In this document: positions 1 through 64,000 of the stretch, one piece after another | Position numbering within the stretch: the first letter of the stretch is position 1 | Layout of the letters: each line of letters starts with the position of its first letter | NCBI RefSeq assembly: GCF_009791395.1 | Contig: NZ_WSZK01000030.1 | Location: forward strand, 1 to 64,000 | Origin: Halomarina oriensis | GTDB taxonomy: Archaea; Halobacteriota; Halobacteria; Halobacteriales; Haloarculaceae | Direction: 5' to 3' | DNA length: 64,000 nucleotides | Position numbers and translations under genes: made by a program | Notes under the pieces: model-generated | Told to the model about the DNA's origin: nothing | What the model saw: the letters and a program-made list of their open reading frames with translations, nothing else | Database searches by the model: none

Positions 1-401
1 GGGGGAGCGAGGACGCCACGGTGACGCCGGCGGTGCGGGACGCCCTCGACGCGCCGGTCGTACTCGGTCCCTCCAACCCCGTCACCAGCGTCGGGCCGAT
101 GCTCGCACTCGACGGGTTCCGAGCGGCCCTCGACGACGGGCGCGTCGTCGCCGTCTCGCCGTTCGTCGGCGACCGGGTGTTCTCGGGACCGGCCGCGAAA
201 CTGATGGACGCGACGGGCCACGACCCCTCGACGGCGGGCGTCGCCGACACCTACCCGTTCGCCGACGCGTTCGTCCTCGACACCGACGACGACACCGACC
301 TCGCCCGACCGGTCGTCCGGACCGACACGACACTCGACACGCCCGCCGACAGCGAACGGGTGGCCCGTGCCGTGCGCGAGGCGCTCGACGAGGTGGCCTG
401 A
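1..401 (+). CDS. cofD: 2-phospho-L-lactate transferase CofD, C-terminal part
   Basis: This is the C-terminal part (about 133 residues) of CofD. CofD transfers the phospholactyl-type moiety from its guanosine-diphosphate-activated donor to FO during coenzyme F420 synthesis in the cytoplasm. The start lies left of the window. The family motif [12 protein letters not shown] and the following [15 protein letters not shown] are clear. The TGA stop is 2 nt before the next ATG, so it heads a tightly packed run of four genes that follow on the same strand. Family assignment is secure; only the truncation limits it. Confidence 0.9.
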
Positions 402-403
402 CG

Positions 404-1207
404 ATGGACCGGACGAGCGACTCGGCCGCCGAGTTCGGGGGGTTCGAGCCACGGGTCGCGCTCGCCAGTCTCTCGGGGGCCGCCGACGCCCGGTGGGCGC
501 TCGCGGCCAGCGAGTTCGCCGGGTGTGCCTTCCTCGGCGGTGTCGCGCTCGACGAGGCGACCCGCACGGCCGCCCGTGCGCTCGTCGCCCGTGACCGCGA
601 GGAGTTCCTGCCAGCAGCCCCGGTAGCGTTCGTCGAATCGCAGTTGGCGGCGCTCGACGACGCTCCGATACGCGCCGGGGTGAACGTCAGGAGTACGACG
701 CTCGACCCGATTCGTGACGTGGCCGAGGTGTGTGTGGACCACGACGCACTCCTCGAACTGAACGCGCACTGCCGGCAGGACGAGATGTGTGCGGCGGGCG
801 TTGGCGAGTCACTCCTCCGGGACGCCGACCGGCTCTGCGAACAGGTCCGGGTCGCCAGCGACACCGGGGCGACGGTGAGCGTGAAGGTCCGCGCGGAGGT
901 CGACGGCGTCGTCCTCCCGGTGCTCGCCCCGCGACTCGTCGAGGCGGGGGCGAGCGTCCTCCACGTCGACGCGATGGACTCCGAGTCCGTCGTCGGCGCA
1001 GTGGTCGAGTCGTGTGACGCGTTCGTGATCGCGAACAACGGCGTCCGCGACCGTCGAACCGTCCGCGAGTACCTCGACGACGGTGCGGACGCGGTGAGCG
1101 TCGGCCGTCCGAGCGACGACCCGCGCGTCCTCCGTCGGGTCCGAGAGGCGACCGACGCGTGGTTCGCGGGCCACCAGCGGCCGACACGGTCCGCGGAGCG
1201 ACGATGA
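404..1207 (+). CDS. TIM-barrel protein, tRNA-dihydrouridine synthase-like
   Basis: A 267-residue protein resembling the archaeal TIM-barrel family related to dihydrouridine synthases and dihydroorotate dehydrogenases (MJ0144-like). The motif HCRQDEMCAAGVGESLL around residues 123-139, then VSVKVRAEV and the ASVLHVDAM strand, fit the flavin-barrel fold. The N-terminal third is divergent and Ala-rich. The gene lies 2 nt after cofD and overlaps the next start by ATGA. Its position between cofD and a CitG-like gene suggests a cofactor role rather than tRNA modification, but the substrate is unknown. Confidence 0.7.
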   Translation: MDRTSDSAAEFGGFEPRVALASLSGAADARWALAASEFAGCAFLGGVALDEATRTAARALVARDREEFLPAAPVAFVESQLAALDDAPIRAGVNVRSTTLDPIRDVAEVCVDHDALLELNAHCRQDEMCAAGVGESLLRDADRLCEQVRVASDTGATVSVKVRAEVDGVVLPVLAPRLVEAGASVLHVDAMDSESVVGAVVESCDAFVIANNGVRDRRTVREYLDDGADAVSVGRPSDDPRVLRRVREATDAWFAGHQRPTRSAERR

Positions 1208-2067
1208 GCGACGACAGGTCGGACGGCCCGCCCCGCCGCGACGTCGTCCAGAACGCGGAACTCGCGCTGTTGCTGGAGGTCGCCGGCACGCCGAAACCGG
1301 GCAACGTCGACCGACACCGCGACCACGCGGATCTCCACTTCGACCACTTCCTCGCGGGGGCGGTCGGTGCCACGCCGGGCCTCCGACTGGCCGCCGGGGA
1401 CGGCCCCCTCGGGGAAGCGTTCGAGCGTGCCGTCGGCGGGATGAGTCGACAGCGCGGCGGCAACTCACAGTTCGGCGCGCTACTGGCGCTCTGCCCGCTC
1501 GTCCGTGCGGCGAGTCGTGACGCACTCACCCGCGAGGGGGTCCGTGCGGCCGTCGCCGAGACCACCGTCGAGGACACCTGCTCGTTCTACCGCGCGTTCG
1601 ACCACGTCGGCGTCGCCGTCGACGACCCGCCCGAGGGGATGTCCGACCTCGACGTTCGCCAGGGGAGCGGGGCGATTCCGGCCGTCAGAGAACGCGACCT
1701 GACGCTCGCCGACCTGATGGCCGAGAGTGCGCCCGGCGACGGCATCGCCGCCGAGTGGACCGACGGCTACCCCCGAACGCTCCGGGCGGCCGAACGCATC
1801 GAGGCGGACGACGGCCCGGTCTCCGAACGCGGTGCGCGGGCGTTCCTCCACCTCCTGGCCGAACGAATCGACCAGTTCGTCGCCACGACGAGCGACGCCG
1901 CGAGCGCACGGGAGGCGACCGACCGCGCACAGGCCGTCCTCGACGACGAGGAGGACGCCGAGGCGCTGGCCGAGGAGTTCGTCGAACGGGGTATCAACCC
2001 CGGCACGACGGCGGACCTGACCGCCGCGGCGCTGTTCGTCGCGCTCGAACGGGGGGTCGAGGTGTGA
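1204..2067 (+). CDS. triphosphoribosyl-dephospho-CoA synthase-like protein (CitG/MdcB family)
   Basis: A 287-residue protein of the CitG/MdcB family. Bacterial members join dephospho-CoA to ATP-derived ribose to build the prosthetic group of citrate or malonate lyases. The signature TPKPGNVDRHRDHAD is present near residue 30, followed by the family's GGNSQFGALLAL segment. The ATG at 1204 overlaps the preceding stop (ATGA). The family has an extended frame upstream, but the overlap start fits best. No lyase acyl-carrier gene is visible nearby, so in this archaeon the product probably serves another cofactor pathway (inference). Confidence 0.8.
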   Translation: MSDDRSDGPPRRDVVQNAELALLLEVAGTPKPGNVDRHRDHADLHFDHFLAGAVGATPGLRLAAGDGPLGEAFERAVGGMSRQRGGNSQFGALLALCPLVRAASRDALTREGVRAAVAETTVEDTCSFYRAFDHVGVAVDDPPEGMSDLDVRQGSGAIPAVRERDLTLADLMAESAPGDGIAAEWTDGYPRTLRAAERIEADDGPVSERGARAFLHLLAERIDQFVATTSDAASAREATDRAQAVLDDEEDAEALAEEFVERGINPGTTADLTAAALFVALERGVEV

Positions 2068-2720
2068 GCGACCCGACCGACACCGAGGGGGGCGACCACG
2101 ACCACGTCGGGACGCGGCCGGACCCGCTCGCGCCGAACGGCTGGCCCGTCGCGTGGGAGGGCTGTGTCGAGTCCGTCGTGACGACGCTCGGCCCGAACGA
2201 CCGCTGGAACGTCGCGGCACTCGGGGTGTTCGCGCCCGAGGAGCCGTCGGACCCACACGACCGTGTGACCGCGCGGACGTGGGGGCGGACCCGGACCTGG
2301 CGGAACTTCGTCGAGCGCGGCGAGGGGTACGTCCAGTTCACGCGCGACCCGGTCGACTTCGTCGAGGCGGCCTGTACCGTCCGTGAGGAGGAGTCGCCGG
2401 TGCTGGCGAGCGCGGACGCGTGGGTCCACGTCGCCGTCGAGTCCGTCGCAGAAGGGGCGGAGGGGGAGACGCAGTGGGTGGAGTGGGAACTCACACCCAT
2501 CGAGGCGAGCGTCGAGCGGCGGGTCGTCCCGACGGTCGACCGGGCGCACGCGGCCGTCGTCGACGCGACGGTGGCGGCGTCGAGACTCGGCGTCTCCGGT
2601 TACGACGACGGGACGCTCCACGAGCGGATTCGCCACTGCGAGTCGGTCGTCGACTCGTGTGGCGGGCGACGCGTCAGAGACGCGTGGGACCGGTTCGAGC
2701 GGACGCTCGACCGGTCCTGA
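2064..2720 (+). CDS. DUF447 family protein (flavin-reductase-like split barrel)
   Basis: A 218-residue protein of the archaeal DUF447 family. The N-terminal half has the split-barrel look of flavin reductases (WNVAALGVFAPEE, then a stretch ending in DPVDFVEAAC). The C-terminal half is helical. It starts with GTG at 2064 and overlaps the previous stop by 4 nt, so it is translationally coupled to the CitG-like gene. No function is established. Conserved linkage with F420 or methanopterin-related genes is known in archaea, which would fit a flavin- or cofactor-handling role. Confidence 0.75.
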   Translation: MSDPTDTEGGDHDHVGTRPDPLAPNGWPVAWEGCVESVVTTLGPNDRWNVAALGVFAPEEPSDPHDRVTARTWGRTRTWRNFVERGEGYVQFTRDPVDFVEAACTVREEESPVLASADAWVHVAVESVAEGAEGETQWVEWELTPIEASVERRVVPTVDRAHAAVVDATVAASRLGVSGYDDGTLHERIRHCESVVDSCGGRRVRDAWDRFERTLDRS

Positions 2721-2724
2721 GGGG

Positions 2725-3210
2725 TCAGACTTCGGTGTCGCCCGTGTCGCCACGGTGGAGGCGCTGGACGCGGCGGTACGCCTGGAACTCCGCTTGGGCG
2801 TTCAGGTCTATCTCGTAGCGCCCGAGGATGTCCTGCGTGTCCGGGATGGCCTTCCGCTCGACCACCTCGACGACGGCGACCCAGCCGTCGGGGTCGCCAG
2901 CGTCGTCGCGGCGACGGCCGACCTCGACCAGCGCGTCGAACGGGTGGCCGATGAGTTGCCCGGCGTTCGAGCGGACGGTGTCTCGGACCTCGATGAGTCC
3001 GACCCCGTCTCCCCCGTCGGTCGACTCGCTCTCGCTACTCACGTCGTCCTCCGTCGACGACTCCTCGTCGGTCGACGACCCCTCGGCGTCGTCGACGGTC
3101 GAGTCGCTCTCGTCGTGCTGGTGGCAGAAGCCGTCTTCTCCCGCGGCGTTCCCGCACCGCTCTCCGTCCGCGGTGAGCGCCCGGCACTGGTCTGCGTCGG
3201 ATTCGGACAT
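2725..3210 (-). CDS. gvpO: gas vesicle protein GvpO with N-terminal Cys-His knuckle
   Basis: A 161-residue GvpO, one of the eight proteins required for gas vesicles in Halobacterium. The C-terminal 80 residues carry the family core (WVAVVEVVERKAIPDTQDIL, then a GRYEI strand). The N-terminus differs from Halobacterium GvpO. It holds a C-x9-C-x8-C-x2-H pattern at residues 9-31 (CRALTADGERC, then GFCHQH) that looks like a small zinc knuckle, followed by a Ser/Asp/Glu-rich linker at about 33-70. It is the second gene of a leftward gvpA-gvpO unit with a 16-nt gap. The ATG is at 3210. Confidence 0.9.
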   Translation of the reverse strand: MSESDADQCRALTADGERCGNAAGEDGFCHQHDESDSTVDDAEGSSTDEESSTEDDVSSESESTDGGDGVGLIEVRDTVRSNAGQLIGHPFDALVEVGRRRDDAGDPDGWVAVVEVVERKAIPDTQDILGRYEIDLNAQAEFQAYRRVQRLHRGDTGDTEV

Positions 3211-3226
3211 GGTTCACTCGCCCTGC

Positions 3227-3514
3227 TCAGGACTCCTCGACCTCGATTGCGCGTGGCTCGATGGCCCCGACGCCGGTTTCGAGGTCCTGCATGTCCTCTA
3301 GCTCGCCGGACTGGCTCGCTTGCTCTATCATCGATATCTGTTGTGCGTAGTGGATGAACGTGTCGACGGACGCGACGACGACGCGAGCCTCGACGGTGAG
3401 GATTTCGATACCGACGACGGAGACGCGTGCCCAGACGTCGATGACCATCCCCTTGTCCAAGATTCGGTCGAGTACTTCCGCGAGACTCGACGCATTCGGC
3501 GTGTTCGTTGCCAT
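3227..3514 (-). CDS. gvpA: major gas vesicle structural protein GvpA
   Basis: A 95-residue GvpA, the small hydrophobic protein that polymerises into the gas-vesicle wall. The motif [18 protein letters not shown], the segment [20 protein letters not shown] and the Tyr/Ile-rich helix that follows are nearly identical to family consensus. The C-terminal 25 residues are acidic. I chose the ATG at 3514; an in-frame GTG three codons upstream is less likely. The gene diverges from gvpF across about 146 nt in which no strong TATA box is obvious. It heads a gvpA-gvpO unit. Confidence 0.95.
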
Positions 3515-3660
3515 CGCGTTCACTCACTCGAACGGTGGGGTTCGTCTTGTTGCCTGCGTGGGCCAGGGTGGCCGGCTCGAACGCCGACAAAACGCGGTGG
3601 CTTTCCTGTGCAAGCACTGTCTATTGGTGGCCCTCTGGAGAAGGCACGCGCGATAGCCAC

Positions 3661-4284
3661 ATGAGCGACAAGCTTTACGCGTACGGCGTCACCGAGGACG
3701 GCGGCGACCTCGCGGTCGACGAGACCGGCGTCGACGGGGCCGACGACATCTACACCGTCTCACACGGTCCGCTGGCGGCCATCGTCTCCGACATCGAGGA
3801 GTTGGACCCCGAGCGTAGCGACGAGAACGTCCGGGCACACGACGACGTCCTCCGTGCGGTGCTGGTCGACGCCGAACGGACCGTCGTCCCGATGCAGTTC
3901 GGGATGGTGTTCGAGGGGAAACGGCCGCTGAAGAACATCCTCCGGACCGGCCGACCGACGTTCTCGCGGTCGCTGAACGACATCGAGGGCACCTACGAGC
4001 TAGGCGTGAAACTCGTCGCCGACGAGGGGGCACGGGTCGACCGCGCGGCGGTCGAAGCCGACGTCGACGACCGACTCTCCGAGGTGAGCGTCGGCACCGT
4101 CGAGAACGACCTGTTCTCCGACCGACTCGTCTTCAACCGCTCGTATCTCGTGAAACGCGACGAACGCGAGGCGTTCGACGAGGCCATCGACGACATCGAG
4201 GCGGCCCACAGCGACCTGACGCTCCAGTACACGGGGCCGTGGGCCCCGTACAACTTCGTCGACATCGCAATCGAGGCACAATGA
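3661..4284 (+). CDS. gvpF: gas vesicle protein GvpF
   Basis: A 207-residue GvpF of the GvpF/L family, a minor vesicle protein needed early in assembly. It begins DKLYAYGVTED and ends with the family hallmark GPWAPYNFVD, closely matched in GvpL of this cluster. Asp/Glu content is high. The start is the ATG at 3661 after a spacer containing GGAG about 16 nt upstream; the frame is open further left but not conserved. It is the first gene of the rightward operon gvpF-G-x-J-K-L-M, whose genes overlap by 4-14 nt. Confidence 0.93.
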   Translation: MSDKLYAYGVTEDGGDLAVDETGVDGADDIYTVSHGPLAAIVSDIEELDPERSDENVRAHDDVLRAVLVDAERTVVPMQFGMVFEGKRPLKNILRTGRPTFSRSLNDIEGTYELGVKLVADEGARVDRAAVEADVDDRLSEVSVGTVENDLFSDRLVFNRSYLVKRDEREAFDEAIDDIEAAHSDLTLQYTGPWAPYNFVDIAIEAQ

Positions 4285-4535
4285 CCTTCGTCCTCGACGA
4301 CCTGCTCGTCCGGCCGTTCGTCGGACTCCTCAACGTCATCCACGCGATGGCCATCGAGGGGATGTACGACACCGACGCGCTCCGGGACGAACTGAAGGAG
4401 AACCGCCTGCTGTTCGAGCTGGGCGAACTGAGCGAGGCCGAGTACGAGGAACGTCGTGAGGACATCGAGACCCGGTTGGAGGTCGCAGAACAGGCCCGTG
4501 AACAGTTGAGCGGTCGTATCGAGGTGCGGGGATGA
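4281..4535 (+). CDS. gvpG: gas vesicle protein GvpG
   Basis: An 84-residue GvpG, a minor accessory protein for vesicle assembly. The start VLDDLLVRPFVGLLNVIHAM and the helical coiled-coil-like region GELSEAEYEERREDIETRL are typical. The ATG at 4281 overlaps the gvpF stop (ATGA), and its own stop overlaps the next start. The length matches known haloarchaeal GvpG. Confidence 0.92.
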   Translation: MTFVLDDLLVRPFVGLLNVIHAMAIEGMYDTDALRDELKENRLLFELGELSEAEYEERREDIETRLEVAEQAREQLSGRIEVRG

Positions 4536-5407
4536 GCGACGACTCCGCCGAGGACCCCGCTGGCACGGACGCCGAGGGGGCGGACAGTGGTGGCGGGGAC
4601 GACACGGAGACGACGCTCGCGGACCGAGCGCGCGACGACCTGTTGCAACTCGTCACGTCGCTCGCCACGGGGTCGACCGGAGAGGCGCTCGACGCGCTCG
4701 AAGACCTCGAAGCCGTCGCCGCCGAAGCCGAGGACGTCGCCTCGACCGTCGACGCCGGCGACCTCCCGGACGCCATCGACCTCAGCCGACTGCCGGAGGT
4801 CGTCTCGGTCGACGACATCGCCTACGCCATCGTCTCCGGGGACACCGACGACATCGTCGACACGAACACGCTGCTCGACATCCTCGAACTCGGCGAACTG
4901 TTCGACGCCGTCGACGTCCGAGAGTTCTGGCGCAACGCCGAGGAACTGGAGGCGGAACTGGAGGACGCACTCGGCGAGGAGGGCCTCGCCGAGTGGAAGG
5001 ACCGACTCGGGATGGGCGAGGACGGCGACGGCGACGGCGACGAGGACGTCGAGTGGTCGACGCTCGCGGACGCCGCCGACGACGATGCGGTCCAGGCCGG
5101 TATCCAGACCCAGCTTCGGGACGCTATCGACGAGTTCCGCGAGGGGGTGCTCGACGCTCGGAAGCAGTTGGTCGAGCGACGCGCGGAACTGGAGGAGAAG
5201 ACGGAGAGCGTCGGTCAGCCGGACTCGCGGAACCCGACCGCGTTCTCCTCGATGGCGGGGTCGCGCCCGGACATCGGCAACGCGGCACGCGGTTCGACCG
5301 TCCCGACGGAGACGCGGTACTCCTCGGCCCCGAACCGCGGGCGCATCTACGGCGACCGGTTCGAGAAGTACGAGGACGCGGACGACGAGGTGAACGACGA
5401 TGCCTGA
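4532..5407 (+). CDS. unrecognised acidic protein in the gvpH position of the gas-vesicle operon
   Basis: A 291-residue protein that I do not recognise, lying between gvpG and gvpJ where gvpH and gvpI sit in Halobacterium. Residues 1-30 are disordered and acidic. Residues 30-155 are helical, with repeated Asp-Leu segments (AGDLPDAIDLSRLPEV, then DAVDVREFWRNAEELEAEL). A Gly/Asp linker follows, then a predicted coiled coil (ARKQLVERRAELEEKTESV). The tail at 245-285 is basic/Ser-rich with NRGRIYGDRFEKYED. No alpha-crystallin (Hsp20) domain, the hallmark of GvpH, is visible. Overlaps on both sides show it belongs to the operon. A chaperone or scaffold role is only a guess. Confidence 0.8.
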   Translation: MSDDSAEDPAGTDAEGADSGGGDDTETTLADRARDDLLQLVTSLATGSTGEALDALEDLEAVAAEAEDVASTVDAGDLPDAIDLSRLPEVVSVDDIAYAIVSGDTDDIVDTNTLLDILELGELFDAVDVREFWRNAEELEAELEDALGEEGLAEWKDRLGMGEDGDGDGDEDVEWSTLADAADDDAVQAGIQTQLRDAIDEFREGVLDARKQLVERRAELEEKTESVGQPDSRNPTAFSSMAGSRPDIGNAARGSTVPTETRYSSAPNRGRIYGDRFEKYEDADDEVNDDA

Positions 5408-5894
5408 ACCCACACGCTCGGCCGGCCCGACTCGACAGAAAGACAGCCTCGCGGACGTCGTCGAGCTACTGCTCGACAAGGGAATCGTCATCAACGCCGA
5501 CATCGCGGTGTCCGTCGGCGAGACGGAACTGCTCGGCGTCCACATCCGGGCGGCCATCGCCTCCTTCGAGACGGCCGCACAGTACGGCCTCCAGTTCCCC
5601 GACGGAACCGACGCCCAGCGCGTCCAGGAGGCCGCCGGCGTCGAACCGCTTGAGGAGGGCGAGGACGTCGGCGATGCGGCCCCCATCTCGGTCCGCGGTC
5701 CCCGAGGAGGCGCCGGCGAGCGACCGAGAGCGACCGGCGACGAAGACGAGGGCGAGGGTGACCTGACCGACGCCGTCGAGGACGTCGGTGACGCCGCCGA
5801 GGACGCGGTGGACGGCGACGACGAGGCGGCCGACAGTGCGGATACCGACGAAACCGCGGAAGGGGACGCCCCCGAGACGGGGGACGACGGATGA
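5400..5894 (+). CDS. gvpJ: gas vesicle protein GvpJ
   Basis: A 164-residue GvpA-family minor protein. Residues 15-60 are the GvpA-like core ([20 protein letters not shown], then a [14 protein letters not shown] helix), and residues 95-164 are a long acidic tail absent from GvpA and GvpM. Gene position and the tail favour GvpJ, which is thought to help nucleate or shape the vesicle tip. The ATG at 5400 lies inside the previous gene (8-nt overlap). Confidence 0.9.
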
Positions 5895-6178
5895 CACGGA
5901 TCGACGTCGACGGGGAGTCCGCGGGCGACGGACTGGTGGCGCTCGTCGTCACCGTCGTCGAACTCGTCGTCGAGGCGCTCGAACGCGAGGCCATCCGACG
6001 GATGGAGTCGGGGTCGCTCACGGACGCCGAAATCGAGCGCGTCGGTCAGCAACTCGCCACGCTGGAGGACGAACTCGACCGGCTGAAGGAGGTCCACGGC
6101 GTCGAGGACCACGTCGACGACCTGCGCGGTGACCTCGACGGACTCGTCCGAGACGCCATGATGCAGGTGGAACTGTGA
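5891..6178 (+). CDS. gvpK: gas vesicle protein GvpK
   Basis: A 95-residue GvpK. The helix [20 protein letters not shown] and the following [20 protein letters not shown] are characteristic of the family, with a C-terminal coiled-coil segment ([18 protein letters not shown]). GvpK is an essential minor component. Its ATG overlaps the gvpJ stop and its stop overlaps the gvpL start. Confidence 0.92.
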
Positions 6179-7014
6179 CCGACCGGACCGCCACGGTCGG
6201 CGACGCCCCCGACGACTCGGGGGAGGCGCGGTACTGCTACTGCGCCGTCTCGCTCCACGAGGGTGTGGAGCCAGGACCTCTCGGACTCGCCGGCGTCGAG
6301 GACGAACCGGTCCGGTTGCTCGCCGAAGGGGACGTCGGTCTGTTCGTCCACGACTGTGCCGGTCTGTACGACTCCGCGGACCCGACCGAGGTGCAGGGCT
6401 GGCTGCTCTCCCATCAGGCCGTCGTGGACGCGGCCACCGAGCGGTTCGGGACGCCGGTCCCGTTCCGGTTCGACACGGTCGTCCAGGGCGACGACGACAC
6501 GGTCCGGTCGTGGCTGACCGAGCACCGCGAGCGGTTCGCCGACGTACTCACCGACCTCGCAGGCTGTTCGGAGTACCGCATCGAGGTACTGGTGGACGAG
6601 GAGACGCTCGACGCGGCCATCGTCGAGTCCGACGAGCGACTACGGGAACTGGCGGCTCAGCGCGACGAGTCGACGGAGGGGACCGCCTTCCTGGTCGACA
6701 AGCAGTACGACAAGCGCCTGAACGAACTTCGACGGGAACGCCGGGCGGCCCGGACGGAGACACTCGGGACGCGGGTCGCCGAACACGCTCGGGAGGTGCA
6801 GGAGCCGGACGATCCGACGACGACGCTCGGTGACACGCCGGAGAAGGAGGGAGCGGTCCAGGCGCGACTGACCGCGCTGGCCGACGAGGAGGGTGTCGAC
6901 GCCATCGGGAGCGTCCTTGACGACGTGGCCGACGAGGCGGGCGTCCGGGTCCGGTTCACGGGGCCGTGGCCGCCGTACTCGTTCGTCCCGGAGGTCGACG
7001 ATGGAACCGCGTAG
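6175..7014 (+). CDS. gvpL: gas vesicle protein GvpL
   Basis: A 279-residue GvpL, homologous to GvpF. It has the N-terminal [16 protein letters not shown] strand, a central coiled-coil region ([18 protein letters not shown]) and the shared C-terminal hallmark [11 protein letters not shown]. In Halobacterium GvpL contacts most other minor Gvp proteins and is regarded as an assembly platform. It starts with GTG at 6175, overlapping the gvpK stop by 4 nt. The gvpM start lies 14 nt before its stop. Confidence 0.92.
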
Positions 7015-7249
7015 GGACGAGGACGACGCTATCGTCGACCTGCTCGACTGCATCCTCCGGGACGGCGTCATCCTGCAGGCGGACGTCATCATCAGCGTCG
7101 CGGAGGTACCGCTGGTCGGCCTCCAGTTGCGTGCCGCACTCGCCGGGATGGACACCATGACGCGCTACGGCTTGCTCACCGACTGGGACGAGGAGACGCG
7201 AACGCGGGCCATCGCGGACGAGCGAGCGCCACCGACACGACTCGAGTAG
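7001..7249 (+). CDS. gvpM: gas vesicle protein GvpM
   Basis: An 82-residue GvpA-family minor protein (AIVDLLDCILRDGVILQADV, then VPLVGLQLRAALAGMDTM). It lacks the acidic tail of GvpJ, and together with its place at the operon end this indicates GvpM. The ATG at 7001 overlaps gvpL by 14 nt. No gvpN, gvpC, gvpD or gvpE follows; the next gene encodes a ribosomal protein. Confidence 0.9.
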   Translation: MEPRRDEDDAIVDLLDCILRDGVILQADVIISVAEVPLVGLQLRAALAGMDTMTRYGLLTDWDEETRTRAIADERAPPTRLE

Positions 7250-7407
7250 GTCGGCCGGTTCGAGGGCCCGCGAGCGGTCGGTCGTCGGACTCCCTCCGAC
7301 GCGGTCGACGACGCGCCGGGTCGGCGCACACTCGGCGACCGTCAGCGGAACGTCACGGCTCACGCGACCACCCCCGAGACCCGGTCTCATGGTCGAATTC
7401 CGATATA

Positions 7408-7424
7408 GAAACGAACGCTTTTAG
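7408..7424 (+). promoter_or_regulatory. probable promoter of rps17e (BRE plus TATA-like box)
   Basis: The purine-rich GAAACGAACG followed by CTTTTAG matches a haloarchaeal BRE/TATA arrangement. The TTTTA centre lies about 27 nt before the rps17e ATG, so transcription would start at or next to the start codon (leaderless mRNA). Confidence 0.5.
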
Positions 7425-7447
7425 CCGCGCCGACGAGACGAACGGAC

Positions 7448-7636
7448 ATGGCCATCAAACCCGCCTACGTCAAGAAGACGGCGACGACGCTGCTGGAGGA
7501 GTACGGCGAAGCGTTCGGGACGGACTTCGACCACAACAAGGAGGTCGTCGTCGAACTCACGAACATCGACTCGAAGGAGGTCCGCAACCGCGTCGCGGGC
7601 TACATCACGCGCAAGAAGGGCGGCAGCGTCGAGTAA
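7448..7636 (+). CDS. rps17e: 30S ribosomal protein S17e
   Basis: A 62-residue archaeal/eukaryotic S17e of the small ribosomal subunit. Recognition rests on KPAYVKKTATTLLEEY, on NKEVVVELTNIDSKEVRNRV and on the C-terminal AGYITRKKGG. The length is normal for archaea, where the eukaryotic extension is absent. It is a single gene with its own leaderless-type promoter. Confidence 0.97.
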   Translation: MAIKPAYVKKTATTLLEEYGEAFGTDFDHNKEVVVELTNIDSKEVRNRVAGYITRKKGGSVE

Positions 7637-7728
7637 CGCAGTTCTCTCGTCTCTCGATACCGGCCGTGAGCGACGGCTGTGACCGGAGTTCTCGACACGC
7701 CCCGAGTCGTAACCCATTAATCGGTCGC

Positions 7729-7746
7729 TGACTAACTGTTCAGTCA
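7729..7746. promoter_or_regulatory. inverted repeat upstream of the MATE exporter, possible operator
   Basis: TGACT and AGTCA arms flank an 8-nt centre, giving 12 of 18 symmetric positions. The site sits just after an AT-rich CATTAA box and about 43 nt before the exporter ATG. Such sites at exporter promoters often bind TetR-type repressors, but no regulator gene lies next to it. Confidence 0.35.
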
Positions 7747-7788
7747 ACTACCGATGTACGTCCAACCGACGGTTCGACACCGGGTGGT

Positions 7789-9285
7789 ATGGTGAGTCTC
7801 AGGGAGCGACTCTCGGGGCTGTTCAAGGGCCAGGAGCAGCTCGACCTGACCGAGGGTGGCATCGGCAAGCCGCTGCTGTTCCTCTCGTTGCCCATCGTCG
7901 TGACGAACCTGCTCCAGACGGCGTACAACCTCGCTGACACGTTCTGGCTGGGACAGTTCTCGACGACGGCGCTCGCGGCCATCACGTTCGCGTTCCCGAT
8001 GGTGTTCCTGCTCATCTCGCTGGGGATGGGCGTCTCCGTCGCGGGTTCTATCCTCGTCGCGCAGAACACCGGGAAGGGTGACACACGCGCCGCGGAGTAC
8101 GCCGCCTCCCAGACGGTGACGTTCGCGTTGCTCGTCTCGGCCGTCGCGGGGGCCGTCGGGTACTTCTTCGTCGACGACTTCCTCGCCCTCCTCGGTGCGT
8201 CCGCACAGACGCTCCCGGCGGCGACGAGTTACATGCAGGTCATCGCGCTCGGCCTGCCGTTCATGTTCGGGTTCTTCATCTTCATCTCGCTGATGCGCGG
8301 GGCGGGCGACACCGTCACGCCGATGCTCGTCATGTTCGGCACCGTCGTCCTCAACATCCTCATCGACCCGGTGCTCATCTTCGGGTTCGACGGGAACCCG
8401 CTGTTCTCGATTCTGAGTCTCCAGGGTCTCGAAGCGTCGTTGCTGGCGAGCACGGGCTACACCGGGTCGGGCATCGCGGGGGCGGCCATCGCCACCATCT
8501 TCTCGCGGGCGCTGGCGATGGTCGTCGGCCTCGCCATCATGTTCCGTGGGACGCGTGGCATCCGGATTCGTCTCCGTGACATGTCCCCCGACCTGGAGTA
8601 CGCCGAACGCATCGTCAAACTCGGCGTCCCGGCCTCCATCGAGGGGACGGGGCGCGCGCTGTCGGTCAACCTGTTTCTGGTCATCGTCGCGCTGTTCCCA
8701 CAGACCGTCGTCGCGGCGTTCGGTATCGGCGTCCGGGTGTTCTCGGTCATCTTCCTGCCGGCTATCGCCGTCGGGCGGGGCGTCGAGACGATGGCCGGCC
8801 AGAACATCGGCGCGGGGAAACCCGACCGCGCGGCGTCGTCCGCGGGCATCGCCTCGGGAGCGATGTTCGTCGTCCTGTCGGCGATGGGCGTCGTCGTCTT
8901 CCTCTTCCCCGGCCCCATCGTCGGCGCGTTCACGAGCGACCCCGAAGTCGTCGAGGTGGGCGCGGAGTTCCTGCGCTGGGTCGCCCCCTCCTTCGGCTTC
9001 ATCGGCGTCCTCCGGGCGTACACCGGGGCGTTCCGCGGAGCGGGCAAGACGCTCGTCGCGGCGGCCATCTCCATCGCCACGCTGGCGGTCATCCGTCTGC
9101 CGTTCGCGTGGGTCGCCTCCCAGTACTTCCCCAACGTGTTCCCGGAGGCGCGGATGGGTGTCTGGGCGGCCTTCTTCGTCTCGAACGCGCTGGGTGCGCT
9201 CATCGCGTTCTCGTGGTACCGGACCGGGTCGTGGCGAGACGCCGACGCCACCGCCGGGTCGCGTCCCGCTCCGACCGACGACTGA
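7789..9285 (+). CDS. MATE family efflux transporter
   Basis: A 498-residue polytopic membrane protein of the MATE family, which exports organic cations or drugs in exchange for Na+ or H+. About 12 hydrophobic segments are visible in two halves. The first helix region reads PIVVTNLLQTAYNLADTFW, and the half-repeats share GAGDT- and GAGKT-type loops (SLMRGAGDTVTP, AFRGAGKTLV). The N-terminal 30 residues are cytoplasmic and charged. It is monocistronic. The substrate cannot be told from sequence. Confidence 0.92.
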   Translation: MVSLRERLSGLFKGQEQLDLTEGGIGKPLLFLSLPIVVTNLLQTAYNLADTFWLGQFSTTALAAITFAFPMVFLLISLGMGVSVAGSILVAQNTGKGDTRAAEYAASQTVTFALLVSAVAGAVGYFFVDDFLALLGASAQTLPAATSYMQVIALGLPFMFGFFIFISLMRGAGDTVTPMLVMFGTVVLNILIDPVLIFGFDGNPLFSILSLQGLEASLLASTGYTGSGIAGAAIATIFSRALAMVVGLAIMFRGTRGIRIRLRDMSPDLEYAERIVKLGVPASIEGTGRALSVNLFLVIVALFPQTVVAAFGIGVRVFSVIFLPAIAVGRGVETMAGQNIGAGKPDRAASSAGIASGAMFVVLSAMGVVVFLFPGPIVGAFTSDPEVVEVGAEFLRWVAPSFGFIGVLRAYTGAFRGAGKTLVAAAISIATLAVIRLPFAWVASQYFPNVFPEARMGVWAAFFVSNALGALIAFSWYRTGSWRDADATAGSRPAPTDD

Positions 9286-9393
9286 CGCTCCCGGCGAATC
9301 CTGCCACGGACTGACAACGAGCGGAACCGTTCGACACCGTCCGATTCCGCCCGTATCACAACCGTTTTTGCCCATACGTCCCGAGCCACGGCA

Positions 9394-10431
9394 ATGACTC
9401 ACACTGTCGGCATCCTCGGTGCCACCGGTGCCGTCGGCCAGCGACTCGTACAGCTTCTGGACCCCCACCCCGACTTCGAACTCGTGGCGCTCACGGCGAG
9501 CGACGAGAGCGCGGGCAAGCCCTACCGCGAGGCCGCGAAGTGGCGACTCGACTTCGCCATCCCGGAGGACGTCGCCGGGATGACCGTCCGGCGGACCGAC
9601 GCCGACGACATCCCCGACGACGTGGACCTCCTGTTCTCCTCGCTCCCCTCTTCGGTCGGCGAACGGGTCGAACCCGGCCTCTGTGAGGCGGGCTACGTCG
9701 TCTCCTCGAACTCCTCGAACGACCGGACCGCCGACGACGTTCCTCTGGTGATCCCCGAGGTCAACGCCGACCACATCGACCTCCTCGACGTCCAGCGTGA
9801 CGCCCGAGGGTGGGACGGTGCGCTCGTGAAGAACCCCAACTGCTCGACCATCACGATGGTCCCGACGCTCGCGGCGCTCGACCGTGCGTTCGGTCTCGAC
9901 GCCGTGCGCGTCTCCACTCTGCAGGCCGTCTCGGGGGCGGGCTACGACGGCGTCACCTCGATGGAGATACTCGACAACGCCATCCCGCACATCGGCGGCG
10001 AGGAGCAGAAGATGGAATCGGAGGCCCGGAAACTGCTCGGCGCGTTCGACGGCGCGGAAGTGTCGTGGCACGACGCCGACGTCGCCGCCTCGTGTAACCG
10101 CATCCCGACGCTCGACGGTCACCTGGAGAACGTCTGGGCGGACCTCGCCGAGGACGCGAGCGCCGGCGAGGCGGCCGACGCGATGCGCGAGTTCCCGAGC
10201 CTCGACCTGCCCTCCTCGCCGGACCCGCTCGTCCACGTCTTCGAGGAACCGGACCGCCCACAGCCACGCCTCGACCGGATGCGCGGCGACGGGATGGCCG
10301 TCACCGCCGGCGGGTTCCGCGAGACGTCCGGCGGCGTCCAGTACAACTGCCTCGCACACAACACGCTCCGTGGTGCGGCGGGCGCGAGCGTGCTGAACGG
10401 CGAACTGCTCGCTCAGAACGGTTACCTGTAG
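9394..10431 (+). CDS. asd: aspartate-semialdehyde dehydrogenase
   Basis: A 345-residue enzyme that reduces aspartyl phosphate to aspartate semialdehyde with NADPH, for lysine, threonine and methionine synthesis. The N-terminal Rossmann motif GILGATGAVGQ and the active-site KNPNCSTITM (catalytic Cys) are clear, as are the substrate-binding segment around VSGAGYDGV and the GEEQKM helix. Its last 10 bases overlap the end of the convergent small gene on the other strand. Confidence 0.95.
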   Translation: MTHTVGILGATGAVGQRLVQLLDPHPDFELVALTASDESAGKPYREAAKWRLDFAIPEDVAGMTVRRTDADDIPDDVDLLFSSLPSSVGERVEPGLCEAGYVVSSNSSNDRTADDVPLVIPEVNADHIDLLDVQRDARGWDGALVKNPNCSTITMVPTLAALDRAFGLDAVRVSTLQAVSGAGYDGVTSMEILDNAIPHIGGEEQKMESEARKLLGAFDGAEVSWHDADVAASCNRIPTLDGHLENVWADLAEDASAGEAADAMREFPSLDLPSSPDPLVHVFEEPDRPQPRLDRMRGDGMAVTAGGFRETSGGVQYNCLAHNTLRGAAGASVLNGELLAQNGYL

Positions 10432-10736
10432 GTCGTCTCCGTCGCGGTTTCGGTCGTCGTGTTCTGCCCGGTCTCTCTTCCTTCCGACGCCGAACCCGCA
10501 CGGTCGGCGTCGGTCTCACGGTCGACCTCGGGGTCGGCCTCGACGTCGCGTTCGTCCTCCAGTTCGGTCACTCGCTCGCGGAGTTCGCCGACCGTGTCGG
10601 ACTCGCTGGCCCACTTCGCGCCGACGGCCGCCCCGGCGACGACGCCACCGACGAGACCGACCGGTCCAGCAAGCGCCCCGCCCGCGCCGCCGCCGAGGAC
10701 CGCGAGACCGACGACGCCGACGTCCTTGTAGTCCAT
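10422..10736 (-). CDS. small glycine-zipper membrane protein with coiled coil
   Basis: A 104-residue protein of unknown function. Residues 7-40 are hydrophobic with a Gly-zipper pattern (LAVLGGGAGGALAGPVGLV). Residues 48-63 form a short coiled coil (TVGELRERVTELEDERD), and the tail is Asp/Glu/Thr-rich. The ATG at 10736 was chosen because a TTTTTAT box lies about 26 nt upstream (10759-10765 on this strand), suggesting a leaderless transcript. It converges on and overlaps the asd stop. Confidence 0.7.
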   Translation of the reverse strand: MDYKDVGVVGLAVLGGGAGGALAGPVGLVGGVVAGAAVGAKWASESDTVGELRERVTELEDERDVEADPEVDRETDADRAGSASEGRETGQNTTTETATETTYR

Positions 10737-10844
10737 ACCGACGTGTCCGCCCGAGAGGATAAAAACGGTCGGACCGGCCGTCCCGAACTCGCAGTTCCCG
10801 CCGGGACACGTCGAACTAAGGGCACACGACCCACGTAGCCGACC

Positions 10845-11210
10845 ATGCACGGCATCCACGTCCGACTGTTCGTCACCGACGCCGACGCGAGCGCCGACTG
10901 GTACGTCGAGCAACTCGACTTCGAGCACTCGTGGGCGTTCTCCGCGGGCGACCAGCGCCACGTCTACGTCGCCGACGAGAACGGCTTCGAGTTGCAGTTG
11001 ACCGAGACCGAGGGCGAGCAGGCCATCGCGGAGGCCGACACCGTCGACCACCTCGCACTCGGCGTCGAGGACGTGGACGCCGCGTTCGACGCCATCGAGA
11101 ACCACGGCGTCGTGAAGGACCCCGGCGACCAACCCGAGGCCGGCGCGCGTACGGCGTTCCTCGAAGACCCCGACGGGAACGTCGTCGAGTTGGTCCAGCC
11201 ACTCGACTGA
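10845..11210 (+). CDS. VOC family (glyoxalase-like) protein
   Basis: A 121-residue single-domain vicinal-oxygen-chelate protein. Two beta-alpha-beta modules are visible, with metal-ligand candidates His5 and Glu49 in the first and His and Glu in the second (DHLALGVEDVDAA; DPDGNVVELVQP). Glyoxalase I is the nearest well-known family, but VOC members also include dioxygenases and epimerases, so substrate and reaction remain open. An ACTAAG box lies about 28 nt before the ATG. Confidence 0.85.
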   Translation: MHGIHVRLFVTDADASADWYVEQLDFEHSWAFSAGDQRHVYVADENGFELQLTETEGEQAIAEADTVDHLALGVEDVDAAFDAIENHGVVKDPGDQPEAGARTAFLEDPDGNVVELVQPLD

Positions 11211-11222
11211 GTCTCGACCGGT

Positions 11223-14200
11223 TCAGCGCCCGACTCTCCCGAACAGCCCCGCGACAGCGCCCGCCAACGAGCGGTCGGCCTCCGTGGCCGCGTCGGCGCG
11301 AAGCGCCCCGGACTCACCCTCCAACGCCTCGGCGAGGAGTTCGATGGGGTGGGGCGGCGTCGTCTCGCCGGGTCGGTCGCCCAGTTGTGAGCGACAGGAC
11401 GCGCCCGGTGCACAGACCCGGTCGGCGGGCGAGTCGTCGACCTGTCCGAACAGGACGTCGCCGATGGCCTGCGAGAGGCCGTAGTGTTCGGCCTCGTAGC
11501 CGAAGCTCCCGGCCATGCCACAGCACGAGGAGTCCAGCCTGTCGACGTCGTAGCCCGCCGCGAGCAGGGCCTCGACGGCGTGGTGGTCGGTGTTGGTCGC
11601 CTTCTGGTTGCAGTGGCCGTGGTAAGCGACCGACCCCGAGTCCGCCGGGAACGGTATCTCCCCGGCCAGTCCCGTCTCGTCGAGGTACGCACAGACGCCG
11701 TGCGTGGCGGCAGCGACCGTCTCGACGTCGTCGCCCGCGAGCAGGTCCAGATACTCGTCCTGGTACATCACGGCGTCGGAGGGTTCGACGAACAGCACGT
11801 CCCAGCCGTCTCGCACTCTCGGAGCGAGCGTCTCGACGTTCGTCGCGGCCCGGTCGCGTGCCTGGTCGAGAAAGCCCTTCGAGTACGCCGCGCGACCGCT
11901 CGGGGCGAGGCCCTCGGGCAGGGCGACGTGACACCCCGCGGCTTCGAGCACACGGACCGCGGCCTTCCCCGGTTCGGGGTAGGAGTAGTTCGTGTAGGTG
12001 TCGGGCACGAGGAGGACGCGGCGGTCCGTCTCGTGGTACGGGACCCGTGACCCGCCGCGCTCCTCGAACCAGCGTTCGAGCGTGTGGCGGGTGAACGTCG
12101 GCAGTTCCCGGTCGGCGGCGATGCCGACGGTGCGCTCCATCGCCCGCCGTGCGCCGGGAACGTGCGGTGCGACGTTCGACAGCGGCGCGAGACTGCTCCC
12201 GACTCGAGAGAGCGTGTCGACGTCGGCGAAGAGGCGTTCGCGGAGGCCGGCGCCCTCCCGTTCGTGGTAGTGGTGTTTCACCTCGGCTTTGAGTTTGGCG
12301 AGGTCCACCCCGGTCGGACAGTCACTGGCACAGCCCTTACAGCCGACACAGAGGTCCAGCACCTCGCTCTGGAACCGGTCGGAGTAGAGTTCGTCCTCGG
12401 GGAGTTCCCCCGAGATGGCCGCTCTGAGCATGTTCGCTCTCCCCCGAGTCGTCTGGACCTCCTCGCGGGAGGCGCGGTAGGTCGGGCACATCACGTCCGA
12501 ACGGGTCTGCCGGCAGGTGCCACAGCCGTTGCACAGTTCGACGAGGTGGGAGAACCCGCCGTCGTCGTCGAAGTCGAGCGCGGTCCGTGGTTCGATGGAC
12601 TGGTACTCCGCGCCGTAGCGCAGGTGGTCGCGGTTGTCCGCGCCGACGCCACGTTCGGAGTCGGGGCCGACGTCCTCGGGGCCGTCGCGGTAGACGACGT
12701 TCCCGGGGTGGAACAGCCAGTCCGGGTCGAACGCCGTCTTCAACTGCTTGAACGCGTCCCAGAGCGCCGGGCCGTACATCTTCGGGGAGAACTCGGTGCG
12801 GGCCATCCCGTCGCCGTGTTCGCCCGAGAACGCGCCGTGGTACTCCAAGACGAGGTCCGTCACGTCCTCGGTGATGGAGTGGAGCGCCTCGACGCCGCCC
12901 TCGGTCTTGAGGTTGAGGATGGGTCGGATGTGGAGCGTCCCGCTGCCGGCGTGGGCGAAGTACGCTGCCGAGGTGCCGTGGTCGTCGAGGACCGCCTCGA
13001 ACTCCTGGACGTACGCGGCGAGGTGTTCGGGTGGCACCGTCGCGTCCTCGATGAACGGGTACGGTTTGGGGTCGCCCTCCAGGCTCATCAGGAGCGGAAT
13101 CGCGGCCTTGCGGAGCTTCCAGATGTCGGACTGGGCCGCCTCGGTGTACGCCTCGACCACCTCGAAGGCGTCGCCGGACGCCGTCCGGTTGTCGGAGCCG
13201 TCGTCCGTCTCGCCGTCGTCGCCGGCGACGAAGTGCGTCGTCGTCTCGGCGATGGCCGCCTCGAACGCTCGCCGTTGTGGCGACACCTGTTCGTCGTCCG
13301 GGTCCTCCGTCTCGGCCGTCGGGTCCGGTTCGGTTAGCTCCGAGTCGAACTCCAGCAGGAGCGCTGCGGCGGTCCCCTCGGGGACCTGTTCGACGTACTC
13401 CGCGAACCCGTCGGACTCGGCGGCGAGCCTGAACACCTCGTCGTCCATCAACTCGACCGCGCCGACGTCGTACGTCAGCGCCTCGGGGACCGCCGCCAGC
13501 GCGTCGATGAGGTCGTCGAAACAGTACATCGCCAGTGCGGTCTCCTCGGGGCGGGTGACCAGCGAGACGGTCGCTTCGACGACGACGCCGAGCGTGCCCT
13601 CCGCGCCGACGAACAGTTTCGAGAGGTTGACGACGTGGTCGCCGTCCGCGTCGTCGGCCTCCCGGACCACCTTGTGGAGGTTGTACCCCGACACGGAGCG
13701 TTTGAGTTTCGGGTAGCGCTCGGCGATGTCGGCCTCGTTCTCCTCGACCAGCGCACGGACGGTCTCGTAGAGGTCGGCTTCGAGCGTGTCCCGCGAGACG
13801 ATATCCTCGTACTCGGGGGAGTCGAGCACCACGTCACGGGTCCGAATCAGCGACCCGTCTGAGAGCACGACCTTCAGTTCCTCCGTGTACGCGTCGGTGA
13901 TACCGTAACGGACGGAGTGTGCGCCCGTCGAGTTGTTCCCGATACCGCCGCCGACGGTGGCGCGTGCCGAGGACGCGGGGTCGGGAGCGAACTTCAGGCC
14001 GTGCGGTTCGAGGGCGGCGTCGAGGTGGTCCTGTACGACACCGGGTTGAACCGTCGCCCGACGCGCCTCCGGGTCGACGTCGACGATGCGGTCCATGTAC
14101 CGCGAGCAGTCGAGGACGATACAGCCCGGTCCGACGGCCTGGCCCGCGAGCGACGACCCGGCACCGCGCGGGAGGACCGGAACGTCGTGATTGGCCGCCA

Positions 14201-14447
14201 CCTCGACGGTCGCCTGCACGTCCGCGGTGTCGGTGGGGCAGACGACGCCCGCGGGCCGTGCCTGGTAGATACTCCCGTCGGTCGCGTAGAGGAGTTGTGC
14301 GTACTCGTCGAACGCGACGTCGCCCGAAACGACGCGTCGAAGGTCGGCAGCGAGTCGTCGATACGCCTCGACGTCCGTCCGCTCGACGTCGAGGTGACGG
14401 GCCGACGCCTCCGGTCGGCCCGCACCGCGCGTGTTCTCGGTCGCCAT
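11223..14447 (-). CDS. FAD-linked oxidase fused to Fe-S/CCG oxidoreductase (D-lactate/glycolate dehydrogenase type)
   Basis: A 1074-residue fusion. Residues 50-290 are the FAD-binding type 4 domain (VLPRGAGSSLAGQAVGPG and GGGIGNNSTGAHSVRYG). The region to about 600 is the FAD-oxidase C-terminal domain with the segment SGEHGDG. Two 4Fe-4S motifs follow at about 637 (CNGCGTCRQTRSDVMCP) and 699 (CVGCKGCASDCP). The C-terminus carries CCG/heterodisulfide-reductase-like cysteines (SSCCGMAGSFG near 974). The layout matches single-chain GlcD-GlpC enzymes that oxidise D-lactate or a related 2-hydroxyacid and pass electrons to the respiratory chain. A 2-hydroxyacid dehydrogenase lies nearby. Confidence 0.9.
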   Translation of the reverse strand: MATENTRGAGRPEASARHLDVERTDVEAYRRLAADLRRVVSGDVAFDEYAQLLYATDGSIYQARPAGVVCPTDTADVQATVEVAANHDVPVLPRGAGSSLAGQAVGPGCIVLDCSRYMDRIVDVDPEARRATVQPGVVQDHLDAALEPHGLKFAPDPASSARATVGGGIGNNSTGAHSVRYGITDAYTEELKVVLSDGSLIRTRDVVLDSPEYEDIVSRDTLEADLYETVRALVEENEADIAERYPKLKRSVSGYNLHKVVREADDADGDHVVNLSKLFVGAEGTLGVVVEATVSLVTRPEETALAMYCFDDLIDALAAVPEALTYDVGAVELMDDEVFRLAAESDGFAEYVEQVPEGTAAALLLEFDSELTEPDPTAETEDPDDEQVSPQRRAFEAAIAETTTHFVAGDDGETDDGSDNRTASGDAFEVVEAYTEAAQSDIWKLRKAAIPLLMSLEGDPKPYPFIEDATVPPEHLAAYVQEFEAVLDDHGTSAAYFAHAGSGTLHIRPILNLKTEGGVEALHSITEDVTDLVLEYHGAFSGEHGDGMARTEFSPKMYGPALWDAFKQLKTAFDPDWLFHPGNVVYRDGPEDVGPDSERGVGADNRDHLRYGAEYQSIEPRTALDFDDDGGFSHLVELCNGCGTCRQTRSDVMCPTYRASREEVQTTRGRANMLRAAISGELPEDELYSDRFQSEVLDLCVGCKGCASDCPTGVDLAKLKAEVKHHYHEREGAGLRERLFADVDTLSRVGSSLAPLSNVAPHVPGARRAMERTVGIAADRELPTFTRHTLERWFEERGGSRVPYHETDRRVLLVPDTYTNYSYPEPGKAAVRVLEAAGCHVALPEGLAPSGRAAYSKGFLDQARDRAATNVETLAPRVRDGWDVLFVEPSDAVMYQDEYLDLLAGDDVETVAAATHGVCAYLDETGLAGEIPFPADSGSVAYHGHCNQKATNTDHHAVEALLAAGYDVDRLDSSCCGMAGSFGYEAEHYGLSQAIGDVLFGQVDDSPADRVCAPGASCRSQLGDRPGETTPPHPIELLAEALEGESGALRADAATEADRSLAGAVAGLFGRVGR

Positions 14448-14565
14448 GTGTCTCCGTGAGCGCGACGAGGTGGTAAAGCTGTGGTGAGTGTTGACACGTG
14501 ACCGTAACGCTCCGAGGTTCCCCTACACGAAAGTATCATGATTGCGGCGTACAGAGACCCCGTCA

Positions 14566-15339
14566 ATGACTGCGCGCGAGGAGGTCGCGTTTCTCGTCGG
14601 TTCCGAACACCGCGTCGCCGTGATGCGAGCGCTCAGAGAGGAGTCGGCACGGCCCTGCGAACTCGAACGGGAACTGGTCGCCTCCAGAGCGACCGTCCAG
14701 CGAGCGTTGAGCGGACTCGCCGACCGCGGGTGGGTCGAGAAGCGCGACGGCGAGTACCGACAGACGGGTGCGGGCCTGCTGGTCTTCCGTGCCTATCGGC
14801 AGTTGACCGACGTCGTCGGAACCGTCGAGGACGTCGGGTCGCCGCTGTCGCTGCTCGACTCCGTCACCGACGACCTCCCCGTCACGGCGCTCCGGACGGC
14901 GACGGCGACCACGGCGACGGCGAAGACGCCACACGCCCCTCTCGAACGCTACGCCAGCCTCCTCCGCGAACGGGAGGTCGACACGCTTCGCGGTATCTGC
15001 CCGGTGTTGAGTCCGGTGTTCAACGAGGTCCACCGGCCGCTGTTCGACGCGGGCGTCGACATGGAACTCGTCATCGACGAACAGACGCTCGAAGCCGCCG
15101 AGACCACGACGCCGGACAACCACGCGACGGCGATGAGCGCCGACAGTTTCACGCTGTTCGTCGTCGAGGACCTCGACTTCGGCCTGTCGCTGTTCGGCGA
15201 CACCGCGGTCGTCGCCGCCTACGACGACCAGGGGCGGTTCAGAGCCTGCCTCGACGACGACGGGGGACCGCTGGTGACGTGGGCCAACGACCTCTACGAG
15301 CGATATCGGAACGGCGCACACGTCCTCGAAACCGCCTGA
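14566..15339 (+). CDS. winged-helix transcriptional regulator with FilR1-like domain
   Basis: A 257-residue regulator. Residues 1-75 form a MarR/ArsR-like winged helix (RVAVMRALREESARPCELER, then ATVQRALSGLADRGWVEKRD). The remainder resembles the archaeal FilR1/DUF1724 sensor domain, including a conserved DSFTLFVVEDLDFGLSLFGD segment. The ATG at 14566 was preferred because an AAGTATCAT box lies about 30 nt upstream; an upstream in-frame start would remove the promoter spacing. It diverges from the large oxidase and may control it (inference). Confidence 0.8.
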   Translation: MTAREEVAFLVGSEHRVAVMRALREESARPCELERELVASRATVQRALSGLADRGWVEKRDGEYRQTGAGLLVFRAYRQLTDVVGTVEDVGSPLSLLDSVTDDLPVTALRTATATTATAKTPHAPLERYASLLREREVDTLRGICPVLSPVFNEVHRPLFDAGVDMELVIDEQTLEAAETTTPDNHATAMSADSFTLFVVEDLDFGLSLFGDTAVVAAYDDQGRFRACLDDDGGPLVTWANDLYERYRNGAHVLETA

Positions 15340-15522
15340 CTCGGGCCTACTGTCTCACACCCTGAGTCAATCGACACTCGGTGCGTATAACAGAGCGGAC
15401 TCCCGAGAATCGACCGCGTCCACACGACCGGTCCCCGCACCGCTTCGGCCCTCGCGGCCACCCGGTCCGATGGCCGCTCACCCCTCCCTCTGTCGTTCCG
15501 TTCCGGTCTTCCCACCGGGCCG

Positions 15523-16473
15523 TCATCGAACCTGATTCCGGAGCCCCTCGTAGCGCCCGGTGTCGTCGATTCGGCGGACGTTCTCGGCGACGATGTCGGC
15601 GAGACGTTCGTAGTAGCGCGGCGTGTGCCCCGCGTTGTGCGGCGTGACGAGCACGTTCGAGAGCGTCCACAGCGGGTGGTCCTGCGGGAGGGGTTCGGGG
15701 TCGGTCACGTCGAGGGCCGCCCCGCGAATCCGGTTCGAGCGCAACGCTTCGACCAGCGCGTCGGTGTCGACGACCGGTCCCCGTGCGACGTTGACGACGA
15801 CGGCCTCGGGCGGGAGCGTGTGAAACGCCTCCGCGTCGAGGAGGCCGCGCGTCTCGTCGGTCAACGGGCACGCGAGGACGAGGTAGTCCGTCCGTGCGAG
15901 CGCCCCGTGGAGGCCGTCGGGGCCGAGTACCTCGTCGGTCGGCCCGCCCTTCTCGGGACTGTGACGGACGCCGACGGTCTCTACGTCGAACCCCTGGAGA
16001 CGGTCGACGACGCCCTCACCGATCGCGCCGAGGCCGACGACGGTCACCGTCGACTCGGCGAGTTCGTGGGCCTGGAAGTGTCGCCACTCGGCGTCTCGCT
16101 GGCGGTCGAACGCCGTCGGGAACTCGCGGACGAACGCGAGTATCGAGGCGAGGACGTGTTCGGCGACGTTCGGCGCGTGGACGCCCGAGGCCGTCGTGAC
16201 CGCGACGTCGCGCGCTTCCAGTGCGTCGAGTGGGAGGTGGCCGTAGCCGGCGTACATGCCGGCGAACAGTTCGAGCGAGTCGGCCCCGTCGAGCAGCGAC
16301 TCGGGGATGTCGGGACCGGTGACGACGGGTGCGTCCGCGATGGCGTCCCGTTCGGCCGCCGGAGTGCGGGCGAGTTCGATATCGTGGTCCGGGAGTCGCT
16401 CGCGGAGTTCGGCGACGTACGATTCGACGGGCATCCCGTGGGTACCACGACGCAGGACGAGCAGGTCGGTCAT
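15523..16473 (-). CDS. D-2-hydroxyacid dehydrogenase
   Basis: A 316-residue NAD(P)-dependent D-isomer-specific 2-hydroxyacid dehydrogenase, reducing 2-oxoacids. The Rossmann motif VVGLGAIGEGVV lies near residue 145. The catalytic Arg (NVARGPVVDTD), Glu (DVTDPEPLPQDHP) and His (TPHNAGHTPR) are all present. It resembles the haloarchaeal D2-HDH described from Haloferax mediterranei. Its product could feed, or be regenerated by, the FAD/Fe-S 2-hydroxyacid oxidase 1.1 kb away. Confidence 0.88.
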   Translation of the reverse strand: MTDLLVLRRGTHGMPVESYVAELRERLPDHDIELARTPAAERDAIADAPVVTGPDIPESLLDGADSLELFAGMYAGYGHLPLDALEARDVAVTTASGVHAPNVAEHVLASILAFVREFPTAFDRQRDAEWRHFQAHELAESTVTVVGLGAIGEGVVDRLQGFDVETVGVRHSPEKGGPTDEVLGPDGLHGALARTDYLVLACPLTDETRGLLDAEAFHTLPPEAVVVNVARGPVVDTDALVEALRSNRIRGAALDVTDPEPLPQDHPLWTLSNVLVTPHNAGHTPRYYERLADIVAENVRRIDDTGRYEGLRNQVR

Positions 16474-16525
16474 AGTCGGCGTTCGAGGCGGGGTGGCTTA
16501 GTCGGTGGTGCCGTGGTGTGACGCA

Positions 16526-16560
16526 CACGACGTGTGTCGACGTAACCACGACACGTCGTG
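16526..16560. promoter_or_regulatory. long interrupted palindrome in a divergent promoter region
   Basis: CACGACGT (16526-16533) and ACGTCGTG (16553-16560) are perfect arms, with inner TGTCG and CGACA also pairing. The whole is a near-perfect inverted repeat with one 2-nt insertion. It lies between the divergent D-2-hydroxyacid dehydrogenase and flavoprotein genes, just upstream of a GCTTAAG box at about 16576. An operator for one or both genes is the likeliest reading. Confidence 0.4.
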
Positions 16561-16606
16561 GCCGAAAGCCACGTCGCTTAAGTCCTCACGAACGCCGACA
16601 GGTGAT

Positions 16607-17956
16607 ATGCAACAGGTGGACGTAGCCATCGTCGGCGGTGGTCCCGCCGGCACGTCGGCGGCCCACGCCGCGGCCAGTGCCGGTGCCGAGGCGGTGGTCG
16701 TCGAGAAGGGCGTCCCCCGCGCGGACCGCGAGGGACTCGGTCCCGACTCGACGGACGCGGCGGGCATCCTCGACTACTGGGTCGACATCATGGCCCTCGA
16801 CGAACCGGTCCCCGAGTGGGTGAAAGCACGCGAACTCCACGCGGCGGAGTTCCTCGGCCCGAACGAGTCGGTGACACTCGAATCGACCGGACAGGAGTCG
16901 ACGTACCCGAACTTCGGGTTCACGATGCACCGCTCGAAGTTCGACGACTGGCTTCGCCAGCGTGCCGAGGACGCCGGCGCGGAGTACCGCGTCGGTAACG
17001 GCGTCCGCGAGGTGGAGACGGACTTCGGGGGGCCGACCCACACCCTCGTACTCCGTGACGGGAGCGAGATTCGGGCCGACCACCTGATCCTCGCGGACGG
17101 CCCGCAACGAACGGTCACGAACCGCGTGCTCGACCCGCTGCTCCCACACGGGACGGTCGACAAACTCGCCTCGACGAAGGCCAACCACATCGCGTACCAG
17201 GAGTACCGCGAGTTCCCGGCCGAGGCGTTCGAGGAGGACCGTATCAAGTTCTGGTGGGGTGTCATGCCCGGCCACACCGCCTACCCGTGGGTGTTCCCCA
17301 ACGACGGCACCGTCGCACGCGTCGGCTTGACGATGCCCATCGGGATGGACCTCTCGACGGTCCCGAACCGCGACCACTACAAACTGCTGCGTCCCGAGGA
17401 CTCTCGCATCCCACAGGGGAAGGTCTACATCGAGCGCCTGTTCGAGCTGGCCTACCCGGAGTACGACCTCGAGGAGTTCCCGCTGGTCACCGACCGCGGC
17501 AAGCAGAACGGGACCGAGACGTACCCCATCTCCTCGACGATGCCCATCGACTCGCCGACGGTGGCGAACGTCGCCGTCACCGGCGGCGCGATGGGGGCGA
17601 CCAGCGCGTTCCACGAGGGCGGCGACCACGTCGCCGTCCGAACGGGTGCCATCGCGGGCCGGATGGCCGCCAACGACACGATGCGGGCGTACAACAGCGA
17701 GTGGAAACACGCTATCGGCGACGAGGTGGTCCGGAACCTCGCGTTCGCCGAACTCGCCCGTGGTCTCGGCCCCGCCGACTGGGACCGCGAGTTCGCCACC
17801 GCGAGCGCCGTCGTCGACCGGGGCAGGGGCTTCCAGCTCCGGAACTCGGTGAAAGCCGGCCTCTCGGGGCTGAGCCTCTTCGGTCGGTACTACCGCCAGC
17901 GCCGTCGCTTCCGCAAGGAGTTCGTCCAGATTCACGAAGACGAGTACGCCGTCTGA
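16607..17956 (+). CDS. geranylgeranyl reductase-like FAD-dependent oxidoreductase
   Basis: A 449-residue flavoprotein of the geranylgeranyl reductase family. The N-terminal dinucleotide motif AIVGGGPAGTSAAHAA is present. A mid-chain segment around GVMPGHTAYPWVFPNDG and the second FAD-binding region (VAVTGGAMGATSAFHEGG) also fit. In archaea such enzymes saturate isoprenoid chains of membrane lipids or quinones. The ATG at 16607 follows a TTAAG box by about 28 nt, consistent with a leaderless start. Confidence 0.85.
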   Translation: MQQVDVAIVGGGPAGTSAAHAAASAGAEAVVVEKGVPRADREGLGPDSTDAAGILDYWVDIMALDEPVPEWVKARELHAAEFLGPNESVTLESTGQESTYPNFGFTMHRSKFDDWLRQRAEDAGAEYRVGNGVREVETDFGGPTHTLVLRDGSEIRADHLILADGPQRTVTNRVLDPLLPHGTVDKLASTKANHIAYQEYREFPAEAFEEDRIKFWWGVMPGHTAYPWVFPNDGTVARVGLTMPIGMDLSTVPNRDHYKLLRPEDSRIPQGKVYIERLFELAYPEYDLEEFPLVTDRGKQNGTETYPISSTMPIDSPTVANVAVTGGAMGATSAFHEGGDHVAVRTGAIAGRMAANDTMRAYNSEWKHAIGDEVVRNLAFAELARGLGPADWDREFATASAVVDRGRGFQLRNSVKAGLSGLSLFGRYYRQRRRFRKEFVQIHEDEYAV

Positions 17957-18134
17957 CTCGGCGTGATGCGAACGTAGACAGGCTTTTCCGCTCGACTCGT
18001 CAACTCCTTCGTGCGTGCCTTTAGTCCTCGCCCCGAGACCCGCATCGCGGGACCGTGACGGTGCGACGAACCCGGGCACGCGACACGGGTCGCGACCGAC
18101 CGCGCGTCTCGCAGGCGTCACCAGCGATGTTCGG

Positions 18135-18255
18135 GGGTCCATCGGACCCTCGCGACCGGTCTCTCGATAGGGACCACTACTGAGAAGCCACACCGTGGCT
18201 TCGCGCCGAGGCGGTTCCACCGCCTCGGCATTCCGGGCGTCCTGGCGGACGCCCG
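18135..18255. other. run of four perfect hairpins in a gene-free convergent interval
   Basis: The interval 17957-18353 has no credible gene. It holds consecutive perfect stems: 18135-18149 (6 bp, loop ATC), 18184-18202 (8 bp, GAAGCCAC/GTGGCTTC), 18205-18229 (11 bp, loop TCC) and 18234-18255 (9 bp, loop TGGC). A further CCCGC/GCGGG stem lies at 18039-18051. A CCTTTAG box at 18019-18024 could promote a rightward transcript through them. Either a structured RNA or a bidirectional terminator region fits. I saw no RNase P or SRP RNA signature. Confidence 0.5.
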
Positions 18256-18353
18256 CGCGCCCGGCACGAGGGTTTCCCGACCGACGCGGCACGCCGCCCC
18301 GGGATGAGGTCGGACGTTAGTGTTCCGGGCGACATCACCACCCCGGAGACGAA

Positions 18354-19640
18354 TCACTCGTCTGCGACGCCGTGAACCCACTCCGAGAGGTCGGCGACCA
18401 CGTCCTCGGCGACGTTCCCACCGAAGTAGAGACTCGTCGGCCACGTCGGCGCGTACCCCGACTGGAAGAAGTGGTCGAGACCCTCGTAGCACTCGACGCG
18501 ACTGCCCTCCGGGAGGTCGGCGTCGCGCCACGCCTCGAACTCGCTCCGAAGCCACGCGGCGAGTTCCGGTTGTGCGTCCTCGTCCGCACGGCAGGTCTTC
18601 CCGACGAACGTCGGTCGACCGAACGCCCTCGCGGTGGCGACGGGGTCGTACTCGGCGACGCTCCGGTGCCACGTCCCTGGCTGTCCCCAGATGGTCTCGT
18701 CGTCCTCGTAGTCGCCCGCCGCGAGGCGTCGGGCCGTCTCGCGGTCGGCGTCGAGTCGGGCCCGCTGTTCCTCGTCGAGGTCACCCTCGGGGTCGAACTC
18801 GTAGCGAACGATGTCGACGTCGTCGGGGCCGAAGACGGGGTCGGCGCGACCGTCGAGGACCACGACGCCCGCGGCGTCGCCGTGTCGGGCCGCGATACGT
18901 GGTGCGGCCGTTCCGCCCTGGCTGTGCCCCGCGACGAACGGCGCGTCGGCACGGACCTCGGGGGCGGCGGCGAGTTCGGCCAGCGCGGCGACGGCGTCGT
19001 CGGTGACGACCCGGTCGAGCGTGCGGTCGGCGTCCGGAACCTCGTGGTCGAGCAGTCGGCTCTCGTACCGGAGTGTGGCGACACTGGCGCTCGCCAGACC
19101 CTGCGCGAAGTCACGGAGGAGCCTCGAAGCGCCGTCTCCGCCGTCCGGGTCGTAGACGCCTGCACCGTGGACGAGCAGGAGGCCCGGGAACGGGCCGTCA
19201 CCGTTCGGGACCGTCAGCACGCCACCGAGGTCGACGTCGCCGGCGTCGACGGTCACGTCGCGTTCCTCGAACGCCTCGGGGTCGACGTACGCGGGTCGCC
19301 GGTACTCGGGGTCGAACGCGAAGCCGGCGACACCGTCCTCGTCGGTCGGTATCGTCGCCGACTCCGTCCCCTCGTCGAAGGTGAGGGTGACCGTCGCCAC
19401 CGCGCCGTCGACGCTGGTCTCGCCGACCCCGTCCGGTGGACCGTACTGTCCGTAGAGCCCCCACCAGTACGCTTCGAGGGCGTCCGTGGCGTCCATCTCG
19501 TCGTCCGCGAACCCCTCGGGAAACGACTCGACGACCGCCGTGCGACCGGCCGGGGAGAGCATCGCGGCCGCCTCCTCGAACGACTCGTCGAGGAACCGTT
19601 CGGCGAAGGTCGGTGGGAGCGTGTCCGCTGTGGGTGCCAT
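18354..19640 (-). CDS. alpha/beta hydrolase with N-terminal DUF3887-like domain
   Basis: A 428-residue protein. Residues 10-105 resemble the DUF3887 ligand-binding-like domain (FAERFLDESFEEAAAMLSP). The remainder is an alpha/beta hydrolase with oxyanion segment LLLVHGAGVYDPDGG, nucleophile elbow GHSQGG (Ser) and a terminal His in GLDHFF. This two-domain layout is known from prokaryotic esterase-like proteins. No signal peptide or lipobox is visible, so it is probably cytoplasmic. The natural substrate is unknown. Confidence 0.85.
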   Translation of the reverse strand: MAPTADTLPPTFAERFLDESFEEAAAMLSPAGRTAVVESFPEGFADDEMDATDALEAYWWGLYGQYGPPDGVGETSVDGAVATVTLTFDEGTESATIPTDEDGVAGFAFDPEYRRPAYVDPEAFEERDVTVDAGDVDLGGVLTVPNGDGPFPGLLLVHGAGVYDPDGGDGASRLLRDFAQGLASASVATLRYESRLLDHEVPDADRTLDRVVTDDAVAALAELAAAPEVRADAPFVAGHSQGGTAAPRIAARHGDAAGVVVLDGRADPVFGPDDVDIVRYEFDPEGDLDEEQRARLDADRETARRLAAGDYEDDETIWGQPGTWHRSVAEYDPVATARAFGRPTFVGKTCRADEDAQPELAAWLRSEFEAWRDADLPEGSRVECYEGLDHFFQSGYAPTWPTSLYFGGNVAEDVVADLSEWVHGVADE

Positions 19641-19712
19641 GGCGGTGGTCGTACGACGGACCGAGTCGTTGTAGCTGTCCGGGGTCGGCTCCGTGGTGTG
19701 AGGCGGCGGCCG

Positions 19713-20099
19713 TCACTCCGGCGCGACGATGTCCCGAATCGCCTCGCCGGTCCCCTCCGCGACCCACCGCTCGACGATTTCGCCGTCCTCGAAGCGGTAC
19801 CACGTCAGGCCGCTGTCGAGCGCCACCTCCTCGCCGGTGACGGCGTGCGTGCCGGACCACGAGTAGCGTGCGCCCACCTCGTCGCCCTCGGCGATGGCGT
19901 TCTCGATGGTGACGGTGAGGTCGGGAATCGCCTCCCAGACGGTGTGGTAGAACGTCCGGAGTTCCGCCAGACCGTCGACGTCCGCTCCGTGGAGGACGAG
20001 GTCGTCGCTGTAGCTGTCGAGATACCGGTCTCGCGTCTCGGGGTCGTTGTGGTTCTCGATGGACTCTCGGAGGGTTTCGAGGTTCGACTCGGCGCTCAT
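19713..20099 (-). CDS. SnoaL-like / ester cyclase family protein (NTF2 fold)
   Basis: A 128-residue NTF2-fold protein. The pattern ETLRESIENHNDPETRDRYL, then GLAELRTFYHTVWEAIPDLT, and a final FEDGEIVERWVAEGTGEAI is typical of SnoaL-like polyketide cyclases. Most environmental members have no known substrate. It is separated from the upstream hydrolase gene by 72 nt on the same strand. Confidence 0.8.
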   Translation of the reverse strand: MSAESNLETLRESIENHNDPETRDRYLDSYSDDLVLHGADVDGLAELRTFYHTVWEAIPDLTVTIENAIAEGDEVGARYSWSGTHAVTGEEVALDSGLTWYRFEDGEIVERWVAEGTGEAIRDIVAPE

Positions 20100-20156
20100 G
20101 GTCGTGAGACCGTACCACGGGTGAAAAGCGTTCGTCCGCTCGCGGGGCTTGGGCGG

Positions 20157-21233
20157 CTACACCGCCTCCAGCGAGTCGACCAGCGAGCGGAACGCCGCGC
20201 CGTCGAGGGACTGTGACGCGCCCGCCCAGACGCCGTATCGGACGTCACCCTCGGTCCAGAGCGCCTCCCACGCCCCGTTGTCCTCGTCGAGCGCACCGAC
20301 GTGGACGGTCGTTCCGCGGCGACCGACCGCCGTGCGGGTCTCTGCGGACTGGTCGGCCGGTTCGGGCGGGAGCGTGGGAGCGAGCGGACTGTCGGCGGAC
20401 GTGGCCGTCAGCCAGAGGTGGTCGGTCCCGTTCTCTCGGTGACGGAAGACGGCCTCGACGGCGTCGTGCTCCGGGAACGCCACGGCCGAGTCGAAGACGT
20501 AACGCTCGCCCGGTGGCTGGAGGGTCTCGACCGGGTCGTCGCCGACGAGTGAGACGAGCGACCGTGGGTCGCTCCCGTCGTACGGTCGTTCCGGACTGTG
20601 GTTCCAGACCCCGTGGGGGACGCTCGGTGGGCGACACTGGTACCGCACCCAGTAGCTCAACTGGTGGAACGGGACGCCACGAACGACGGCGGCCGTCGCC
20701 GGAGCCGCCGGCAGCAGTCCCGAGAGTAGCCGCCGGAGCTCTCCGTCGTCGAAGACGCCGTCCTCGACGGAGAGTTCGAGCTGTGTCCGGTCGCGCTGGA
20801 CACAGGCCCCACGATTGTCCTTGTAGTCGGTGCCGAGCCATCCGACCGTGCCGGCGCAGTCGAACGGTTCGGGCCGTCGGGTCCGCCACAGCGGGGCGAT
20901 ACTGGCGGCGGGCGGTGCCCAGTCGTAGCAGAACTGCTTGAGTCGAACCCGCCGACCGTCACCGGTGACGACGACCCGAACGCTCGACGGGTTCCCCTCA
21001 CTCCACGGGGTCTGTCCGACCTCCTCGGTGTCGACACCGTCCGGTCGTCCGGGTGGTCGTTCCGGCCGGGCGGTGACCGTCTCGACCCGGCAGTCCTCGG
21101 GGAGCCACGTCGGGTCGAACACGACGAAGTTCGCCATCGACTGTGCGTCCTCTGGCGTCGTCTCAACGGGCGGTCGCAGTTCGTCGTCGTCGCCGAGGCG
21201 AGCCGAGGGGTCGGCTACACGCCACGCGTTCAT
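20157..21233 (-). CDS. uncharacterised haloarchaeal protein
   Basis: A 358-residue soluble protein that I do not recognise. It has no signal peptide or membrane segment. It begins MNAWRVADPSARL; other landmarks are VVFDPTWLPEDCRVETVTA, the segment RVRLKQFCYDWAPPAAS and YWVRYQCRPPSVPHGVW. The start at 21233 is the first ATG before recognisable protein-like sequence; the frame continues open upstream but reads like non-coding sequence. It runs in the same direction as the two genes to its left. Confidence 0.65.
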   Translation of the reverse strand: MNAWRVADPSARLGDDDELRPPVETTPEDAQSMANFVVFDPTWLPEDCRVETVTARPERPPGRPDGVDTEEVGQTPWSEGNPSSVRVVVTGDGRRVRLKQFCYDWAPPAASIAPLWRTRRPEPFDCAGTVGWLGTDYKDNRGACVQRDRTQLELSVEDGVFDDGELRRLLSGLLPAAPATAAVVRGVPFHQLSYWVRYQCRPPSVPHGVWNHSPERPYDGSDPRSLVSLVGDDPVETLQPPGERYVFDSAVAFPEHDAVEAVFRHRENGTDHLWLTATSADSPLAPTLPPEPADQSAETRTAVGRRGTTVHVGALDEDNGAWEALWTEGDVRYGVWAGASQSLDGAAFRSLVDSLEAV

Positions 21234-21363
21234 CGTCTCACCTCTCGGCGGCGGCCGTCGCCCTCGTCGGGCCGCCGCAGTCGTGAGCGAGACCGGCCGG
21301 GTGCAGCGGGTTCCTCCATACCGCTTCTGGTGTCCCCCGACCCAAAACGGTTCTCTGAAACGT

Positions 21364-21377
21364 GTTTTTGGAAAAAC
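21364..21377. other. 14-bp AT-rich palindrome in an intergenic region
   Basis: GTTTTT and AAAAAC arms flank GG in a divergent interval (21234-21461). This AT-rich patch stands out from the surrounding high G+C and could be an operator or part of a promoter for either side. Confidence 0.25.
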
Positions 21378-21461
21378 TCTGACACGACGTCCGGGGCCGC
21401 TCCGAGGTGGTCGGAGGGACGAAGCGCATCGCTCATAACGACCGGTCGCCCAGTCTCGGGT

Positions 21462-21671
21462 GTGCGTCACCAGACCTACGGTAAACTCGCCGTCCTCGCG
21501 TTCGGTCTGATACTGGTGAGCTTCGTCGTCCTCGGGACGACCCGTGGGTTCGTCGGCTTCCGTACTGCACGGCTGCTCGCAGCGCCGACGACGCTCCTCG
21601 CGGTGTGCCTCGTCGTGTTCCTGTTCGTCCGCGGTCTCTTGGCGTGGACGGGGCTCGCGGAGCTCGAATAA
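21462..21671 (+). CDS. small two-TM membrane protein
   Basis: A 69-residue membrane protein with two hydrophobic helices (LAVLAFGLILVSFVVLG and LAAPTTLLAVCLVVFLFV). The GTG at 21462 was chosen because a CTCATAAC box lies about 28 nt upstream, giving a leaderless start. Upstream in-frame sequence does not look coding. Function unknown. Confidence 0.6.
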   Translation: MRHQTYGKLAVLAFGLILVSFVVLGTTRGFVGFRTARLLAAPTTLLAVCLVVFLFVRGLLAWTGLAELE

Positions 21672-21769
21672 ACGCCGACCTAACGCCCCGGCACCGTCAC
21701 ACACCGAGTATCAAAACCCCGTTTGAGCCTTCAGAAGAGGTTTAGTTACGTGAACGGTAGGAGCGAGTA

Positions 21770-22579
21770 ATGAGCCTGCTGCCGCTCCGTGGTGAGTCCA
21801 CGGCCGACCCGGACGAGCCGCGGGTGGTCGGGCTGGCCGGCGACGAAGCCGACGAGACGTTCGAGGTGCTCTCCTCGGGAACGACCCGGAAGGTGCTCGC
21901 GGCGCTCTACGAACAGCCCTCGACGCCCTCGGAGGTGCGCGACCAGATCGGCACGTCCCTCCAGAACGTCCACTACCACCTCGGAAAGCTCGAGGACGCC
22001 GACCTCATCGAACCGGCCGGCGTCGGCTACTCCGAGAAGGGCACCGAGATGACCGTCTACGCGCCGACCAGCGAGGCTATCGTCCTGTTCGCCGGTCGGC
22101 GGGACGACCGCTCGCGGCTCCGCTCGATGCTCTCGCGGGTGTTCGGCGTCGTGCTGGCGCTCGGCGTCGCCACGGCCGCGCTCCGGTGGTTCGTCCAGAG
22201 CCAGACCGGCGGCGCGGCGTTCGACAGCGCCGAGTCCGGCGGCGGCGCGGCCAGCAGTCAGGAGGGTGCGGACGGCGAGGCGGGCGGCGCGAGCGGTGCG
22301 TCGGGCGACGCCGACACCGGTGGCGGAGCGGCGGCCGAGACCGACGGCGTCTCCATCGCCGCGACCGAGGAGCCGTCGGCGGCGGACGTGGCGACGGACG
22401 GCGGCGTCGAGGCGACCACGCAGGGCGCGGAGCGGGCGACCGACGCGGCCGCCGGTGGCTCCGAGACGGTCGTCCAGCAGGCGGCCGACGTCCTCGCGGG
22501 CGACCCCGCACTCGCCTTCCTCCTCGGCGGCCTGTTCGTCCTCCTCGCGGTCGGTCTCGTCTGGTACACGACGCGTTGA
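21770..22579 (+). CDS. membrane-anchored winged-helix (ArsR-like) regulator
   Basis: A 269-residue protein. Residues 20-105 form an ArsR-type winged helix (TTRKVLAALYEQPSTPSEVR, then SLQNVHYHLGKLEDADLIEP). A hydrophobic helix lies near 125-143 (FGVVLALGVATAALRWFV). A long Gly/Ala/Ser/Glu linker runs from about 150 to 240, and a second TM helix ends the chain (LAFLLGGLFVLLAVGLVWY). DNA-binding domain and membrane helices in one chain suggest a membrane-tethered sensor-regulator. A GGTTTAGTTAC box lies about 28 nt upstream of the ATG. Confidence 0.82.
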   Translation: MSLLPLRGESTADPDEPRVVGLAGDEADETFEVLSSGTTRKVLAALYEQPSTPSEVRDQIGTSLQNVHYHLGKLEDADLIEPAGVGYSEKGTEMTVYAPTSEAIVLFAGRRDDRSRLRSMLSRVFGVVLALGVATAALRWFVQSQTGGAAFDSAESGGGAASSQEGADGEAGGASGASGDADTGGGAAAETDGVSIAATEEPSAADVATDGGVEATTQGAERATDAAAGGSETVVQQAADVLAGDPALAFLLGGLFVLLAVGLVWYTTR

Positions 22580-22662
22580 GCGGGTCGCGTGCCGTGTCGG
22601 CCGGACCGCCGTTCGGCGGACGGCTTGGAAACGCTCTTTCCGCTCTCCCTCGAAGCGACGGC

Positions 22663-23940
22663 ATGGACGTCCGTGACATCGCAACGCTCGGCCCGGACGA
22701 GCGTCGCGCCATCTTCGAACGGGACTCGGGAGTCGGCGACGCGAGCGAGGTGGCCGCGGAGGTCGTCGGCCGCGTCAGGAGCGAAGGCGACGTCGCCCTG
22801 CGTGACTACGCCCGCGAGTTCGACGACGTGGAGGTCGGCAACCTCGACGTGACCGACGCGGCAGAACGCGCCTACGAGGAACTGGACGACGAGATGCGTG
22901 AGCACGTCGAACACGCGGCCACCAACGTCCGTGCGTTCCACGAGGCACAACTCCCCGAGGACTGGCGCGAGGAGTTCTCGCCGGGGCGGGAGTTGGGTCG
23001 TCGGTTCCGTCCCATCGAGCGCGTCGGCGCGTACGTCCCCGGCGGCGCGGCCGCCTACCCCTCCAGCGCGCTGATGACCGTCCTCCCGGCGAAGGTGGCG
23101 GGCGTCCCACACGTCGCCGTCTGCACGCCCCCCGCCGAGGAGTTGAACCCCGTCACCCTCGCGGCGCTCCACGTCGCGGGTGCGGACGCCGTCTACCAGG
23201 TCGGCGGTGCGCAGGCCGTCGCGGCGCTGGCGTACGGAACGGAGACGGTGTCGGCCGTCAAGAAGGTCGTCGGCCCCGGCAACCGGTTCGTCACGGCAGC
23301 GAAGGCCGCCGTGCGGGGCGACGTCGCCATCGACTTCCTCGCCGGACCCTCGGAGGTGGCCGTCCTCGCCGATTCGAGCGCCGACGCCGACCTCGTCGCG
23401 GCGGAACTCGTCGCGCAGGCCGAACACGACCCGAACGCCTCCGTCGTCGCGGCGACGGACGACGCGGCCCTCGCCGAGGCCATCGCGGAGGCCTGTGACC
23501 GACAGGCCGGCGAGCGCGAGCGCGAGGAGACCATCCGCGAAGCGCTCGAAGGCGACGCCAGCGGGGTCTTCCGCGGGCGGTCGATGCCCGAGGCCGTGCT
23601 GTTCGTCGAGGAGTACGCCGCCGAGCACGTGGCCATCCACGCCGAGAACGACGAGGAACTGCTCGACCGCATCACGAACGCCGGGAGCGTCTTCCTCGGT
23701 CCGGAGACGCCCGTCGCCGCGGGCGACTACGCGAGCGGGACGAACCACGTCCTCCCGACGAACGGCGGTCCGCGGGTGACCGGTGGGCTCTCCGTCGACA
23801 CGTTCGTGCGCTCGACGACCGTCCAGCGACTCTCCCACGAGGCGCTCGGCGACCTGCGCGAGACGGTGACGGCGCTGGCTCGTGCGGAGGGACTGGAAGC
23901 GCACGCCGAGAGCGTCGAGAAGCGGTTCTCCGGGGAGTAG
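22663..23940 (+). CDS. hisD: histidinol dehydrogenase
   Basis: A 425-residue HisD, catalysing the last two NAD-dependent oxidations of histidine synthesis (histidinol to histidine). Clear motifs are ERVGAYVPGGAAAYPSSALM, VVGPGNRFVTAAKAAV, IDFLAGPSEVAVLAD, AQAEHDPNA and the C-terminal TFVRSTTVQRLS. Zn-ligand region residues (EYAAEHVAIH) are present. The first ATG at 22663 gives normal family length. No other his gene is adjacent, so the pathway genes are scattered. Confidence 0.96.
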   Translation: MDVRDIATLGPDERRAIFERDSGVGDASEVAAEVVGRVRSEGDVALRDYAREFDDVEVGNLDVTDAAERAYEELDDEMREHVEHAATNVRAFHEAQLPEDWREEFSPGRELGRRFRPIERVGAYVPGGAAAYPSSALMTVLPAKVAGVPHVAVCTPPAEELNPVTLAALHVAGADAVYQVGGAQAVAALAYGTETVSAVKKVVGPGNRFVTAAKAAVRGDVAIDFLAGPSEVAVLADSSADADLVAAELVAQAEHDPNASVVAATDDAALAEAIAEACDRQAGEREREETIREALEGDASGVFRGRSMPEAVLFVEEYAAEHVAIHAENDEELLDRITNAGSVFLGPETPVAAGDYASGTNHVLPTNGGPRVTGGLSVDTFVRSTTVQRLSHEALGDLRETVTALARAEGLEAHAESVEKRFSGE

Positions 23941-24096
23941 GAGCTGAATCCATGCGGTTTCACAATCTGCCGACGAGGTTATCCACCGCCGTAGCGAACG
24001 GAACGCTCAGCGTGGTTGCTGCTCGTCGGTGAACGACTGTCCGCTGCGCGATAGGATTAAGCTGTCATCTCGCCATTCACTGCACGGAGATACACT

Positions 24097-24552
24097 GTGA
24101 AAGCATCCGCCACCATCGACGTCGAGAGGCCGATAGCCGACGTGTGGGCGTTCGTCGCGGACGTCGAGAACATGGACGAGTGGGTCGTCGGGTCCAGCGA
24201 CACCCACCGCGTCGGCCACGAGGAGGGCGTCGGCGCACGCTACGAGAGCCAGTACAGCTACGGCGGGCGCACGTCGCCCATGGTGTACGAGGTGTCCGCG
24301 TACGAGCCAGAACACCTGTACGGCATCCGGTCGGTCGAGGGGCCGTTCCCGTTCGAGGGGGAACTGACGCTCGCAGAGACGCCGACGGGAACCCGCGTGA
24401 CCAACACCATCGACGCCGGGTCGGACAGTCGCACGACGACGGTGATGTTCACGCTGTTCCGACCGCTTACACGCCGTCTGATGGCACGCCGACTCCACGA
24501 GGAACTGGAGACGCTGAAGGAGGAGTTGGAAGCGGACCCCGTTCCGGCGTGA
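24097..24552 (+). CDS. SRPBCC family protein
   Basis: A 151-residue START/Bet v1-like protein (SRPBCC, CoxG/polyketide-cyclase-like). It begins with the usual strand ATIDVERPIADVWAFVADVE followed by NMDEWVVGS, and ends with a long helix (RRLHEELETLKEELEA). The GTG at 24097 is supported by GGAG 8 nt upstream, an uncommon clear ribosome-binding site in this window, and by an ATTAAG box about 37 nt upstream. Ligand unknown. Confidence 0.82.
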   Translation: MKASATIDVERPIADVWAFVADVENMDEWVVGSSDTHRVGHEEGVGARYESQYSYGGRTSPMVYEVSAYEPEHLYGIRSVEGPFPFEGELTLAETPTGTRVTNTIDAGSDSRTTTVMFTLFRPLTRRLMARRLHEELETLKEELEADPVPA

Positions 24553-24609
24553 GGAACTGTCAGCATCGCCGGCGTCAGGCTTACGACCCTTCACCCGGTA
24601 CTGTTCAGC

Positions 24610-24966
24610 ATGAGTAGCACGTCCGCCGAGAGCGACGCCGTGGTGGTGACCGAGTCGGCCGCGGACAAGGCCCTCGACCTGCTGTCGGGCGAGGGGTTGG
24701 ACACGGACGTGGCCGGGCTTCGGCTGTTCGTCCAGCAGGGGGGCTGTGCGGGGCTCTCCTACGGCATGCGCTTCGACGACGAACCCGAAGACGGCGACAG
24801 CATCACCGAACACCACGGCCTCCGCGTGTTCGTCGACTCCTCCAGCAAGCGCTACGTCGAGGGGTCGACCCTCGACTTCGAGGACGGCCTCCAGGGCGCG
24901 GGCTTCCACGTCGAGAACCCGAACGCCGAGAGCGAGTGTGGCTGTGGCGAGTCGTTCCGAACCTGA
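24610..24966 (+). CDS. HesB/IscA family iron-sulfur carrier
   Basis: A 118-residue A-type Fe-S carrier that passes clusters to apo-proteins. The three conserved cysteines are visible in QQGGCAGLSYGM and in the C-terminal ECGCGESF. The usual DSSSKRYVEGSTLDFED segment lies between them. ErpA/IscA-type subgrouping cannot be settled by eye. It stands alone, without Suf genes nearby. Confidence 0.92.
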   Translation: MSSTSAESDAVVVTESAADKALDLLSGEGLDTDVAGLRLFVQQGGCAGLSYGMRFDDEPEDGDSITEHHGLRVFVDSSSKRYVEGSTLDFEDGLQGAGFHVENPNAESECGCGESFRT

Positions 24967-25014
24967 TCTGACCGTCGGGTGACGCTTTTTTACTCGGCGT
25001 ACCGAGAGCCGGGT

Positions 25015-25868
25015 ATGTACGAGACGATACTCCTCGCGCTCGACGAGAGCGACTGTGCGGCGGCCGCGGCGACGACGCCCTGGAACTCGCGCAGCGCCAC
25101 GGCGCGACGCTGCACGTCGTCGGTGTCGTCGAGACGTTCGGTCTCTCGACGGTCGAGGAGCGCACGGCCCGCGAGCAGGAGGCGACCGAGCGACTCGACG
25201 CGTTCGCCGACCGGGCGGCCGCCGCCGGCGTCGACTGCGAGACCGACCGGCGTGCCGGGTTCGCCGACAGGGAACTGCTCGCGGCCGTCGACGACCACGA
25301 CGCCGACCTCGTCGTGATGGGGACACACGGTCGGACCGGCGTCGAACGGTTCGTCGTGGGGAGCATCGCCGCGCAGGTCGTCCGTCACGCCCCGGTGCCG
25401 GTGCTCACGACGGCGGCCGACGTCGAGTGGGACGTCGAGACGGTGCTGGTCCCGACCGACGGGAGTAGCTACGCCGAGGAGGCCGCCGACCACGCGTTCG
25501 ACCTCGCGGCGCGCTACGACGCGACCGTTCACGCCGTGAGCGTGGTCGACCAGGACGCGGTCGGGTTCGACGTCCGGTCGACACGGCTCACCGAGGCGTT
25601 GCGCGAGCAGGCGCAGGCGGCCGTCGACCGACTCGTCGCCCGCGCCGAGGAGCGTGCCGTCGTGGCGAGCGGAACGGTCGTCGACGGCCACGCCGCCACC
25701 GAGATTCTGGAGACGGTCGAGACGGCCGATGCCGGCCTCGTCGTCCTGGGGACGCACGGCCGTTCGGGCGTGCGTCGGCTGTTGCTCGGGAGCGTCACCG
25801 AGGTCGTCGTCCGCGGTGCGACGGTACCCGTGCTGTCGGTGCCGCCCACGGACCGTCGAGAGGAGTGA
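25015..25868 (+). pseudogene. tandem universal stress protein (UspA x2), frameshifted near the 5' end
   Basis: The gene encodes two UspA domains in tandem, but the frame breaks. The start MYETILLALDESDC is in one frame. From 25071 the continuation (DDALELAQRHGATLHVVGV, through VVMGTHGRTGVERFVVGSIA and a second GTHGRSGVRRLLLGS) is in another. A single missing base within the GC-repeat tract 25051-25071 would restore a protein of about 284 residues. A CTTTTTTAC box lies about 28 nt before the ATG. It is a genuine recent mutation or a sequencing error; the rest of the gene shows no decay. Confidence 0.75.
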
Positions 25869-25945
25869 GCCGGCACCGAGGCCGGTCGTGAGAGCGGTCG
25901 CTGGCGGAGTCGGACGCGTCACGAAAAGAACGGTTCGCGGGCCGA

Positions 25946-26143
25946 CTACTCGAGTTTGAACGCGACTTCGACTTCGGCCTGGTACTCCCGGCCGTCGACC
26001 GACGCGAGTTCGACGCCCATCTCCTTGACCTCGACCCAGTGGACGTTGTCGAGCGTGCTCTCGGCTCGCTCGACGGCGTCGTCTACCGCGGCGTCGAAGC
26101 TCTCGTCGCTGGACCCGATGAGTGTGATTTTCTTGTAGACCAT
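25946..26143 (-). CDS. dodecin family protein
   Basis: A 65-residue dodecin, a dodecameric flavin-storage protein best studied in Halobacterium, where it binds riboflavin or lumichrome. The sequence [19 protein letters not shown], then [20 protein letters not shown] is typical, including the Trp that stacks on the flavin. Full length. It is next to a flavoprotein gene, but with 134 nt between them. Confidence 0.95.
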
Positions 26144-26277
26144 GGTGCTCGTACCGTCTGGTCACGACGCACGGCTCTCACTTACCTCTGCCCCCGGCCA
26201 CTCCCACAGGTTGCCGCTACCGGGGGTGTCGCCGGCTCACGGGTCCGGAGCGACCGGCCGGCACGAACGAGCGACGG

Positions 26278-27471
26278 TCACCACGCGTGGCGGAGTAGCG
26301 TCGGTACCTTCCGCAGGTCTCGCCGTCGGTACGGATACAACGAGAGCAGGTCCCGGACCGACAGGTCGTAGCGCTGGAGACGGTCGGCCGCCGCGTCCGA
26401 CAGTCGGCCGGTCCGCTCGACGAACGCGTCCTGCTGGCCCGCATCGAAGTCGTAGAGCAGTTCGCCGACGACACGCTGGGTCTTCCACTTCGACCCCTTC
26501 TCGCGGTTCCAGCGCCGCTCGTAGGCCGCGAGTCGCCTTCGGGAGGTGTCACCAGCCAGCAACGCTTCGATGGCCGTGTCGGCGGCCATCCGGGCGGACT
26601 CCATCGCCGGACGGATACCCTCGCCGAACAGCGGGTTGATGCTCGACACCGAGTCGCCGACGGCGAGGAGGCCGTCGGCCGCCCGCTGGTTGACGGAGTT
26701 GTCCGAACGCACCTCGCCGGCGTGGCCGGCGCGAATCGACTCGACGGTCCAGCGCGGGTCGGCGTCCAGCCAGTCGCGCACGTAGTCGTCGATGGTGTGG
26801 TCGGTCCGGCGGCGTGCGTGGAAGTCGTCGACCCAGCAGACGCCGGCCTTGAACACGCCGTCGCCGGCCGGGAACACCCAGGCGTAGCCGCCGGGGGCGA
26901 CGTCGTGGTCGAACGCGAACAGCATCGCGTCCTCCTCGTAGCGCCCCTCGACTTCGAACTCCTTGCCGATACCGCGCTGGGCGGCGTCGCGGTTCCACAT
27001 CCCGAGCGCGCTGGTCAGCGTGCCGTCGGGACCGGTCCCGTCGACGACGAGGTCCGCCCGGTACGTCTCGTCGTCGCGGGTCCGGACGCCGACGACCCGA
27101 CCGTCGTCCAGCAACGGGCCGGTGACGCGCGTACCGGTGTGGACGCCGACGCCGTCGGCCTCGGCGTCCTCACCGAGGAACTCCAAGAACGCCGAGAAGT
27201 CGAGGACGGAGTTCGAGATGGGGAGGCGGACGCTCGCGGTCGGCCCCTCGAAGACGACGTCCTCGCTCGCGCCCATCACCACGTCGTCGGCGACGTCGAA
27301 CCCGTCGACGACCTGCTCGAATGTCCCGCCGGTCGACTTGTCGTTGTCCGCGAGTCGCTCGTTGGCCTCCAGAACGACGACCGAGTGGTCCGTCCGTCGA
27401 CCGAGTTCGCGTGCGAACTGCAACCCGGCGGGTCCGCCACCGGCGACGACGACGACGTCGTACTCCGACAT
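26278..27471 (-). CDS. geranylgeranyl reductase family FAD-dependent oxidoreductase
   Basis: A 397-residue flavoprotein with N-terminal VVVVAGGGPAGLQFARELG, a central strand motif RADLVVDGTGPDG and a second FAD motif DGLLAVGDSVSSINPLFGEG. The last belongs to the digeranylgeranylglycerophospholipid/geranylgeranyl reductase group and to related hydroxylases. It probably reduces an isoprenoid chain or acts as a flavin monooxygenase-like enzyme. It is a distant paralogue of the 16607 gene. The ATG is at 27471. Confidence 0.85.
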   Translation of the reverse strand: MSEYDVVVVAGGGPAGLQFARELGRRTDHSVVVLEANERLADNDKSTGGTFEQVVDGFDVADDVVMGASEDVVFEGPTASVRLPISNSVLDFSAFLEFLGEDAEADGVGVHTGTRVTGPLLDDGRVVGVRTRDDETYRADLVVDGTGPDGTLTSALGMWNRDAAQRGIGKEFEVEGRYEEDAMLFAFDHDVAPGGYAWVFPAGDGVFKAGVCWVDDFHARRRTDHTIDDYVRDWLDADPRWTVESIRAGHAGEVRSDNSVNQRAADGLLAVGDSVSSINPLFGEGIRPAMESARMAADTAIEALLAGDTSRRRLAAYERRWNREKGSKWKTQRVVGELLYDFDAGQQDAFVERTGRLSDAAADRLQRYDLSVRDLLSLYPYRRRDLRKVPTLLRHAW

Positions 27472-27568
27472 TGTGTCCAGGGGGACGGGCGCCGGGGCGA
27501 TAGTTGGGTACGATTCGTGGACCGCGTGGCGACGCGATTCGAGTCGAGCGGAGCGAAGCGGTCCGGTC

Positions 27569-28264
27569 TCAGCCGCCGACGCTGAACCGTCGCCCGATGG
27601 CGTCGGCGACGTCGTTGAGGTGGGCGGTCCCCCAGATACCGACGACGACGGCCCCGACGGTGTCGAACACGAGGTCGTACATCGTGTCCTCGAGGCCGTA
27701 CTGGGTGAGTACAGAGCCCGACCCGAAGAGGGCGGCGGCCTCGCCGATGACGAACTCGATGACCTCCCAGAGGACGCCGAACGCGAGGACGAACAACACG
27801 ATGTAGACGAACATGAACCGCGGCGGGAAGTGGACGCCGGTCGCGTACTCGTCGAGCGCGCGGGCGGTGGCGTAGCCGACGCCCGCGACGACCGACGCCG
27901 AGAGACCGTGGGTGAGGTGGTCCCACCAGCCACCCGAGGAGTAGAGCGTCCCGTAGGCCGCGCCGTCGGGGGCGGTGCCGACCATATCGACGAGACTCGC
28001 GGGCAACGGGACGGTGCCGAGCGCGTGGAGGAAGACGGCCGTGGTTATCCACAGCGTGAGACCGAGGTCCATCGGGAGACCGTAGTCGCGCTGGAGGATG
28101 GGCGGGAGCTGAGCGACGAGCAGCGCGATACCGCAGTTGACGACGATGCCGGTGTTGCCCAGCCAGAACCCGACGACGAGCATGACCGCCAGTCCGACCT
28201 CCATCAGCCAGACGAGGGCGTGCTGGACCCGTTCGGAGAGGCCGATGCGCTCGCGGACGTTCAC
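27569..28264 (-). CDS. polytopic membrane protein
   Basis: A 231-residue membrane protein with about 6 hydrophobic helices (for example VWLMEVGLAVMLVVGFWLG and FVYIVLFVLAFGVLWEVIEF). The conserved charged segment WWDHLTHGLSASVVAG and a final acidic helix DTMYDLVFDTVGAVVVG resemble the DUF2238/YjdF-type family, without certainty. It starts with GTG at 28264, overlapping the upstream gene by 4 nt, so the two form an operon. Function unknown. Confidence 0.72.
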   Translation of the reverse strand: MNVRERIGLSERVQHALVWLMEVGLAVMLVVGFWLGNTGIVVNCGIALLVAQLPPILQRDYGLPMDLGLTLWITTAVFLHALGTVPLPASLVDMVGTAPDGAAYGTLYSSGGWWDHLTHGLSASVVAGVGYATARALDEYATGVHFPPRFMFVYIVLFVLAFGVLWEVIEFVIGEAAALFGSGSVLTQYGLEDTMYDLVFDTVGAVVVGIWGTAHLNDVADAIGRRFSVGG

Positions 28265-28854
28265 AGGTCCACCTCCAGGTCGAGTCGCTCGCGGCCACGA
28301 GCGACCCGCCTGAAGTAGAGTTCGAAGACGACGCCGGCACCGACACCGGCGACGGTGGAGGCGACGAACTCCAGCATCAGCGTCCGTTCGTCGACGACGA
28401 ACCCGGTCCCGAGGTAGATGTCGGCGACCCACCTGACGACGGCCCAGACGCCGGCGGCGGCCATCGTCGTGACGACGACGAACAGCACCGCGAAGCGGTA
28501 GTTCATCTCGACGGCCGTGAACACGTCGAGTTCGACGGCCACGAGCAGTGCGACGGCGGCGACGGCGAGGTACGTCGTCACGTCGGCGACGACGCCGTTC
28601 CCGACCGACCGCCCCAACAGCGGCATCGCCGCGAGTCCCAGCACCTCCCACGGCGGCATCGCTCGTGGCGAGCGCCGGGCGAGCGCGGGGAACGCGCCGA
28701 CGAGCGCGACACCGAACGCGAACAGCGCCCACAACTGCTGTCCGAGCGCGAGGTTCGCCATCGACACCACGACGGCACCGGCGACCAACAGCCACGCGAG
28801 CGCGGCGTTCGTCCCCGCGTCGCGGAGCAACCGACCCACGTCCGACTGGTCCAT
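28261..28854 (-). CDS. membrane protein
   Basis: A 197-residue membrane protein with five to six hydrophobic helices (ALAWLLVAGAVVVSMANLAL; then VADVTTYLAVAAVALLVAV). The ATG at 28854 was preferred over one nine codons upstream, because a TTTTTGTA box lies about 28 nt before it. It is translationally coupled to the following membrane-protein gene. No family recognised. Confidence 0.68.
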   Translation of the reverse strand: MDQSDVGRLLRDAGTNAALAWLLVAGAVVVSMANLALGQQLWALFAFGVALVGAFPALARRSPRAMPPWEVLGLAAMPLLGRSVGNGVVADVTTYLAVAAVALLVAVELDVFTAVEMNYRFAVLFVVVTTMAAAGVWAVVRWVADIYLGTGFVVDERTLMLEFVASTVAGVGAGVVFELYFRRVARGRERLDLEVDL

Positions 28855-28885
28855 ACAGGGAGTAGACGACAGCCGGTACAAAAAC

Positions 28886-29833
28886 CTACGTCACGAGGTA
28901 CGCGCCGAGGTAGACGAAGACGGCGAGCGTGACCGTCGCCAGCGCCGTCAGCGCCATCGTCAGCGGCCGGTGGCGCTCCCGAGCACGGTAGCGGTCGACG
29001 CCACCGACGAGGATGCCACAGGCGAGGCCGACGCCCAGCAACGTCAGGACGAACGGGTACGACAGCGACAACGTGGGGGCGGGGACGGCCAGTGCGACCC
29101 CGCCGGAAGGGAGGCCGAGCGCCACCGTGGGGTCGACGTAGTCGCGGACCTCGTGGTCGCTGAGGTGGAGGTAGACGAGCGCGGCCAGCCAGAACGTCCC
29201 GAGTTCGACGAGCATCGCACCCAGCAGGTGGAGCGTCGGGTCGAGGCTGAGCGTGACGCGCTCTGCCACCAGCACGGTCTCGAAGGGGTAGAGCAGTCGC
29301 GGCGGCTCGCCGGTCAGCAGGTCACCGAACGGGTGGCTGAGCAGGCCGACCAGTGCCGTGACGAAGACGGCACCGGCGTCGACCCCTCGGCGTGCCGCGA
29401 GCGTGCCGACGAGGAGTCCGCCGAGGACGAACGCGCCCATCACGAGGCCACCGAGGAGACCGCTCGTCGTCCCCGAGACGGCGACGAGGCCGCCGAGGAC
29501 GACGACGGCGAGGAGTTTCGAGGCCCCACCGCGCGTCCAGAGGGCGAACCCCACCGCGGCGACGACGCCGACGACCAGCGAGTGGGTCACCGAGCGGTGG
29601 ACCACGGTGCTCGCGCTCCAGAACCCCTCCGCGAGTGCGAGCGGCCCCCCGTCGGCCCACAGCAGGCCGACCGGTGCGTAGAGCATGTCGACGTCCGGGA
29701 GGGTGGCGAAGACGCCGGCGAGCAGACCGAGCGCGAACGCCCGTCTGCGAGTCGCGGTGGGCGTGTCCGCTGGCAGGCGACTGACGACGAACGCGACGAG
29801 CGCGAACGCCAGCAGACCGTGACCGATGAACAC
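28886..29833 (-). CDS. DUF457 (YdjM-like) membrane-bound metal-dependent hydrolase
   Basis: A 315-residue polytopic protein of the DUF457/YdjM family of predicted membrane metal-dependent hydrolases. Conserved His/Asp positions occur in MFIGHGLLAFAL, ATLPDVDMLYAP, VHRSVTHSLVVG and LLSHPFGDLLTGEP. About nine TM helices are visible. A CTTTTTGCG box lies about 27 nt upstream of the ATG. The substrate of the family is not known. Confidence 0.83.
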   Translation of the reverse strand: MFIGHGLLAFALVAFVVSRLPADTPTATRRRAFALGLLAGVFATLPDVDMLYAPVGLLWADGGPLALAEGFWSASTVVHRSVTHSLVVGVVAAVGFALWTRGGASKLLAVVVLGGLVAVSGTTSGLLGGLVMGAFVLGGLLVGTLAARRGVDAGAVFVTALVGLLSHPFGDLLTGEPPRLLYPFETVLVAERVTLSLDPTLHLLGAMLVELGTFWLAALVYLHLSDHEVRDYVDPTVALGLPSGGVALAVPAPTLSLSYPFVLTLLGVGLACGILVGGVDRYRARERHRPLTMALTALATVTLAVFVYLGAYLVT

Positions 29834-29908
29834 GTCACCGGTAGGACAGCAGCGCGCAAAAAGATGTGGAAGGTCAGCTAGCAGTCGTCACGCGACGCGT
29901 GTGCCCGA

Positions 29909-30226
29909 TCACGACGGCAGGCCCTCGCTCGCCTCGGGGTGGAGCACCTCGTAGTCGCCCGTCGACTCGACGCTCATCACGGCCCAGTCGTAGTCGGGTT
30001 CGAGCGACAGCAACTCCGCCCGGAGTTCGGGTGCCCGTTCGGGGTCCGCGACGAAACACCGCAGGTCGGCCTCGCCGTCGACCGTCGTCGGTGTCTCCTC
30101 GGAGATGTAGACGATACGCCACTTGCGCTCGGCTCTGAGTTCCGATCCGACGGACTCGACCTCGTAGCCGAGTTCCGTGAAGATGGCGCGCGCTTCGTCT
30201 ATCAAGGGTGTGCTAAGGACCCCCAT
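29909..30226 (-). CDS. conserved haloarchaeal protein (DUF7116-like)
   Basis: A 105-residue soluble protein whose start GVLSTPLIDEARAIFTELGY and central ERKWRIVYISEE match a small haloarchaeal family that I believe is DUF7116. The number is from memory. The ATG at 30226 has a TGTTATG box about 28 nt upstream. No function is known; the ferredoxin-like alternation of strands and helices is only suggestive. Confidence 0.65.
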   Translation of the reverse strand: MGVLSTPLIDEARAIFTELGYEVESVGSELRAERKWRIVYISEETPTTVDGEADLRCFVADPERAPELRAELLSLEPDYDWAVMSVESTGDYEVLHPEASEGLPS

Positions 30227-30358
30227 TCGTTCGGAGGTTGTGTGTCCCACCACATAACAGTTGGCACGGCTTACCATGACACATCGTATCGTCGACCGGT
30301 CGGGGGTCGTCCGGAACCTGCCGAAGACGCCCGCACGTCGAATCCGGTCGGTAGCGGC

Positions 30359-30601
30359 TCACTCGTGGGCGGCGTCCCACTCCTCGGCCTTGTGGAGGTT
30401 CGCACACGCGTTGCACTGGATGCGACCCATCGAGTCGACGGCGGTGTCGAGCGTCTCGCAGTTCGAACACCAGAACCCCCAGCGACGACTCCGGTCGTCG
30501 GTGACGTAGACGACGAAGAAGGGAGCTTTCGACCCGCGTTCGGCTTCGTCGCGGGCGACGTACAGCGTCCGGCCCTCGTGGGCGTGCGCTTCCAGACTCA
30601 T
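30359..30601 (-). CDS. small zinc-ribbon protein (DUF5816-like)
   Basis: An 80-residue protein with two CxxC pairs (WCSNCET and QCNACAN) and the segment RTLYVARDEAERGSKAPFFV. It ends in KAEEWDAAHE, matching the haloarchaeal DUF5816 family from memory. A zinc-binding role is inferred from the cysteines. The ATG at 30601 was chosen because the upstream in-frame extension is not conserved-looking. Confidence 0.7.
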   Translation of the reverse strand: MSLEAHAHEGRTLYVARDEAERGSKAPFFVVYVTDDRSRRWGFWCSNCETLDTAVDSMGRIQCNACANLHKAEEWDAAHE

Positions 30602-30676
30602 ACACGGGACTCGTCGCAAGTCGGTAAATGCTCCGCGGTCGATGCGTTGATACGAGACTGGGACCTCCACGGCGGT

Positions 30677-32081
30677 ATGGCTCCTCGTCTCCTCCACTAC
30701 TCCGACATCGAGGGTGTCTACGACGACCCGGATGCCCTCGCGCGACTCGCCGGCACCGTCGAGCGGTTGCGGGACGACGAGACGCTCGTTCTCGGGTCGG
30801 GCGACAACACCGCCCCCGGCGTCCTCTCGCTGGTCACCGAGGGTCGCCAGTCACTGCGCTTCTTCGACCGAGTTCGCCCCGACGCCGACACGCTCGGCAA
30901 CCACGACTTCGACTACGGTCTCGACACGACCCGGCACCTCGTCCGCGAGTCACCACAGCGGTGGCTGAGCGCGAACGTCCGGACCGCCGAGGGGGACGTG
31001 TTCGGCGGGGACGACGGCGTCGTCCCCTCGACGGTGCTCGACGCGGGCGACGCACGGGTCGGACTCGTCGGCGTCACCGACCCCGCGACGAAGGAGATGA
31101 GTCCGCGTGCGAACGGCCTCCGGTTCACCGACCCGCTCGAAGCCGTCGGGCGAGAGATGGGTCGGCTTCGGAGCGAGGGTGTCGACCACCTCGTCGTCCT
31201 CTCGCACCTCGGCGCGGCCGACGACGAACTCGCCCGGAACTACGACCTCGACGCCGTCCTCGGCGGCCACGTCCACCAACCGCGGGCGGAGACGGTCGCC
31301 GGCACCGTCTGTACGCGCACCGGGTCGAACGGCCAGCGACTCGTCGAGGTCGACCTCGGCGACGGGTCGGTGACCGTCCACGACGTCGCCGACGGGCCGA
31401 CCGTCGAGTCCCTCCGCGAGGAGTTCGAGCGCCTCCGCGGCGAGACGGGACTGACCGACGTCGTCGGGCACGTCGACCGGCCCATCGAGCGCCGCCGCGA
31501 CCTGCGGACCGCGGGGGAGTGTCGCGTCGGGAACTTCGTCGCGGACGCCTACCGCTGGGCCGCCGACGCCGACCTCGCCCTGCACAACTCCGGAGGCCTC
31601 CGGGACGGCCCGTCGCTCGCCGGCGCGGTGACCGCGGCCGACCTCGTGAGCGTCGTCCCGTTCGACGAACCGGTCTCCGTGGCGCGCGTGACCGGCGACG
31701 ACCTGCTGGGGGTGTTCGCCGACGCCGCCCGCGCCCCCCCACGGTGAGTGGCGCTGGGACGCCCACGTCAGCGGTGCGACGGTCTGCTACGACCGCGACA
31801 CCGAGGCGGTTCGGGACCTCCTCGTGGGAGGCGACCCGGTCGACCCCGACGCCGAGTACGAACTGGCGACCAACGACTACCTGCTCTCGACGGCCCACGA
31901 GTTCCCGACGCTCACACCCGCACACCGGGACCGGACGCTCCGAGTCCAGCACGAAGTGCTGGTCGACTACGCGCTTGAGACCGGTATCGCGCCCGAACTG
32001 GAGGGACGGGTCGACGTCGGCGGCGCAGGTCGGTCTCGGACGGAAGGGTTAGAACGCTCGACCGAAAACAGGGAGCGATGA
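30677..32081 (+). pseudogene. 5'-nucleotidase/metallophosphoesterase, frameshifted in a C7 tract
   Basis: A UshA-like 5'-nucleotidase. The metallophosphoesterase domain (LHYSDIEGVYDD, GSGDNTAP, LGNHDFDYG, VVLSHLG, GGHVHQPR) and the C-terminal domain start (CRVGNFVADAYRWAADAD, NSGGLRDGP) read in one frame. That frame stops at 31745-31747. The run of seven C at 31734-31740 shifts the frame. With six C the protein continues APHGEWRWDAHVSGATV, then AEYELATNDYLLSTAHEFPT, to a stop at 32081 that overlaps the next ATG. Homopolymer slippage or sequencing error is likely. The function would be nucleotide salvage. No signal peptide is seen. Confidence 0.8.
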
Positions 32082-32476
32082 CGCAGGTTATCGTCCCGGT
32101 CCGGTATCCCCTCTCCGAGCACTCGCGGGCGACGGTAGAGGAGGGTGCGCGTATCGCGGACGAACGCGACGGCGCGCTCATCGTCCTCCACGTCAACCTC
32201 TATCAGAACGGGGACCGAACCTCGCGTCGTGAACTCAAACGCGCCGTCGAGTCGATCATCGGGTCCCGGAACCGAACCCGATACGTGGTCCGGTCGGGGT
32301 TCCTCGTCGAGGAGACCATCCTCGACGAAGTGGCCGCCGAACGCGCCGATATCGTCGTCATCGGCCGCAAGCAGGTGAGTCGCTGGCGGCGGATGGTCCG
32401 AAAACTGACCGACGACCCCGACGTCGAGCGCTTCCTCCGCGAGAAGGTCGACGCCGAAATCGTCACCGTCGGCTGA
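32078..32476 (+). CDS. universal stress protein family protein
   Basis: A 132-residue single-domain UspA-like protein (VIVPVRYPLSEHSRATVEEG, then DGALIVLHVNLYQNG, and DIVVIGRKQVSRWRRM). The classical ATP-binding GxxGxGGxxxGS motif is degenerate (IGRKQVSRWRR), so nucleotide binding is doubtful. The ATG overlaps the restored stop of the frameshifted nucleotidase gene (ATGA), indicating a two-gene operon. Confidence 0.8.
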   Translation: MTQVIVPVRYPLSEHSRATVEEGARIADERDGALIVLHVNLYQNGDRTSRRELKRAVESIIGSRNRTRYVVRSGFLVEETILDEVAAERADIVVIGRKQVSRWRRMVRKLTDDPDVERFLREKVDAEIVTVG

Positions 32477-32519
32477 CCGCGCTGGTCCCGGTCGCCGTTC
32501 GCCGACGTCTCCCGTCCGC

Positions 32520-33641
32520 TCAGTCGTCCTCGTATCGCTCGCCGGTTTCGCCCCCGTCGTGCGCTCGCCGGTCCCCTCGTCGCGGACTCTCACGTGACGG
32601 GCGCTGGTTCTCGCGGAGCGACACCGGGAGTTCCCCCGACGTCTCGTCGAAGAACAGGTGCGAGTGGGGGTACGCTATCTCGACGTCCGCGTCGTCCAGC
32701 GCGTCCCAGATGCGTTCCTGAATCCGCGAGCGGACGGTCAGCAGTTTGTACGGCTCACGGACCCAGTACCGGAGACGGAGGTTGACACCGTGGTCGGCGA
32801 AGTTCTCGATGTAACAGGTCGGCGCGGCGGGGTAGCGCGCGCTCCCGATACGGATGTCCGGGCCGCCCCCGACGACCCGGTCGACGCCGCGGGCGGCGTC
32901 CTCGATTATCTCGCGCGCCTCCTCGATGTCGCCCTCGTAGGTGACCAGCACGTCGAGGGAGAGTCGCGCCCGCGGGTCCTCGGCGGAGTAGTTGATGACG
33001 TCGCGGTCACGCATGTTCCCGTTCGGGACGACGAGGAAGGTGTTGTCGAGCGTGAATATCTTCGTGTACCGGAGCGTGATGTCCTCGACGAACCCGCGCT
33101 GTGGCGGGGTCCGGCCGACGAGTTCTATCATGTCGCCCACCTCGTAGGGCTGGTCGGCGAGGACGAACAGGCCCTGGATGTAGCTCCCGATGATGGGCGC
33201 GAGCACGATACCGATAACCGCGGAGAGCACACCGAGCGAGATGGTGATGTCGCCCAGCGAGACCCGGTAGATGCTGAGAATCGAGAGGAACGCGAGCGCG
33301 TAGACGCCGAGGCGCATCAGTCGGAGGACGGTCCGGGTGACGCTCGGACGGCGGAACCGGCGAGCGACGCGCCGACCGAACGTCTGCGTGAGGAGGTTCG
33401 CGGCGTACCACGCGGCGGCGGCGACGAGTATCGCTAGTATCAGTTGTCCGACCCAGAGGTCGACCCCCAACCACTCGCTAACGGCGTTGCTGGGCGGTAC
33501 ATCCGTCGGTACCTGGTCGACCGCCCCGTCCCGAGGGGTCGGCTGGTCGCCTCCCTCCGTCGCCGTGGTCGTCGCGTCCTCAGTCCCCTCCGTCGTGCTC
33601 GTCGCGTTCGACGAGTCGTCCGGAGCGTCCTGACTGCGCAT
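32520..33641 (-). CDS. MscS-type small-conductance mechanosensitive channel
   Basis: A 373-residue MscS-family channel that opens under membrane tension on osmotic down-shock. A Ser/Thr/Asp-rich N-terminus (1-50) precedes TM helices between about 62 and 160. The pore-helix region (GVLSAVIGIVLAPIIGSYIQ) leads to the beta domain (PYEVGDMIELVGR, NTFLVVPNGNM) and the cytoplasmic vestibule. The C-terminal 30 residues are charged. It is divergent from the PAC2 gene across 80 nt. Confidence 0.92.
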   Translation of the reverse strand: MRSQDAPDDSSNATSTTEGTEDATTTATEGGDQPTPRDGAVDQVPTDVPPSNAVSEWLGVDLWVGQLILAILVAAAAWYAANLLTQTFGRRVARRFRRPSVTRTVLRLMRLGVYALAFLSILSIYRVSLGDITISLGVLSAVIGIVLAPIIGSYIQGLFVLADQPYEVGDMIELVGRTPPQRGFVEDITLRYTKIFTLDNTFLVVPNGNMRDRDVINYSAEDPRARLSLDVLVTYEGDIEEAREIIEDAARGVDRVVGGGPDIRIGSARYPAAPTCYIENFADHGVNLRLRYWVREPYKLLTVRSRIQERIWDALDDADVEIAYPHSHLFFDETSGELPVSLRENQRPSRESPRRGDRRAHDGGETGERYEDD

Positions 33642-33721
33642 ACCTGTCGCTCACCGGACTGACGAAAAAGGGTTGCGACCCGGCCCCGCGAAGCTAAGCC
33701 CCTCCGCGTCGGCACTCCACC

Positions 33722-34456
33722 ATGTTCGGCATCCGCGAGCGGCCGACGTTCGACGTGACGGACACCGAGTCGTCGGCCGACGCGCTCGTCTGTGGCTTCT
33801 CGGAGTACGGTCTGGCGGGCCTGACCGCCGCGAACTACCTCGTCGAACACCTCGACCTGTCCGAGGTGGGCCACGTCACGACGGCCGAACTCCCGACCAT
33901 CACCCCCTTCGAGGACGGCCGGCCGCGCCACCACACGCGGCTGTTCGCCGGCGACGACGCGCCCGTGACCGTGCTCGTCGGCGAACTGTTCGTCCCACCG
34001 GCGGCGGCCGCCCCGTTCGCCGACGCCATCAGCGCGTGGGCGACCGACACCGTCGACGAACTCGTCGTCCTCTCGGGGGTGCCCATCGCTCACGGCCCCG
34101 AGGACCACCGGGCGTTCTCCGTCGCCACCGACGGCTACCGCGACCGGCGACTCGCCGACACCGACATCGCCCCGATGGGCGGCGGGTTCCTCGACGGCGT
34201 CAACGCCGCCGTCACCCGTCTCGGCCTCGACACCGACCTCGAAACGTGCGTCCTCGCCACGCCGGCCCACGGACAGACGCCCGACGTGGACGCCGCCCTC
34301 CGCTTGCTCGACGCCGTCACGACGGTCTACGGCCTCGACGTCGACACCGAACCGCTGGAGACGTACGCCGACCGCGTCCAGCGGTACTACACCGAACTCG
34401 CCGACCGGATGGAACGGCGCGACGAGCGGAGCAGCGACGACCGGATGTACATGTAA
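33722..34456 (+). CDS. PAC2 family protein (proteasome assembly chaperone-like)
   Basis: A 244-residue PAC2-family protein. The segments CGFSEYGLAGLTAANYLVEH, then TAELPTITPFEDGRPRHHTR, and the ATPAHGQTPDVDAAL region are typical of the archaeal PAC2 group. That group is related to the eukaryotic 20S assembly chaperone. A role in proteasome assembly is family-based inference. It is followed at once by a dispersed repeat. Confidence 0.88.
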   Translation: MFGIRERPTFDVTDTESSADALVCGFSEYGLAGLTAANYLVEHLDLSEVGHVTTAELPTITPFEDGRPRHHTRLFAGDDAPVTVLVGELFVPPAAAAPFADAISAWATDTVDELVVLSGVPIAHGPEDHRAFSVATDGYRDRRLADTDIAPMGGGFLDGVNAAVTRLGLDTDLETCVLATPAHGQTPDVDAALRLLDAVTTVYGLDVDTEPLETYADRVQRYYTELADRMERRDERSSDDRMYM

Positions 34457-34458
34457 CA

Positions 34459-34545
34459 CCACTTGTTTACGCCTCGGGTCGCGCACAGCGCGACCGCTCG
34501 ACGCAAAAAAACCTGGGCTAAAAAGGCCGCTCGGCACGCGAAGCG
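34459..34545 (+). repeat. dispersed hairpin repeat, copy 1
   Basis: This element follows the PAC2 stop. It shares TTACGCCTCGGGT, then CCGCTCG-CGCA-AAA, then CTGG, AAAAAGG and CCGCTCG with a second copy at 37996-38075. Both contain a perfect hairpin at the same place with different stem bases (here GGTCGCGC/GCGCGACC, loop ACA, 34477-34495). Both lie directly after a rightward gene, suggesting a 3'-end or termination role. Confidence 0.55.
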
Positions 34546-35017
34546 TGCCTCACGGTACAGTACATCGGTGTTCCGCACAGCTACCGCACGAACTACTGTT
34601 GGCGTCCTGGGACCGACCCAGTGACCGGACTACCGACCGTTACGTCGAACTGTGCCGTCTTCTCCTGTACGAGTGCCTCGATGCGACCGGTGTGACGAAC
34701 GAATCGGGGAGTAGGCGCAGTCGGTTCGACTCACGCACACCCACCCGCGAATGCGCTTCGAGAGCGATTTCTGCTGGCTGAGTGTGGCGAAATCCCACCT
34801 CGACGACGGCCCGTTCGAGGACGACCGCGAATCGCTCAGAGACGCCGACCGACCGGACGGCCGAGCACCGACCGCTCGGCGAGTTCGAGTCTCCCGGACG
34901 GCCGACTCTCCGGTCGAGCCATCGACCCGTGATACCGACTCTCGGGGCGTGTGCGGGGTGTTGACGGGATTTCGTGAGACAGCAAACCTATCCGTGCCCG
35001 GCGGCTACACTTAAGTG
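34546..35017. other. gene-free interval
   Basis: No convincing gene is visible here. Two short open frames (34545-34781 and 34751-35014) lack family features, promoter spacing or third-position G+C bias. A stretch at about 34560-34740 is less G+C-rich than its surroundings and reads like protein over 20-30 codons, so it may be a decayed remnant. A CTTAAG box lies at about 35010. Confidence 0.4.
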
Positions 35018-35227
35018 ATGAGTCGAGCAACCTACCGAGACCCTCCCAGCAGGACGGCCCATCGCCGCAAGTCGATGCTGTTCTGTCCGACCTGCGGCCA
35101 CCAGAGCCCCGCCCGGCGTGGCGACTGGGTCGTCGAGCACCGTCTCACCGACGACGGTCGGCGAGTGGAACTCTCCTGTCCGACCTGCGAGACGACGCTC
35201 ACGGTCGAACCGTCCTACCACGAGTAA
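35018..35227 (+). CDS. small zinc-ribbon protein
   Basis: A protein of up to 69 residues with two CxxC pairs (MLFCPTCGHQSP and LSCPTCETTLTV), the standard layout of a small rubredoxin-like zinc ribbon. The preceding HRRKS is found in related haloarchaeal proteins as I recall them, so I kept the ATG at 35018. An internal ATG at 35075 would give 50 residues and would fit the TTAAG box at about 35010 better. Function unknown. Confidence 0.6.
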   Translation: MSRATYRDPPSRTAHRRKSMLFCPTCGHQSPARRGDWVVEHRLTDDGRRVELSCPTCETTLTVEPSYHE

Positions 35228-35394
35228 CCCGTTCTTCGAGGCGTCCCGCGACTCCCCAGCGCCGTCAGTCCCCGTGGCTTCGCCGCTCTGCTGTCCGAGA
35301 GCCTCTCTCGCCGGCGCTCGTTCGCGTCTCGCTACTCCTCGCGGCTCCCGTCGGTCACCGGTCGGATAGGCCGCGGCGCTCTGCGAGTGCCGCG

Positions 35395-36234
35395 CTACTC
35401 CTCGTCGGTGACGACGTCGCTGACGAGCTGCATCGGCGTCGCGTCGTAGGCGGGGTTCTCGATGGCGAACCCCTCGGCGGGTTCGAGCATCACCTCGCTG
35501 GGCGAGCGGAACTCGTTCTCGAAGACGAAGCCGTCCTCGATGATCTTCGCGCCCGACCCGGCGACGGTGACCGGCACGTCGAGTTCGTGGGCCGTCGCGG
35601 CGATGGGGAAGGTCCCGACACGGTTGTAGAGCGTGTCACCGACGATACAGTCCATCCCGAGGAGCACGGTCTCGCAGTTCGGGAGCAGGTAGCCCGCCGC
35701 GCTGTCGACGAGGAGGTGCGCCTCGACACGGTCCATCTCGGCGAGCGTTCGGACCGTCTTGCGCCCGAGGTAGCGAGGGCGGGCCTCGGTGACGTAGATG
35801 GTCAGTTCCTTGCCGTCCAGTGCCGCGATTTCGACCGCCTCCAGCACCGTCGAGGAGTAGTCGTGCGTCAGCAGAGTCGTCCCGTCCTCGAGCCGAGCGG
35901 CGGTGTTCTCGGCGGCGAGGTGTTTCGCCGTCTCGACGCGGTCGACGACCGCTTCGGCGGCCTCGCTCGTGAGTCGCTTCGCTTCCTCGATACTGTCGGG
36001 GTCGGCGTCGGTGACCGCGTCGACGATGTCGCGCTGCGTGGTGTGGAGGCTGGCGTGAGACGGGTTCGCCCGCCGGAGCGCGCTGGCGTTTCGTTCGAGG
36101 TCACGGACGTACTCCTCGACGGTGGCGACGTCGCGCTCGGCGAGCGTGGCGAGCGCGCGAGCGGCCTTGACCGCGACCACCGACGAACTGTGCGTCTGCA
36201 TCTCGCGTATCTCCTCGACGGTGTCGTCTATCAT
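35395..36234 (-). CDS. eIF2B/ribose-1,5-bisphosphate isomerase family protein
   Basis: A 279-residue member of the eIF-2B alpha/beta/delta-like family. Family segments are LLTHDYSSTVLEAVEIA, TIYVTEARPRYLGRKTVRTL, LLGMDCIVGDTLYNRVGTFP, AHELDVPVTVAGSGAKI. In archaea, relatives are ribose-1,5-bisphosphate isomerase of the AMP/RuBisCO nucleoside pathway or uncharacterised eIF2B-like proteins. Which applies cannot be decided by eye. The N-terminal 100 residues form the usual helical domain. Confidence 0.85.
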   Translation of the reverse strand: MIDDTVEEIREMQTHSSSVVAVKAARALATLAERDVATVEEYVRDLERNASALRRANPSHASLHTTQRDIVDAVTDADPDSIEEAKRLTSEAAEAVVDRVETAKHLAAENTAARLEDGTTLLTHDYSSTVLEAVEIAALDGKELTIYVTEARPRYLGRKTVRTLAEMDRVEAHLLVDSAAGYLLPNCETVLLGMDCIVGDTLYNRVGTFPIAATAHELDVPVTVAGSGAKIIEDGFVFENEFRSPSEVMLEPAEGFAIENPAYDATPMQLVSDVVTDEE

Positions 36235-36346
36235 TGACTCACTCTCCGCTCGAATCCGGCAAAGTGTTTCTGGATAGGAGAGCGACGGCGTGGTGGGTCG
36301 ACGATGCGACCAGCACCGCCATGAGCGTCGGGTCCCTACCGGTGGT

Positions 36347-36652
36347 ATGAGCTTCCCGGTCCGCTACACCTGTCCGCGCTGTGACGCGGTCGTGACGCTC
36401 GACCGCGACGGCTACCTCGCAGACAAGTGCGTCACCGAAGCGCCGCTGACGGGGTGGGAGTACGCGCCAGCGTACGAACCGTTCGAGGAGCACGACGGCG
36501 TCGAACTCGTCTGTGGCGCGAGCGAGACCGACGGCGAGGGCTGTGGTCGACCGTTCTACCTGAGTTTCGTCAAGTACGACGACGGTCGGGAGGTCGAGAG
36601 CGACGCCCCGTTGCGACCCGAGGACGCGCCACGCTTCGACTTCCGGCGGTGA
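36347..36652 (+). CDS. small zinc-finger protein
   Basis: A 101-residue protein with a CxxC pair at the N-terminus (VRYTCPRCDAVVTLDRDGYL) and further cysteines in KCVTEAPLTGWEY, VCGASETDGEGCGRPFYLS. These probably coordinate zinc. The ATG at 36347 was chosen over an upstream in-frame ATG because the conserved-looking sequence begins there. No family name recalled. It stands alone. Confidence 0.68.
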   Translation: MSFPVRYTCPRCDAVVTLDRDGYLADKCVTEAPLTGWEYAPAYEPFEEHDGVELVCGASETDGEGCGRPFYLSFVKYDDGREVESDAPLRPEDAPRFDFRR

Positions 36653-36667
36653 ACACCGGCCTCGAAC

Positions 36668-37435
36668 TCAGCGCTCGTCGTCCTCGAACCCGTTGTCCGG
36701 GTCGACTTGCTGGGCCGTCGTGTCGATGCCCATCGCCTGCAGTCGGTCGGGAGAGACGGTCTGGCGGTTCTCGCCCGAGACGGTCACGCCGCTGGTGACG
36801 ATAGAGCGGACGCCCTCCTCGACGGTCATGTCGACGTCGACGACCCGGTCACGACTGACGTGGAGGACGAACCCGCCCATCACCGGGTTCGGTGCCATCG
36901 GCATGAACAGCGTCACCATGTCGTCGGTGCCGGTCGCCTGCTCGATGTTGGTCGGCGTCTCCGCGGTGACGAACGCTATCGTGTACGACCCCTCGGAGGG
37001 GTACTCGACGAGTTTCACGTCCTGGAAACTGTCGACGTCGCTGTCGACGACCACCTCGCTCATCTGACGGAAGCCGGTGTAGATGGAGCCGAACCCCGGA
37101 ATCCGTTCGAGTCCGTTGTGGAACACTTGTGTCGCCCGCCCGCCCGTCGGCGAGCGGTTCGCCACCATCCCGAGCGCGAGCATCGCGGCGACGGTCACCA
37201 CGACGGCGACCGTCTTGACGAGCACTACGCTCGCGGACGTGTCCGTCTCGACGAAGCCGAACTGCTGGCCGAGCATCGTCACGATCGGATCGAGCAGGCC
37301 CGAGACGAAGTTCAACAGCACGCTGATGACGACCAGGGAGACGAGCAACGGCAGTATCAGCGCCGCTCCCGTCACTAACCACTCCCTGAACCGCTCTTTG
37401 AACCCTCCGACCGGACGAGCGTCAACCGTCGCCAT
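36668..37435 (-). CDS. DUF502 family membrane protein
   Basis: A 255-residue DUF502 protein with two TM helices (LVTGAALILPLLVSLVVISV, then VKTVAVVVTVAAMLALGMVA). The hallmark ERIPGFGSIYTGFRQM and VTAETPTN segments follow, and MVTLFMPMAPNPVMGGFVL forms the soluble beta domain. Function is unknown across archaea, bacteria and plants (plant LCV/COV proteins are relatives). The ATG at 37435 has a CTTTACC box about 25 nt upstream. It diverges from the acetyltransferase gene. Confidence 0.88.
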   Translation of the reverse strand: MATVDARPVGGFKERFREWLVTGAALILPLLVSLVVISVLLNFVSGLLDPIVTMLGQQFGFVETDTSASVVLVKTVAVVVTVAAMLALGMVANRSPTGGRATQVFHNGLERIPGFGSIYTGFRQMSEVVVDSDVDSFQDVKLVEYPSEGSYTIAFVTAETPTNIEQATGTDDMVTLFMPMAPNPVMGGFVLHVSRDRVVDVDMTVEEGVRSIVTSGVTVSGENRQTVSPDRLQAMGIDTTAQQVDPDNGFEDDER

Positions 37436-37455
37436 GGATGACTGTATTTCGTCCT

Positions 37456-37498
37456 CGGGTAAAGGAGTGAGGCCTGCGACGCCGGTGGAAATATATGC
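37456..37498. promoter_or_regulatory. divergent promoter pair for DUF502 and the RimI-like gene
   Basis: In an 85-nt divergent interval, AATATATGC at about 37489-37497 is positioned about 26 nt before the rightward GTG start. A leftward CTTTACC box lies about 25 nt before the DUF502 ATG. Both imply leaderless transcripts. The ATATAT run is the best TATA box in the window. Confidence 0.5.
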
Positions 37499-37520
37499 TT
37501 TCACACCCGTATCCACGGTA

Positions 37521-37994
37521 GTGAGCGTCAACGTAGAGTCCTACGTCGTCGAACCCGGTGACGACGAACACGTCGACCAGGCGTGGGACCTCAAAGAACG
37601 CATCAACCTGGAGGAGGGGGTCCTCAAGCAGCGTCGTGGCTTCTTCACGGACGCCTACCGACGCTCGACTGTCTACTGCTACCTCGAAGACGACGACCTC
37701 GTGGCGTTCGCCTCCACTCGCCGTGACGGCTACATCCTCTTTCTCGCCGTCGCCCCGGAGTTCCGCGGCCACGGGTTCGGCAAACGACTGGTCGCCATCG
37801 TCGCCGACCGACACGCCTCCGTCACCTGTCACGCCCGGACCACGAACCAGAACGCCCTCGATTTCTACGAACATCTCGGCTTCGAGATTCAACGCCGCGT
37901 CTCCGGCTACTACGAGGACGGCGGCGACGCCTACTACCTCCGCCTCGGAGAGGACGGTCTGCGCGAGAAGCTGACGCGGTTCATGGGCTTCTAA
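37521..37994 (+). CDS. GNAT N-acetyltransferase, RimI-like
   Basis: A 157-residue GNAT enzyme. Acetyl-CoA-binding motif A is visible as LAVAPEFRGHGFGKRLVAIV and the C-terminal RimI-like motif as NQNALDFYEHLGFEIQRRVSGYYEDGGDAYY. This pattern fits N-terminal protein acetyltransferases of the RimI/Ard1 type. It starts with GTG at 37521, set by the ATATAT promoter spacing. A dispersed hairpin repeat follows the stop. Confidence 0.87.
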   Translation: MSVNVESYVVEPGDDEHVDQAWDLKERINLEEGVLKQRRGFFTDAYRRSTVYCYLEDDDLVAFASTRRDGYILFLAVAPEFRGHGFGKRLVAIVADRHASVTCHARTTNQNALDFYEHLGFEIQRRVSGYYEDGGDAYYLRLGEDGLREKLTRFMGF

Positions 37995-37995
37995 G

Positions 37996-38075
37996 CCACC
38001 TTTTTACGCCTCGGGTGCGCGGAGCGCACCGCTCGGCGCAGAAATCTGGAGCAAAAAGGGCCGCTCGCTCGTTCG
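37996..38075 (+). repeat. dispersed hairpin repeat, copy 2
   Basis: Second copy of the element at 34459-34545, again placed directly after a rightward gene. Its hairpin is GGTGCGC/GCGCACC with loop GGA (38015-38031). Relative to copy 1 the stem bases have changed while pairing is kept, which argues for selection on RNA or DNA structure. The interval to 38168 otherwise holds only CTCG/CGCT low-complexity sequence. Confidence 0.55.
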
Positions 38076-38168
38076 CTTCGCTCACTCGCTCGCGGTCCGA
38101 CAGCACGACTGCTCGTGTAGATTGCAATCGCACCGTATTTGCTCGTCTGGCGCTCGACGCTCGACCGC

Positions 38169-38630
38169 TCAGCCGAACCGCCCCGTCTCCACACCGCACT
38201 CGCCGCAGGTGAACACCGCGACGTGCTCGGTGTGTTCGGGGACTGCCTCCGTCCGTTCGCCACAGTCGGGGCAGTCGCGTCGGAGGTCGACCTCACCCTC
38301 CTCGCGTGGTGCGCCGAGAGCGAGGACGACGAGTCGCTCGTCGCCACGGTTCCAGCCCTGCTGCCAGTCGCCGGGTGCGAACCGAATCGCCTCGTTCGTG
38401 TCGACGACCACGTCACCCCGCTCGGTGTCGAACGTCGCCGTCCCCGAGCGGACGTAGAACACTTCCTCCTGGTCGTGGTGGCGGTGATAGCAGTAGCCGA
38501 CCGGTTCGCCGGGCGCGACGGCGAAGTAGTTGACAGCGAGGTCGGTCGTCCCGAGAGCACTCGTGAGGTGGCGGAACTGCCGGCTGTCGGTCTCGAACCC
38601 GGTGGCCTCGCTCACGACGACGTGTTCCAT
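38169..38630 (-). CDS. cupin domain protein with C-terminal zinc ribbon
   Basis: A 153-residue protein. The cupin domain covers about residues 20-105, with metal-ligand candidates in CYHRHHDQEEVFYVRSG and a second cupin motif in RFAPGDWQQGWNRGDERLVV. A C-terminal ribbon with two CxxC pairs (RDCPDCGERT and FTCGECGVE) follows. The ATG at 38630 has a GTTATCTA box about 28 nt upstream. A sugar-isomerase-like or sensor role is possible; function unknown. Confidence 0.8.
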   Translation of the reverse strand: MEHVVVSEATGFETDSRQFRHLTSALGTTDLAVNYFAVAPGEPVGYCYHRHHDQEEVFYVRSGTATFDTERGDVVVDTNEAIRFAPGDWQQGWNRGDERLVVLALGAPREEGEVDLRRDCPDCGERTEAVPEHTEHVAVFTCGECGVETGRFG

Positions 38631-38769
38631 CGGAAGATGCTCCGCAGTTCTGGTAGATAACGCTACGGTAGCGAGTGGAAGTGAACGGCGGTGGAGGGGC
38701 CGCCGGTGACTCCCACGAGCGGCCCATGCCGAACCCTTCATACTCCCGCGGTCACGAACGTGAGCAGGA

Positions 38770-39951
38770 ATGAACCAGCGGACACGCGAGTACCTCCGTG
38801 GCCGGTTCGGCGACCACTACCGACGGGTGTCGGTCGATTCGCCGCCCGCGGCCGACCGGCGCGAGTGGGGGTACATCCCCTTCACGTCGAGCGAGGGGAC
38901 GACGATGGTCCGCCACAAGTCGGCGTTCGACGTGGGGGACCTCGGGACGTTCCTCACGCGAGAGCGCCCCCGCCACGTCTACTTCTCGGCGGGACGCTAC
39001 GACGACCCCGGCGCACGCTCGATGAACGAGAAGGGCTGGCAGGAGTCCGACCTCGTCTTCGACCTGGACGCCGACCACCTGCCGGGCGTGGACGAGCAGG
39101 CGGACAGCTACGCCTCGATGCTGGCGACGTGTAAGGACGCGCTCGGTCGCCTCCTCGACTTCCTCGACGACGACTTCGGGTTCGAGGACATGACCGTCGT
39201 CTTCTCGGGCGGCCGTGGCTATCACGTCCACGTCCGCGACGAGTCGGTCAGAACGCTCGACCGCGAGCAGCGACGCGAGGTCGTCGACTTCGTCCGTGGG
39301 CTGGAACTCGACGACGTGACCCGCCTCACGACGACCGAGAGCGTCGCCGGGATGGGACTGAAAAACCCCGTCGAGAAGCGTACGCTCCGAACCGACGGCG
39401 GGTGGGGTCGTCGGGTCCACCGTCGCCTCCTCGCCGTCGCCGACGAGGTTCGGGAACTCGACGAGGACGCGGGGACGAAGCGACTCCGCGAGTTCGAGGG
39501 TATCGGCGAGAAGGGCGCACAGACGCTCTACAACGCGATGGCGAACAACTACGACCAGTACCGGACCGGGAACCTCGAAGCGGCGGGCCAGTACACCCGC
39601 ACACTCGCGCAGTTGCTCCTCGACGACGCGCTCACCGAGGAGGGGGCACCCATCGACGAACCGGTGACGACGGACATCAACCGACTCATCCGCCTCCCGG
39701 GGAGTCTCCACGGCGGGTCCGGACTGGCGGTGACCCGTATCGAGCGCGACGAACTCGCTCAGTTCGACCCGCTGGTCGACGCCGTCCCGGAGACGTTCAC
39801 CGACCACGAGATACGCATCGAGTCGCCGACCGACCGAACCGTCGACCTCCTGGGGGAAACACATAATATCCCGGAGGGGATTTGCACAGTGAGAGAGTGT
39901 GTCGGCGTGCACCTGATGGCACGCGGTGACGCGGAGAAAGCTTCGGAATGA
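38770..39951 (+). CDS. priS: DNA primase small (catalytic) subunit PriS
   Basis: A 393-residue archaeal/eukaryotic-type primase catalytic subunit that makes primers with PriL. The metal-binding aspartates are in VFDLDAD (96-102) and the nucleotide-binding SGGRGYHVH lies at 146-154. The later TTDINRLIRLPGSLHGGSGL is also typical. Its stop overlaps the GINS start by ATGA. PriS-GINS linkage is common in haloarchaea and links primase to the CMG-type replisome. Confidence 0.96.
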   Translation: MNQRTREYLRGRFGDHYRRVSVDSPPAADRREWGYIPFTSSEGTTMVRHKSAFDVGDLGTFLTRERPRHVYFSAGRYDDPGARSMNEKGWQESDLVFDLDADHLPGVDEQADSYASMLATCKDALGRLLDFLDDDFGFEDMTVVFSGGRGYHVHVRDESVRTLDREQRREVVDFVRGLELDDVTRLTTTESVAGMGLKNPVEKRTLRTDGGWGRRVHRRLLAVADEVRELDEDAGTKRLREFEGIGEKGAQTLYNAMANNYDQYRTGNLEAAGQYTRTLAQLLLDDALTEEGAPIDEPVTTDINRLIRLPGSLHGGSGLAVTRIERDELAQFDPLVDAVPETFTDHEIRIESPTDRTVDLLGETHNIPEGICTVRECVGVHLMARGDAEKASE

Positions 39952-40868
39952 ACCTCGACGAACTCCAGACGGCCCAGAGTCGTGAACGGCAGACCGACAG
40001 CCTCCAACAGCTACGGGAGTCGTTCTACGAGGAGGCCGGCCGGTTCATCAGCCAACTCCGCGAGGAGCGCAAGCGTGCCTCGGAGCAGGCCGACGACCCG
40101 TTCGACGCCCCCGAGGTACGCCGACTCACGGACGACATCAAGACCGCCGAGCGGACGGTCGAAGCCATCTACGAGCGCCGTATCGGGAAACTCGTCAAGC
40201 AGGCCAGTCTCGAAGCGGCGGGCATGGCCGCCGACGCCTCGGGGCTGACTAGGGAAGAGCAGGACGTCTTCGAGACGCTCGTCTCGACCATCGAACACAA
40301 CCGCGTTCGGGTGCTCGACGAAGTGGTCGCGGGCGACGTGTCGTCGTCCGTTCCCAGTTCGCCGGAGGCCGTCGAGTCGACGGAAGACGACACGGCTTCG
40401 GGAGCGACCGACGTCGCTCCGGACGTTCCGACGGGCGACCCGTCGAGCGTCGACGCCGCCGACCTGATGGGTGGCGCGGACGCTGGCGACGACTCGTCTG
40501 CGACCGAGGTACAACCGGAACGCGCCGACGCGTCGGACTCCGGACCGGCCATCCCGCCGGACACCCCGCTGGAGACGGACGACGACGCTGCGGACGTGAC
40601 CGCGCCCGAGGAGGACCCGGACTACGGGGCCGACCCGGCACCCAGTCCAGAGTCGTCGGTGGAGTCGAGCGACGGCGCTGCCGACGAGTCCAGCGAGGAC
40701 GACCAACCGGCAATCGAGCGCACGACGGTCCGCATCACCCGCGACGTCGGTGAGATACTCGGCGTCGACCAGCGTGCCTACGACCTGAAGAACGAGGACG
40801 TGGTGACGCTCCCGACGCCGAACGCCGAACCGCTGGTTGACCGCGACGCCGCCGAGAAGCTGGACTGA
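39948..40868 (+). CDS. GINS complex subunit (Gins51-type)
   Basis: A 306-residue archaeal GINS protein, part of the complex that joins MCM helicase and Cdc45/RecJ-like protein at replication forks. The N-terminal helical A domain (about 1-120) includes RRLTDDIKTAERTVEAIYER and LTREEQDVFETL. A very acidic, probably disordered linker covers about 125-245. The small beta B domain ends the chain (ERTTVRITRDVGEILGVDQR, then LKNEDVVTLPTPNA). It is coupled to priS. A/B order indicates the Gins51 (Sld5/Psf1) class. Confidence 0.9.
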   Translation: MNLDELQTAQSRERQTDSLQQLRESFYEEAGRFISQLREERKRASEQADDPFDAPEVRRLTDDIKTAERTVEAIYERRIGKLVKQASLEAAGMAADASGLTREEQDVFETLVSTIEHNRVRVLDEVVAGDVSSSVPSSPEAVESTEDDTASGATDVAPDVPTGDPSSVDAADLMGGADAGDDSSATEVQPERADASDSGPAIPPDTPLETDDDAADVTAPEEDPDYGADPAPSPESSVESSDGAADESSEDDQPAIERTTVRITRDVGEILGVDQRAYDLKNEDVVTLPTPNAEPLVDRDAAEKLD

Positions 40869-40977
40869 CCGGCCCACGGCCGGTCGCCCGGCCGGCGCGA
40901 GACGCGGAGTTCGTGTGTCGCTATCGACAACTGTCTTCCTACCGAACACTTATCACTCGGTCAGTGCAACCGGGACC

Positions 40978-41511
40978 GTGACTGCTCCCCTCCCTCGGCG
41001 GTCCCTCCTCGCGGCGCTCGGCACGGCCGCCACCGCGACGCTCGCCGGCTGTGGCACGCTCGGTAGCGAAGCCGACTCGGGACCGGAACCGTACCGCATC
41101 GGTGGAATCAGCGTCGGGAATGTCGACGACGTACCACACACCCTCGACGTGCTGGTCGAGCGCGACGGCGACGTCGTGCTCTGGGACACCTACGACCTGC
41201 CCGCAAGCGGGTCGGGTGACGGAACCGAGTCGTCCGGTGGCGAGTTCGAGTCGGTCCCGTCGTCATCGTTCGGCGGCTGTACCCCCGGCGTGTACTCAAT
41301 CAGCGTCCGACTCGACGGGACGACGGTGCAGTCGGTCGAAGACGGTGGCGAGGGCGTCCGGGAGTCGAACGCGTGGCGCAGTCTCGTCGTCGACGACAGG
41401 GGGGCGCTCCGATGGGGCGTGCTCGTCTTCGCCGACGACGTGAACGACTGCTCGACGCCGACGCCGTCCGAGCGAGTGGTCGTCGCCCGTGAAGCGAGGA
41501 CGAGACGGTGA
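40978..41511 (+). CDS. Tat-exported lipoprotein of unknown function
   Basis: A 177-residue putative lipoprotein. The N-terminus RRSLLAALGTAATATLAGC combines a twin-arginine signal with a lipobox Cys, as is usual for haloarchaeal surface lipoproteins. The mature part is a beta-rich domain (VPHTLDVLVERDGDVVLWDT). It starts with GTG at 40978, supported by an ACTTATCA box about 26 nt upstream. Ligand and role are unknown. Confidence 0.75.
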   Translation: MTAPLPRRSLLAALGTAATATLAGCGTLGSEADSGPEPYRIGGISVGNVDDVPHTLDVLVERDGDVVLWDTYDLPASGSGDGTESSGGEFESVPSSSFGGCTPGVYSISVRLDGTTVQSVEDGGEGVRESNAWRSLVVDDRGALRWGVLVFADDVNDCSTPTPSERVVVAREARTRR

Positions 41512-41599
41512 CAGAGGCCGACTGCCGAACCGGTCGCGGACCGCGATGCCACCGAGATGCTGGAGCGAGCGCTCCGACTACGTCTCGGAGGAACCACGG

Positions 41600-41740
41600 A
41601 TGAACCAGCGTATCGCACTCGCTGGTGCCCTCGTCTCGGGACTCGCACTGTTCTCGGCTTTCGTCTGGGCCGGCGGCGACCCGCTCGTCGGCGCGCTCGG
41701 CGTCGGTGCGGTCGCAGTGCTGACGCTGTGGCTGAACTGA
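41600..41740 (+). CDS. 46-residue two-TM membrane protein
   Basis: A very small hydrophobic protein (RIALAGALVSGLALFSAFVW and LVGALGVGAVAVLTLWLN) with two predicted TM helices and almost no loops. The ATG at 41600 has a strong GGAGGA Shine-Dalgarno-like site 7 nt upstream, one of the few in the window. That favours translation from a leadered or polycistronic mRNA continuing from the lipoprotein gene. Function unknown. Confidence 0.6.
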   Translation: MNQRIALAGALVSGLALFSAFVWAGGDPLVGALGVGAVAVLTLWLN

Positions 41741-41913
41741 CCGGGCGACGATAGTCCGACGAAAGCGACCGCATCCGTGAGAACGAGCGGAGTTCCCGCG
41801 GGCGCGGGGACCGAAGGTCTCGCTAGCAGCCGGCACGAAGCGCCGGCGACGAAGCGAGTGGGTGCACGGAAGACGAGCGAAGCGAGCCTTCCGGAGCGAG
41901 TGAGCGCGGTTCA

Positions 41914-41946
41914 CCGGACGCGCCCGCGGGCGCGTCCGGCCTTTTT
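41914..41946 (+). terminator. 26-bp perfect palindrome followed by T5
   Basis: A fully self-complementary 26-bp G+C palindrome (41914-41939, centre CCCGCGGG) is followed by CCTTTTT. It lies between the convergent small membrane-protein gene and cdc48. On the rightward strand it resembles an intrinsic terminator. Sequence from 41760 to 41910 is CGAG/CGCT low-complexity with further small inverted repeats and no gene. Confidence 0.55.
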
Positions 41947-41948
41947 CG

Positions 41949-42000
41949 TGAACGTTTTTCGAGGAGGGTCGCTACGCGACCCGACGCTGAAAAACGTTCA
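41949..42000 (-). terminator. nested inverted repeat over the cdc48 stop codon
   Basis: TGAACGTTTTTC (41949-41960) and GAAAAACGTTCA (41989-42000) are perfect 12-bp arms. Inside is a second perfect hairpin GGGTCGC/GCGACCC (41966-41982, loop TAC). The right arm contains the cdc48 stop codon. A 3'-end processing or termination structure for the leftward cdc48 transcript is the likely role. Confidence 0.55.
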
Positions 42001-44274
42001 TTGGAAGGTACGACTGACCTGTTCGCGGTCCTCCGGGGACTCCCCGGAGTTGAACCGTTCTTCGATGTCGTCGTACTGCTGGCGGGTCTCCTCGGTGACG
42101 GAGGCGCGCACCTCGTCCATCGCCTGCTCGAAGTGGTCCATCGTGATGCGGACGTTGCCGACGGAGCCTTCGACGTTCTCGGCGGTCTCCTCGTCCATCG
42201 AGGAGATGAACTCGCGGGTGGCGACGAGCGCCGCCTCGCGGGCGACGGCTTCGATGTCCGCGCCGACGTAGCCCTCGGTCTGGCGGGCGAGTTTGTCGAG
42301 GTCAACGTCGTCTGCGAGCGGTTTTCGCTCGGTGTGGACCGCGAAGATGGCGCGGCGCGCCTCCTCGTCAGGAACCGGCACGTGGACGTGGCGGTCCAGT
42401 CGACCGGGGCGCAGGAGCGCCGAGTCGATGAGGTCCGGGCGGTTCGTCGCCGCGACGACCACGACGTCCTCCAGTTCTTCGAGGCCGTCGAGTTCCGTCA
42501 GGAGCTGGGAGACGACGCGTTCGCCGACGCCCGAGTCGCTCATGTTGCGACCACGCTGGCCCGCGATGGAGTCGATCTCGTCGAAGAACACCACCGTCGG
42601 TGCGTTCGAGCGGGCCTTCTCGAAGACGTCGCGGACGCCCTTCTCGGACTCGCCGACGAACTTGTTGAGCAGTTCGGGCCCCTTGATGGAGATGAAGTTG
42701 GAGTTGGCCTCGTTCGCCACCGCTTTGGCGAGCAGGGTCTTCCCGGTGCCCGGTGGGCCGTAGAGCAGGACGCCCTTCGCGGCGTCCATGTCCATCGCCT
42801 CGAACACCTCGGGGTAGTCGAGGGGCCACTGGATGGTCTCGCGGAGGCGCTCTTTGGTGTCCTCCAGCCCGCCGACCCGCTCCCAGGTGACGTCCGGCAC
42901 CTCGACGAACACCTCGCGGAGCGCGCTGGGGGTGATGCCCTTCAGCGCCTCTCGGAAGTCGTTCTCGGTGACCTGGAGCGATTCGAGCACCTCGGCGTCA
43001 ATCTCGTCCTGTTCGAGGTCGAGGTCCGGGCGGATGCGCCGCAGGGCGTTCATCGCGGCCTCCTTGGTCAGCGATTCGAGGTCCGCGCCGACGAAGCCGT
43101 GGGTGTTCTCGGCGTAGGTGTCGAGGTCGATACCGTCGACCAGCGGCATGCCGCGGGTGTGGACCTGCATAATCTCCAGGCGGCCCTCCTTGTCCGGGAC
43201 GCCGATCTCGATCTCGCGGTCGAACCGGCCGCCGCGGCGGAGTGCGGGGTCGAGCGCGTCGACGCGGTTGGTCGCGCCGATGACGGTGACCTGGCCGCGC
43301 TCTTCGAGGCCGTCCATCAGGCTGAGCAGTTGGGCGACGACGCGGCGTTCGACGTCACCGCTGGTCTCGCCACGTTTGGGGGCGATGGAGTCGAGTTCGT
43401 CGATGAAGACGATGGCCGGTTGGTTCTCCTCGGCGTCCTCGAACACCTCGCGCAGTTGCTCCTCGCTCTCGCCGTAGTACTTCGACATGATCTCCGGGCC
43501 GGAGATGTCGGTGAAGTAGGCGTCTATCTCGTTGGCGACGGCCTTCGCCATCAGCGTCTTCCCGGTGCCGGGCGGGCCGTGGAGCAGGACGCCCTTCGGC
43601 GGTTCGATGCCGAGTTGGCGGAACAGTTCGGGGTGGCGCATCGGCAGTTCGACCATCTCCCGGACCTGTTCGAGTTCGCCGTCGAGCCCACCGATGTCCT
43701 CGTAGGTGACGGAGGGTGAGCCACCGCCGGACGCGCCGCTCGCGCCCGAGGCGATCTGTTCGGCGGGCTTCTCGCTGACGTGGACCTCCGTCGAGTCGGT
43801 GACGACGACGGTGCCGTCGGGGTCGGTCTCGGCGATCTTCAGCGGGATGCGCTGGCCGCTCATCGAGGAGAGCGGCCCGAGGCCGAGGCTGAACGGCACG
43901 GTCTGGCCCTGCGTGACGGCCTGCCCGCTGAGTTTGTCGCCGATGTGGCTCCCGATGTTCCCCCGGATACGGAGGTTCTGCGGGAGGGCGACGGTGACCT
44001 GCTTGGCGGGTTTGACGTCGGCCTTCTCGACGTCGACCTTGTCGTCGATGCCGACGCCGGCCTCCTGTCGGAGGCGGCCGTCGATGCGGATGACGGCGTC
44101 GCCTTCGTCTTCGGGGTAGCCGGGCCAGACGCGTGCGACCGCACGACCGTCCGATCCGCTGATGAGGATGTAGTCCCCGTTCTCCAGGTCGAGGTCGTCC
44201 ATCGCCGCGCGGTCGATGGCGGCGAGGCCTCGGCCCGCGTCCTTCTGCTTGAGTGGTTTGACCGTGAGTTTCAT
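41998..44274 (-). CDS. Cdc48/VCP-type AAA ATPase
   Basis: A 758-residue double-AAA ATPase that unfolds or extracts proteins, in archaea probably feeding the proteasome. The N-terminal double-psi barrel (residues 1-170, [20 protein letters not shown]) is followed by a Gly/Ser linker and two AAA modules, each with a GPPGTGKT Walker A (233-240 and near 510). Walker B is FIDELDS in D1 and FFDEIDS in D2, and D1 has second-region-of-homology arginines. It is second in an operon with a 77-residue protein, overlapping by ATGA. Confidence 0.96.
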
Positions 44275-44504
44275 CGCTCTATCTCGACGGTGACGACGCC
44301 GTTTTTGATAAACGCTTGCGCGTACCCGGCGGGCACGTCGAACTCGAACTGCCGGTCGCCGACGAGGACCATCGCGGTACCGTCCACGACGTCGACGTCC
44401 GCGTCGACCCCAGCACCGAGGTCCGCCGCGAACACCGTCCGGTCGGTGTAGTCGTACCGGCGAAGCGGTCCATCGCTATCGGCGACGCGTTGCTGATTGG
44501 TCAT
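44271..44504 (-). CDS. small conserved protein upstream of cdc48 (DUF7127-like)
   Basis: A 77-residue acidic beta-rich protein ([18 protein letters not shown], then [20 protein letters not shown], ending [10 protein letters not shown]). The ending resembles the last strands of an Hsp20/CS-type fold. The family is, from memory, DUF7127. Its stop overlaps the cdc48 ATG, so the two are translationally coupled and the small protein may be a Cdc48 cofactor (inference). An inverted repeat and TATA-like box lie just upstream. Confidence 0.72.
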
Positions 44505-44506
44505 GT

Positions 44507-44540
44507 ACTAACTCCAGGTTAGTTCGCTTAGTATTTGAAC
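44507..44540 (-). promoter_or_regulatory. promoter and candidate operator of the cdc48 operon
   Basis: A perfect inverted repeat ACTAAC/GTTAGT with a 5-nt centre (44507-44523) begins 2 nt upstream of the start codon. A TACTAAGC/AAATACT box lies at about 44527-44538, some 28 nt before the ATG. The repeat therefore covers the expected transcription start, a position suited to repression. Confidence 0.45.
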
Positions 44541-44696
44541 GTTTCGCAGGCGAACCACCGTAGGGTGGGCGAATCCGGTGTGGCGGTCGGGTTGCGGTTC
44601 ACAGTCGGGGCCGCACCGAAATCAGGCTGGTGGTCGGGGCCGATCTACCGGTGTGAACGGCGGGGGCTTTTGCCGCCGGGTGTCGTCGGGAGGGAC

Positions 44697-45467
44697 ATGC
44701 AACGTGTCGAACACGACGGACGCACGACCACGTATCGGCAGACGGCGTTCGGGGAGGGGGTGCCGACGCTGTACGTCCACGGGAGCGGCGGGGCACACTC
44801 GGTCTGGGTTCACCAGTACGGGAGTCGCGGGTTCGACGGACCGTCGGTCGCACTCGACCTGAGCGGGCACGGCGAGAGCGACGACGTCGACACCGACCCC
44901 GGCCCGGAGACGATGACGGCGTACGTCGAGGACGTGGTGGCGGTCGCCCGCCGGACGGGGGCGCGAGTGCTCGTCGGCAACTCGCTGGGCGGGGCCATCG
45001 CGCTGACCGTCGCGCTCGACACCGACCTCGACCTGACCGGCCTCGTGCTCACGGGGACCGGAGCGAAACTCGGCGTCTCCGGGGACCTCGAAGAACTGCT
45101 CGCCGAGGAGTTCGAGGCGGCCGTCGAGACGCTCCACGGGCCGGACATGCTGTTCCACGACGCCGACGACGAGACCCGAACCGCCTCCATCGCGGCGATG
45201 GAGGCGACGGGTCGGGCGGTCACCGAACGTGACTTCCTCACCTGCGACGCGTTCGACGTCCGCGAGCGACTCGACGAGGTGGCCGTCCCGACGCTGGCGC
45301 TCACGGGCGAACACGACCGGCTCACGCCGCCGTCGTTCCACGAGTATCTGGCGGACGAACTCCCGTCGTCGTCGGCCGTCACCGTCGAGGACGCCGCTCA
45401 CCTCTCGATGCTCGAACACCCCGACGCGTGGAACGACGCCGTCGAACCCTTCCTCGCAGGCCAGTAG
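44697..45467 (+). CDS. alpha/beta fold hydrolase
   Basis: A 256-residue alpha/beta hydrolase. The oxyanion loop LYVHGSGGAHSVW, the LDLSGHGESD segment, the nucleophile elbow GNSLGG (Ser), acid in TGEHDRLTPP and the final His in DAAHLSML form a complete catalytic set. The start at 44697 is the ATG preceding the conserved strand; an upstream extension looks non-coding. Substrate unknown. Confidence 0.88.
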   Translation: MQRVEHDGRTTTYRQTAFGEGVPTLYVHGSGGAHSVWVHQYGSRGFDGPSVALDLSGHGESDDVDTDPGPETMTAYVEDVVAVARRTGARVLVGNSLGGAIALTVALDTDLDLTGLVLTGTGAKLGVSGDLEELLAEEFEAAVETLHGPDMLFHDADDETRTASIAAMEATGRAVTERDFLTCDAFDVRERLDEVAVPTLALTGEHDRLTPPSFHEYLADELPSSSAVTVEDAAHLSMLEHPDAWNDAVEPFLAGQ

Positions 45468-45487
45468 CAGTCACGAGGCGCGTGGGC

Positions 45488-46426
45488 TCACAGGGTCGAC
45501 GTCTCGGTCCGCTGCTCGGCCCACGTCCTGACGTAGTGCGCCCAGTACCCCGCGTTGCGCCCGTAGCGCTGTGCGAAGTTGTCGAGGTGGTCGTCGGTCG
45601 CCTCCGGGAGGCCGTAGAGTTCCTCGACGGCCGTCCGGAGTGTGGGGTCGTACCGGGGCGGCCTGTCGGTCCGGCCGAACCCCTCGACGGCGACGAACTC
45701 CGCCGCCCACGAGTCGAACCCCCAGACGGATTCGAGGCGGTCGACGAGTTCGCCCGTCTCCAGCGTCGAGAGCGGTTCCGTTGCGAACGCCTCGGCGGCG
45801 GCCAGCAGTGTCCGTGCCTTCATGTCGTCGAAGAGACGCTCGACGGCCTCCGCTCCCGTCAACACGAGTCGTGGCGTCGGGAACAACAGGAGGGAGGCCG
45901 CCGTCTCCGCCGACCCACCGCCGGCCCCCTCGTCGGCGTGGGCCGGTGGTGCCGGAAGCGGTCGTTCCACGACCCGCCCCACGGAGGTGACCAGTTCTCG
46001 CTTCTGCTCGCGTGCGACGTCGAGCGGCGTGGCCTGCGCGAGCGCCGCCCAACAGGCCGCGCCGAACGGCGTCGGTGCGCGGACTTGGTGGTAGCCGTCG
46101 AGCGTGTCGAGGACGCGGCGAAACGGCGGGTCGTCGGCCGCGGCCGCGTAGAGCGGTTCGACGTCGTCGGCCAGCGAGAGCGCGGCCCCCACCCAGTCGG
46201 CGACGACCCGTTCGTCGCCCGGTTCGTCGACCCACGTCACGTCCACGTCGAGGGTCGCCGCCTCCTCGCCCGACCGGACGGTGGCGACGAACGGCCACTC
46301 CTCGGCGTAGCCGGCGACCGTGGCGGCGTCGTCACTGCACGCTCGCTCGTCGGCCCAGGGTCCCGTCCGGGAGAGCGCCCGTATCGATTGACCGAAGTCG
46401 AATGGCTCGGTCGCGTGCAGTTGCAT
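45488..46426 (-). CDS. AlkA-like DNA-3-methyladenine glycosylase
   Basis: A 312-residue protein of the HhH-GPD/AlkA type, which removes alkylated bases. A TBP-like N-terminal domain is followed by the helical domain with LDGYHQVRAPTPFGAACWAA. The helix-hairpin-helix region is LESVWGFDSWAAEFVAVEGF, with a catalytic-Asp candidate in FGRTDRPPRYDPTL. The HhH glycines are less regular than in bacterial AlkA, so activity is likely but not certain. It converges on the hydrolase gene with a 20-nt gap. Confidence 0.78.
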   Translation of the reverse strand: MQLHATEPFDFGQSIRALSRTGPWADERACSDDAATVAGYAEEWPFVATVRSGEEAATLDVDVTWVDEPGDERVVADWVGAALSLADDVEPLYAAAADDPPFRRVLDTLDGYHQVRAPTPFGAACWAALAQATPLDVAREQKRELVTSVGRVVERPLPAPPAHADEGAGGGSAETAASLLLFPTPRLVLTGAEAVERLFDDMKARTLLAAAEAFATEPLSTLETGELVDRLESVWGFDSWAAEFVAVEGFGRTDRPPRYDPTLRTAVEELYGLPEATDDHLDNFAQRYGRNAGYWAHYVRTWAEQRTETSTL

Positions 46427-46542
46427 GGCTCACCCGACACGTGACTCGCAGATAAGTGTCGCCCCCGACCGGACAGAATACGGCAATCCGTGGGGGTTGT
46501 CGACGGGTTCTTCAGGGCCTTGACAGCCAAACGTTCGAGCGC

Positions 46543-47349
46543 TCAGTACAGTTCGTCGAGGTCCTCCTCGACGTGGCTGTGTTCGTCGGCGGGGAACTCG
46601 CCGGCCTCGACGGCCTCCTTGTAGTCCGCGACCGCTCGCTGCATCTCACCGCGGACGTCGCCGAACGCCTTCCCGAACGGTGCCGTCCCTTCGGTGAGGC
46701 CGACCACCTCGTCGACGACGAGCACCTGTCCGTCACAGTCCGGCCCCGCACCGATACCGATGGTCGGGATGTCGAGTCGTTCGGTGACGATGCGCCCCAG
46801 ATTGGCCGGGATGTGTTCGAGGACGAGCGAGAACGCGCCGGCCGCCTCGTGGGCTTCGGCCTGTTCGACGATGCGGCGCGCGCTCTCCTCGTCGGTCCCC
46901 TGTCGGAACAGGCCGGTCTCGTTCTCGCCTTGCGGCGTGAGTCCGAGGTGGGCCATGACGGGGATGCCCAGTTGAGCGAGTCGACGAGTCAGGTCGACGG
47001 TGTGTTCACCGCACTCCAGTTTCACCGCGTCCGCGTCGGCCTCTTTCAGCATCCGACCGCAGTTCTCGACGGACCGGGCCTCGTCGACACCGAACGTGAG
47101 AAACGGCATATCGGCGACGACCAGCGCGTTCTCGACGACACGACTCACGGCGCTCGTCGCGCTCAACATCTCGTCGAGGGTGACGGGGATGGTCGAGTCG
47201 TGTCCGAGACGGAGGTTACCCATCGAGTCGCCGACGAGAACCACGTCGATGCCGGCCTCGTCGACGACGGTCGCGTCCTTCGCGTCGTACGCCGTCAGCA
47301 TCGTGATGGGGTCGACGCCTGCCTTCTCGCGGATGTCCTTTGCCCGCAT
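46543..47349 (-). CDS. panB: 3-methyl-2-oxobutanoate hydroxymethyltransferase
   Basis: A 268-residue PanB, which adds a hydroxymethyl group from methylene-tetrahydrofolate (or archaeal equivalent) to 2-oxoisovalerate in pantothenate/CoA synthesis. Diagnostic are MLTAYDAKDATVVDEAGIDV, LVGDSMGNLRLGHDSTIPV, KLECGEH, PVMAHLGLTPQ and GIGAGPDCDGQVLVVDE. Full-length and monocistronic. Confidence 0.96.
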   Translation of the reverse strand: MRAKDIREKAGVDPITMLTAYDAKDATVVDEAGIDVVLVGDSMGNLRLGHDSTIPVTLDEMLSATSAVSRVVENALVVADMPFLTFGVDEARSVENCGRMLKEADADAVKLECGEHTVDLTRRLAQLGIPVMAHLGLTPQGENETGLFRQGTDEESARRIVEQAEAHEAAGAFSLVLEHIPANLGRIVTERLDIPTIGIGAGPDCDGQVLVVDEVVGLTEGTAPFGKAFGDVRGEMQRAVADYKEAVEAGEFPADEHSHVEEDLDELY

Positions 47350-47473
47350 GGCTCGCGGTCGGAGGCGGCCGCTGATAAAGGTCTCCGGTTCAGCAACGTG
47401 TGGCGACTCGTGGGGTCGCCGAGCACCGACGTGACAACGAACGGTTCATGACCCGCCCGGCGCAACGGCGAGT

Positions 47474-47707
47474 GTGCCAACCGTCGAGCGAACCGACCCC
47501 GAGGGCGTCGACTACGGGTGGGTGATGCAGACGACGTTCGTCGTCGCCATCGCCGTCGGCGCACCGCTCGTCGCCGTCGCCTCCCTGTTCGTCCCCGCAC
47601 TGAACACGTGGCCCGCCCGCGCGGCGTTCGCCGTCCGCGTCGGGGCCGTCCTCTGGGTCTGTATCGCCGTCTGCGTCTTCCTCTACGCTCGTTCGCGGGC
47701 CGAGTGA
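47474..47707 (+). CDS. small two-TM membrane protein (DUF5822-like)
   Basis: A 77-residue protein with a short polar N-terminus and two TM helices (TTFVVAIAVGAPLVAVASLF, then VRVGAVLWVCIAVCVFLYAR). It probably belongs to the haloarchaeal DUF5822 group (from memory). The start is GTG at 47474, first codon of VPTVERTDPEG. Function unknown. Confidence 0.68.
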   Translation: MPTVERTDPEGVDYGWVMQTTFVVAIAVGAPLVAVASLFVPALNTWPARAAFAVRVGAVLWVCIAVCVFLYARSRAE

Positions 47708-47724
47708 GCCTCGTCGGACGAGGT

Positions 47725-48243
47725 TCAGTCCTCGACCCACTCGAACGCCGTCCCCGCCCGTCGCGCGGTCTCCTCGTCGCGTGTCGAGTCACCGACGAAC
47801 AGCGTCCGCTCCGGGGTGGCGTCGAGTGCTCCCAGAGCCGTCAACAGCGGTTTCGGGTCCGGCTTCTCCGTATCGAGGGTGTCCCGACCGACCACCGTCC
47901 GAACGTGGTCGGCGAGGCCGTGCGTGTCGAGGGCGATGCGGACGGCCGCCGCGCAGTTGAGCGAGCAGACGCCGACGGGGACGTCCAGCGGCAGGTCGTC
48001 CGCACGGGCGAGTCGCGTCGAGCGGCGTGCGCCGTCACGCTCGTGGTCGGCGATGACCGACTCGACGGCCTCGCCGTGGCCGGCGTCTCTGGCGTGCTGG
48101 AGCATCGCCCAGAGGTCGTCCGGCGGTTCGGTGCCACGGTCGCGGAGCGTCGCGGCGACCTCGCTGGCGACAGCGTCCCAGTCGACGGCGAGGTGGACGA
48201 GCGTGCCGTCGAGGTCGTAGACGACGGCGTCGTAGCTGTTCAC
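47725..48243 (-). CDS. HAD family hydrolase (phosphoglycolate-phosphatase-like)
   Basis: A 172-residue HAD-superfamily phosphatase. Motif I is VYDLDGTLVHL with nucleophile Asp, motif II is around GVCSLNCAAAV, the motif III Lys is in DTEKPDPKPLL, and motif IV is VGDSTRDEETARRAG. The cap domain is small and helical. Phosphoglycolate phosphatase or nucleotidase activity is possible. It starts with GTG at 48243, overlapping the upstream gene by 4 nt. Confidence 0.88.
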   Translation of the reverse strand: MNSYDAVVYDLDGTLVHLAVDWDAVASEVAATLRDRGTEPPDDLWAMLQHARDAGHGEAVESVIADHERDGARRSTRLARADDLPLDVPVGVCSLNCAAAVRIALDTHGLADHVRTVVGRDTLDTEKPDPKPLLTALGALDATPERTLFVGDSTRDEETARRAGTAFEWVED

Positions 48244-48644
48244 GCTCGAACGTACTCCTCGACGGCGTCGACCACGTCGGTCGTCGGTGCATCGGGTGCG
48301 AGCGCGAGGAACAGACCCTCGCCGTCGGCGAGGACGCGGACGGCCGTGAGGTCGTCCATGAACGTCGTCAGCGCCCGTGTCTCCCCGGAGTCGGCGAAGA
48401 GGTCCTCGAACAGGTCCGGTTCGGTGAAGTCGAGGGAGACGGAGGAGTGGACGCCCGAGAGGTGCTCGTGTATCGCCTCGTCGTCGTCCCGCTCGGCGAC
48501 CACGTCCGCACAGAACAGCACCTCGTCGTCCGCCCGGTCGTCCTCGACGACGAGCAGGAGGCCGGAGCCAGCGACCGCCACTGCGGCCTCTACGGCGGGT
48601 GTCGCGTCGAAGCCTCCGACCGACGGGTCGTTCGTCACCGGCAT
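48240..48644 (-). CDS. conserved haloarchaeal protein
   Basis: A 134-residue soluble acidic protein. The pattern GSGLLLVVEDDRADDEVLFC, ADVVAERDDDEAIHEH, then GEGLFLALAPDAPTTDVV is reminiscent of a haloarchaeal DUF7522-type family (uncertain). It is coupled to the HAD hydrolase by a GTGA overlap. The ATG at 48644 was chosen from a GGTTATCG box about 26 nt upstream. Function unknown. Confidence 0.65.
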   Translation of the reverse strand: MPVTNDPSVGGFDATPAVEAAVAVAGSGLLLVVEDDRADDEVLFCADVVAERDDDEAIHEHLSGVHSSVSLDFTEPDLFEDLFADSGETRALTTFMDDLTAVRVLADGEGLFLALAPDAPTTDVVDAVEEYVRA

Positions 48645-48703
48645 GGACTCTGGTTCGACTATCGAACGATAACCGTTCTTGCCGGACGGCCGACCGGTCG
48701 CTC

Positions 48704-49825
48704 TCATCCGAGCAGGTCGCGGGCGATGACGGTCTTCTGAATCTGACTGGTCCCCTCGTAGATGGTGAGAATCTTCGCGTCGCGGTAGAGGCGCTCGACG
48801 TCGAACTCGCGGGTGTAGCCGTAGCCGCCGTGAATCTGGACGGCCTCGTTCGTGACGTCCATCGCGTTCTCGCTGGCGACGTACTTCGCCATGCTCGCCG
48901 CGGTGGGGAAGCCGTCGGTTCCCGCCGCCTTCTGCCGGGCGGCGTCGTGGACGTGCAGGCGAGCGCCCTGCGTCGTCGTGTGCATGTCCGCGAGTTTGTG
49001 CCGAATCGACTGGATGTCCGCGATTGGCCCGTCGAACTGCTCGCGTTCCTGCGCGTAGTCGACGGCCCGGTCCAGCGCGTCCTGTGCGAGACCCACGGAC
49101 TGTGCGGCGATGCCGATGCGTCCGCCGGTGAGGATGGAGAGCGCCGCCGAGAGCCCCTTCCCCTCGGGCGTGAGTCGGTTCTCCGCGGGGACGCGCACGT
49201 CGTCGAAGGTGAGGCTGGTCGTGTCACTCGCGCGCAGGCCGAGTTTCTCCTCGGGTTCGCCGACCGAGAGGCCGTCGGCGTCACCGGGGACGACGAACTG
49301 CGTTATCTCCTCGGGTGCGGTCTTGGCGAAGACGATGTAGACGCCAGCACGGCGGCCGTTCGTGATCCACTGCTTGTCCCCCGAGATGACGTACCCGCCG
49401 GCGTCACGCTCGGCGGTCGTCGTCATCTGGGCGGGGTTCGACCCCGCGCCGGGTTCGGAGAGGCAGAACGCGCCGACCGGTCGCCCGTCGACCATCTCCG
49501 GCAGCCAGCGCTCCTTCTGGTCCTCGTCGCCGAACTCGGCGATACACGAGGTGGCGAGACAGTGGACGGACAGCGCGGTGGCCACCGCCAGCGTCCCGTA
49601 GGCCACCTCCTCGTTGACCACGGCGTAGGTGAGGGGGTCGGCGTCGTAGCCGCCGTACTCCTCGGGGACCGTCAGGCCCGTCAGATCCAGGTCGGCGAGG
49701 CCGTCCCAGACGTCCTCGGGGAACGTCTCGTTCGCGTCGCACTCCTCGGCGACGGGTTGTATCTCCTCGACCGCGAACTCCCGGACCACGTCCCGGATGG
49801 CCTCCTGCTCGGCCGTCAGTTGCAT
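48704..49825 (-). CDS. acyl-CoA dehydrogenase
   Basis: A 373-residue FAD-dependent acyl-CoA dehydrogenase of beta-oxidation or branched-chain amino-acid breakdown. Motifs include GAFCLSEPGAGSNPAQM, then KQWITNGRRAG, QSIRHKLADMH and QIHGGYGYTREFDVERLYRD. The catalytic Glu is in ILTIYEGTSQIQ, in the position of short/medium-chain enzymes. No ETF or thiolase gene is adjacent. The chain length preferred is unknown. Confidence 0.94.
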   Translation of the reverse strand: MQLTAEQEAIRDVVREFAVEEIQPVAEECDANETFPEDVWDGLADLDLTGLTVPEEYGGYDADPLTYAVVNEEVAYGTLAVATALSVHCLATSCIAEFGDEDQKERWLPEMVDGRPVGAFCLSEPGAGSNPAQMTTTAERDAGGYVISGDKQWITNGRRAGVYIVFAKTAPEEITQFVVPGDADGLSVGEPEEKLGLRASDTTSLTFDDVRVPAENRLTPEGKGLSAALSILTGGRIGIAAQSVGLAQDALDRAVDYAQEREQFDGPIADIQSIRHKLADMHTTTQGARLHVHDAARQKAAGTDGFPTAASMAKYVASENAMDVTNEAVQIHGGYGYTREFDVERLYRDAKILTIYEGTSQIQKTVIARDLLG

Positions 49826-49949
49826 ACCTGGGTGTCTGGTGGCCGAGCGCAAAAATCGCCCGTTCCGAACCGACGAACTCATCGCCACACCGTCACGACC
49901 CGCCCCGACCGAACAGTAATGTCGTTCGACGTGGTCGTCCCGAGGACGG

Positions 49950-50645
49950 ATGGTCTCCCGACGTCTGCCGGTCGTCGCGGCCGGTCTCTGTGGCTGTGTG
50001 CTGGTGGCGACCAGCGCCGCGCTCGACGGGTCGCTCTCGGCCCCGCTGGTCCCGCCGCCGGAGCCGTCGCTCGACGGTACTACCGGGCCGTCGCTGTTCG
50101 CACTCCTCCTCGCGTGGCTTCGTGAGGTCTTCGGCATCTCCTTCGAGGGGGCGCTCGGCGGGTCGGCCCCGCCGGTCGTCCCACCGGTCGTCCTCGCGTT
50201 CGCCACCCTCGTCGTCGCCGGGGGCTGTCTCGCGGTGGTCCTGTTGCTCACCAGACGCGGCGGGGTGACCGGGTCGGGCGACCGGCTTCGACCGTCGCCC
50301 GACCCCGACGGGAGTCCCCCCTGGCCACCGACGGCCCGGAACCCGCTGGACCGAGCGTGGGTCGCGCTGGTGGCCCGACTCGACGCCGACCGGCCCCACG
50401 CGCTGACGACCCGCGAGTGGGCGGGTCGAGCGGTCGAGGACGGGTACGACCGACGGACGGTCCGCCGACTCCGGTCGGCGGTCGAGGAGGGACACTACGC
50501 CGCGGACGGTCCCGCCGACCCGACCGAGGTGGCCCGTCGGGCACGCCGGCGACTCGGTATCGACGAGACCGACCCGACCGACCGGACGGGTCGACCCGAG
50601 CGGGGAGAACGGCCCGACCGGACGGCCGACGAGGGGAGCGAGTGA
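49950..50645 (+). CDS. DUF4129 domain membrane protein
   Basis: A 231-residue protein with an N-terminal signal/TM segment (LPVVAAGLCGCVLVATSAAL), a second TM helix (VVLAFATLVVAGGCLAVVLL) and a cytoplasmic DUF4129 domain (NPLDRAWVALVARLDADRPH, then TTREWAGRAVEDGYDRRTVR). DUF4129 proteins usually sit in MoxR/DUF58 operons. It starts a four-gene unit with overlaps; the next gene begins inside its stop. Confidence 0.85.
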   Translation: MVSRRLPVVAAGLCGCVLVATSAALDGSLSAPLVPPPEPSLDGTTGPSLFALLLAWLREVFGISFEGALGGSAPPVVPPVVLAFATLVVAGGCLAVVLLLTRRGGVTGSGDRLRPSPDPDGSPPWPPTARNPLDRAWVALVARLDADRPHALTTREWAGRAVEDGYDRRTVRRLRSAVEEGHYAADGPADPTEVARRARRRLGIDETDPTDRTGRPERGERPDRTADEGSE

Positions 50646-51187
50646 GTGGATTCCGCACGTCGCTCGTCGCGGTCGCCGGCGCGACACTGCTCGTGGCCGC
50701 CGTCGTCCTCGCACTCGACGTCGTCGGCTGGTCTCTCGGAGCGGGCGCGTCGATGCTGGTCGTTCTCTCGGTCGTCCTCGCCGTCACGACGGCGGCGATG
50801 GTCGGCGGCATCCACTGGGGCGAGGGCGTCCAGCAGTCGGCGGTCGAGTCACCCGAGTCCACGGTCGGCACCCCGCGACCCGGCGTCGAACTCCGGGCGC
50901 TCGACGGCGGCCGACTCCCGGTCGGTGCTCGACGGCGAGCGGCGATCCGTGACCGACTCCGACGCGTCGCGGTCCGGACGCTGGTGGCCGAACGGGGCGT
51001 CTCCGAGGCAGCGGCCGCCGAACGACTGACGAACGGGACGTGGACGACCGACCACACTGCGGCGGCGCTGTTCACGCCTACGGACGGCCCGCTCGACCGC
51101 CTCCGGGCCTCGGTACGGTTCCGTCGTCGTGCTCGCCACGCTGCGGTCGCGATTCGGCGACTCGCTCGGGAGGCGGGTGAGCAGTGA
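50642..51187 (+). CDS. membrane protein of the DUF58 operon (DUF7269-like)
   Basis: A 181-residue protein with two N-terminal TM helices (TSLVAVAGATLLVAAVVLAL; then MLVVLSVVLAVTTAAMVGGI). A soluble helical domain rich in Arg follows (RRRAAIRDRLRRVAVRTLVA). Its place between DUF4129 and DUF58 genes matches a haloarchaeal family that I recall as DUF7269. It starts with GTG at 50642, 4-nt overlap on both sides. Confidence 0.72.
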   Translation: MSGFRTSLVAVAGATLLVAAVVLALDVVGWSLGAGASMLVVLSVVLAVTTAAMVGGIHWGEGVQQSAVESPESTVGTPRPGVELRALDGGRLPVGARRRAAIRDRLRRVAVRTLVAERGVSEAAAAERLTNGTWTTDHTAAALFTPTDGPLDRLRASVRFRRRARHAAVAIRRLAREAGEQ

Positions 51188-52446
51188 GCACCGACCGGAC
51201 TCGCCGCACCCGTCGCACACGCCGGTGGTTGGGTGTGGTCCCCGTGGCGCTCCTCGCCGTCGCTTTGGGCGTCCTGACCGGTCGGCCGACGGTCCTCCTC
51301 GGAGCGGTGGTGGCGGTCGGGTTCCTCGCGTATCCACACGTCACCCGGCCGCCTCACACCGACCTCTCGGTCTCCCGGTCGCTCGGCACGTCGGTCGCAC
51401 GCGTCGACGAACGGGTCACGGTGAGCCTGACGGTCCGGAACGAGGGCGACACCCCGCTCCCGGACGTGCGCCTCGTCGACGGCGTCCCGCCCGAGGTTCC
51501 GGTCGTCGACGGAACCGCCCGACTGGCGACGGCGCTCGACCCGGGAGCGGCGGTCACGTTCGAGTACGGGGTCCGCGCTATCGACGGGACTCACCGCTTC
51601 GAACCGGCGACCGCCCTCGTTCGGGACCGGGCGGGCGCGCGGGAACTCGAAGCGAGTGTCGGTGGGTCCTCGACGCTCGTCGGTGGTATCGCCGCTCGCG
51701 GCGGGTCGACGCCTACGGACGCACCGTCGGTCGGGGACGGCCGTGACGCGACTCCCCGAGGGTCGGGCGTCGAGTTCGACCGGGTTCGGGAGTACCGCCG
51801 TGGCGACCCACCCTCGCGTATCGACTGGCGACGACTCGCTCGGACGGGCGAGCGAACCACCGTCGAGTTCGCGGACCACCGTGCCGAGTCGGTACTGCTC
51901 GTCGTCGACGCCCGACCGGTGGCCGCTCGCGCCGCGGCCGACGGACGCCACGCCGTCGGTCACGCGGCGGCCGCCGCCGAGGGCATCTGCCGGACGGTCT
52001 GTACGGACGGTGGGGCCGTCGGCCTCACGACGCTCGGAGCCGCGGACTGTGCCGTCCCACTCGGTCGTGGCCCAGAGCACCGTGACCGGCTTCTCGACAC
52101 GCTGGCGACGGCCGACGCGTTCCGAACCCCGGTGGACAACGACGCCGACCCGCCGACCCGTCTCGCCGCACGTGTCGCACGGTCCCCGCACGAAACGCAC
52201 GTCGTCTGTCTCACCCCGCTGCTCGACGACGACCTCACACGGACGCTCACGCGGGTCCACGCCGAGGGGCGAACGCTCACCGTCGTCAGTCCGGACGTGA
52301 CCGCGTCGGGACCGCTCAGCGTCGCGATGGTCGCACTCGAACGGACCCAGCGCCTGCGTCGACTGCGGGCGGCGGGCGTCCGGGCACTGGACTGGACACC
52401 GGGGACGTCGCTCACCACGCCGAGCGGGGGGGCCGCCGACCGATGA
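51184..52446 (+). CDS. DUF58 domain-containing protein
   Basis: A 420-residue DUF58 protein. Two N-terminal TM helices (about 14-55) are followed by a beta-sandwich region (VSLTVRNEGDTPLPDVRLVD). The DUF58 core is FDRVREYRRGDPPSRIDWRR, after which a VWA-like domain carries LLVVDARPVA. DUF58 proteins normally work with a MoxR AAA ATPase in membrane-protein or stress-related complex maturation. No MoxR gene lies in this operon. Confidence 0.9.
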   Translation: MSTDRTRRTRRTRRWLGVVPVALLAVALGVLTGRPTVLLGAVVAVGFLAYPHVTRPPHTDLSVSRSLGTSVARVDERVTVSLTVRNEGDTPLPDVRLVDGVPPEVPVVDGTARLATALDPGAAVTFEYGVRAIDGTHRFEPATALVRDRAGARELEASVGGSSTLVGGIAARGGSTPTDAPSVGDGRDATPRGSGVEFDRVREYRRGDPPSRIDWRRLARTGERTTVEFADHRAESVLLVVDARPVAARAAADGRHAVGHAAAAAEGICRTVCTDGGAVGLTTLGAADCAVPLGRGPEHRDRLLDTLATADAFRTPVDNDADPPTRLAARVARSPHETHVVCLTPLLDDDLTRTLTRVHAEGRTLTVVSPDVTASGPLSVAMVALERTQRLRRLRAAGVRALDWTPGTSLTTPSGGAADR

Positions 52447-53183
52447 CCGACGGGAATCGGACCGACGGCGGCCCTGCCGACGGCAATCACACCGGCGGGC
52501 CGGTCGAGACGGTCGGTCGGCCCACGACCCGTGAAGCGATGGCGGCGCTGCTCGCGGCGGGGCTCTGTGCCGGAGCGGTCGCCGGAACGCCGACCGACCG
52601 ACTCGCCGTCGTCGTCTCGCTCGTCGGGTGGGCCGTCGTCCTGCTGGCCGACCGGGTGGGGGGTCGTGGCTGGCCTCGGCTCGGTCGGCTGACGACGGGC
52701 GTCGCCGTCGTCGTCCTGCTGGGTGCGTTCGGGACGCTCACTCCGGAGGGACGGACGCTCGAACTCCTCCCCGACGTGGTCGTGCTGGTGGGTGTCGCCC
52801 TCGTCGCCCTCGGGGGGCTTCCCCTCCGACGTGGATGGGGCCGACCGCTGGTCGCGTGGGGCGGCGTGGCGCTCGTCGCCGCCGTGTTCGCCGAGACCGT
52901 CGTCCTCCCGGTCCGGCCGCTCGCGTTCTTCGTCGGCCTCGCGGCGGCGCTGGTGGCGTGGGACCTCGGCGAACAGGCCGTCTCCCTCGGCGAGCAGGTC
53001 GGTCGTCGTGGTGCGACCACGGCGGTGTACCGGTCACACGCAGTCGGGAGCGTCGCCGCGGCAGGAGTCGGTGTCGTCGTCGCGCTCGGGGCGACCACGC
53101 TCGGGAGCGTCCCGGTACCGGCCGGCGTCCTCGCCGCCTGCGTCTGTGCCTGTGTCGTCCTGCTCGTGGCGCTCTACTCGTAG
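52443..53183 (+). CDS. polytopic membrane protein of the DUF58 operon (DUF7519-like)
   Basis: A 246-residue protein with about seven TM helices after a polar 35-residue N-terminus (examples: LAVVVSLVGWAVVLLADRVG and AAGVGVVVALGATTLGSV). It ends the DUF4129-DUF58 operon, overlapping the DUF58 stop by ATGA. It matches a haloarchaeal family I recall as DUF7519. A membrane partner of the DUF58 complex is inferred from context only. Confidence 0.72.
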   Translation: MTDGNRTDGGPADGNHTGGPVETVGRPTTREAMAALLAAGLCAGAVAGTPTDRLAVVVSLVGWAVVLLADRVGGRGWPRLGRLTTGVAVVVLLGAFGTLTPEGRTLELLPDVVVLVGVALVALGGLPLRRGWGRPLVAWGGVALVAAVFAETVVLPVRPLAFFVGLAAALVAWDLGEQAVSLGEQVGRRGATTAVYRSHAVGSVAAAGVGVVVALGATTLGSVPVPAGVLAACVCACVVLLVALYS

Positions 53184-53199
53184 GCGTCTCGGGGACCGC

Positions 53200-54441
53200 T
53201 CACTCGCCGCGCAGGAACGCGACGACGGCCGCGGGGTCGGCCGACAGTCCGCCGCCCTGGGCGACGGTCGGCGATCCGCCACCGCCCCCACCGAACTGGT
53301 CGGTCACGTCGTCGACCACGGCGCTCGCGTCGTGACCGTCGCTCGTCGCCACCGCGAGCGAGGCGTCCGCGACGAGGGCGACCACGTCCACGCCGTCGCC
53401 CGCGAGGTCCCGTGCGTGGTCGGCCAGCGCGTTCGCGTCGAGGCCGTCGACGGTGCCGACGACCCACGTCACGCCGTCGCGCTCGAAGGACTCCTCCCGG
53501 AGGTCGGCGAGTCGTGTGCCGACGACTTCCTCGCGGAGCGCGTCTCGTTCGGCGGCGGCCTCGTCCCGCGCGGCCCGGAGACGGTCGATGCCTTCGGGGA
53601 CGTCCTCGACCGGCGTCCCGAGGTCACGGGCGGCGGTCAGGGTCGCTCGCTTCTCGGTCGCTCGCCGGTCGATGGCGGCCGGGCCGACGGCGAACTCGAC
53701 GCGCGTCAGTCCCTCGCCGGGGTTCGAGCGGCCGAGGACCGTGACGGGGCCGAGTTCGCGCGTGTTCGAGACGTGCGTCCCGCCACAGGCGGCGACGTCC
53801 CAGTCGCCGGCGTCGTTCACGACCGTCTCCGTGGTCGTCTCGTCCGAACGCTCGCTCGCGCCGACGGTGACGAGTCGGACCGTCCCGCCGCCGAGGCCCT
53901 CCTCGGTCTTCGTGTTGAACGCCACGTCCGGCCGCGAGAGTGCCTCGTCTCTCGGGACCTCCGTCCACGAGACCGGGCGTGACTCCCAGACGACCCGGTT
54001 GACCAGTCGCTCCAGTTCGACCAGCGCCTCGTCGTCGATGTCGCTCGTCGTCGTGAAGTCGACCCGGACCTTCTCGGTGGTGATGCCGAACCCACCGTAG
54101 CCCAACTCCTCGAACAGACGCCGGCCCGCCCCGTAGAGGACGTGGCTGGCGGTGTGTGCTCGCATACAGTACGTCCGGAACCGCTCGTCGACGTCGCAGA
54201 CGACCTCGGTCCCCACCTCGACGGCGTCGCCGCCACCCTCCCCGAGGTGATGGACGACCGTCCCGTCGCGTCGCTCGACGTGCTTGACGGGGACGCCCGC
54301 TACGGTCCCACGGTCCGCCGGTTGGCCGCCGCCTTCGGGGTAGAAGTACGATTCCGAGAGAACGACGCTGTCGCCGTCGACTCGCTCGACACGTGCCTCG
54401 AACGTCGTGACCGACGGCTCCGCCGCGGCGAGTGATGACAT
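53200..54441 (-). CDS. alanyl-tRNA editing protein AlaX with DHHA1 domain
   Basis: A 413-residue AlaX-L-type protein that deacylates mischarged Ser- or Gly-tRNA(Ala). The zinc site is visible as HTASHVL (about 94-100) and CGGTHVSNTRELG (about 217). The C-terminal DHHA1 domain ends with the glycine-rich DQFGGGGGGSPTVAQGGG. It lacks the aminoacylation domain of AlaRS. The ATG at 54441 precedes the conserved ARVERVDGDSVVLSESYFYP. Confidence 0.92.
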   Translation of the reverse strand: MSSLAAAEPSVTTFEARVERVDGDSVVLSESYFYPEGGGQPADRGTVAGVPVKHVERRDGTVVHHLGEGGGDAVEVGTEVVCDVDERFRTYCMRAHTASHVLYGAGRRLFEELGYGGFGITTEKVRVDFTTTSDIDDEALVELERLVNRVVWESRPVSWTEVPRDEALSRPDVAFNTKTEEGLGGGTVRLVTVGASERSDETTTETVVNDAGDWDVAACGGTHVSNTRELGPVTVLGRSNPGEGLTRVEFAVGPAAIDRRATEKRATLTAARDLGTPVEDVPEGIDRLRAARDEAAAERDALREEVVGTRLADLREESFERDGVTWVVGTVDGLDANALADHARDLAGDGVDVVALVADASLAVATSDGHDASAVVDDVTDQFGGGGGGSPTVAQGGGLSADPAAVVAFLRGE

Positions 54442-54533
54442 ACCAGCCGAACGGACCGCCCTCACGAAGGGCGTTGCGGTCGCGCCGCTCGCCGGCAGGT
54501 GGTCGAGCGGGAGCGGGGCCGGGACCGGGTGGC

Positions 54534-55052
54534 TCAGTTCTCGGCGAGTCGGACGCCGAGTCGTTCTTCGAGGGCTTCGATGACCGACCCGCCGATGCCG
54601 GCACTGGTGGCCCGGCCCTGTTCGACGGCGACGAGGTCGGCCTCGCGGACGCCGACGTCACCGGCGAGGTCGGCCGTCGAGAGGTCTCGCTCCTCGCGGG
54701 CTTCGACGACGACGTCGCCGTACCCCTTCACGAGATACGGCAGCGGGTCGTCCTCGTAGTCCGCGCCCTCCTCCCAGCGCTTCGAGTCACCCTTCCGAGC
54801 GTCGTCCATGCGCGCCTGTGCCCGGACCGCCTTGAGTTTCCGGTCGCGGTCCTCGTCGCCCGTGGACCGGTCACCGCTTCGGCTGCCACCGCTGCCGCGC
54901 GACTCGCTGCTGCCGTGTCGCTGGCAGTCCGAACAGACCTGGAGGACGGCCCCCTCGACGTTCACGGCTTCGAGTGAGCGTCCTTCGGCACCGCAGAGTT
55001 CGCAGGAGTCGGAGTCCCGCGACCCGACGCCGCCAGTCGAGTACTTCGCCAT
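54534..55052 (-). CDS. multiprotein-bridging factor 1 (aMBF1) HTH protein
   Basis: A 172-residue archaeal MBF1 homologue. The N-terminal zinc ribbon (CELCGAEG and CSDCQRHG) is followed by a Ser/Arg/Asp-rich linker and the HTH_3 domain (KGYGDVVVEAREERDLSTAD, then VREADLVAVEQGRATSAG). Eukaryotic MBF1 bridges TBP and activators and also acts at collided ribosomes. Archaeal MBF1 is thought to act in translation. It is divergent from tRNA-Leu. Confidence 0.92.
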   Translation of the reverse strand: MAKYSTGGVGSRDSDSCELCGAEGRSLEAVNVEGAVLQVCSDCQRHGSSESRGSGGSRSGDRSTGDEDRDRKLKAVRAQARMDDARKGDSKRWEEGADYEDDPLPYLVKGYGDVVVEAREERDLSTADLAGDVGVREADLVAVEQGRATSAGIGGSVIEALEERLGVRLAEN

Positions 55053-55183
55053 ACCCTGGGTTGCGTCCCGGCGCTATTTGAAACGTGCGCTCGTTGACCG
55101 GTCGACCGGAATCGGAACCGGACGACGTGACGGGCGTGCGTAGCGTGGGTCGCCCTCCCACTGGCGACCCCAAACGGAAGGGC

Positions 55184-55192
55184 TTTTAATAC
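55184..55192 (+). promoter_or_regulatory. TATA box of tRNA-Leu
   Basis: TTTTAATAC lies 35-43 nt before the mature tRNA 5' end, the spacing expected for a short-leader precursor tRNA. A perfect 8-bp inverted repeat GGGTCGCC/GGCGACCC lies just upstream at about 55147-55170. Confidence 0.55.
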
Positions 55193-55226
55193 CTGGCCGG
55201 GTACGAGTAAACGCACGACGAAGCGT

Positions 55227-55311
55227 GCGTGGGTAGCCAAGCCAGGCCAACGGCGCAGCGTTGAGGGCGCTGTCCTGTAGAGGTCCGCCGGTTCAAATCC
55301 GGTCCCACGCA
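55227..55311 (+). tRNA. tRNA-Leu (GAG)
   Basis: An 85-nt class II tRNA. Acceptor stem GCGTGGG/CCCACGC has discriminator A, anticodon stem CAGCG/CGCTG encloses loop TTGAGGG (anticodon GAG, reading CTC/CTT Leu codons), and a long variable arm and the T arm CCGG-TTCAAAT-CCGG follow. CCA is not encoded. A lower-G+C region with a cassette-like repeat array starts about 290 nt downstream. No copy of the tRNA 3' end was seen beyond it in the window. Confidence 0.96.
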
Positions 55312-55590
55312 CTGATGGGACTCATCGTCCCCAAAGTGCACGGTGCTCGTCACAGTGACAGCACCCACGCATCATCCTTACCGAAACAACACTGGAGAGC
55401 GACGAGTCCACGGTTCGAACCGCGCGGACGGTCGACTCCTCGAAGCGTGTTCCGTGAGTCGCCTGACGTCGTCGACAGTGGTCGGCTACAACTGTTCCAC
55501 TCAGTCGTGGAACCGACCCGACTCCACGCTGGACCTACTGCGCGTGTATCGGCGGCCACGACTCACTGATTTCATTTCAGTGTTGTCTGT
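55312..55590. other. gene-free interval between tRNA-Leu and the cassette array
   Basis: No convincing gene is visible. The G+C falls along the interval. A perfect 12-bp palindrome CGGTTCGAACCG lies near 55410 and a CACTGA/TCAGTG hairpin at about 55563-55581, just before the first repeat. The latter may be the variable centre of a degenerate first recombination site. Confidence 0.4.
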
Positions 55591-55627
55591 AGTGATACAG
55601 CTGTTAGATTTGTGCCGCGTGTGTATC
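55590..55627 (+). repeat. cassette-array repeat R1 (right half-copy)
   Basis: This copy holds GTAGTGATACAGCT, then box GTTAGAT (55603-55609), an 11-nt spacer TTGTGCCGCGT and a degenerate second box GTGTATC. It aligns with the right ends of R2 and R3, but no left part with GTCTAAC is visible upstream. The stop codon of cassette gene 1 lies inside its right edge. Confidence 0.65.
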
Positions 55628-55919
55628 AGAGGCTATCGCTCGACCGGTTTCTGCCCAGCCCGTGCCTTCGTAGCGCAACGAGAATGAACACGAACCCGAG
55701 CGCTAAGAAGAGCCAGTTAGTCGTGGTGCTGAGTGTCGTTTCGGTCACGTACTCATTCGCAATCAGAAGTTCGACAACGCCTCCAGTAGCGACGCACGCC
55801 CCTGCGATACCCCAGTAGTTGACTTCATCCGTCTTGACGTACTGCCAGAGCCCTCCGACAAGGCAGAGCAGTCCTCCTGCTGCGACGAGCCCGAGCCAGA
55901 TGAGTGCAGAGTCGACCAT
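55626..55919 (-). CDS. cassette gene 1: three-TM membrane protein
   Basis: A 97-residue protein with three TM helices (ALIWLGLVAAGGLLCLVGGL; YWGIAGACVATGGVVELLIA; NWLFLALGFVFILVALRR) and a short basic tail. No family is recognised. Codon use and G+C are lower than in flanking chromosomal genes, suggesting acquisition. The ATG at 55919 follows a CGATAAAC box about 31-36 nt upstream, so the gene carries its own promoter. It lies between repeats R1 and R2. Confidence 0.65.
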   Translation of the reverse strand: MVDSALIWLGLVAAGGLLCLVGGLWQYVKTDEVNYWGIAGACVATGGVVELLIANEYVTETTLSTTTNWLFLALGFVFILVALRRHGLGRNRSSDSL

Positions 55920-55965
55920 CGTGGATAGAGTAGATGTTGACTGGTAGATGTTTATCGCTTCGGGT

Positions 55966-56071
55966 GATGGACTCACGCTCTCTGTCTAACAAAACCGGCA
56001 ATCGGTGCGAGTGGTTTCTTTCACGACGGTTCGCGGTGACGCAGCTGTTAGACTCGTGCCGCAAGTCTAAC
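55966..56071 (+). repeat. cassette-array repeat R2 (full copy, attC-like)
   Basis: A 106-bp composite repeat with four 7-bp boxes: GATGGAC (degenerate), 11-nt spacer, GTCTAAC (55984-55990), variable centre, GTTAGAC (56047-56053), 11-nt spacer, GTCTAAC (56065-56071). From the second to the third box is 70 bp, starting RYYYAAC and ending GTTRRRY as in integron attC sites. The last two boxes form a perfect 9-bp inverted repeat (CTGTTAGAC/GTCTAACAG). Confidence 0.75.
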
Positions 56072-56133
56072 AGCGAGGTGGCCGTATCGAGACGGAGTGA
56101 TAGTTTAATATCATGTGGCTTGTAGTGGATTCT

Positions 56134-56301
56134 ATGTCCGATAGGGAACCAGAGCGCAACAACCCGCTTTCCCCGTACTTCCCATCGAGAGTGCCATCAA
56201 TACCGGGGAATGCTCGCCGATGGTTCGTAGTGCTGATGGTCGTGATTCTCTTTGGGGGTATGGTCCTGAGCCTCGCATTCTCACTTCTCGGGAGTGTGTA
56301 A
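56134..56301 (+). CDS. cassette gene 2: single-TM small protein
   Basis: A 55-residue protein: a polar Pro/Asn/Arg-rich start (REPERNNPLSPYFPSRVPSI) followed by one TM helix (WFVVLMVVILFGGMVLSLAF). The ATG at 56134 was preferred because a TTTAATA box lies about 28 nt upstream. An in-frame ATG at 56113 would give 62 residues but sits too close to the box. It runs opposite to its two neighbours and lies between repeats R2 and R3. No family recognised. Confidence 0.6.
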   Translation: MSDREPERNNPLSPYFPSRVPSIPGNARRWFVVLMVVILFGGMVLSLAFSLLGSV

Positions 56302-56401
56302 GACACGCTCTGCGTCTAACAATTCCGGCAAACGCTGAACGGCATTATTTCCGGGACGAATCGTAGTGATTCAGCTGTTATATGCGTGCCGCGAGTCTAC
56401 C
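56298..56401 (+). repeat. cassette-array repeat R3 (full copy, attC-like)
   Basis: Boxes: GTAAGAC, 9-nt spacer, GTCTAAC (56314-56320), variable centre, GTTATAT (56377-56383, one mismatch to GTTRRRY), 11-nt spacer, GTCTACC (56395-56401). The second-to-third box span is again exactly 70 bp. Outer parts match R2 and R4 (AATTCCGGCAAACG; GTAGTGATTCAGCTGTTA; GTGCCGC), while the centre differs and contains GAATC/GATTC. Gene 2 ends at its left edge. Confidence 0.72.
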
Positions 56402-56422
56402 AGTGGCGGAGTGGCTTTCGAC

Positions 56423-56911
56423 CTATGTATATTCCTCTGCGAAGCGGACGTCTGTTGGTGAGTCAACCCGAATGACGACATTGAGCAGACCACTTCCTGA
56501 TTGCGTCTCAAAGGCATAGGCCGCGGAAGAACCACCGCTGAGGCGGACGAATACCTGATACTCCGTCGGCTCGTCGAGGAGTGAAAACACATCGGTAATC
56601 TCGTCACGGTCGTCTGGGCCAACACGGAAATCACGCTCAAGTAGAATCTCTTGTGCTGACTGAGGCGTGGTTGCGGTCAGAGTACGTGGGAGGACGTTCG
56701 ACCTCGGCTCGCCGTTGACTCTCGTGAGAATGACAGTAAGGTCTCGTTCTGACGTCGTCTCGTTCTCTACTACAATGCCACTACTGGTCGGCACGAAGCG
56801 AGTGCCCGGGCTGTTCGTTTCGCCGGTCAATGCCGAGCACCCCGCAACCGACAAGCTGGCTACAACAAGGCAGCTCTGAAGGAACGTTCGACGGGAACCA
56901 ATCGGGGACAT
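56423..56911 (-). CDS. cassette gene 3: Tat lipoprotein
   Basis: A 162-residue protein with a twin-arginine signal and lipobox (RRTFLQSCLVVASLSVAGC), then a beta-sandwich-like domain (SGIVVENETTSERDLTVILT, later DEPTEYQVFVRLSGGSSAAY). The export signal indicates a haloarchaeal surface lipoprotein. The composition is less G+C-rich than the chromosome. The ATG at 56911 precedes the RR motif; an upstream ATG would add a non-signal extension. It lies between R3 and R4. Role unknown. Confidence 0.68.
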   Translation of the reverse strand: MSPIGSRRTFLQSCLVVASLSVAGCSALTGETNSPGTRFVPTSSGIVVENETTSERDLTVILTRVNGEPRSNVLPRTLTATTPQSAQEILLERDFRVGPDDRDEITDVFSLLDEPTEYQVFVRLSGGSSAAYAFETQSGSGLLNVVIRVDSPTDVRFAEEYT

Positions 56912-56972
56912 ACGTTCAGTCGAAAGACAATTCAGCACAAGTACTTTGTCCAGCTACCAAGCGGCTCGTGTT

Positions 56973-57018
56973 GTTAGACCCACGCTCTCTGTCTAACAAT
57001 TCCGGTAAACGATGCAGC
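56973..57018 (+). repeat. cassette-array repeat R4 (left half-copy)
   Basis: GTTAGAC (56973-56979), 11-nt spacer CCACGCTCTCT, GTCTAAC (56991-56997), then AATTCCGGTAAACGATG as in R3. No matching GTTRRRY right end follows before the next gene. Together with R1 it would make one complete repeat. A CAGCG/CGCTG stem follows at about 57015-57033. Confidence 0.65.
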
Positions 57019-57162
57019 GTGGGTACTCGCTGACTATCGACCCTCCGTGGCCACCGTCTCGTGCTGACGAATCGCCGGCCACTTCCTTCAGACCATTTCG
57101 TATCGAACTCGGTCCACCGAGCGGGGTCGGACTCGGCCAGAGCACCTCGACCGAGTCCGGGA

Positions 57163-57966
57163 TTATCCGGCGAACTCGGCGAGGTGGTCGTTGATCTTCT
57201 CCGTCTCGTCGGTGACCAGTCCGTGGCCGCTGTTCTCGAAGCGGACGAGTTCGGAGTCCGCGATACCGTCGTGGAGCACCTCGGCCGTGATCTCGAAGGG
57301 CGTAATCTCGTCGTGGACGCCGTGACAGATGAGCGTCGGCACGTCGATGTCGGCCATGTCGGGTCGCAGGTCCTCGTCACGGAACGTCTTCGCGGACTCG
57401 ATGGTCGCCTGCGGCGAGGCGTCCCCGCCGATGCCTTCGAGCCAGCGTTTGGTCTCCTCGCTGACCTCGGTGTGGAACAGCATGTCCGTGAACTGTGACA
57501 GCATCGCGGGGCGGTCCTCGCGCGCGCCGTCGATGAGCGGGTTGACCTCCGACTCGTCGAGTCCCTGCGGGAAGTCGGGTTTCTCGGTGAGACACGGACT
57601 CGCCGCGGCGAGGAGTGCGAGGCGCTCGACGTGCGCGCCGTCGTGACGGCTCATGTAGTGGGTAGCGATGCCCCCACCCATCGAGAACCCGACGAGGGTC
57701 ACGTCCTCCACGTCGAGGTCGTCGAGGACGGCCCGGACGTCGTCGGCGAACATGTCGTAGCTGTACTCGCTCCAGGGCTTGTCCGACTGGCCGTAGCCCC
57801 GGAGGTCGACCCCGATACACCGGTAGCCCCGGTCGACGAGGTCGGTGAACTGCTGTTCGTACATCCGGTGACTGAGGGGCCACCCGTGCAGGAAGACGAT
57901 AGGCTCGCCCTCGCCCCAGTCCCGAACGAACAGTTCCACGTCGTCGTCGACGGATACTCGTGGCAT
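57163..57966 (-). CDS. alpha/beta hydrolase (non-haem haloperoxidase-like)
   Basis: A 267-residue alpha/beta hydrolase of the chloroperoxidase/esterase group. Features are VFLHGWPLSHRMYEQQ, then CIGVDLRGYGQSDKPWSEYS, the nucleophile elbow GFSMGGG (Ser), acid in CHGVHDEITPFEI and the terminal His in NSGHGLVTDET. G+C returns to the chromosomal norm, so it marks the right border of the cassette-like island. Natural substrate unknown. Confidence 0.9.
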   Translation of the reverse strand: MPRVSVDDDVELFVRDWGEGEPIVFLHGWPLSHRMYEQQFTDLVDRGYRCIGVDLRGYGQSDKPWSEYSYDMFADDVRAVLDDLDVEDVTLVGFSMGGGIATHYMSRHDGAHVERLALLAAASPCLTEKPDFPQGLDESEVNPLIDGAREDRPAMLSQFTDMLFHTEVSEETKRWLEGIGGDASPQATIESAKTFRDEDLRPDMADIDVPTLICHGVHDEITPFEITAEVLHDGIADSELVRFENSGHGLVTDETEKINDHLAEFAG

Positions 57967-58320
57967 GGTCGCAGTTCGATGGAGGCGCGTCGTTCACTTA
58001 GTCTCACGACAGATGTGTGGGGTCGTCTACCTGTACGCGGTACCTTCTTATCACAGGTCGGGAGGGCTCGGCGACCGTCGCCGCGGGGTCGGGAGCGGGT
58101 TCGGAGCGACTCCAACGGGTGGTGGTCCGGTTCGCAGCCCGCATCGGAGGACCTCCCGAACGGCGTCGCTCGGCACACCGGGTCGGCGAGTCGTCGTCTC
58201 GCCGTGCTCGTCGCGCGCGGAGCGGACGTTCGTCCGCCACCGAACGGTGATCGAACACGAGCGGGACTCGCCGCCACCGGAAGCGACACGACGATACCAC
58301 GGCCGCTCGTACCCCCGACC
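57967..58320. other. gene-free interval between divergent genes
   Basis: This 354-nt interval separates the leftward hydrolase from the rightward DUF420 gene. Open frames exist but are Arg/Ser-rich shadows without family features. A CTTCTTATCAC box lies at about 58047. No strong repeat or hairpin was seen. Confidence 0.4.
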
Positions 58321-58878
58321 ATGGAACTCCGCGCGAAAGAGCGCGTCCCGGTGTTGACGGGCGTGCTCACGGTGGTGTCGCTCGCCCTCGTCTTCGCCGC
58401 CGTCGGTCGGGTCCTCCCGACCGGGGCGCTCCCCCGGTCGGAACCGCTCGTCGAACTGATTCCACACCTCAACGCCGTGCTCAGCACGGCCGCCATCGGC
58501 ACCATCACCGCGGGGTGGCGCTGGATTCGACGCGACGAGGTTGCGAGACACCGTGCCGCGATGCTAACGAGTTTCGTCCTGTTCGCGGCGTTCCTCGTCC
58601 TCTACCTCTACCGGGTGAGTCTCGAAGGGCCGAGCGAGTTCCCCGGCCCGGAGACGGTGTACCTGTACCTCTACCTCCCGTTGCTCGCCGTCCACGTCCT
58701 ACTGGCCATCGTCTGCGTGCCGCTGGTGTACTACGCGCTGTTGCTCGCGGCGACCCACACGCCGACGGAACTGCGGCGGACCGCCCACAAGCGCGTCGGA
58801 CGCGTCGCCGCGTCCCTGTGGCTGGTGTCGTTCACGTTGGGCATCGTCGTCTACGCGATGCTGTACGTCGTGTTCTGA
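58321..58878 (+). CDS. DUF420 family membrane protein
   Basis: A 185-residue protein of the DUF420 family with five TM helices. Conserved features are the helix with LVELIPHLNAVLSTAAIGTI, the short motif RRDEVARHRAAMLTSFVLF, and VHVLLAIVCVPLVYYALLLA with HKRVGRVAASLW. DUF420 proteins often accompany haem-copper oxidases or cytochrome assembly genes, but none is nearby. The ATG at 58321 precedes the first recognisable residues. Confidence 0.87.
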   Translation: MELRAKERVPVLTGVLTVVSLALVFAAVGRVLPTGALPRSEPLVELIPHLNAVLSTAAIGTITAGWRWIRRDEVARHRAAMLTSFVLFAAFLVLYLYRVSLEGPSEFPGPETVYLYLYLPLLAVHVLLAIVCVPLVYYALLLAATHTPTELRRTAHKRVGRVAASLWLVSFTLGIVVYAMLYVVF

Positions 58879-58948
58879 GCGGGCGACGCGAGTTCAGCGA
58901 GGGACCGCTAAGGGAACGTTTTTGCCGCGCTTGGCCGACTACTCGACC

Positions 58949-59263
58949 ATGGCAGACACGCAGTGGCCCCACGACCCGGATTCGGACGAGGGGAGCGAGG
59001 GCATGCGCAAGTACGGACAGGCCATCCTCGCCAAGAAGGTGAACGAAGAGGAGGACTTCCCCCTCTCGCGCGAGGAGTACGTCGAGCACTACGGCGACCA
59101 CCCGGTCCGCATCGACCACGAGACGGTCGTCTCCGTCGCGGACGTCTTCGAGAACGTCGACCAGGAGGAGTTCCAGGACTTCCCGGAGTTCCACAAGGCG
59201 ACCGGCCGGGCGATGCGCGAGGCCGGCAACTGGTTCTTCGACATCGACGACTACCGGGACTGA
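58949..59263 (+). CDS. DUF5785 family protein
   Basis: A 104-residue acidic protein (MADTQWPHDPDSDEGSEGMR, then KYGQAILAKKVNEEEDFPLS, and YGDHPVRIDHETVVSVADV). I assign it to the haloarchaeal DUF5785 family from memory. The ATG at 58949 has a GTTTTTGC box about 27 nt upstream, consistent with a leaderless transcript. Function unknown. Confidence 0.75.
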   Translation: MADTQWPHDPDSDEGSEGMRKYGQAILAKKVNEEEDFPLSREEYVEHYGDHPVRIDHETVVSVADVFENVDQEEFQDFPEFHKATGRAMREAGNWFFDIDDYRD

Positions 59264-59333
59264 TTCGGTCGGTCACCCCGCTCGTCGGCCCGGTCGTAGC
59301 AGAGATGCGGCGCGGGGTGACCCCGCCGTCGTC

Positions 59334-59507
59334 TCATCTCGGGTCGGTCACGGCGTCGTCCACCTCGAACGTCACCGCGCGGAGCGTCTGGTTGTACTCC
59401 TCGTCGTGTTCGAGGAACGTCTGCAGGTCGTCGAGCGTCAGCGTAGTCGAGTCGCCGTTCGTCTCCTGTGGGTCGAGGGTGTCTCGTCGTCCGTACTGCT
59501 CGGCCAT
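59334..59507 (-). CDS. small acidic hypothetical protein
   Basis: A possible 57-residue protein (AEQYGRRDTLDPQETNGDST, LTLDDLQTFLEHDEEYNQTL, ending EVDDAVTDPR). The composition is coding-like and acidic. The upstream in-frame extension is not. No family or clear promoter was identified, so it is a tentative call. Confidence 0.45.
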   Translation of the reverse strand: MAEQYGRRDTLDPQETNGDSTTLTLDDLQTFLEHDEEYNQTLRAVTFEVDDAVTDPR

Positions 59508-59679
59508 CGAGTACACGAACGGCTCAGTAGCTACGTGGTGGTCGCCTGAATCGACTCTAGTGTGCCTGAAACTGTTACTACACCTCCTATCCGTTCGGCA
59601 CAGCGTCGGTCCGTCGTGGCCCGCGCCGTCGCCGCGACGAATCAATACAGGCATACGGGGCCACTGAGTAGGGAGTCGC

Positions 59680-60438
59680 GTGACGAACACGCAGGTCACT
59701 CTCGTCCAAATCGACAACTACGGACCGTGGACGGTGACCCCCGAACCCCGTCGGGAGGTCGACCTTCAGACGCTCCAGTCTCGCCTCTACGCTGACCTCT
59801 CGCAGTTGTTCGGCAACCGCGAGGGCTACGTCTTCTTCACCCGCTTCGACAACATGATCGCGGTGACCAACGGCCTCGACCACGAGGCCCACGCGCTCGT
59901 TCAGGAGTCGGTGCGCAACCGCTACCCCGTGACGGTGAGTCTCGGCACCGGCGTCGACCCGTCGCCAGCGGTCGCACTGGGAGACGCCACGACCGTCGTC
60001 CAGAACGGCGGCAGCGCACAGGACGCCGACCGTCGGGAGGTTCTCGACGGCGCGGTGCTCGCGGCGGCCGACCGGGCGGACGACGACGTGCAACTCGCAC
60101 ACTTCGACGTCAACGACGCCACGGGCAAGTACACCGACCGACTCAACGAGTTCGACACGTTCATCAACATCGAACAGGGCTACGCCGCGCTGATGCGGTA
60201 CATGCGGCAGGAACACGACTCGCTGTCGTTCTTCGTCGGCGGGGACAACATCATCTCCGTCTGTCCCGCCCTCGGCGAGGCGGAGTACCGCGACGCCATC
60301 GACGCGGTGTACGAGGAGGTCGGCGTCGAACTGAAGGTCGGCGTCGGCCGGTCACGGACCGCACAGGGTGCGGGGATGGCCGCCAAACACGCCCTCGAAC
60401 GCTGCCGCGAGGAGGGGACGACCGTCGAGTTCGACTGA
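59680..60438 (+). CDS. GTP cyclohydrolase III
   Basis: A 252-residue GTP cyclohydrolase III, the archaeal enzyme that converts GTP to a formamidopyrimidine for flavin/F420 deazaflavin synthesis. The two related halves each carry a GGDEF-like segment (FTRFDNMIAVTNG and FVGGDNIISVCPA). The start VTLVQIDNYGPWTVTPEPRR is diagnostic. It starts with GTG at 59680. It is functionally linked with cofD elsewhere in this window through FO/F420 synthesis. Confidence 0.94.
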   Translation: MTNTQVTLVQIDNYGPWTVTPEPRREVDLQTLQSRLYADLSQLFGNREGYVFFTRFDNMIAVTNGLDHEAHALVQESVRNRYPVTVSLGTGVDPSPAVALGDATTVVQNGGSAQDADRREVLDGAVLAAADRADDDVQLAHFDVNDATGKYTDRLNEFDTFINIEQGYAALMRYMRQEHDSLSFFVGGDNIISVCPALGEAEYRDAIDAVYEEVGVELKVGVGRSRTAQGAGMAAKHALERCREEGTTVEFD

Positions 60439-60583
60439 GCGCGCGCCACACCACGACCGGGTATTTACCGACGAATCTTTCGTCGGAAATCGGTCCGGAC
60501 GCCGGTCGTTCTGCTATTTTCGGTGAAATATGGTTTGTAATTACAGCCACCTTTAAGAGGCTCGGTTAGAATATTGGGATAGT

Positions 60584-61963
60584 ATGACACGTGAATTCGA
60601 CAGGCGGAAGTTCCTCGTCAGCGCCGGTGCGACCGGATCGCTGTTCCTCGCCGGGTGTCTCGGTGGCGACGACGGTGAGGGCAACGGTACTGGCACCAGC
60701 ACCAGCACCAGCACCGGCACCGACGGCGGTGGCGGTATGGACGGTACCGACACCGAGAGCATGGAGACCGAAACCGACACCGAGGGCGGCGGCGGGTCGG
60801 GCGGCGAGACCGACCGGACGCTCCGTCTCGGCGTGCTGATGCCGACGACCGGTGACCTCGCGAACCTCGGCCAGCCTATCCGCGACGGCGCGATTCTGCC
60901 GGGGACCCAGCTGGAGGGCAACACGCCGTTCACCATCGACATCCAGGAGGGTGACACACAGACCGACCCGAACGCGGGGCAGGCGGCCGCGGACAACCTC
61001 GTCAACGCGGGCTACCCGATGGTGACGGGTGCGGCGTCCTCGGCGGTGACCATCCAGGCGGCACAGAACGTGTTCATCCCGAACAGCGTCGCCGCGTGTT
61101 CCCCGGCGAGCACCTCGCCGGCCATCACCGACCTCAACGACAGCGGCCTCATCTACCGGACGCCGCCCTCGGACGCGCTCCAGGGGCCGGTCCTCGCACA
61201 GGTCGCCGGCGAGAACCAGGGGGCGTCGACGGCCTCGACGCTGTTCCTCAACAACGACTACGGCCAGGCGCTCTCCGAGGCGTTCGCCGGAGCGTTCGAG
61301 GAGATGGGCGGCACCGTCCAGACACAGGTGTCGTTCACTAGCGGGCAGTCCTCGTACACCTCGCGGCTCCAGCAGGCGCTGAGCGACGGTCCCGAGTCGA
61401 TGATCGTCATCGGCTACCCGGAGTCGGGCGTCCAGATCTTCCGGGACTTCTACTCCAGTTTCGACCAGCCGGAGCTCCCCATCCTCGTCACGGACGGTCT
61501 CCGGAGCGAGTCGCTCCCGGCGAACGTCGGCAACGCGATGGCGAACGTTCAGGGGACCGCGCCGCTCGCAAGCGGGCCGGGGAACGACTTCTTCACGCAA
61601 CTGTACGAGGAGGAGTACGGCCGCGCACCGGGCGTGTTCAACGCCCACGCCTACGACGCGTCGGCCTGCCTACTCATCGCCAACGCCGCCGCGGGAGCGA
61701 ACGACGGGGCGGCCGTCGCCGAACAGATGCAGGCCATCAGCGCCGGCGGCGAGGAGTTCGGCCCCGAGACGCTCGCGGAGGCGCTCGAAGCGGCCGCGAG
61801 CGGGACGGACATCAACTACCAGGGCGCGTCCAGCGTCGTCGAGTTCGACGACGCCGGCGACCTCTCGGCGGTCACCTACGAACTGTTCGGCTGGACCGAG
61901 TCCAGTGACACCGAGAGCGGGTACGCCATCGAGACCATCGAGGAAATCGACGCGAGCGCCTGA
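60584..61963 (+). CDS. ABC transporter substrate-binding lipoprotein (LivK-like)
   Basis: A 459-residue periplasmic-binding-protein type 1 lipoprotein for branched-chain or related amino acids or amides. RRKFLVSAG and LAGC form a Tat signal with lipobox. A 50-residue Gly/Thr/Asp/Glu linker tethers the domain, which begins LRLGVLMPTTGDLANLG and includes GAASSAVTIQAAQNVF and TLFLNNDYGQAL. An AT-rich leader (60530-60580) with CTTTAAGAG and AGAATATTG boxes precedes the ATG. It converges on livF-livG, 184 nt away. Confidence 0.93.
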   Translation: MTREFDRRKFLVSAGATGSLFLAGCLGGDDGEGNGTGTSTSTSTGTDGGGGMDGTDTESMETETDTEGGGGSGGETDRTLRLGVLMPTTGDLANLGQPIRDGAILPGTQLEGNTPFTIDIQEGDTQTDPNAGQAAADNLVNAGYPMVTGAASSAVTIQAAQNVFIPNSVAACSPASTSPAITDLNDSGLIYRTPPSDALQGPVLAQVAGENQGASTASTLFLNNDYGQALSEAFAGAFEEMGGTVQTQVSFTSGQSSYTSRLQQALSDGPESMIVIGYPESGVQIFRDFYSSFDQPELPILVTDGLRSESLPANVGNAMANVQGTAPLASGPGNDFFTQLYEEEYGRAPGVFNAHAYDASACLLIANAAAGANDGAAVAEQMQAISAGGEEFGPETLAEALEAAASGTDINYQGASSVVEFDDAGDLSAVTYELFGWTESSDTESGYAIETIEEIDASA

Positions 61964-62147
61964 GACGGCTCACACTACCCCCGATTCTTTCGACGAACTG
62001 CGTCCACGAGTGACCACACCGACCGCCTCCCGGAAGCGTGTGCGGCTACCGGCGCGACCGCTCGTCGGTGTGAGTGTGTGCGAACGACGGAGCGTGAACG
62101 CGAGAGGGCCTCGTGGCCCGCTGGACGCTCGGAGAAGCGTCGGTCCC

Positions 62148-63017
62148 TCAGCCGCCGAGGAACTCCTGTCGGACCTCCTCGTCGTGGAGCAGGACGTCGC
62201 CGTCGTCCTCGAAGCGGTTGGACCCGTTGACGAGGACGTACCCTCGGTCACAGCGCCGAAGCGCCTCCTTCGCGTTCTGCTCGACCATCAGGATGGCCGT
62301 TCCGCTCTCGTTGATACCGTCGATGCGGTCGAACATCTCGTCGACGAGGTCCGGGGCCAGCCCCGCGGAGGGTTCGTCGAGCATCAGCAGTTTCGGGTCG
62401 AGCATCAGCGCCCGACCCATGGCGAGCATCTGGCGCTGCCCGCCCGAGAGCGTGCCGGCTTTCTGTTCCTGACGCTCTTCGAGGATGGGGAACCGTTCGA
62501 ACACCTCGGCGAGTTTGTCGTCGGGGAACTCGTCGAGGATGTACGCCCCCATCTCCAGGTTCTCGCGTACCGAGAGGCCCGCGAACACGTTCTCGTTCTG
62601 GGGGACGTAGCCCAGGCCGTAGTGGATGATGTCCTCGGGGACCATCCCGGCGATGTCCGTCCCGTCGAACTCGATGGCCCCGCCCATGAACGACGTCAGG
62701 CCGAAGACGGACTTCATGACGGTGGACTTGCCGGCCCCGTTCGGGCCGACGATGACGACGTACTCGCCGTCGGCGACGTCGAGGTCCACCTCGTCGAGCA
62801 CCTGGAGGTCGCCGTAGCCGGCGTCGAGGTCACGGACCGCCAGCAGGCCCTCGGTGTCCGGACGTGTCGTCTCGGCGCTGGCGCTCCTCGTCTCTTCGGT
62901 CGTCGCTGCGGCGTCGCGCTCTGCTTCGCGCTCCTCGGGGGCGTCACCGGGCGGTGACTCCCTCGCGGCACCCGACTCGACGTTCGACTCGCCCTCGGCG
63001 TCCGGGTCGGTGCTCAT
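62148..63017 (-). CDS. livF: branched-chain amino acid ABC transporter ATP-binding protein LivF
   Basis: A 289-residue ABC ATPase. An acidic N-terminal extension of about 55 residues precedes the NBD with Walker A GPNGAGKST, Q-loop around FGLTSFMGG, signature LSGGQRQMLAMGRALM, Walker B LLMLDEPSAGLAP and LMVEQN. The spacing YGLGYVPQNENVFAGLSVRE is LivF-like. The start overlaps the livG stop (ATGA). It energises uptake for the LivK-like receptor on the other strand (inference). Confidence 0.93.
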   Translation of the reverse strand: MSTDPDAEGESNVESGAARESPPGDAPEEREAERDAAATTEETRSASAETTRPDTEGLLAVRDLDAGYGDLQVLDEVDLDVADGEYVVIVGPNGAGKSTVMKSVFGLTSFMGGAIEFDGTDIAGMVPEDIIHYGLGYVPQNENVFAGLSVRENLEMGAYILDEFPDDKLAEVFERFPILEERQEQKAGTLSGGQRQMLAMGRALMLDPKLLMLDEPSAGLAPDLVDEMFDRIDGINESGTAILMVEQNAKEALRRCDRGYVLVNGSNRFEDDGDVLLHDEEVRQEFLGG

Positions 63018-63964
63018 ATCGTCTCCCCCAGATACGCGTCGATGACGCGGTCGTCGTTTCTGATGTCGTCGGCCTCGCCCTCGGCGAGGACCGTCCCCTG
63101 GTGCATGACGATGATGTGTTCGCAGTTGTTCATGATGACGTCCATGTCGTGTTCGACGAGGAGGAACGTCAGGCCCTCCTCGCGCAGGTCGTGAACCCGC
63201 TTGAGCAGTTTCTTCTCCAGTGTCGGGTTGACACCGGCGAGCGGTTCGTCGAGCAGGACCATCTCCGGGTCGGTCATCAGCACGCGGGCCATCTCCAGCA
63301 GTTTCCGCTGGCCGCCGGAGAGCGACCCCGCGTACTCGCCCGCGAGGTGGTCGATCTCGAAGAACTCCAGGGTCTCCCAGGCGCGCTCTCTGAGGTCCTC
63401 CTCCTGTCTGGTGACGGCCCGACGGCCCTGTGGGACGACTCGTTCCCAGCGCTGTCGTTGGGAGTCGTCGAGGAAGCGTGGTGCTGGAATCCCCGGCACG
63501 ACAGAGTTGAACAGCGACTCACCGACCTGCCCGCGGGGCGCGAGCATCATGTTCTCCAGGACGGTCATGTCCTCCATCTCGCGGGCGATCTGGAACGTCC
63601 GCACGAGGCCCTTGTTGGCGACCTGTTCGGGTCGCAGGCCGGTGATGTCCTCGCCCTGGAAGAACACCTTCCCCGAGGTGGGGCGGTGGACGCCGGCGAT
63701 GCAGTTGAACGTCGTCGACTTGCCGGCCCCGTTCGGGCCGATGAGGCCGGTCAGCGACCCGGCTTCGACCTGGAAACTCGCGTCGGCGACGGCGGTGATA
63801 CCGCCGAACTCCTTCCGGAGGTTCTGGATGCGGAGCGGGACGCCCCGTGGTGTGGTCTTCGCGGCCTCCTCGACGGCGGAGTCGGCCGTTCCGGGTTCGG
63901 GGGCGTCGCCCGACTCGCCCGTCTCACCCGACGTCTCGACGGGTTGTTCTTCGGTGTCACTCAT
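63014..63964 (-). CDS. livG: branched-chain amino acid ABC transporter ATP-binding protein LivG
   Basis: A 316-residue ABC ATPase. An N-terminal acidic tail (about 1-45) precedes Walker A GPNGAGKSTTFN. The LivG-specific insertion has VRTFQIAREMEDMTVLENMM, the signature LSGGQRKLLEMARVLM follows, and the chain then has LLDEPLAGVNPTLEKKL and LVEHDMDVIMN. The ATG at 63964 was chosen over one three codons upstream, because it overlaps the end of the upstream gene. Confidence 0.94.
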   Translation of the reverse strand: MSDTEEQPVETSGETGESGDAPEPGTADSAVEEAAKTTPRGVPLRIQNLRKEFGGITAVADASFQVEAGSLTGLIGPNGAGKSTTFNCIAGVHRPTSGKVFFQGEDITGLRPEQVANKGLVRTFQIAREMEDMTVLENMMLAPRGQVGESLFNSVVPGIPAPRFLDDSQRQRWERVVPQGRRAVTRQEEDLRERAWETLEFFEIDHLAGEYAGSLSGGQRKLLEMARVLMTDPEMVLLDEPLAGVNPTLEKKLLKRVHDLREEGLTFLLVEHDMDVIMNNCEHIIVMHQGTVLAEGEADDIRNDDRVIDAYLGETI

Positions 63965-64000
63965 CGTCGGCACCTCCCTGGGTCCGCCCGCCGTCGGTGG
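63957..64000 (-). CDS. C-terminal tail of the upstream gene, probably LivM permease (partial)
   Basis: Reading leftward, the frame TDGGRTQGGADDE ends at a TGA at 63957-63959, overlapping the livG start by 8 nt. Such hydrophilic acidic tails are common at the C-terminus of haloarchaeal LivM permeases, which usually precede livG. Only 13-14 codons are in the window, so identity is inferred from gene order. Confidence 0.4.
   Translation of the reverse strand, partial: TDGGRTQGGADDE

Follow-up and report, generated by a model that had tools for sequence, protein, structure and literature searches.

Which described systems come closest to small genes boxed by short recombination sites in a haloarchaeal chromosome? 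The dif (p-dif) modules of Acinetobacter recombine at matching spacers, alternate between C and D inner-arm classes, and use the host recombinases XerC/XerD (PMC13141974). Integrons have been surveyed across archaea, and the text of that survey mentions neither Halobacteria nor haloarchaea (PMC9668308). In the halovirus PhiCh1, the recombinase ORF35 lies on an invertible segment, and by inversion the ends of two tail-fibre genes are exchanged (PMC4284463). Finally, the SMR-A elements of Haloquadratum are about 110 bp long, carry ITRs, and insert into palindromes without target duplication; together with the PATE elements they are described as transposase-free repeats of enigmatic mobilisation (PMC3119063). 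In the open-licence literature, we found no earlier description in haloarchaea of the system reported below, which appears to be an archaeal equivalent, so far undescribed, of the gene-cassette systems of bacteria. The window, by which we mean the whole 64,000-nucleotide stretch that was analysed, comes from a 4.07-Mb Halomarina genome (G000). Judging from sequence comparisons, it probably contains an integrase-less part of a gene-cassette system of haloarchaea, in which an Int1-like recombinase would exchange DNA at paired a and b spacers.

Architecture of the Window Array

Three small genes occupy positions 55602-56998 of the window, each boxed by a b site and an inversely oriented a site (Table 1). 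Read from the outer to the inner arm, the b site is TGTTAGACnc-GTGCCGC-gaGTSTATCA and the a site is TGTTAGACag-AGAGCGT-ggGTCTATCA; both are inverted repeats of 28-29 bp with an 11-7-11, dif-like layout. The array runs b1, gene 1, a1, a 54-bp core, b2, gene 2, a2, a second 54-bp core, b3, gene 3, and a3. With a position-weight matrix (PWM), its six sites scored 27-45 bits, vs. a maximum of 15.9 bits in 20 order-2 Markov windows. Because sites a2 and b3 have decayed, the array may be inactive.

A preliminary description of this DNA had reported three small genes separated by four copies (R1-R4) of a composite repeat and had likened the full copies to the attC sites of integrons. The repeats and genes are real, and the box-to-box distances of 70 bp are exact (55984-56053 and 56314-56383). 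It was also right that R1 and R4 are not full copies: R1 consists of a core-right and the b site at 55602, and R4 of the a site at 56971 and a core-left. The RYYYAAC and GTTRRRY boxes are likewise present, but each forms one arm of a site of 28-29 bp, an inverted repeat whose 7-bp spacer is conserved. The 70-bp "attC" is in reality the a-core-b junction of neighbouring cassettes, made up of the 54-bp core and the two outer arms that face this core.

Table 1. Features of the window array and its neighbours, followed by the integrase genes found beside related sites elsewhere in the same genome
Feature	Position	Strand	Remarks
tRNA-Leu(GAG)	55227..55312	+	directly left of the insertion; not part of the system
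Outer flank of b site 1	55570-55601		resembles core-right (...GTGATACAGC)
b site 1	55602..55629	+	28-mer TGTTAGAT TT GTGCCGC GT GTGTATCAG; spacer 55612-55618; PWM 41 bits
Cassette gene 1	55626..55976	-	small membrane protein; 97 aa from ATG at 55919; ORF of 116 aa from GTG
a site 1	55964..55991	-	spacer ACGCTCT 55975-55981; PWM 45 bits
Core 1	55992..56045	.	54 bp; core-left AAACCGGCAATCG..., core-right ...GCGGTGACGCAGC; a1 + core 1 + b2 = R2
b site 2	56046..56073	+	spacer 56056-56062; arms CTGTTAGACTC / AAGTCTAACAG, one mismatch from full complementarity
Cassette gene 2	56113..56301	+	single-pass membrane protein, 62 aa
a site 2	56294..56321	-	inner arm degenerate; spacer 56305-56311; PWM 28 bits
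Core 2	56322..56375	.	54 bp; a2 + core 2 + b3 = R3
b site 3	56376..56403	+	outer arm degenerate, TGTTATAT; spacer 56386-56392
Cassette gene 3	56423..56938	-	predicted lipoprotein; 162 aa from ATG at 56911; lipobox VAGC
a site 3	56971..56998	-	followed by core-left half (AATTCCGGTAAACGATGC) to about 57017, the right end of the array; PWM 45 bits
Alpha/beta hydrolase	57163-57966	-	beside the array, inside the segment absent from relatives
Integrase, intact, 271 aa	G000 C2, L020:5006-5821		beside sites
Integrase, frameshifted copy	G000 C26		beside sites
Integrase remnant	G000 C11		beside sites

Distribution of the Site Family

How far does this site family extend? Across G000 it recurs with 45 BLAST matches and 63 covariance-model matches. 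The same covariance model gave 86 matches in G007 (Halomarina rubra ZS-47-S), 69 in G006, 26 in G001, 14 in G005, 2 in G002, 1 in G003, and none in G004, all of them Halomarina; beyond the genus, it matched in only two other genomes of the GTDB family. A position-weight scan of the 1.36 Mb surrounding the matches recovered 414 sites, while reversed-sequence controls yielded 0-7 across the thresholds tried. Every facing pair in Halomarina (124/124, within 3 kb) consists of one b and one a site, oriented b...a, and the a-core-b composites have discrete core lengths of about -2 to 0, 10-12, or 53-55 bp. Where the core is about zero, the outer arms overlap (GTCTATCGATAGAC; L131:9721-9774, L131:11506-11559, L129:7903, and L140:10423). 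Halobium salinum, which belongs to a different haloarchaeal family, carries the same system with the outer arm CTCCTAGAG and unchanged spacers.

Nearly all of the genomes compared are drafts, and several contigs terminate at sites. The G000 contigs C8, C13, and C23 end within a composite site (L018:11565-11680, L009:9855-9970, and L023:8165-8279, respectively); near-identical copies have therefore probably been collapsed, and the real cassette total is likely to be higher. On G000 contig C26, upstream of the frameshifted integrase, a b site and its outer flank are duplicated in tandem (69 bp; L019:3369-3479), giving two direct-repeat b sites with a tiny module between them.

Cassettes Move as Units Bounded by Spacers

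Similarity between homologous cassettes that lie in different surroundings runs from the b spacer to the a spacer and is lost beyond. A cassette shared by G006 and G001 has 34 mismatches in 375 bp (91% identical) inside, vs. flanks that are 25-40% identical; one shared by G000 and G007 has 0 mismatches in 232 bp; and between G000 and G006 the last base of ACGCTCT marks the end of identity. Within Halobium salinum, one cassette occurs in two copies with 0/252 mismatches (L162/L168), and a second is duplicated as a 351-bp perfect run in copies 0.84 Mb apart (L171/L175), with divergence immediately outside; this run, the clearest case, reaches 2 bp past one spacer at its start and 1 bp past the other at its end. 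A homologue of cassette gene 1 sits in a cassette elsewhere in Halomarina rubra (L046:7190-7665; 66.5% nucleotide identity, b to b). Shared-cassette identity thus spans spacer to spacer, which places the crossovers inside the sites, at the spacer, as expected of dif modules. The earlier proposal of a gene-cassette array belonging to a site-specific recombination system is borne out by this spacer-bounded identity in unrelated places, which indicates that individual cassettes are mobile. The crossovers do not fall at the single G^TTRRRY point of integrons; they fall at the dif-like spacers, on both sides of the gene. Together, these DNA comparisons show what appears to be a swapping of cassettes between genome positions and species across haloarchaea.

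Comparison with related genomes, which the preliminary description had proposed, revealed that the window array is itself missing from two close relatives. The orthologous tRNA-Leu locus of G006 and G007 retains both flanks (54404-55402 and 58276 onward), and segment 55403..58275, with the array and an alpha/beta hydrolase, is absent from between them. We did not detect the window array at the orthologous locus in the remaining five Halomarina genomes. On the far side of the window hydrolase, no site was found. In G006, a 70%-identical relative of this hydrolase is carried as cassette cargo (L131:9931-10731). In some cassettes (L014, L028, L102, and L104) the orientation is reversed with respect to the outer flanks, and the spacer then stays with the cargo.

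The Associated Recombinase

Which enzyme might act at these sites? The window array has no integrase gene of its own. A genome search for a tyrosine recombinase, suggested in the preliminary description, turned up integrase genes adjoining sister arrays elsewhere in G000, where three of the PF00589 matches directly adjoin sites (Table 1). The layout outward b, gene, core-right, outward b is common to G000, G007, G006 (gene at L061:1420-2262), and Halobium (gene at L162:5938-6735). A core-right and b directly after the integrase could mark an attI-type position, yet outward sites flank the gene on both sides. The tyrosine recombinase encoded there is short, is slightly extended at its N terminus, and has the expected R, K, HxxR, W, and Y motifs (assigned by motif as GMRAGE, PKT, PHGLRA, GWEK, and ETYLNG). 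Its best characterised relative is PhiCh1 Int1, an established DNA invertase, with 45% identity over 218 aa. It matches only the PF00589 profile and, below threshold, a XerA model; the integron-integrase model gave no match, and no PDB relative was found by sequence. The suggestion of a CALIN-like cluster is partly supported: the locus is integrase-less, but an integron is not supported, and the recombinase is PhiCh1 Int1-like and not IntI.

The wider integrase family occurs in 72 of 392 Halobacteriales genomes, spread over 39 of 95 genera, and every matching genome in a phylum-wide sample belongs to this same order. Named plasmids also carry it, among them those of Haloprofundus halobius, Haloarcula marina, and Natrinema species. 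An IMG/VR scan returned no relatives at the sensitivity used; annotated haloviruses nonetheless carry the family. No close integrase was detectable in G001 and G005, although sites are present there. The integrase clade tracks the site arm: TTAGAC and CTAGAG occur with integrases scoring >500 bits, and TGCTGAATA with relatives scoring <265 bits. In Halobium salinum, an integrase element is bounded by 88-bp inverted repeats that are 88% complementary (L162:4491-4578 and 7027-7114), as if it had terminal inverted repeats of its own.

A Second Site Type

A site with TGCTGAATA arms lies near 18 of 26 further, more distant members of the integrase family. Its outer arm faces the gene in 16 of the 26, and in 11 of these 16 one end is of the a' type and the opposite end of the b' type. 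The exact composite TATTCAGCA-N28-58-TGCTGAATA was found in 31 genomes from 20 of the 95 haloarchaeal genera sampled, nearly always as N39, and a reversed-pattern control returned 0; among open-licence papers, the TGCTGAATA motif had no match. The 287 sites of this type in the fetched loci fall into two spacer types that differ in their outer flanks. Facing pairs are heterotypic in 85 of 89 cases, as are back-to-back pairs in 76 of 80, the latter with 39-bp cores. Since the TGCTGAATA type repeats both the heterotypic pairs and the cores, the two-spacer architecture is general.

TGCTGAACTCACCCTCTACGTTCAGCA-like sites were observed beside the CTCCTAGAG-type array of Halobium salinum (L162:4945-4976 and 5790-5821); a single genome can thus hold both site types, possibly nested. 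Near some members of the integrase family we found neither type (L184-L187, L189, L202, L204, and L209), and in G036 a CGTGCTTCTGG-palindrome lies 74 bp upstream of a family member (L212:9606), which suggests that further site types may exist.

Cargo

What do the cassettes carry? The median cargo protein is 154 aa long (123 Halomarina cassettes with an ORF). A lipobox signal is present in 30 of 117 cargo proteins of 60 aa or longer, vs. 14 of 877 background ORFs (16-fold; Fisher p about 1e-19), and 48 further cargo proteins have a transmembrane segment. Enzymes are few (NUDIX, glyoxalase, hydrolases, SDR, and aminotransferase) and are joined by BAT/HTH_10 regulators. Cassette G+C is 55.6%, vs. 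60-65% in the surrounding loci. Relative to the b-to-a direction, 76 cargo genes run with and 47 (38%) against; with both orientations represented, a shared promoter is unlikely. A TATA-box was seen upstream of 9 of 123 cargo ORFs, whose start codons are uncertain. Defence islands were considered as the main cargo and rejected, as PADLOC gave two weak matches among 88 cargo proteins.

Proposed Mechanism and Alternative Explanations

Inner-arm (cargo) cassettes alternate with outer-arm modules, each of the latter comprising an integrase gene plus ends or, far oftener, the ends alone as an empty core (39 bp in the TGCTGAATA type; about 0, 11, or 54 bp here). We take this core to be, most plausibly, an integrase module of which only the ends are left. 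We propose that the short Int1-like tyrosine recombinase binds the arms, pairs like sites, and exchanges strands within the 7-bp spacer. Acting on two b or two a sites in direct orientation, it would excise or insert a cassette-plus-core circle, and a second exchange at the other site would replace the cargo alone, a reaction that engineers have built as recombinase-mediated cassette exchange. Between inversely oriented a and b sites the outcome would be the flipping of a module, as with PhiCh1 Int1, and the single polarity of the array would stem from having two unlike spacers. That the spacer is kept with the cargo in inverted cassettes is not explained by a simple, symmetric exchange of 7 bp between unlike spacers. 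The sequences themselves show the anatomy of the sites, the alternation of modules, the transfer of cassettes from spacer to spacer, and a recombinase gene beside the sites; we infer that the Int1-like protein is the acting enzyme and that the steps follow this order, and the shuffling of small exported proteins may be beneficial.

Could a true integron or CALIN, in which an IntI-type integrase recombines attC-bearing cassettes in folded, single-stranded form, explain the array equally well? The head-to-tail array of small genes, the RYYYAAC...GTTRRRY boxes 70 bp apart, and the site half directly after an integrase gene all fit. Folded as single strands, however, the two 70-bp sites stay near shuffle level (z -0.7 to -1.8), the attC-like pairing of outer boxes covaries weakly and is marginal against shuffles, and RNAalifold yields no consensus hairpin for 38 sites (5 pairs, -2.7 kcal/mol). 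With a conserved primary sequence of the sites, crossovers at both gene ends, 38% of the cassette genes facing the other way, and an Int1-like recombinase outside the integron-integrase model, we regard an integron as extremely improbable. We also judge it very improbable that the a-core-b composites are dispersed 110-bp mobile repeats resembling SMR-A, with the genes as passive flanks. Such repeats would match the composites in size (about 110 bp) and in their inverted ends, yet homology tracks the gene and breaks at the spacers, and isolated cassettes have b and a ends without a full composite (L162/L168, L171/L175, L014, L028, and L102). Random insertion, moreover, should produce homotypic facing pairs, whereas all 124 are heterotypic. 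The preliminary description had named repeat copies at many places without flanking cassettes as the mark of an ordinary dispersed repeat; copies are indeed numerous, but they bound cassettes.

A further alternative retains the same cassettes and assigns their recombination to XerA, the resolvase that acts at dif on the chromosome; the Int1-like genes would then be passengers. The window array lacks an integrase, and in G001 and G005 the sites occur in genomes where no close Int1-like gene was detected, so that the host's XerA or some distant enzyme could take this role; the 11-7-11, dif-like site geometry and the use of host XerCD by Acinetobacter dif modules (PMC13141974) point the same way. 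It is difficult to reconcile with passengers, however, that Int1-like genes lie at fixed short distances between sites in many genera, and that integrase clade and site arm sequence change together. We therefore consider XerA an unlikely agent, and favour exchange at paired a/b spacers by an Int1-like recombinase.

The chances seem to us evenly balanced that this amounts to a natural, class-wide platform for recombinase-mediated cassette exchange in haloarchaea, in which every cargo gene is boxed by two heterospecific inverse sites and the swapping, flipping, and arraying of the cargo fall to an Int1-type recombinase that is itself boxed and is independent of integrons and Xer modules. If so, haloarchaea, known for rampant gene exchange, would have a dedicated gene-cassette engine; many orphan membrane proteins and lipoproteins would be explained as exchangeable cargo; an unstudied family of short archaeal recombinases would gain a function; and two-site cassette exchange, otherwise built by engineers, would have a natural version. 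Halomarina rubra, Halobium salinum, and Haloprofundus halobius can be cultured, which makes direct testing possible.

Relation to Described Systems

Our best reading is that the system belongs to neither family: its design comes nearest to that of the Acinetobacter dif modules, and its function resembles that of integrons. Like the dif modules, it places genes between inversely oriented two-arm sites (28 bp) in two alternating module classes, with recombination between matching spacers, inversions, and module shuffling. It differs in its 11-7-11 rather than 11-6-11 sites and in having only two kinds of spacer, fixed to the cassette ends; in an Int1-like enzyme inside the outer module in place of host XerC/XerD; in an outer module that has mostly shrunk to a core of at most 54 bp; in its location on archaeal chromosomes and plasmids; and in its arms, TGTTAGAC / GTCTATCA, which are unlike ATTTCGTATAA / TTATGTTAAAT (Table 1 of PMC13141974). 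With integrons and CALINs it shares long arrays of small, mostly unknown genes, many arrays without an integrase, and a tyrosine recombinase beside what may be an entry-type site. In contrast to these, each haloarchaeal cassette has two double-strand-type sites instead of one folded attC, there is no IntI, and genes run in both orientations.

The Int1 proteins of PhiCh1, PhiH1, and ChaoS9 are homologous short tyrosine recombinases, also encoded within a segment bounded by inverse repeats. The phages, however, flip one segment to exchange tail-fibre ends and have no cassettes, and their 30-bp repeats (ATGGACGCGGT...) are unlike a and b. The SMR-A and PATE elements resemble the composites in length (about 110 bp) and inverted ends, whereas SMR-A, as described, has neither cargo nor recombinase. 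On the basis of size and end structure only, the features by which HqIRS42/43/55 were compared, the SMR-A repeats of Haloquadratum may be an earlier sighting of these composites.
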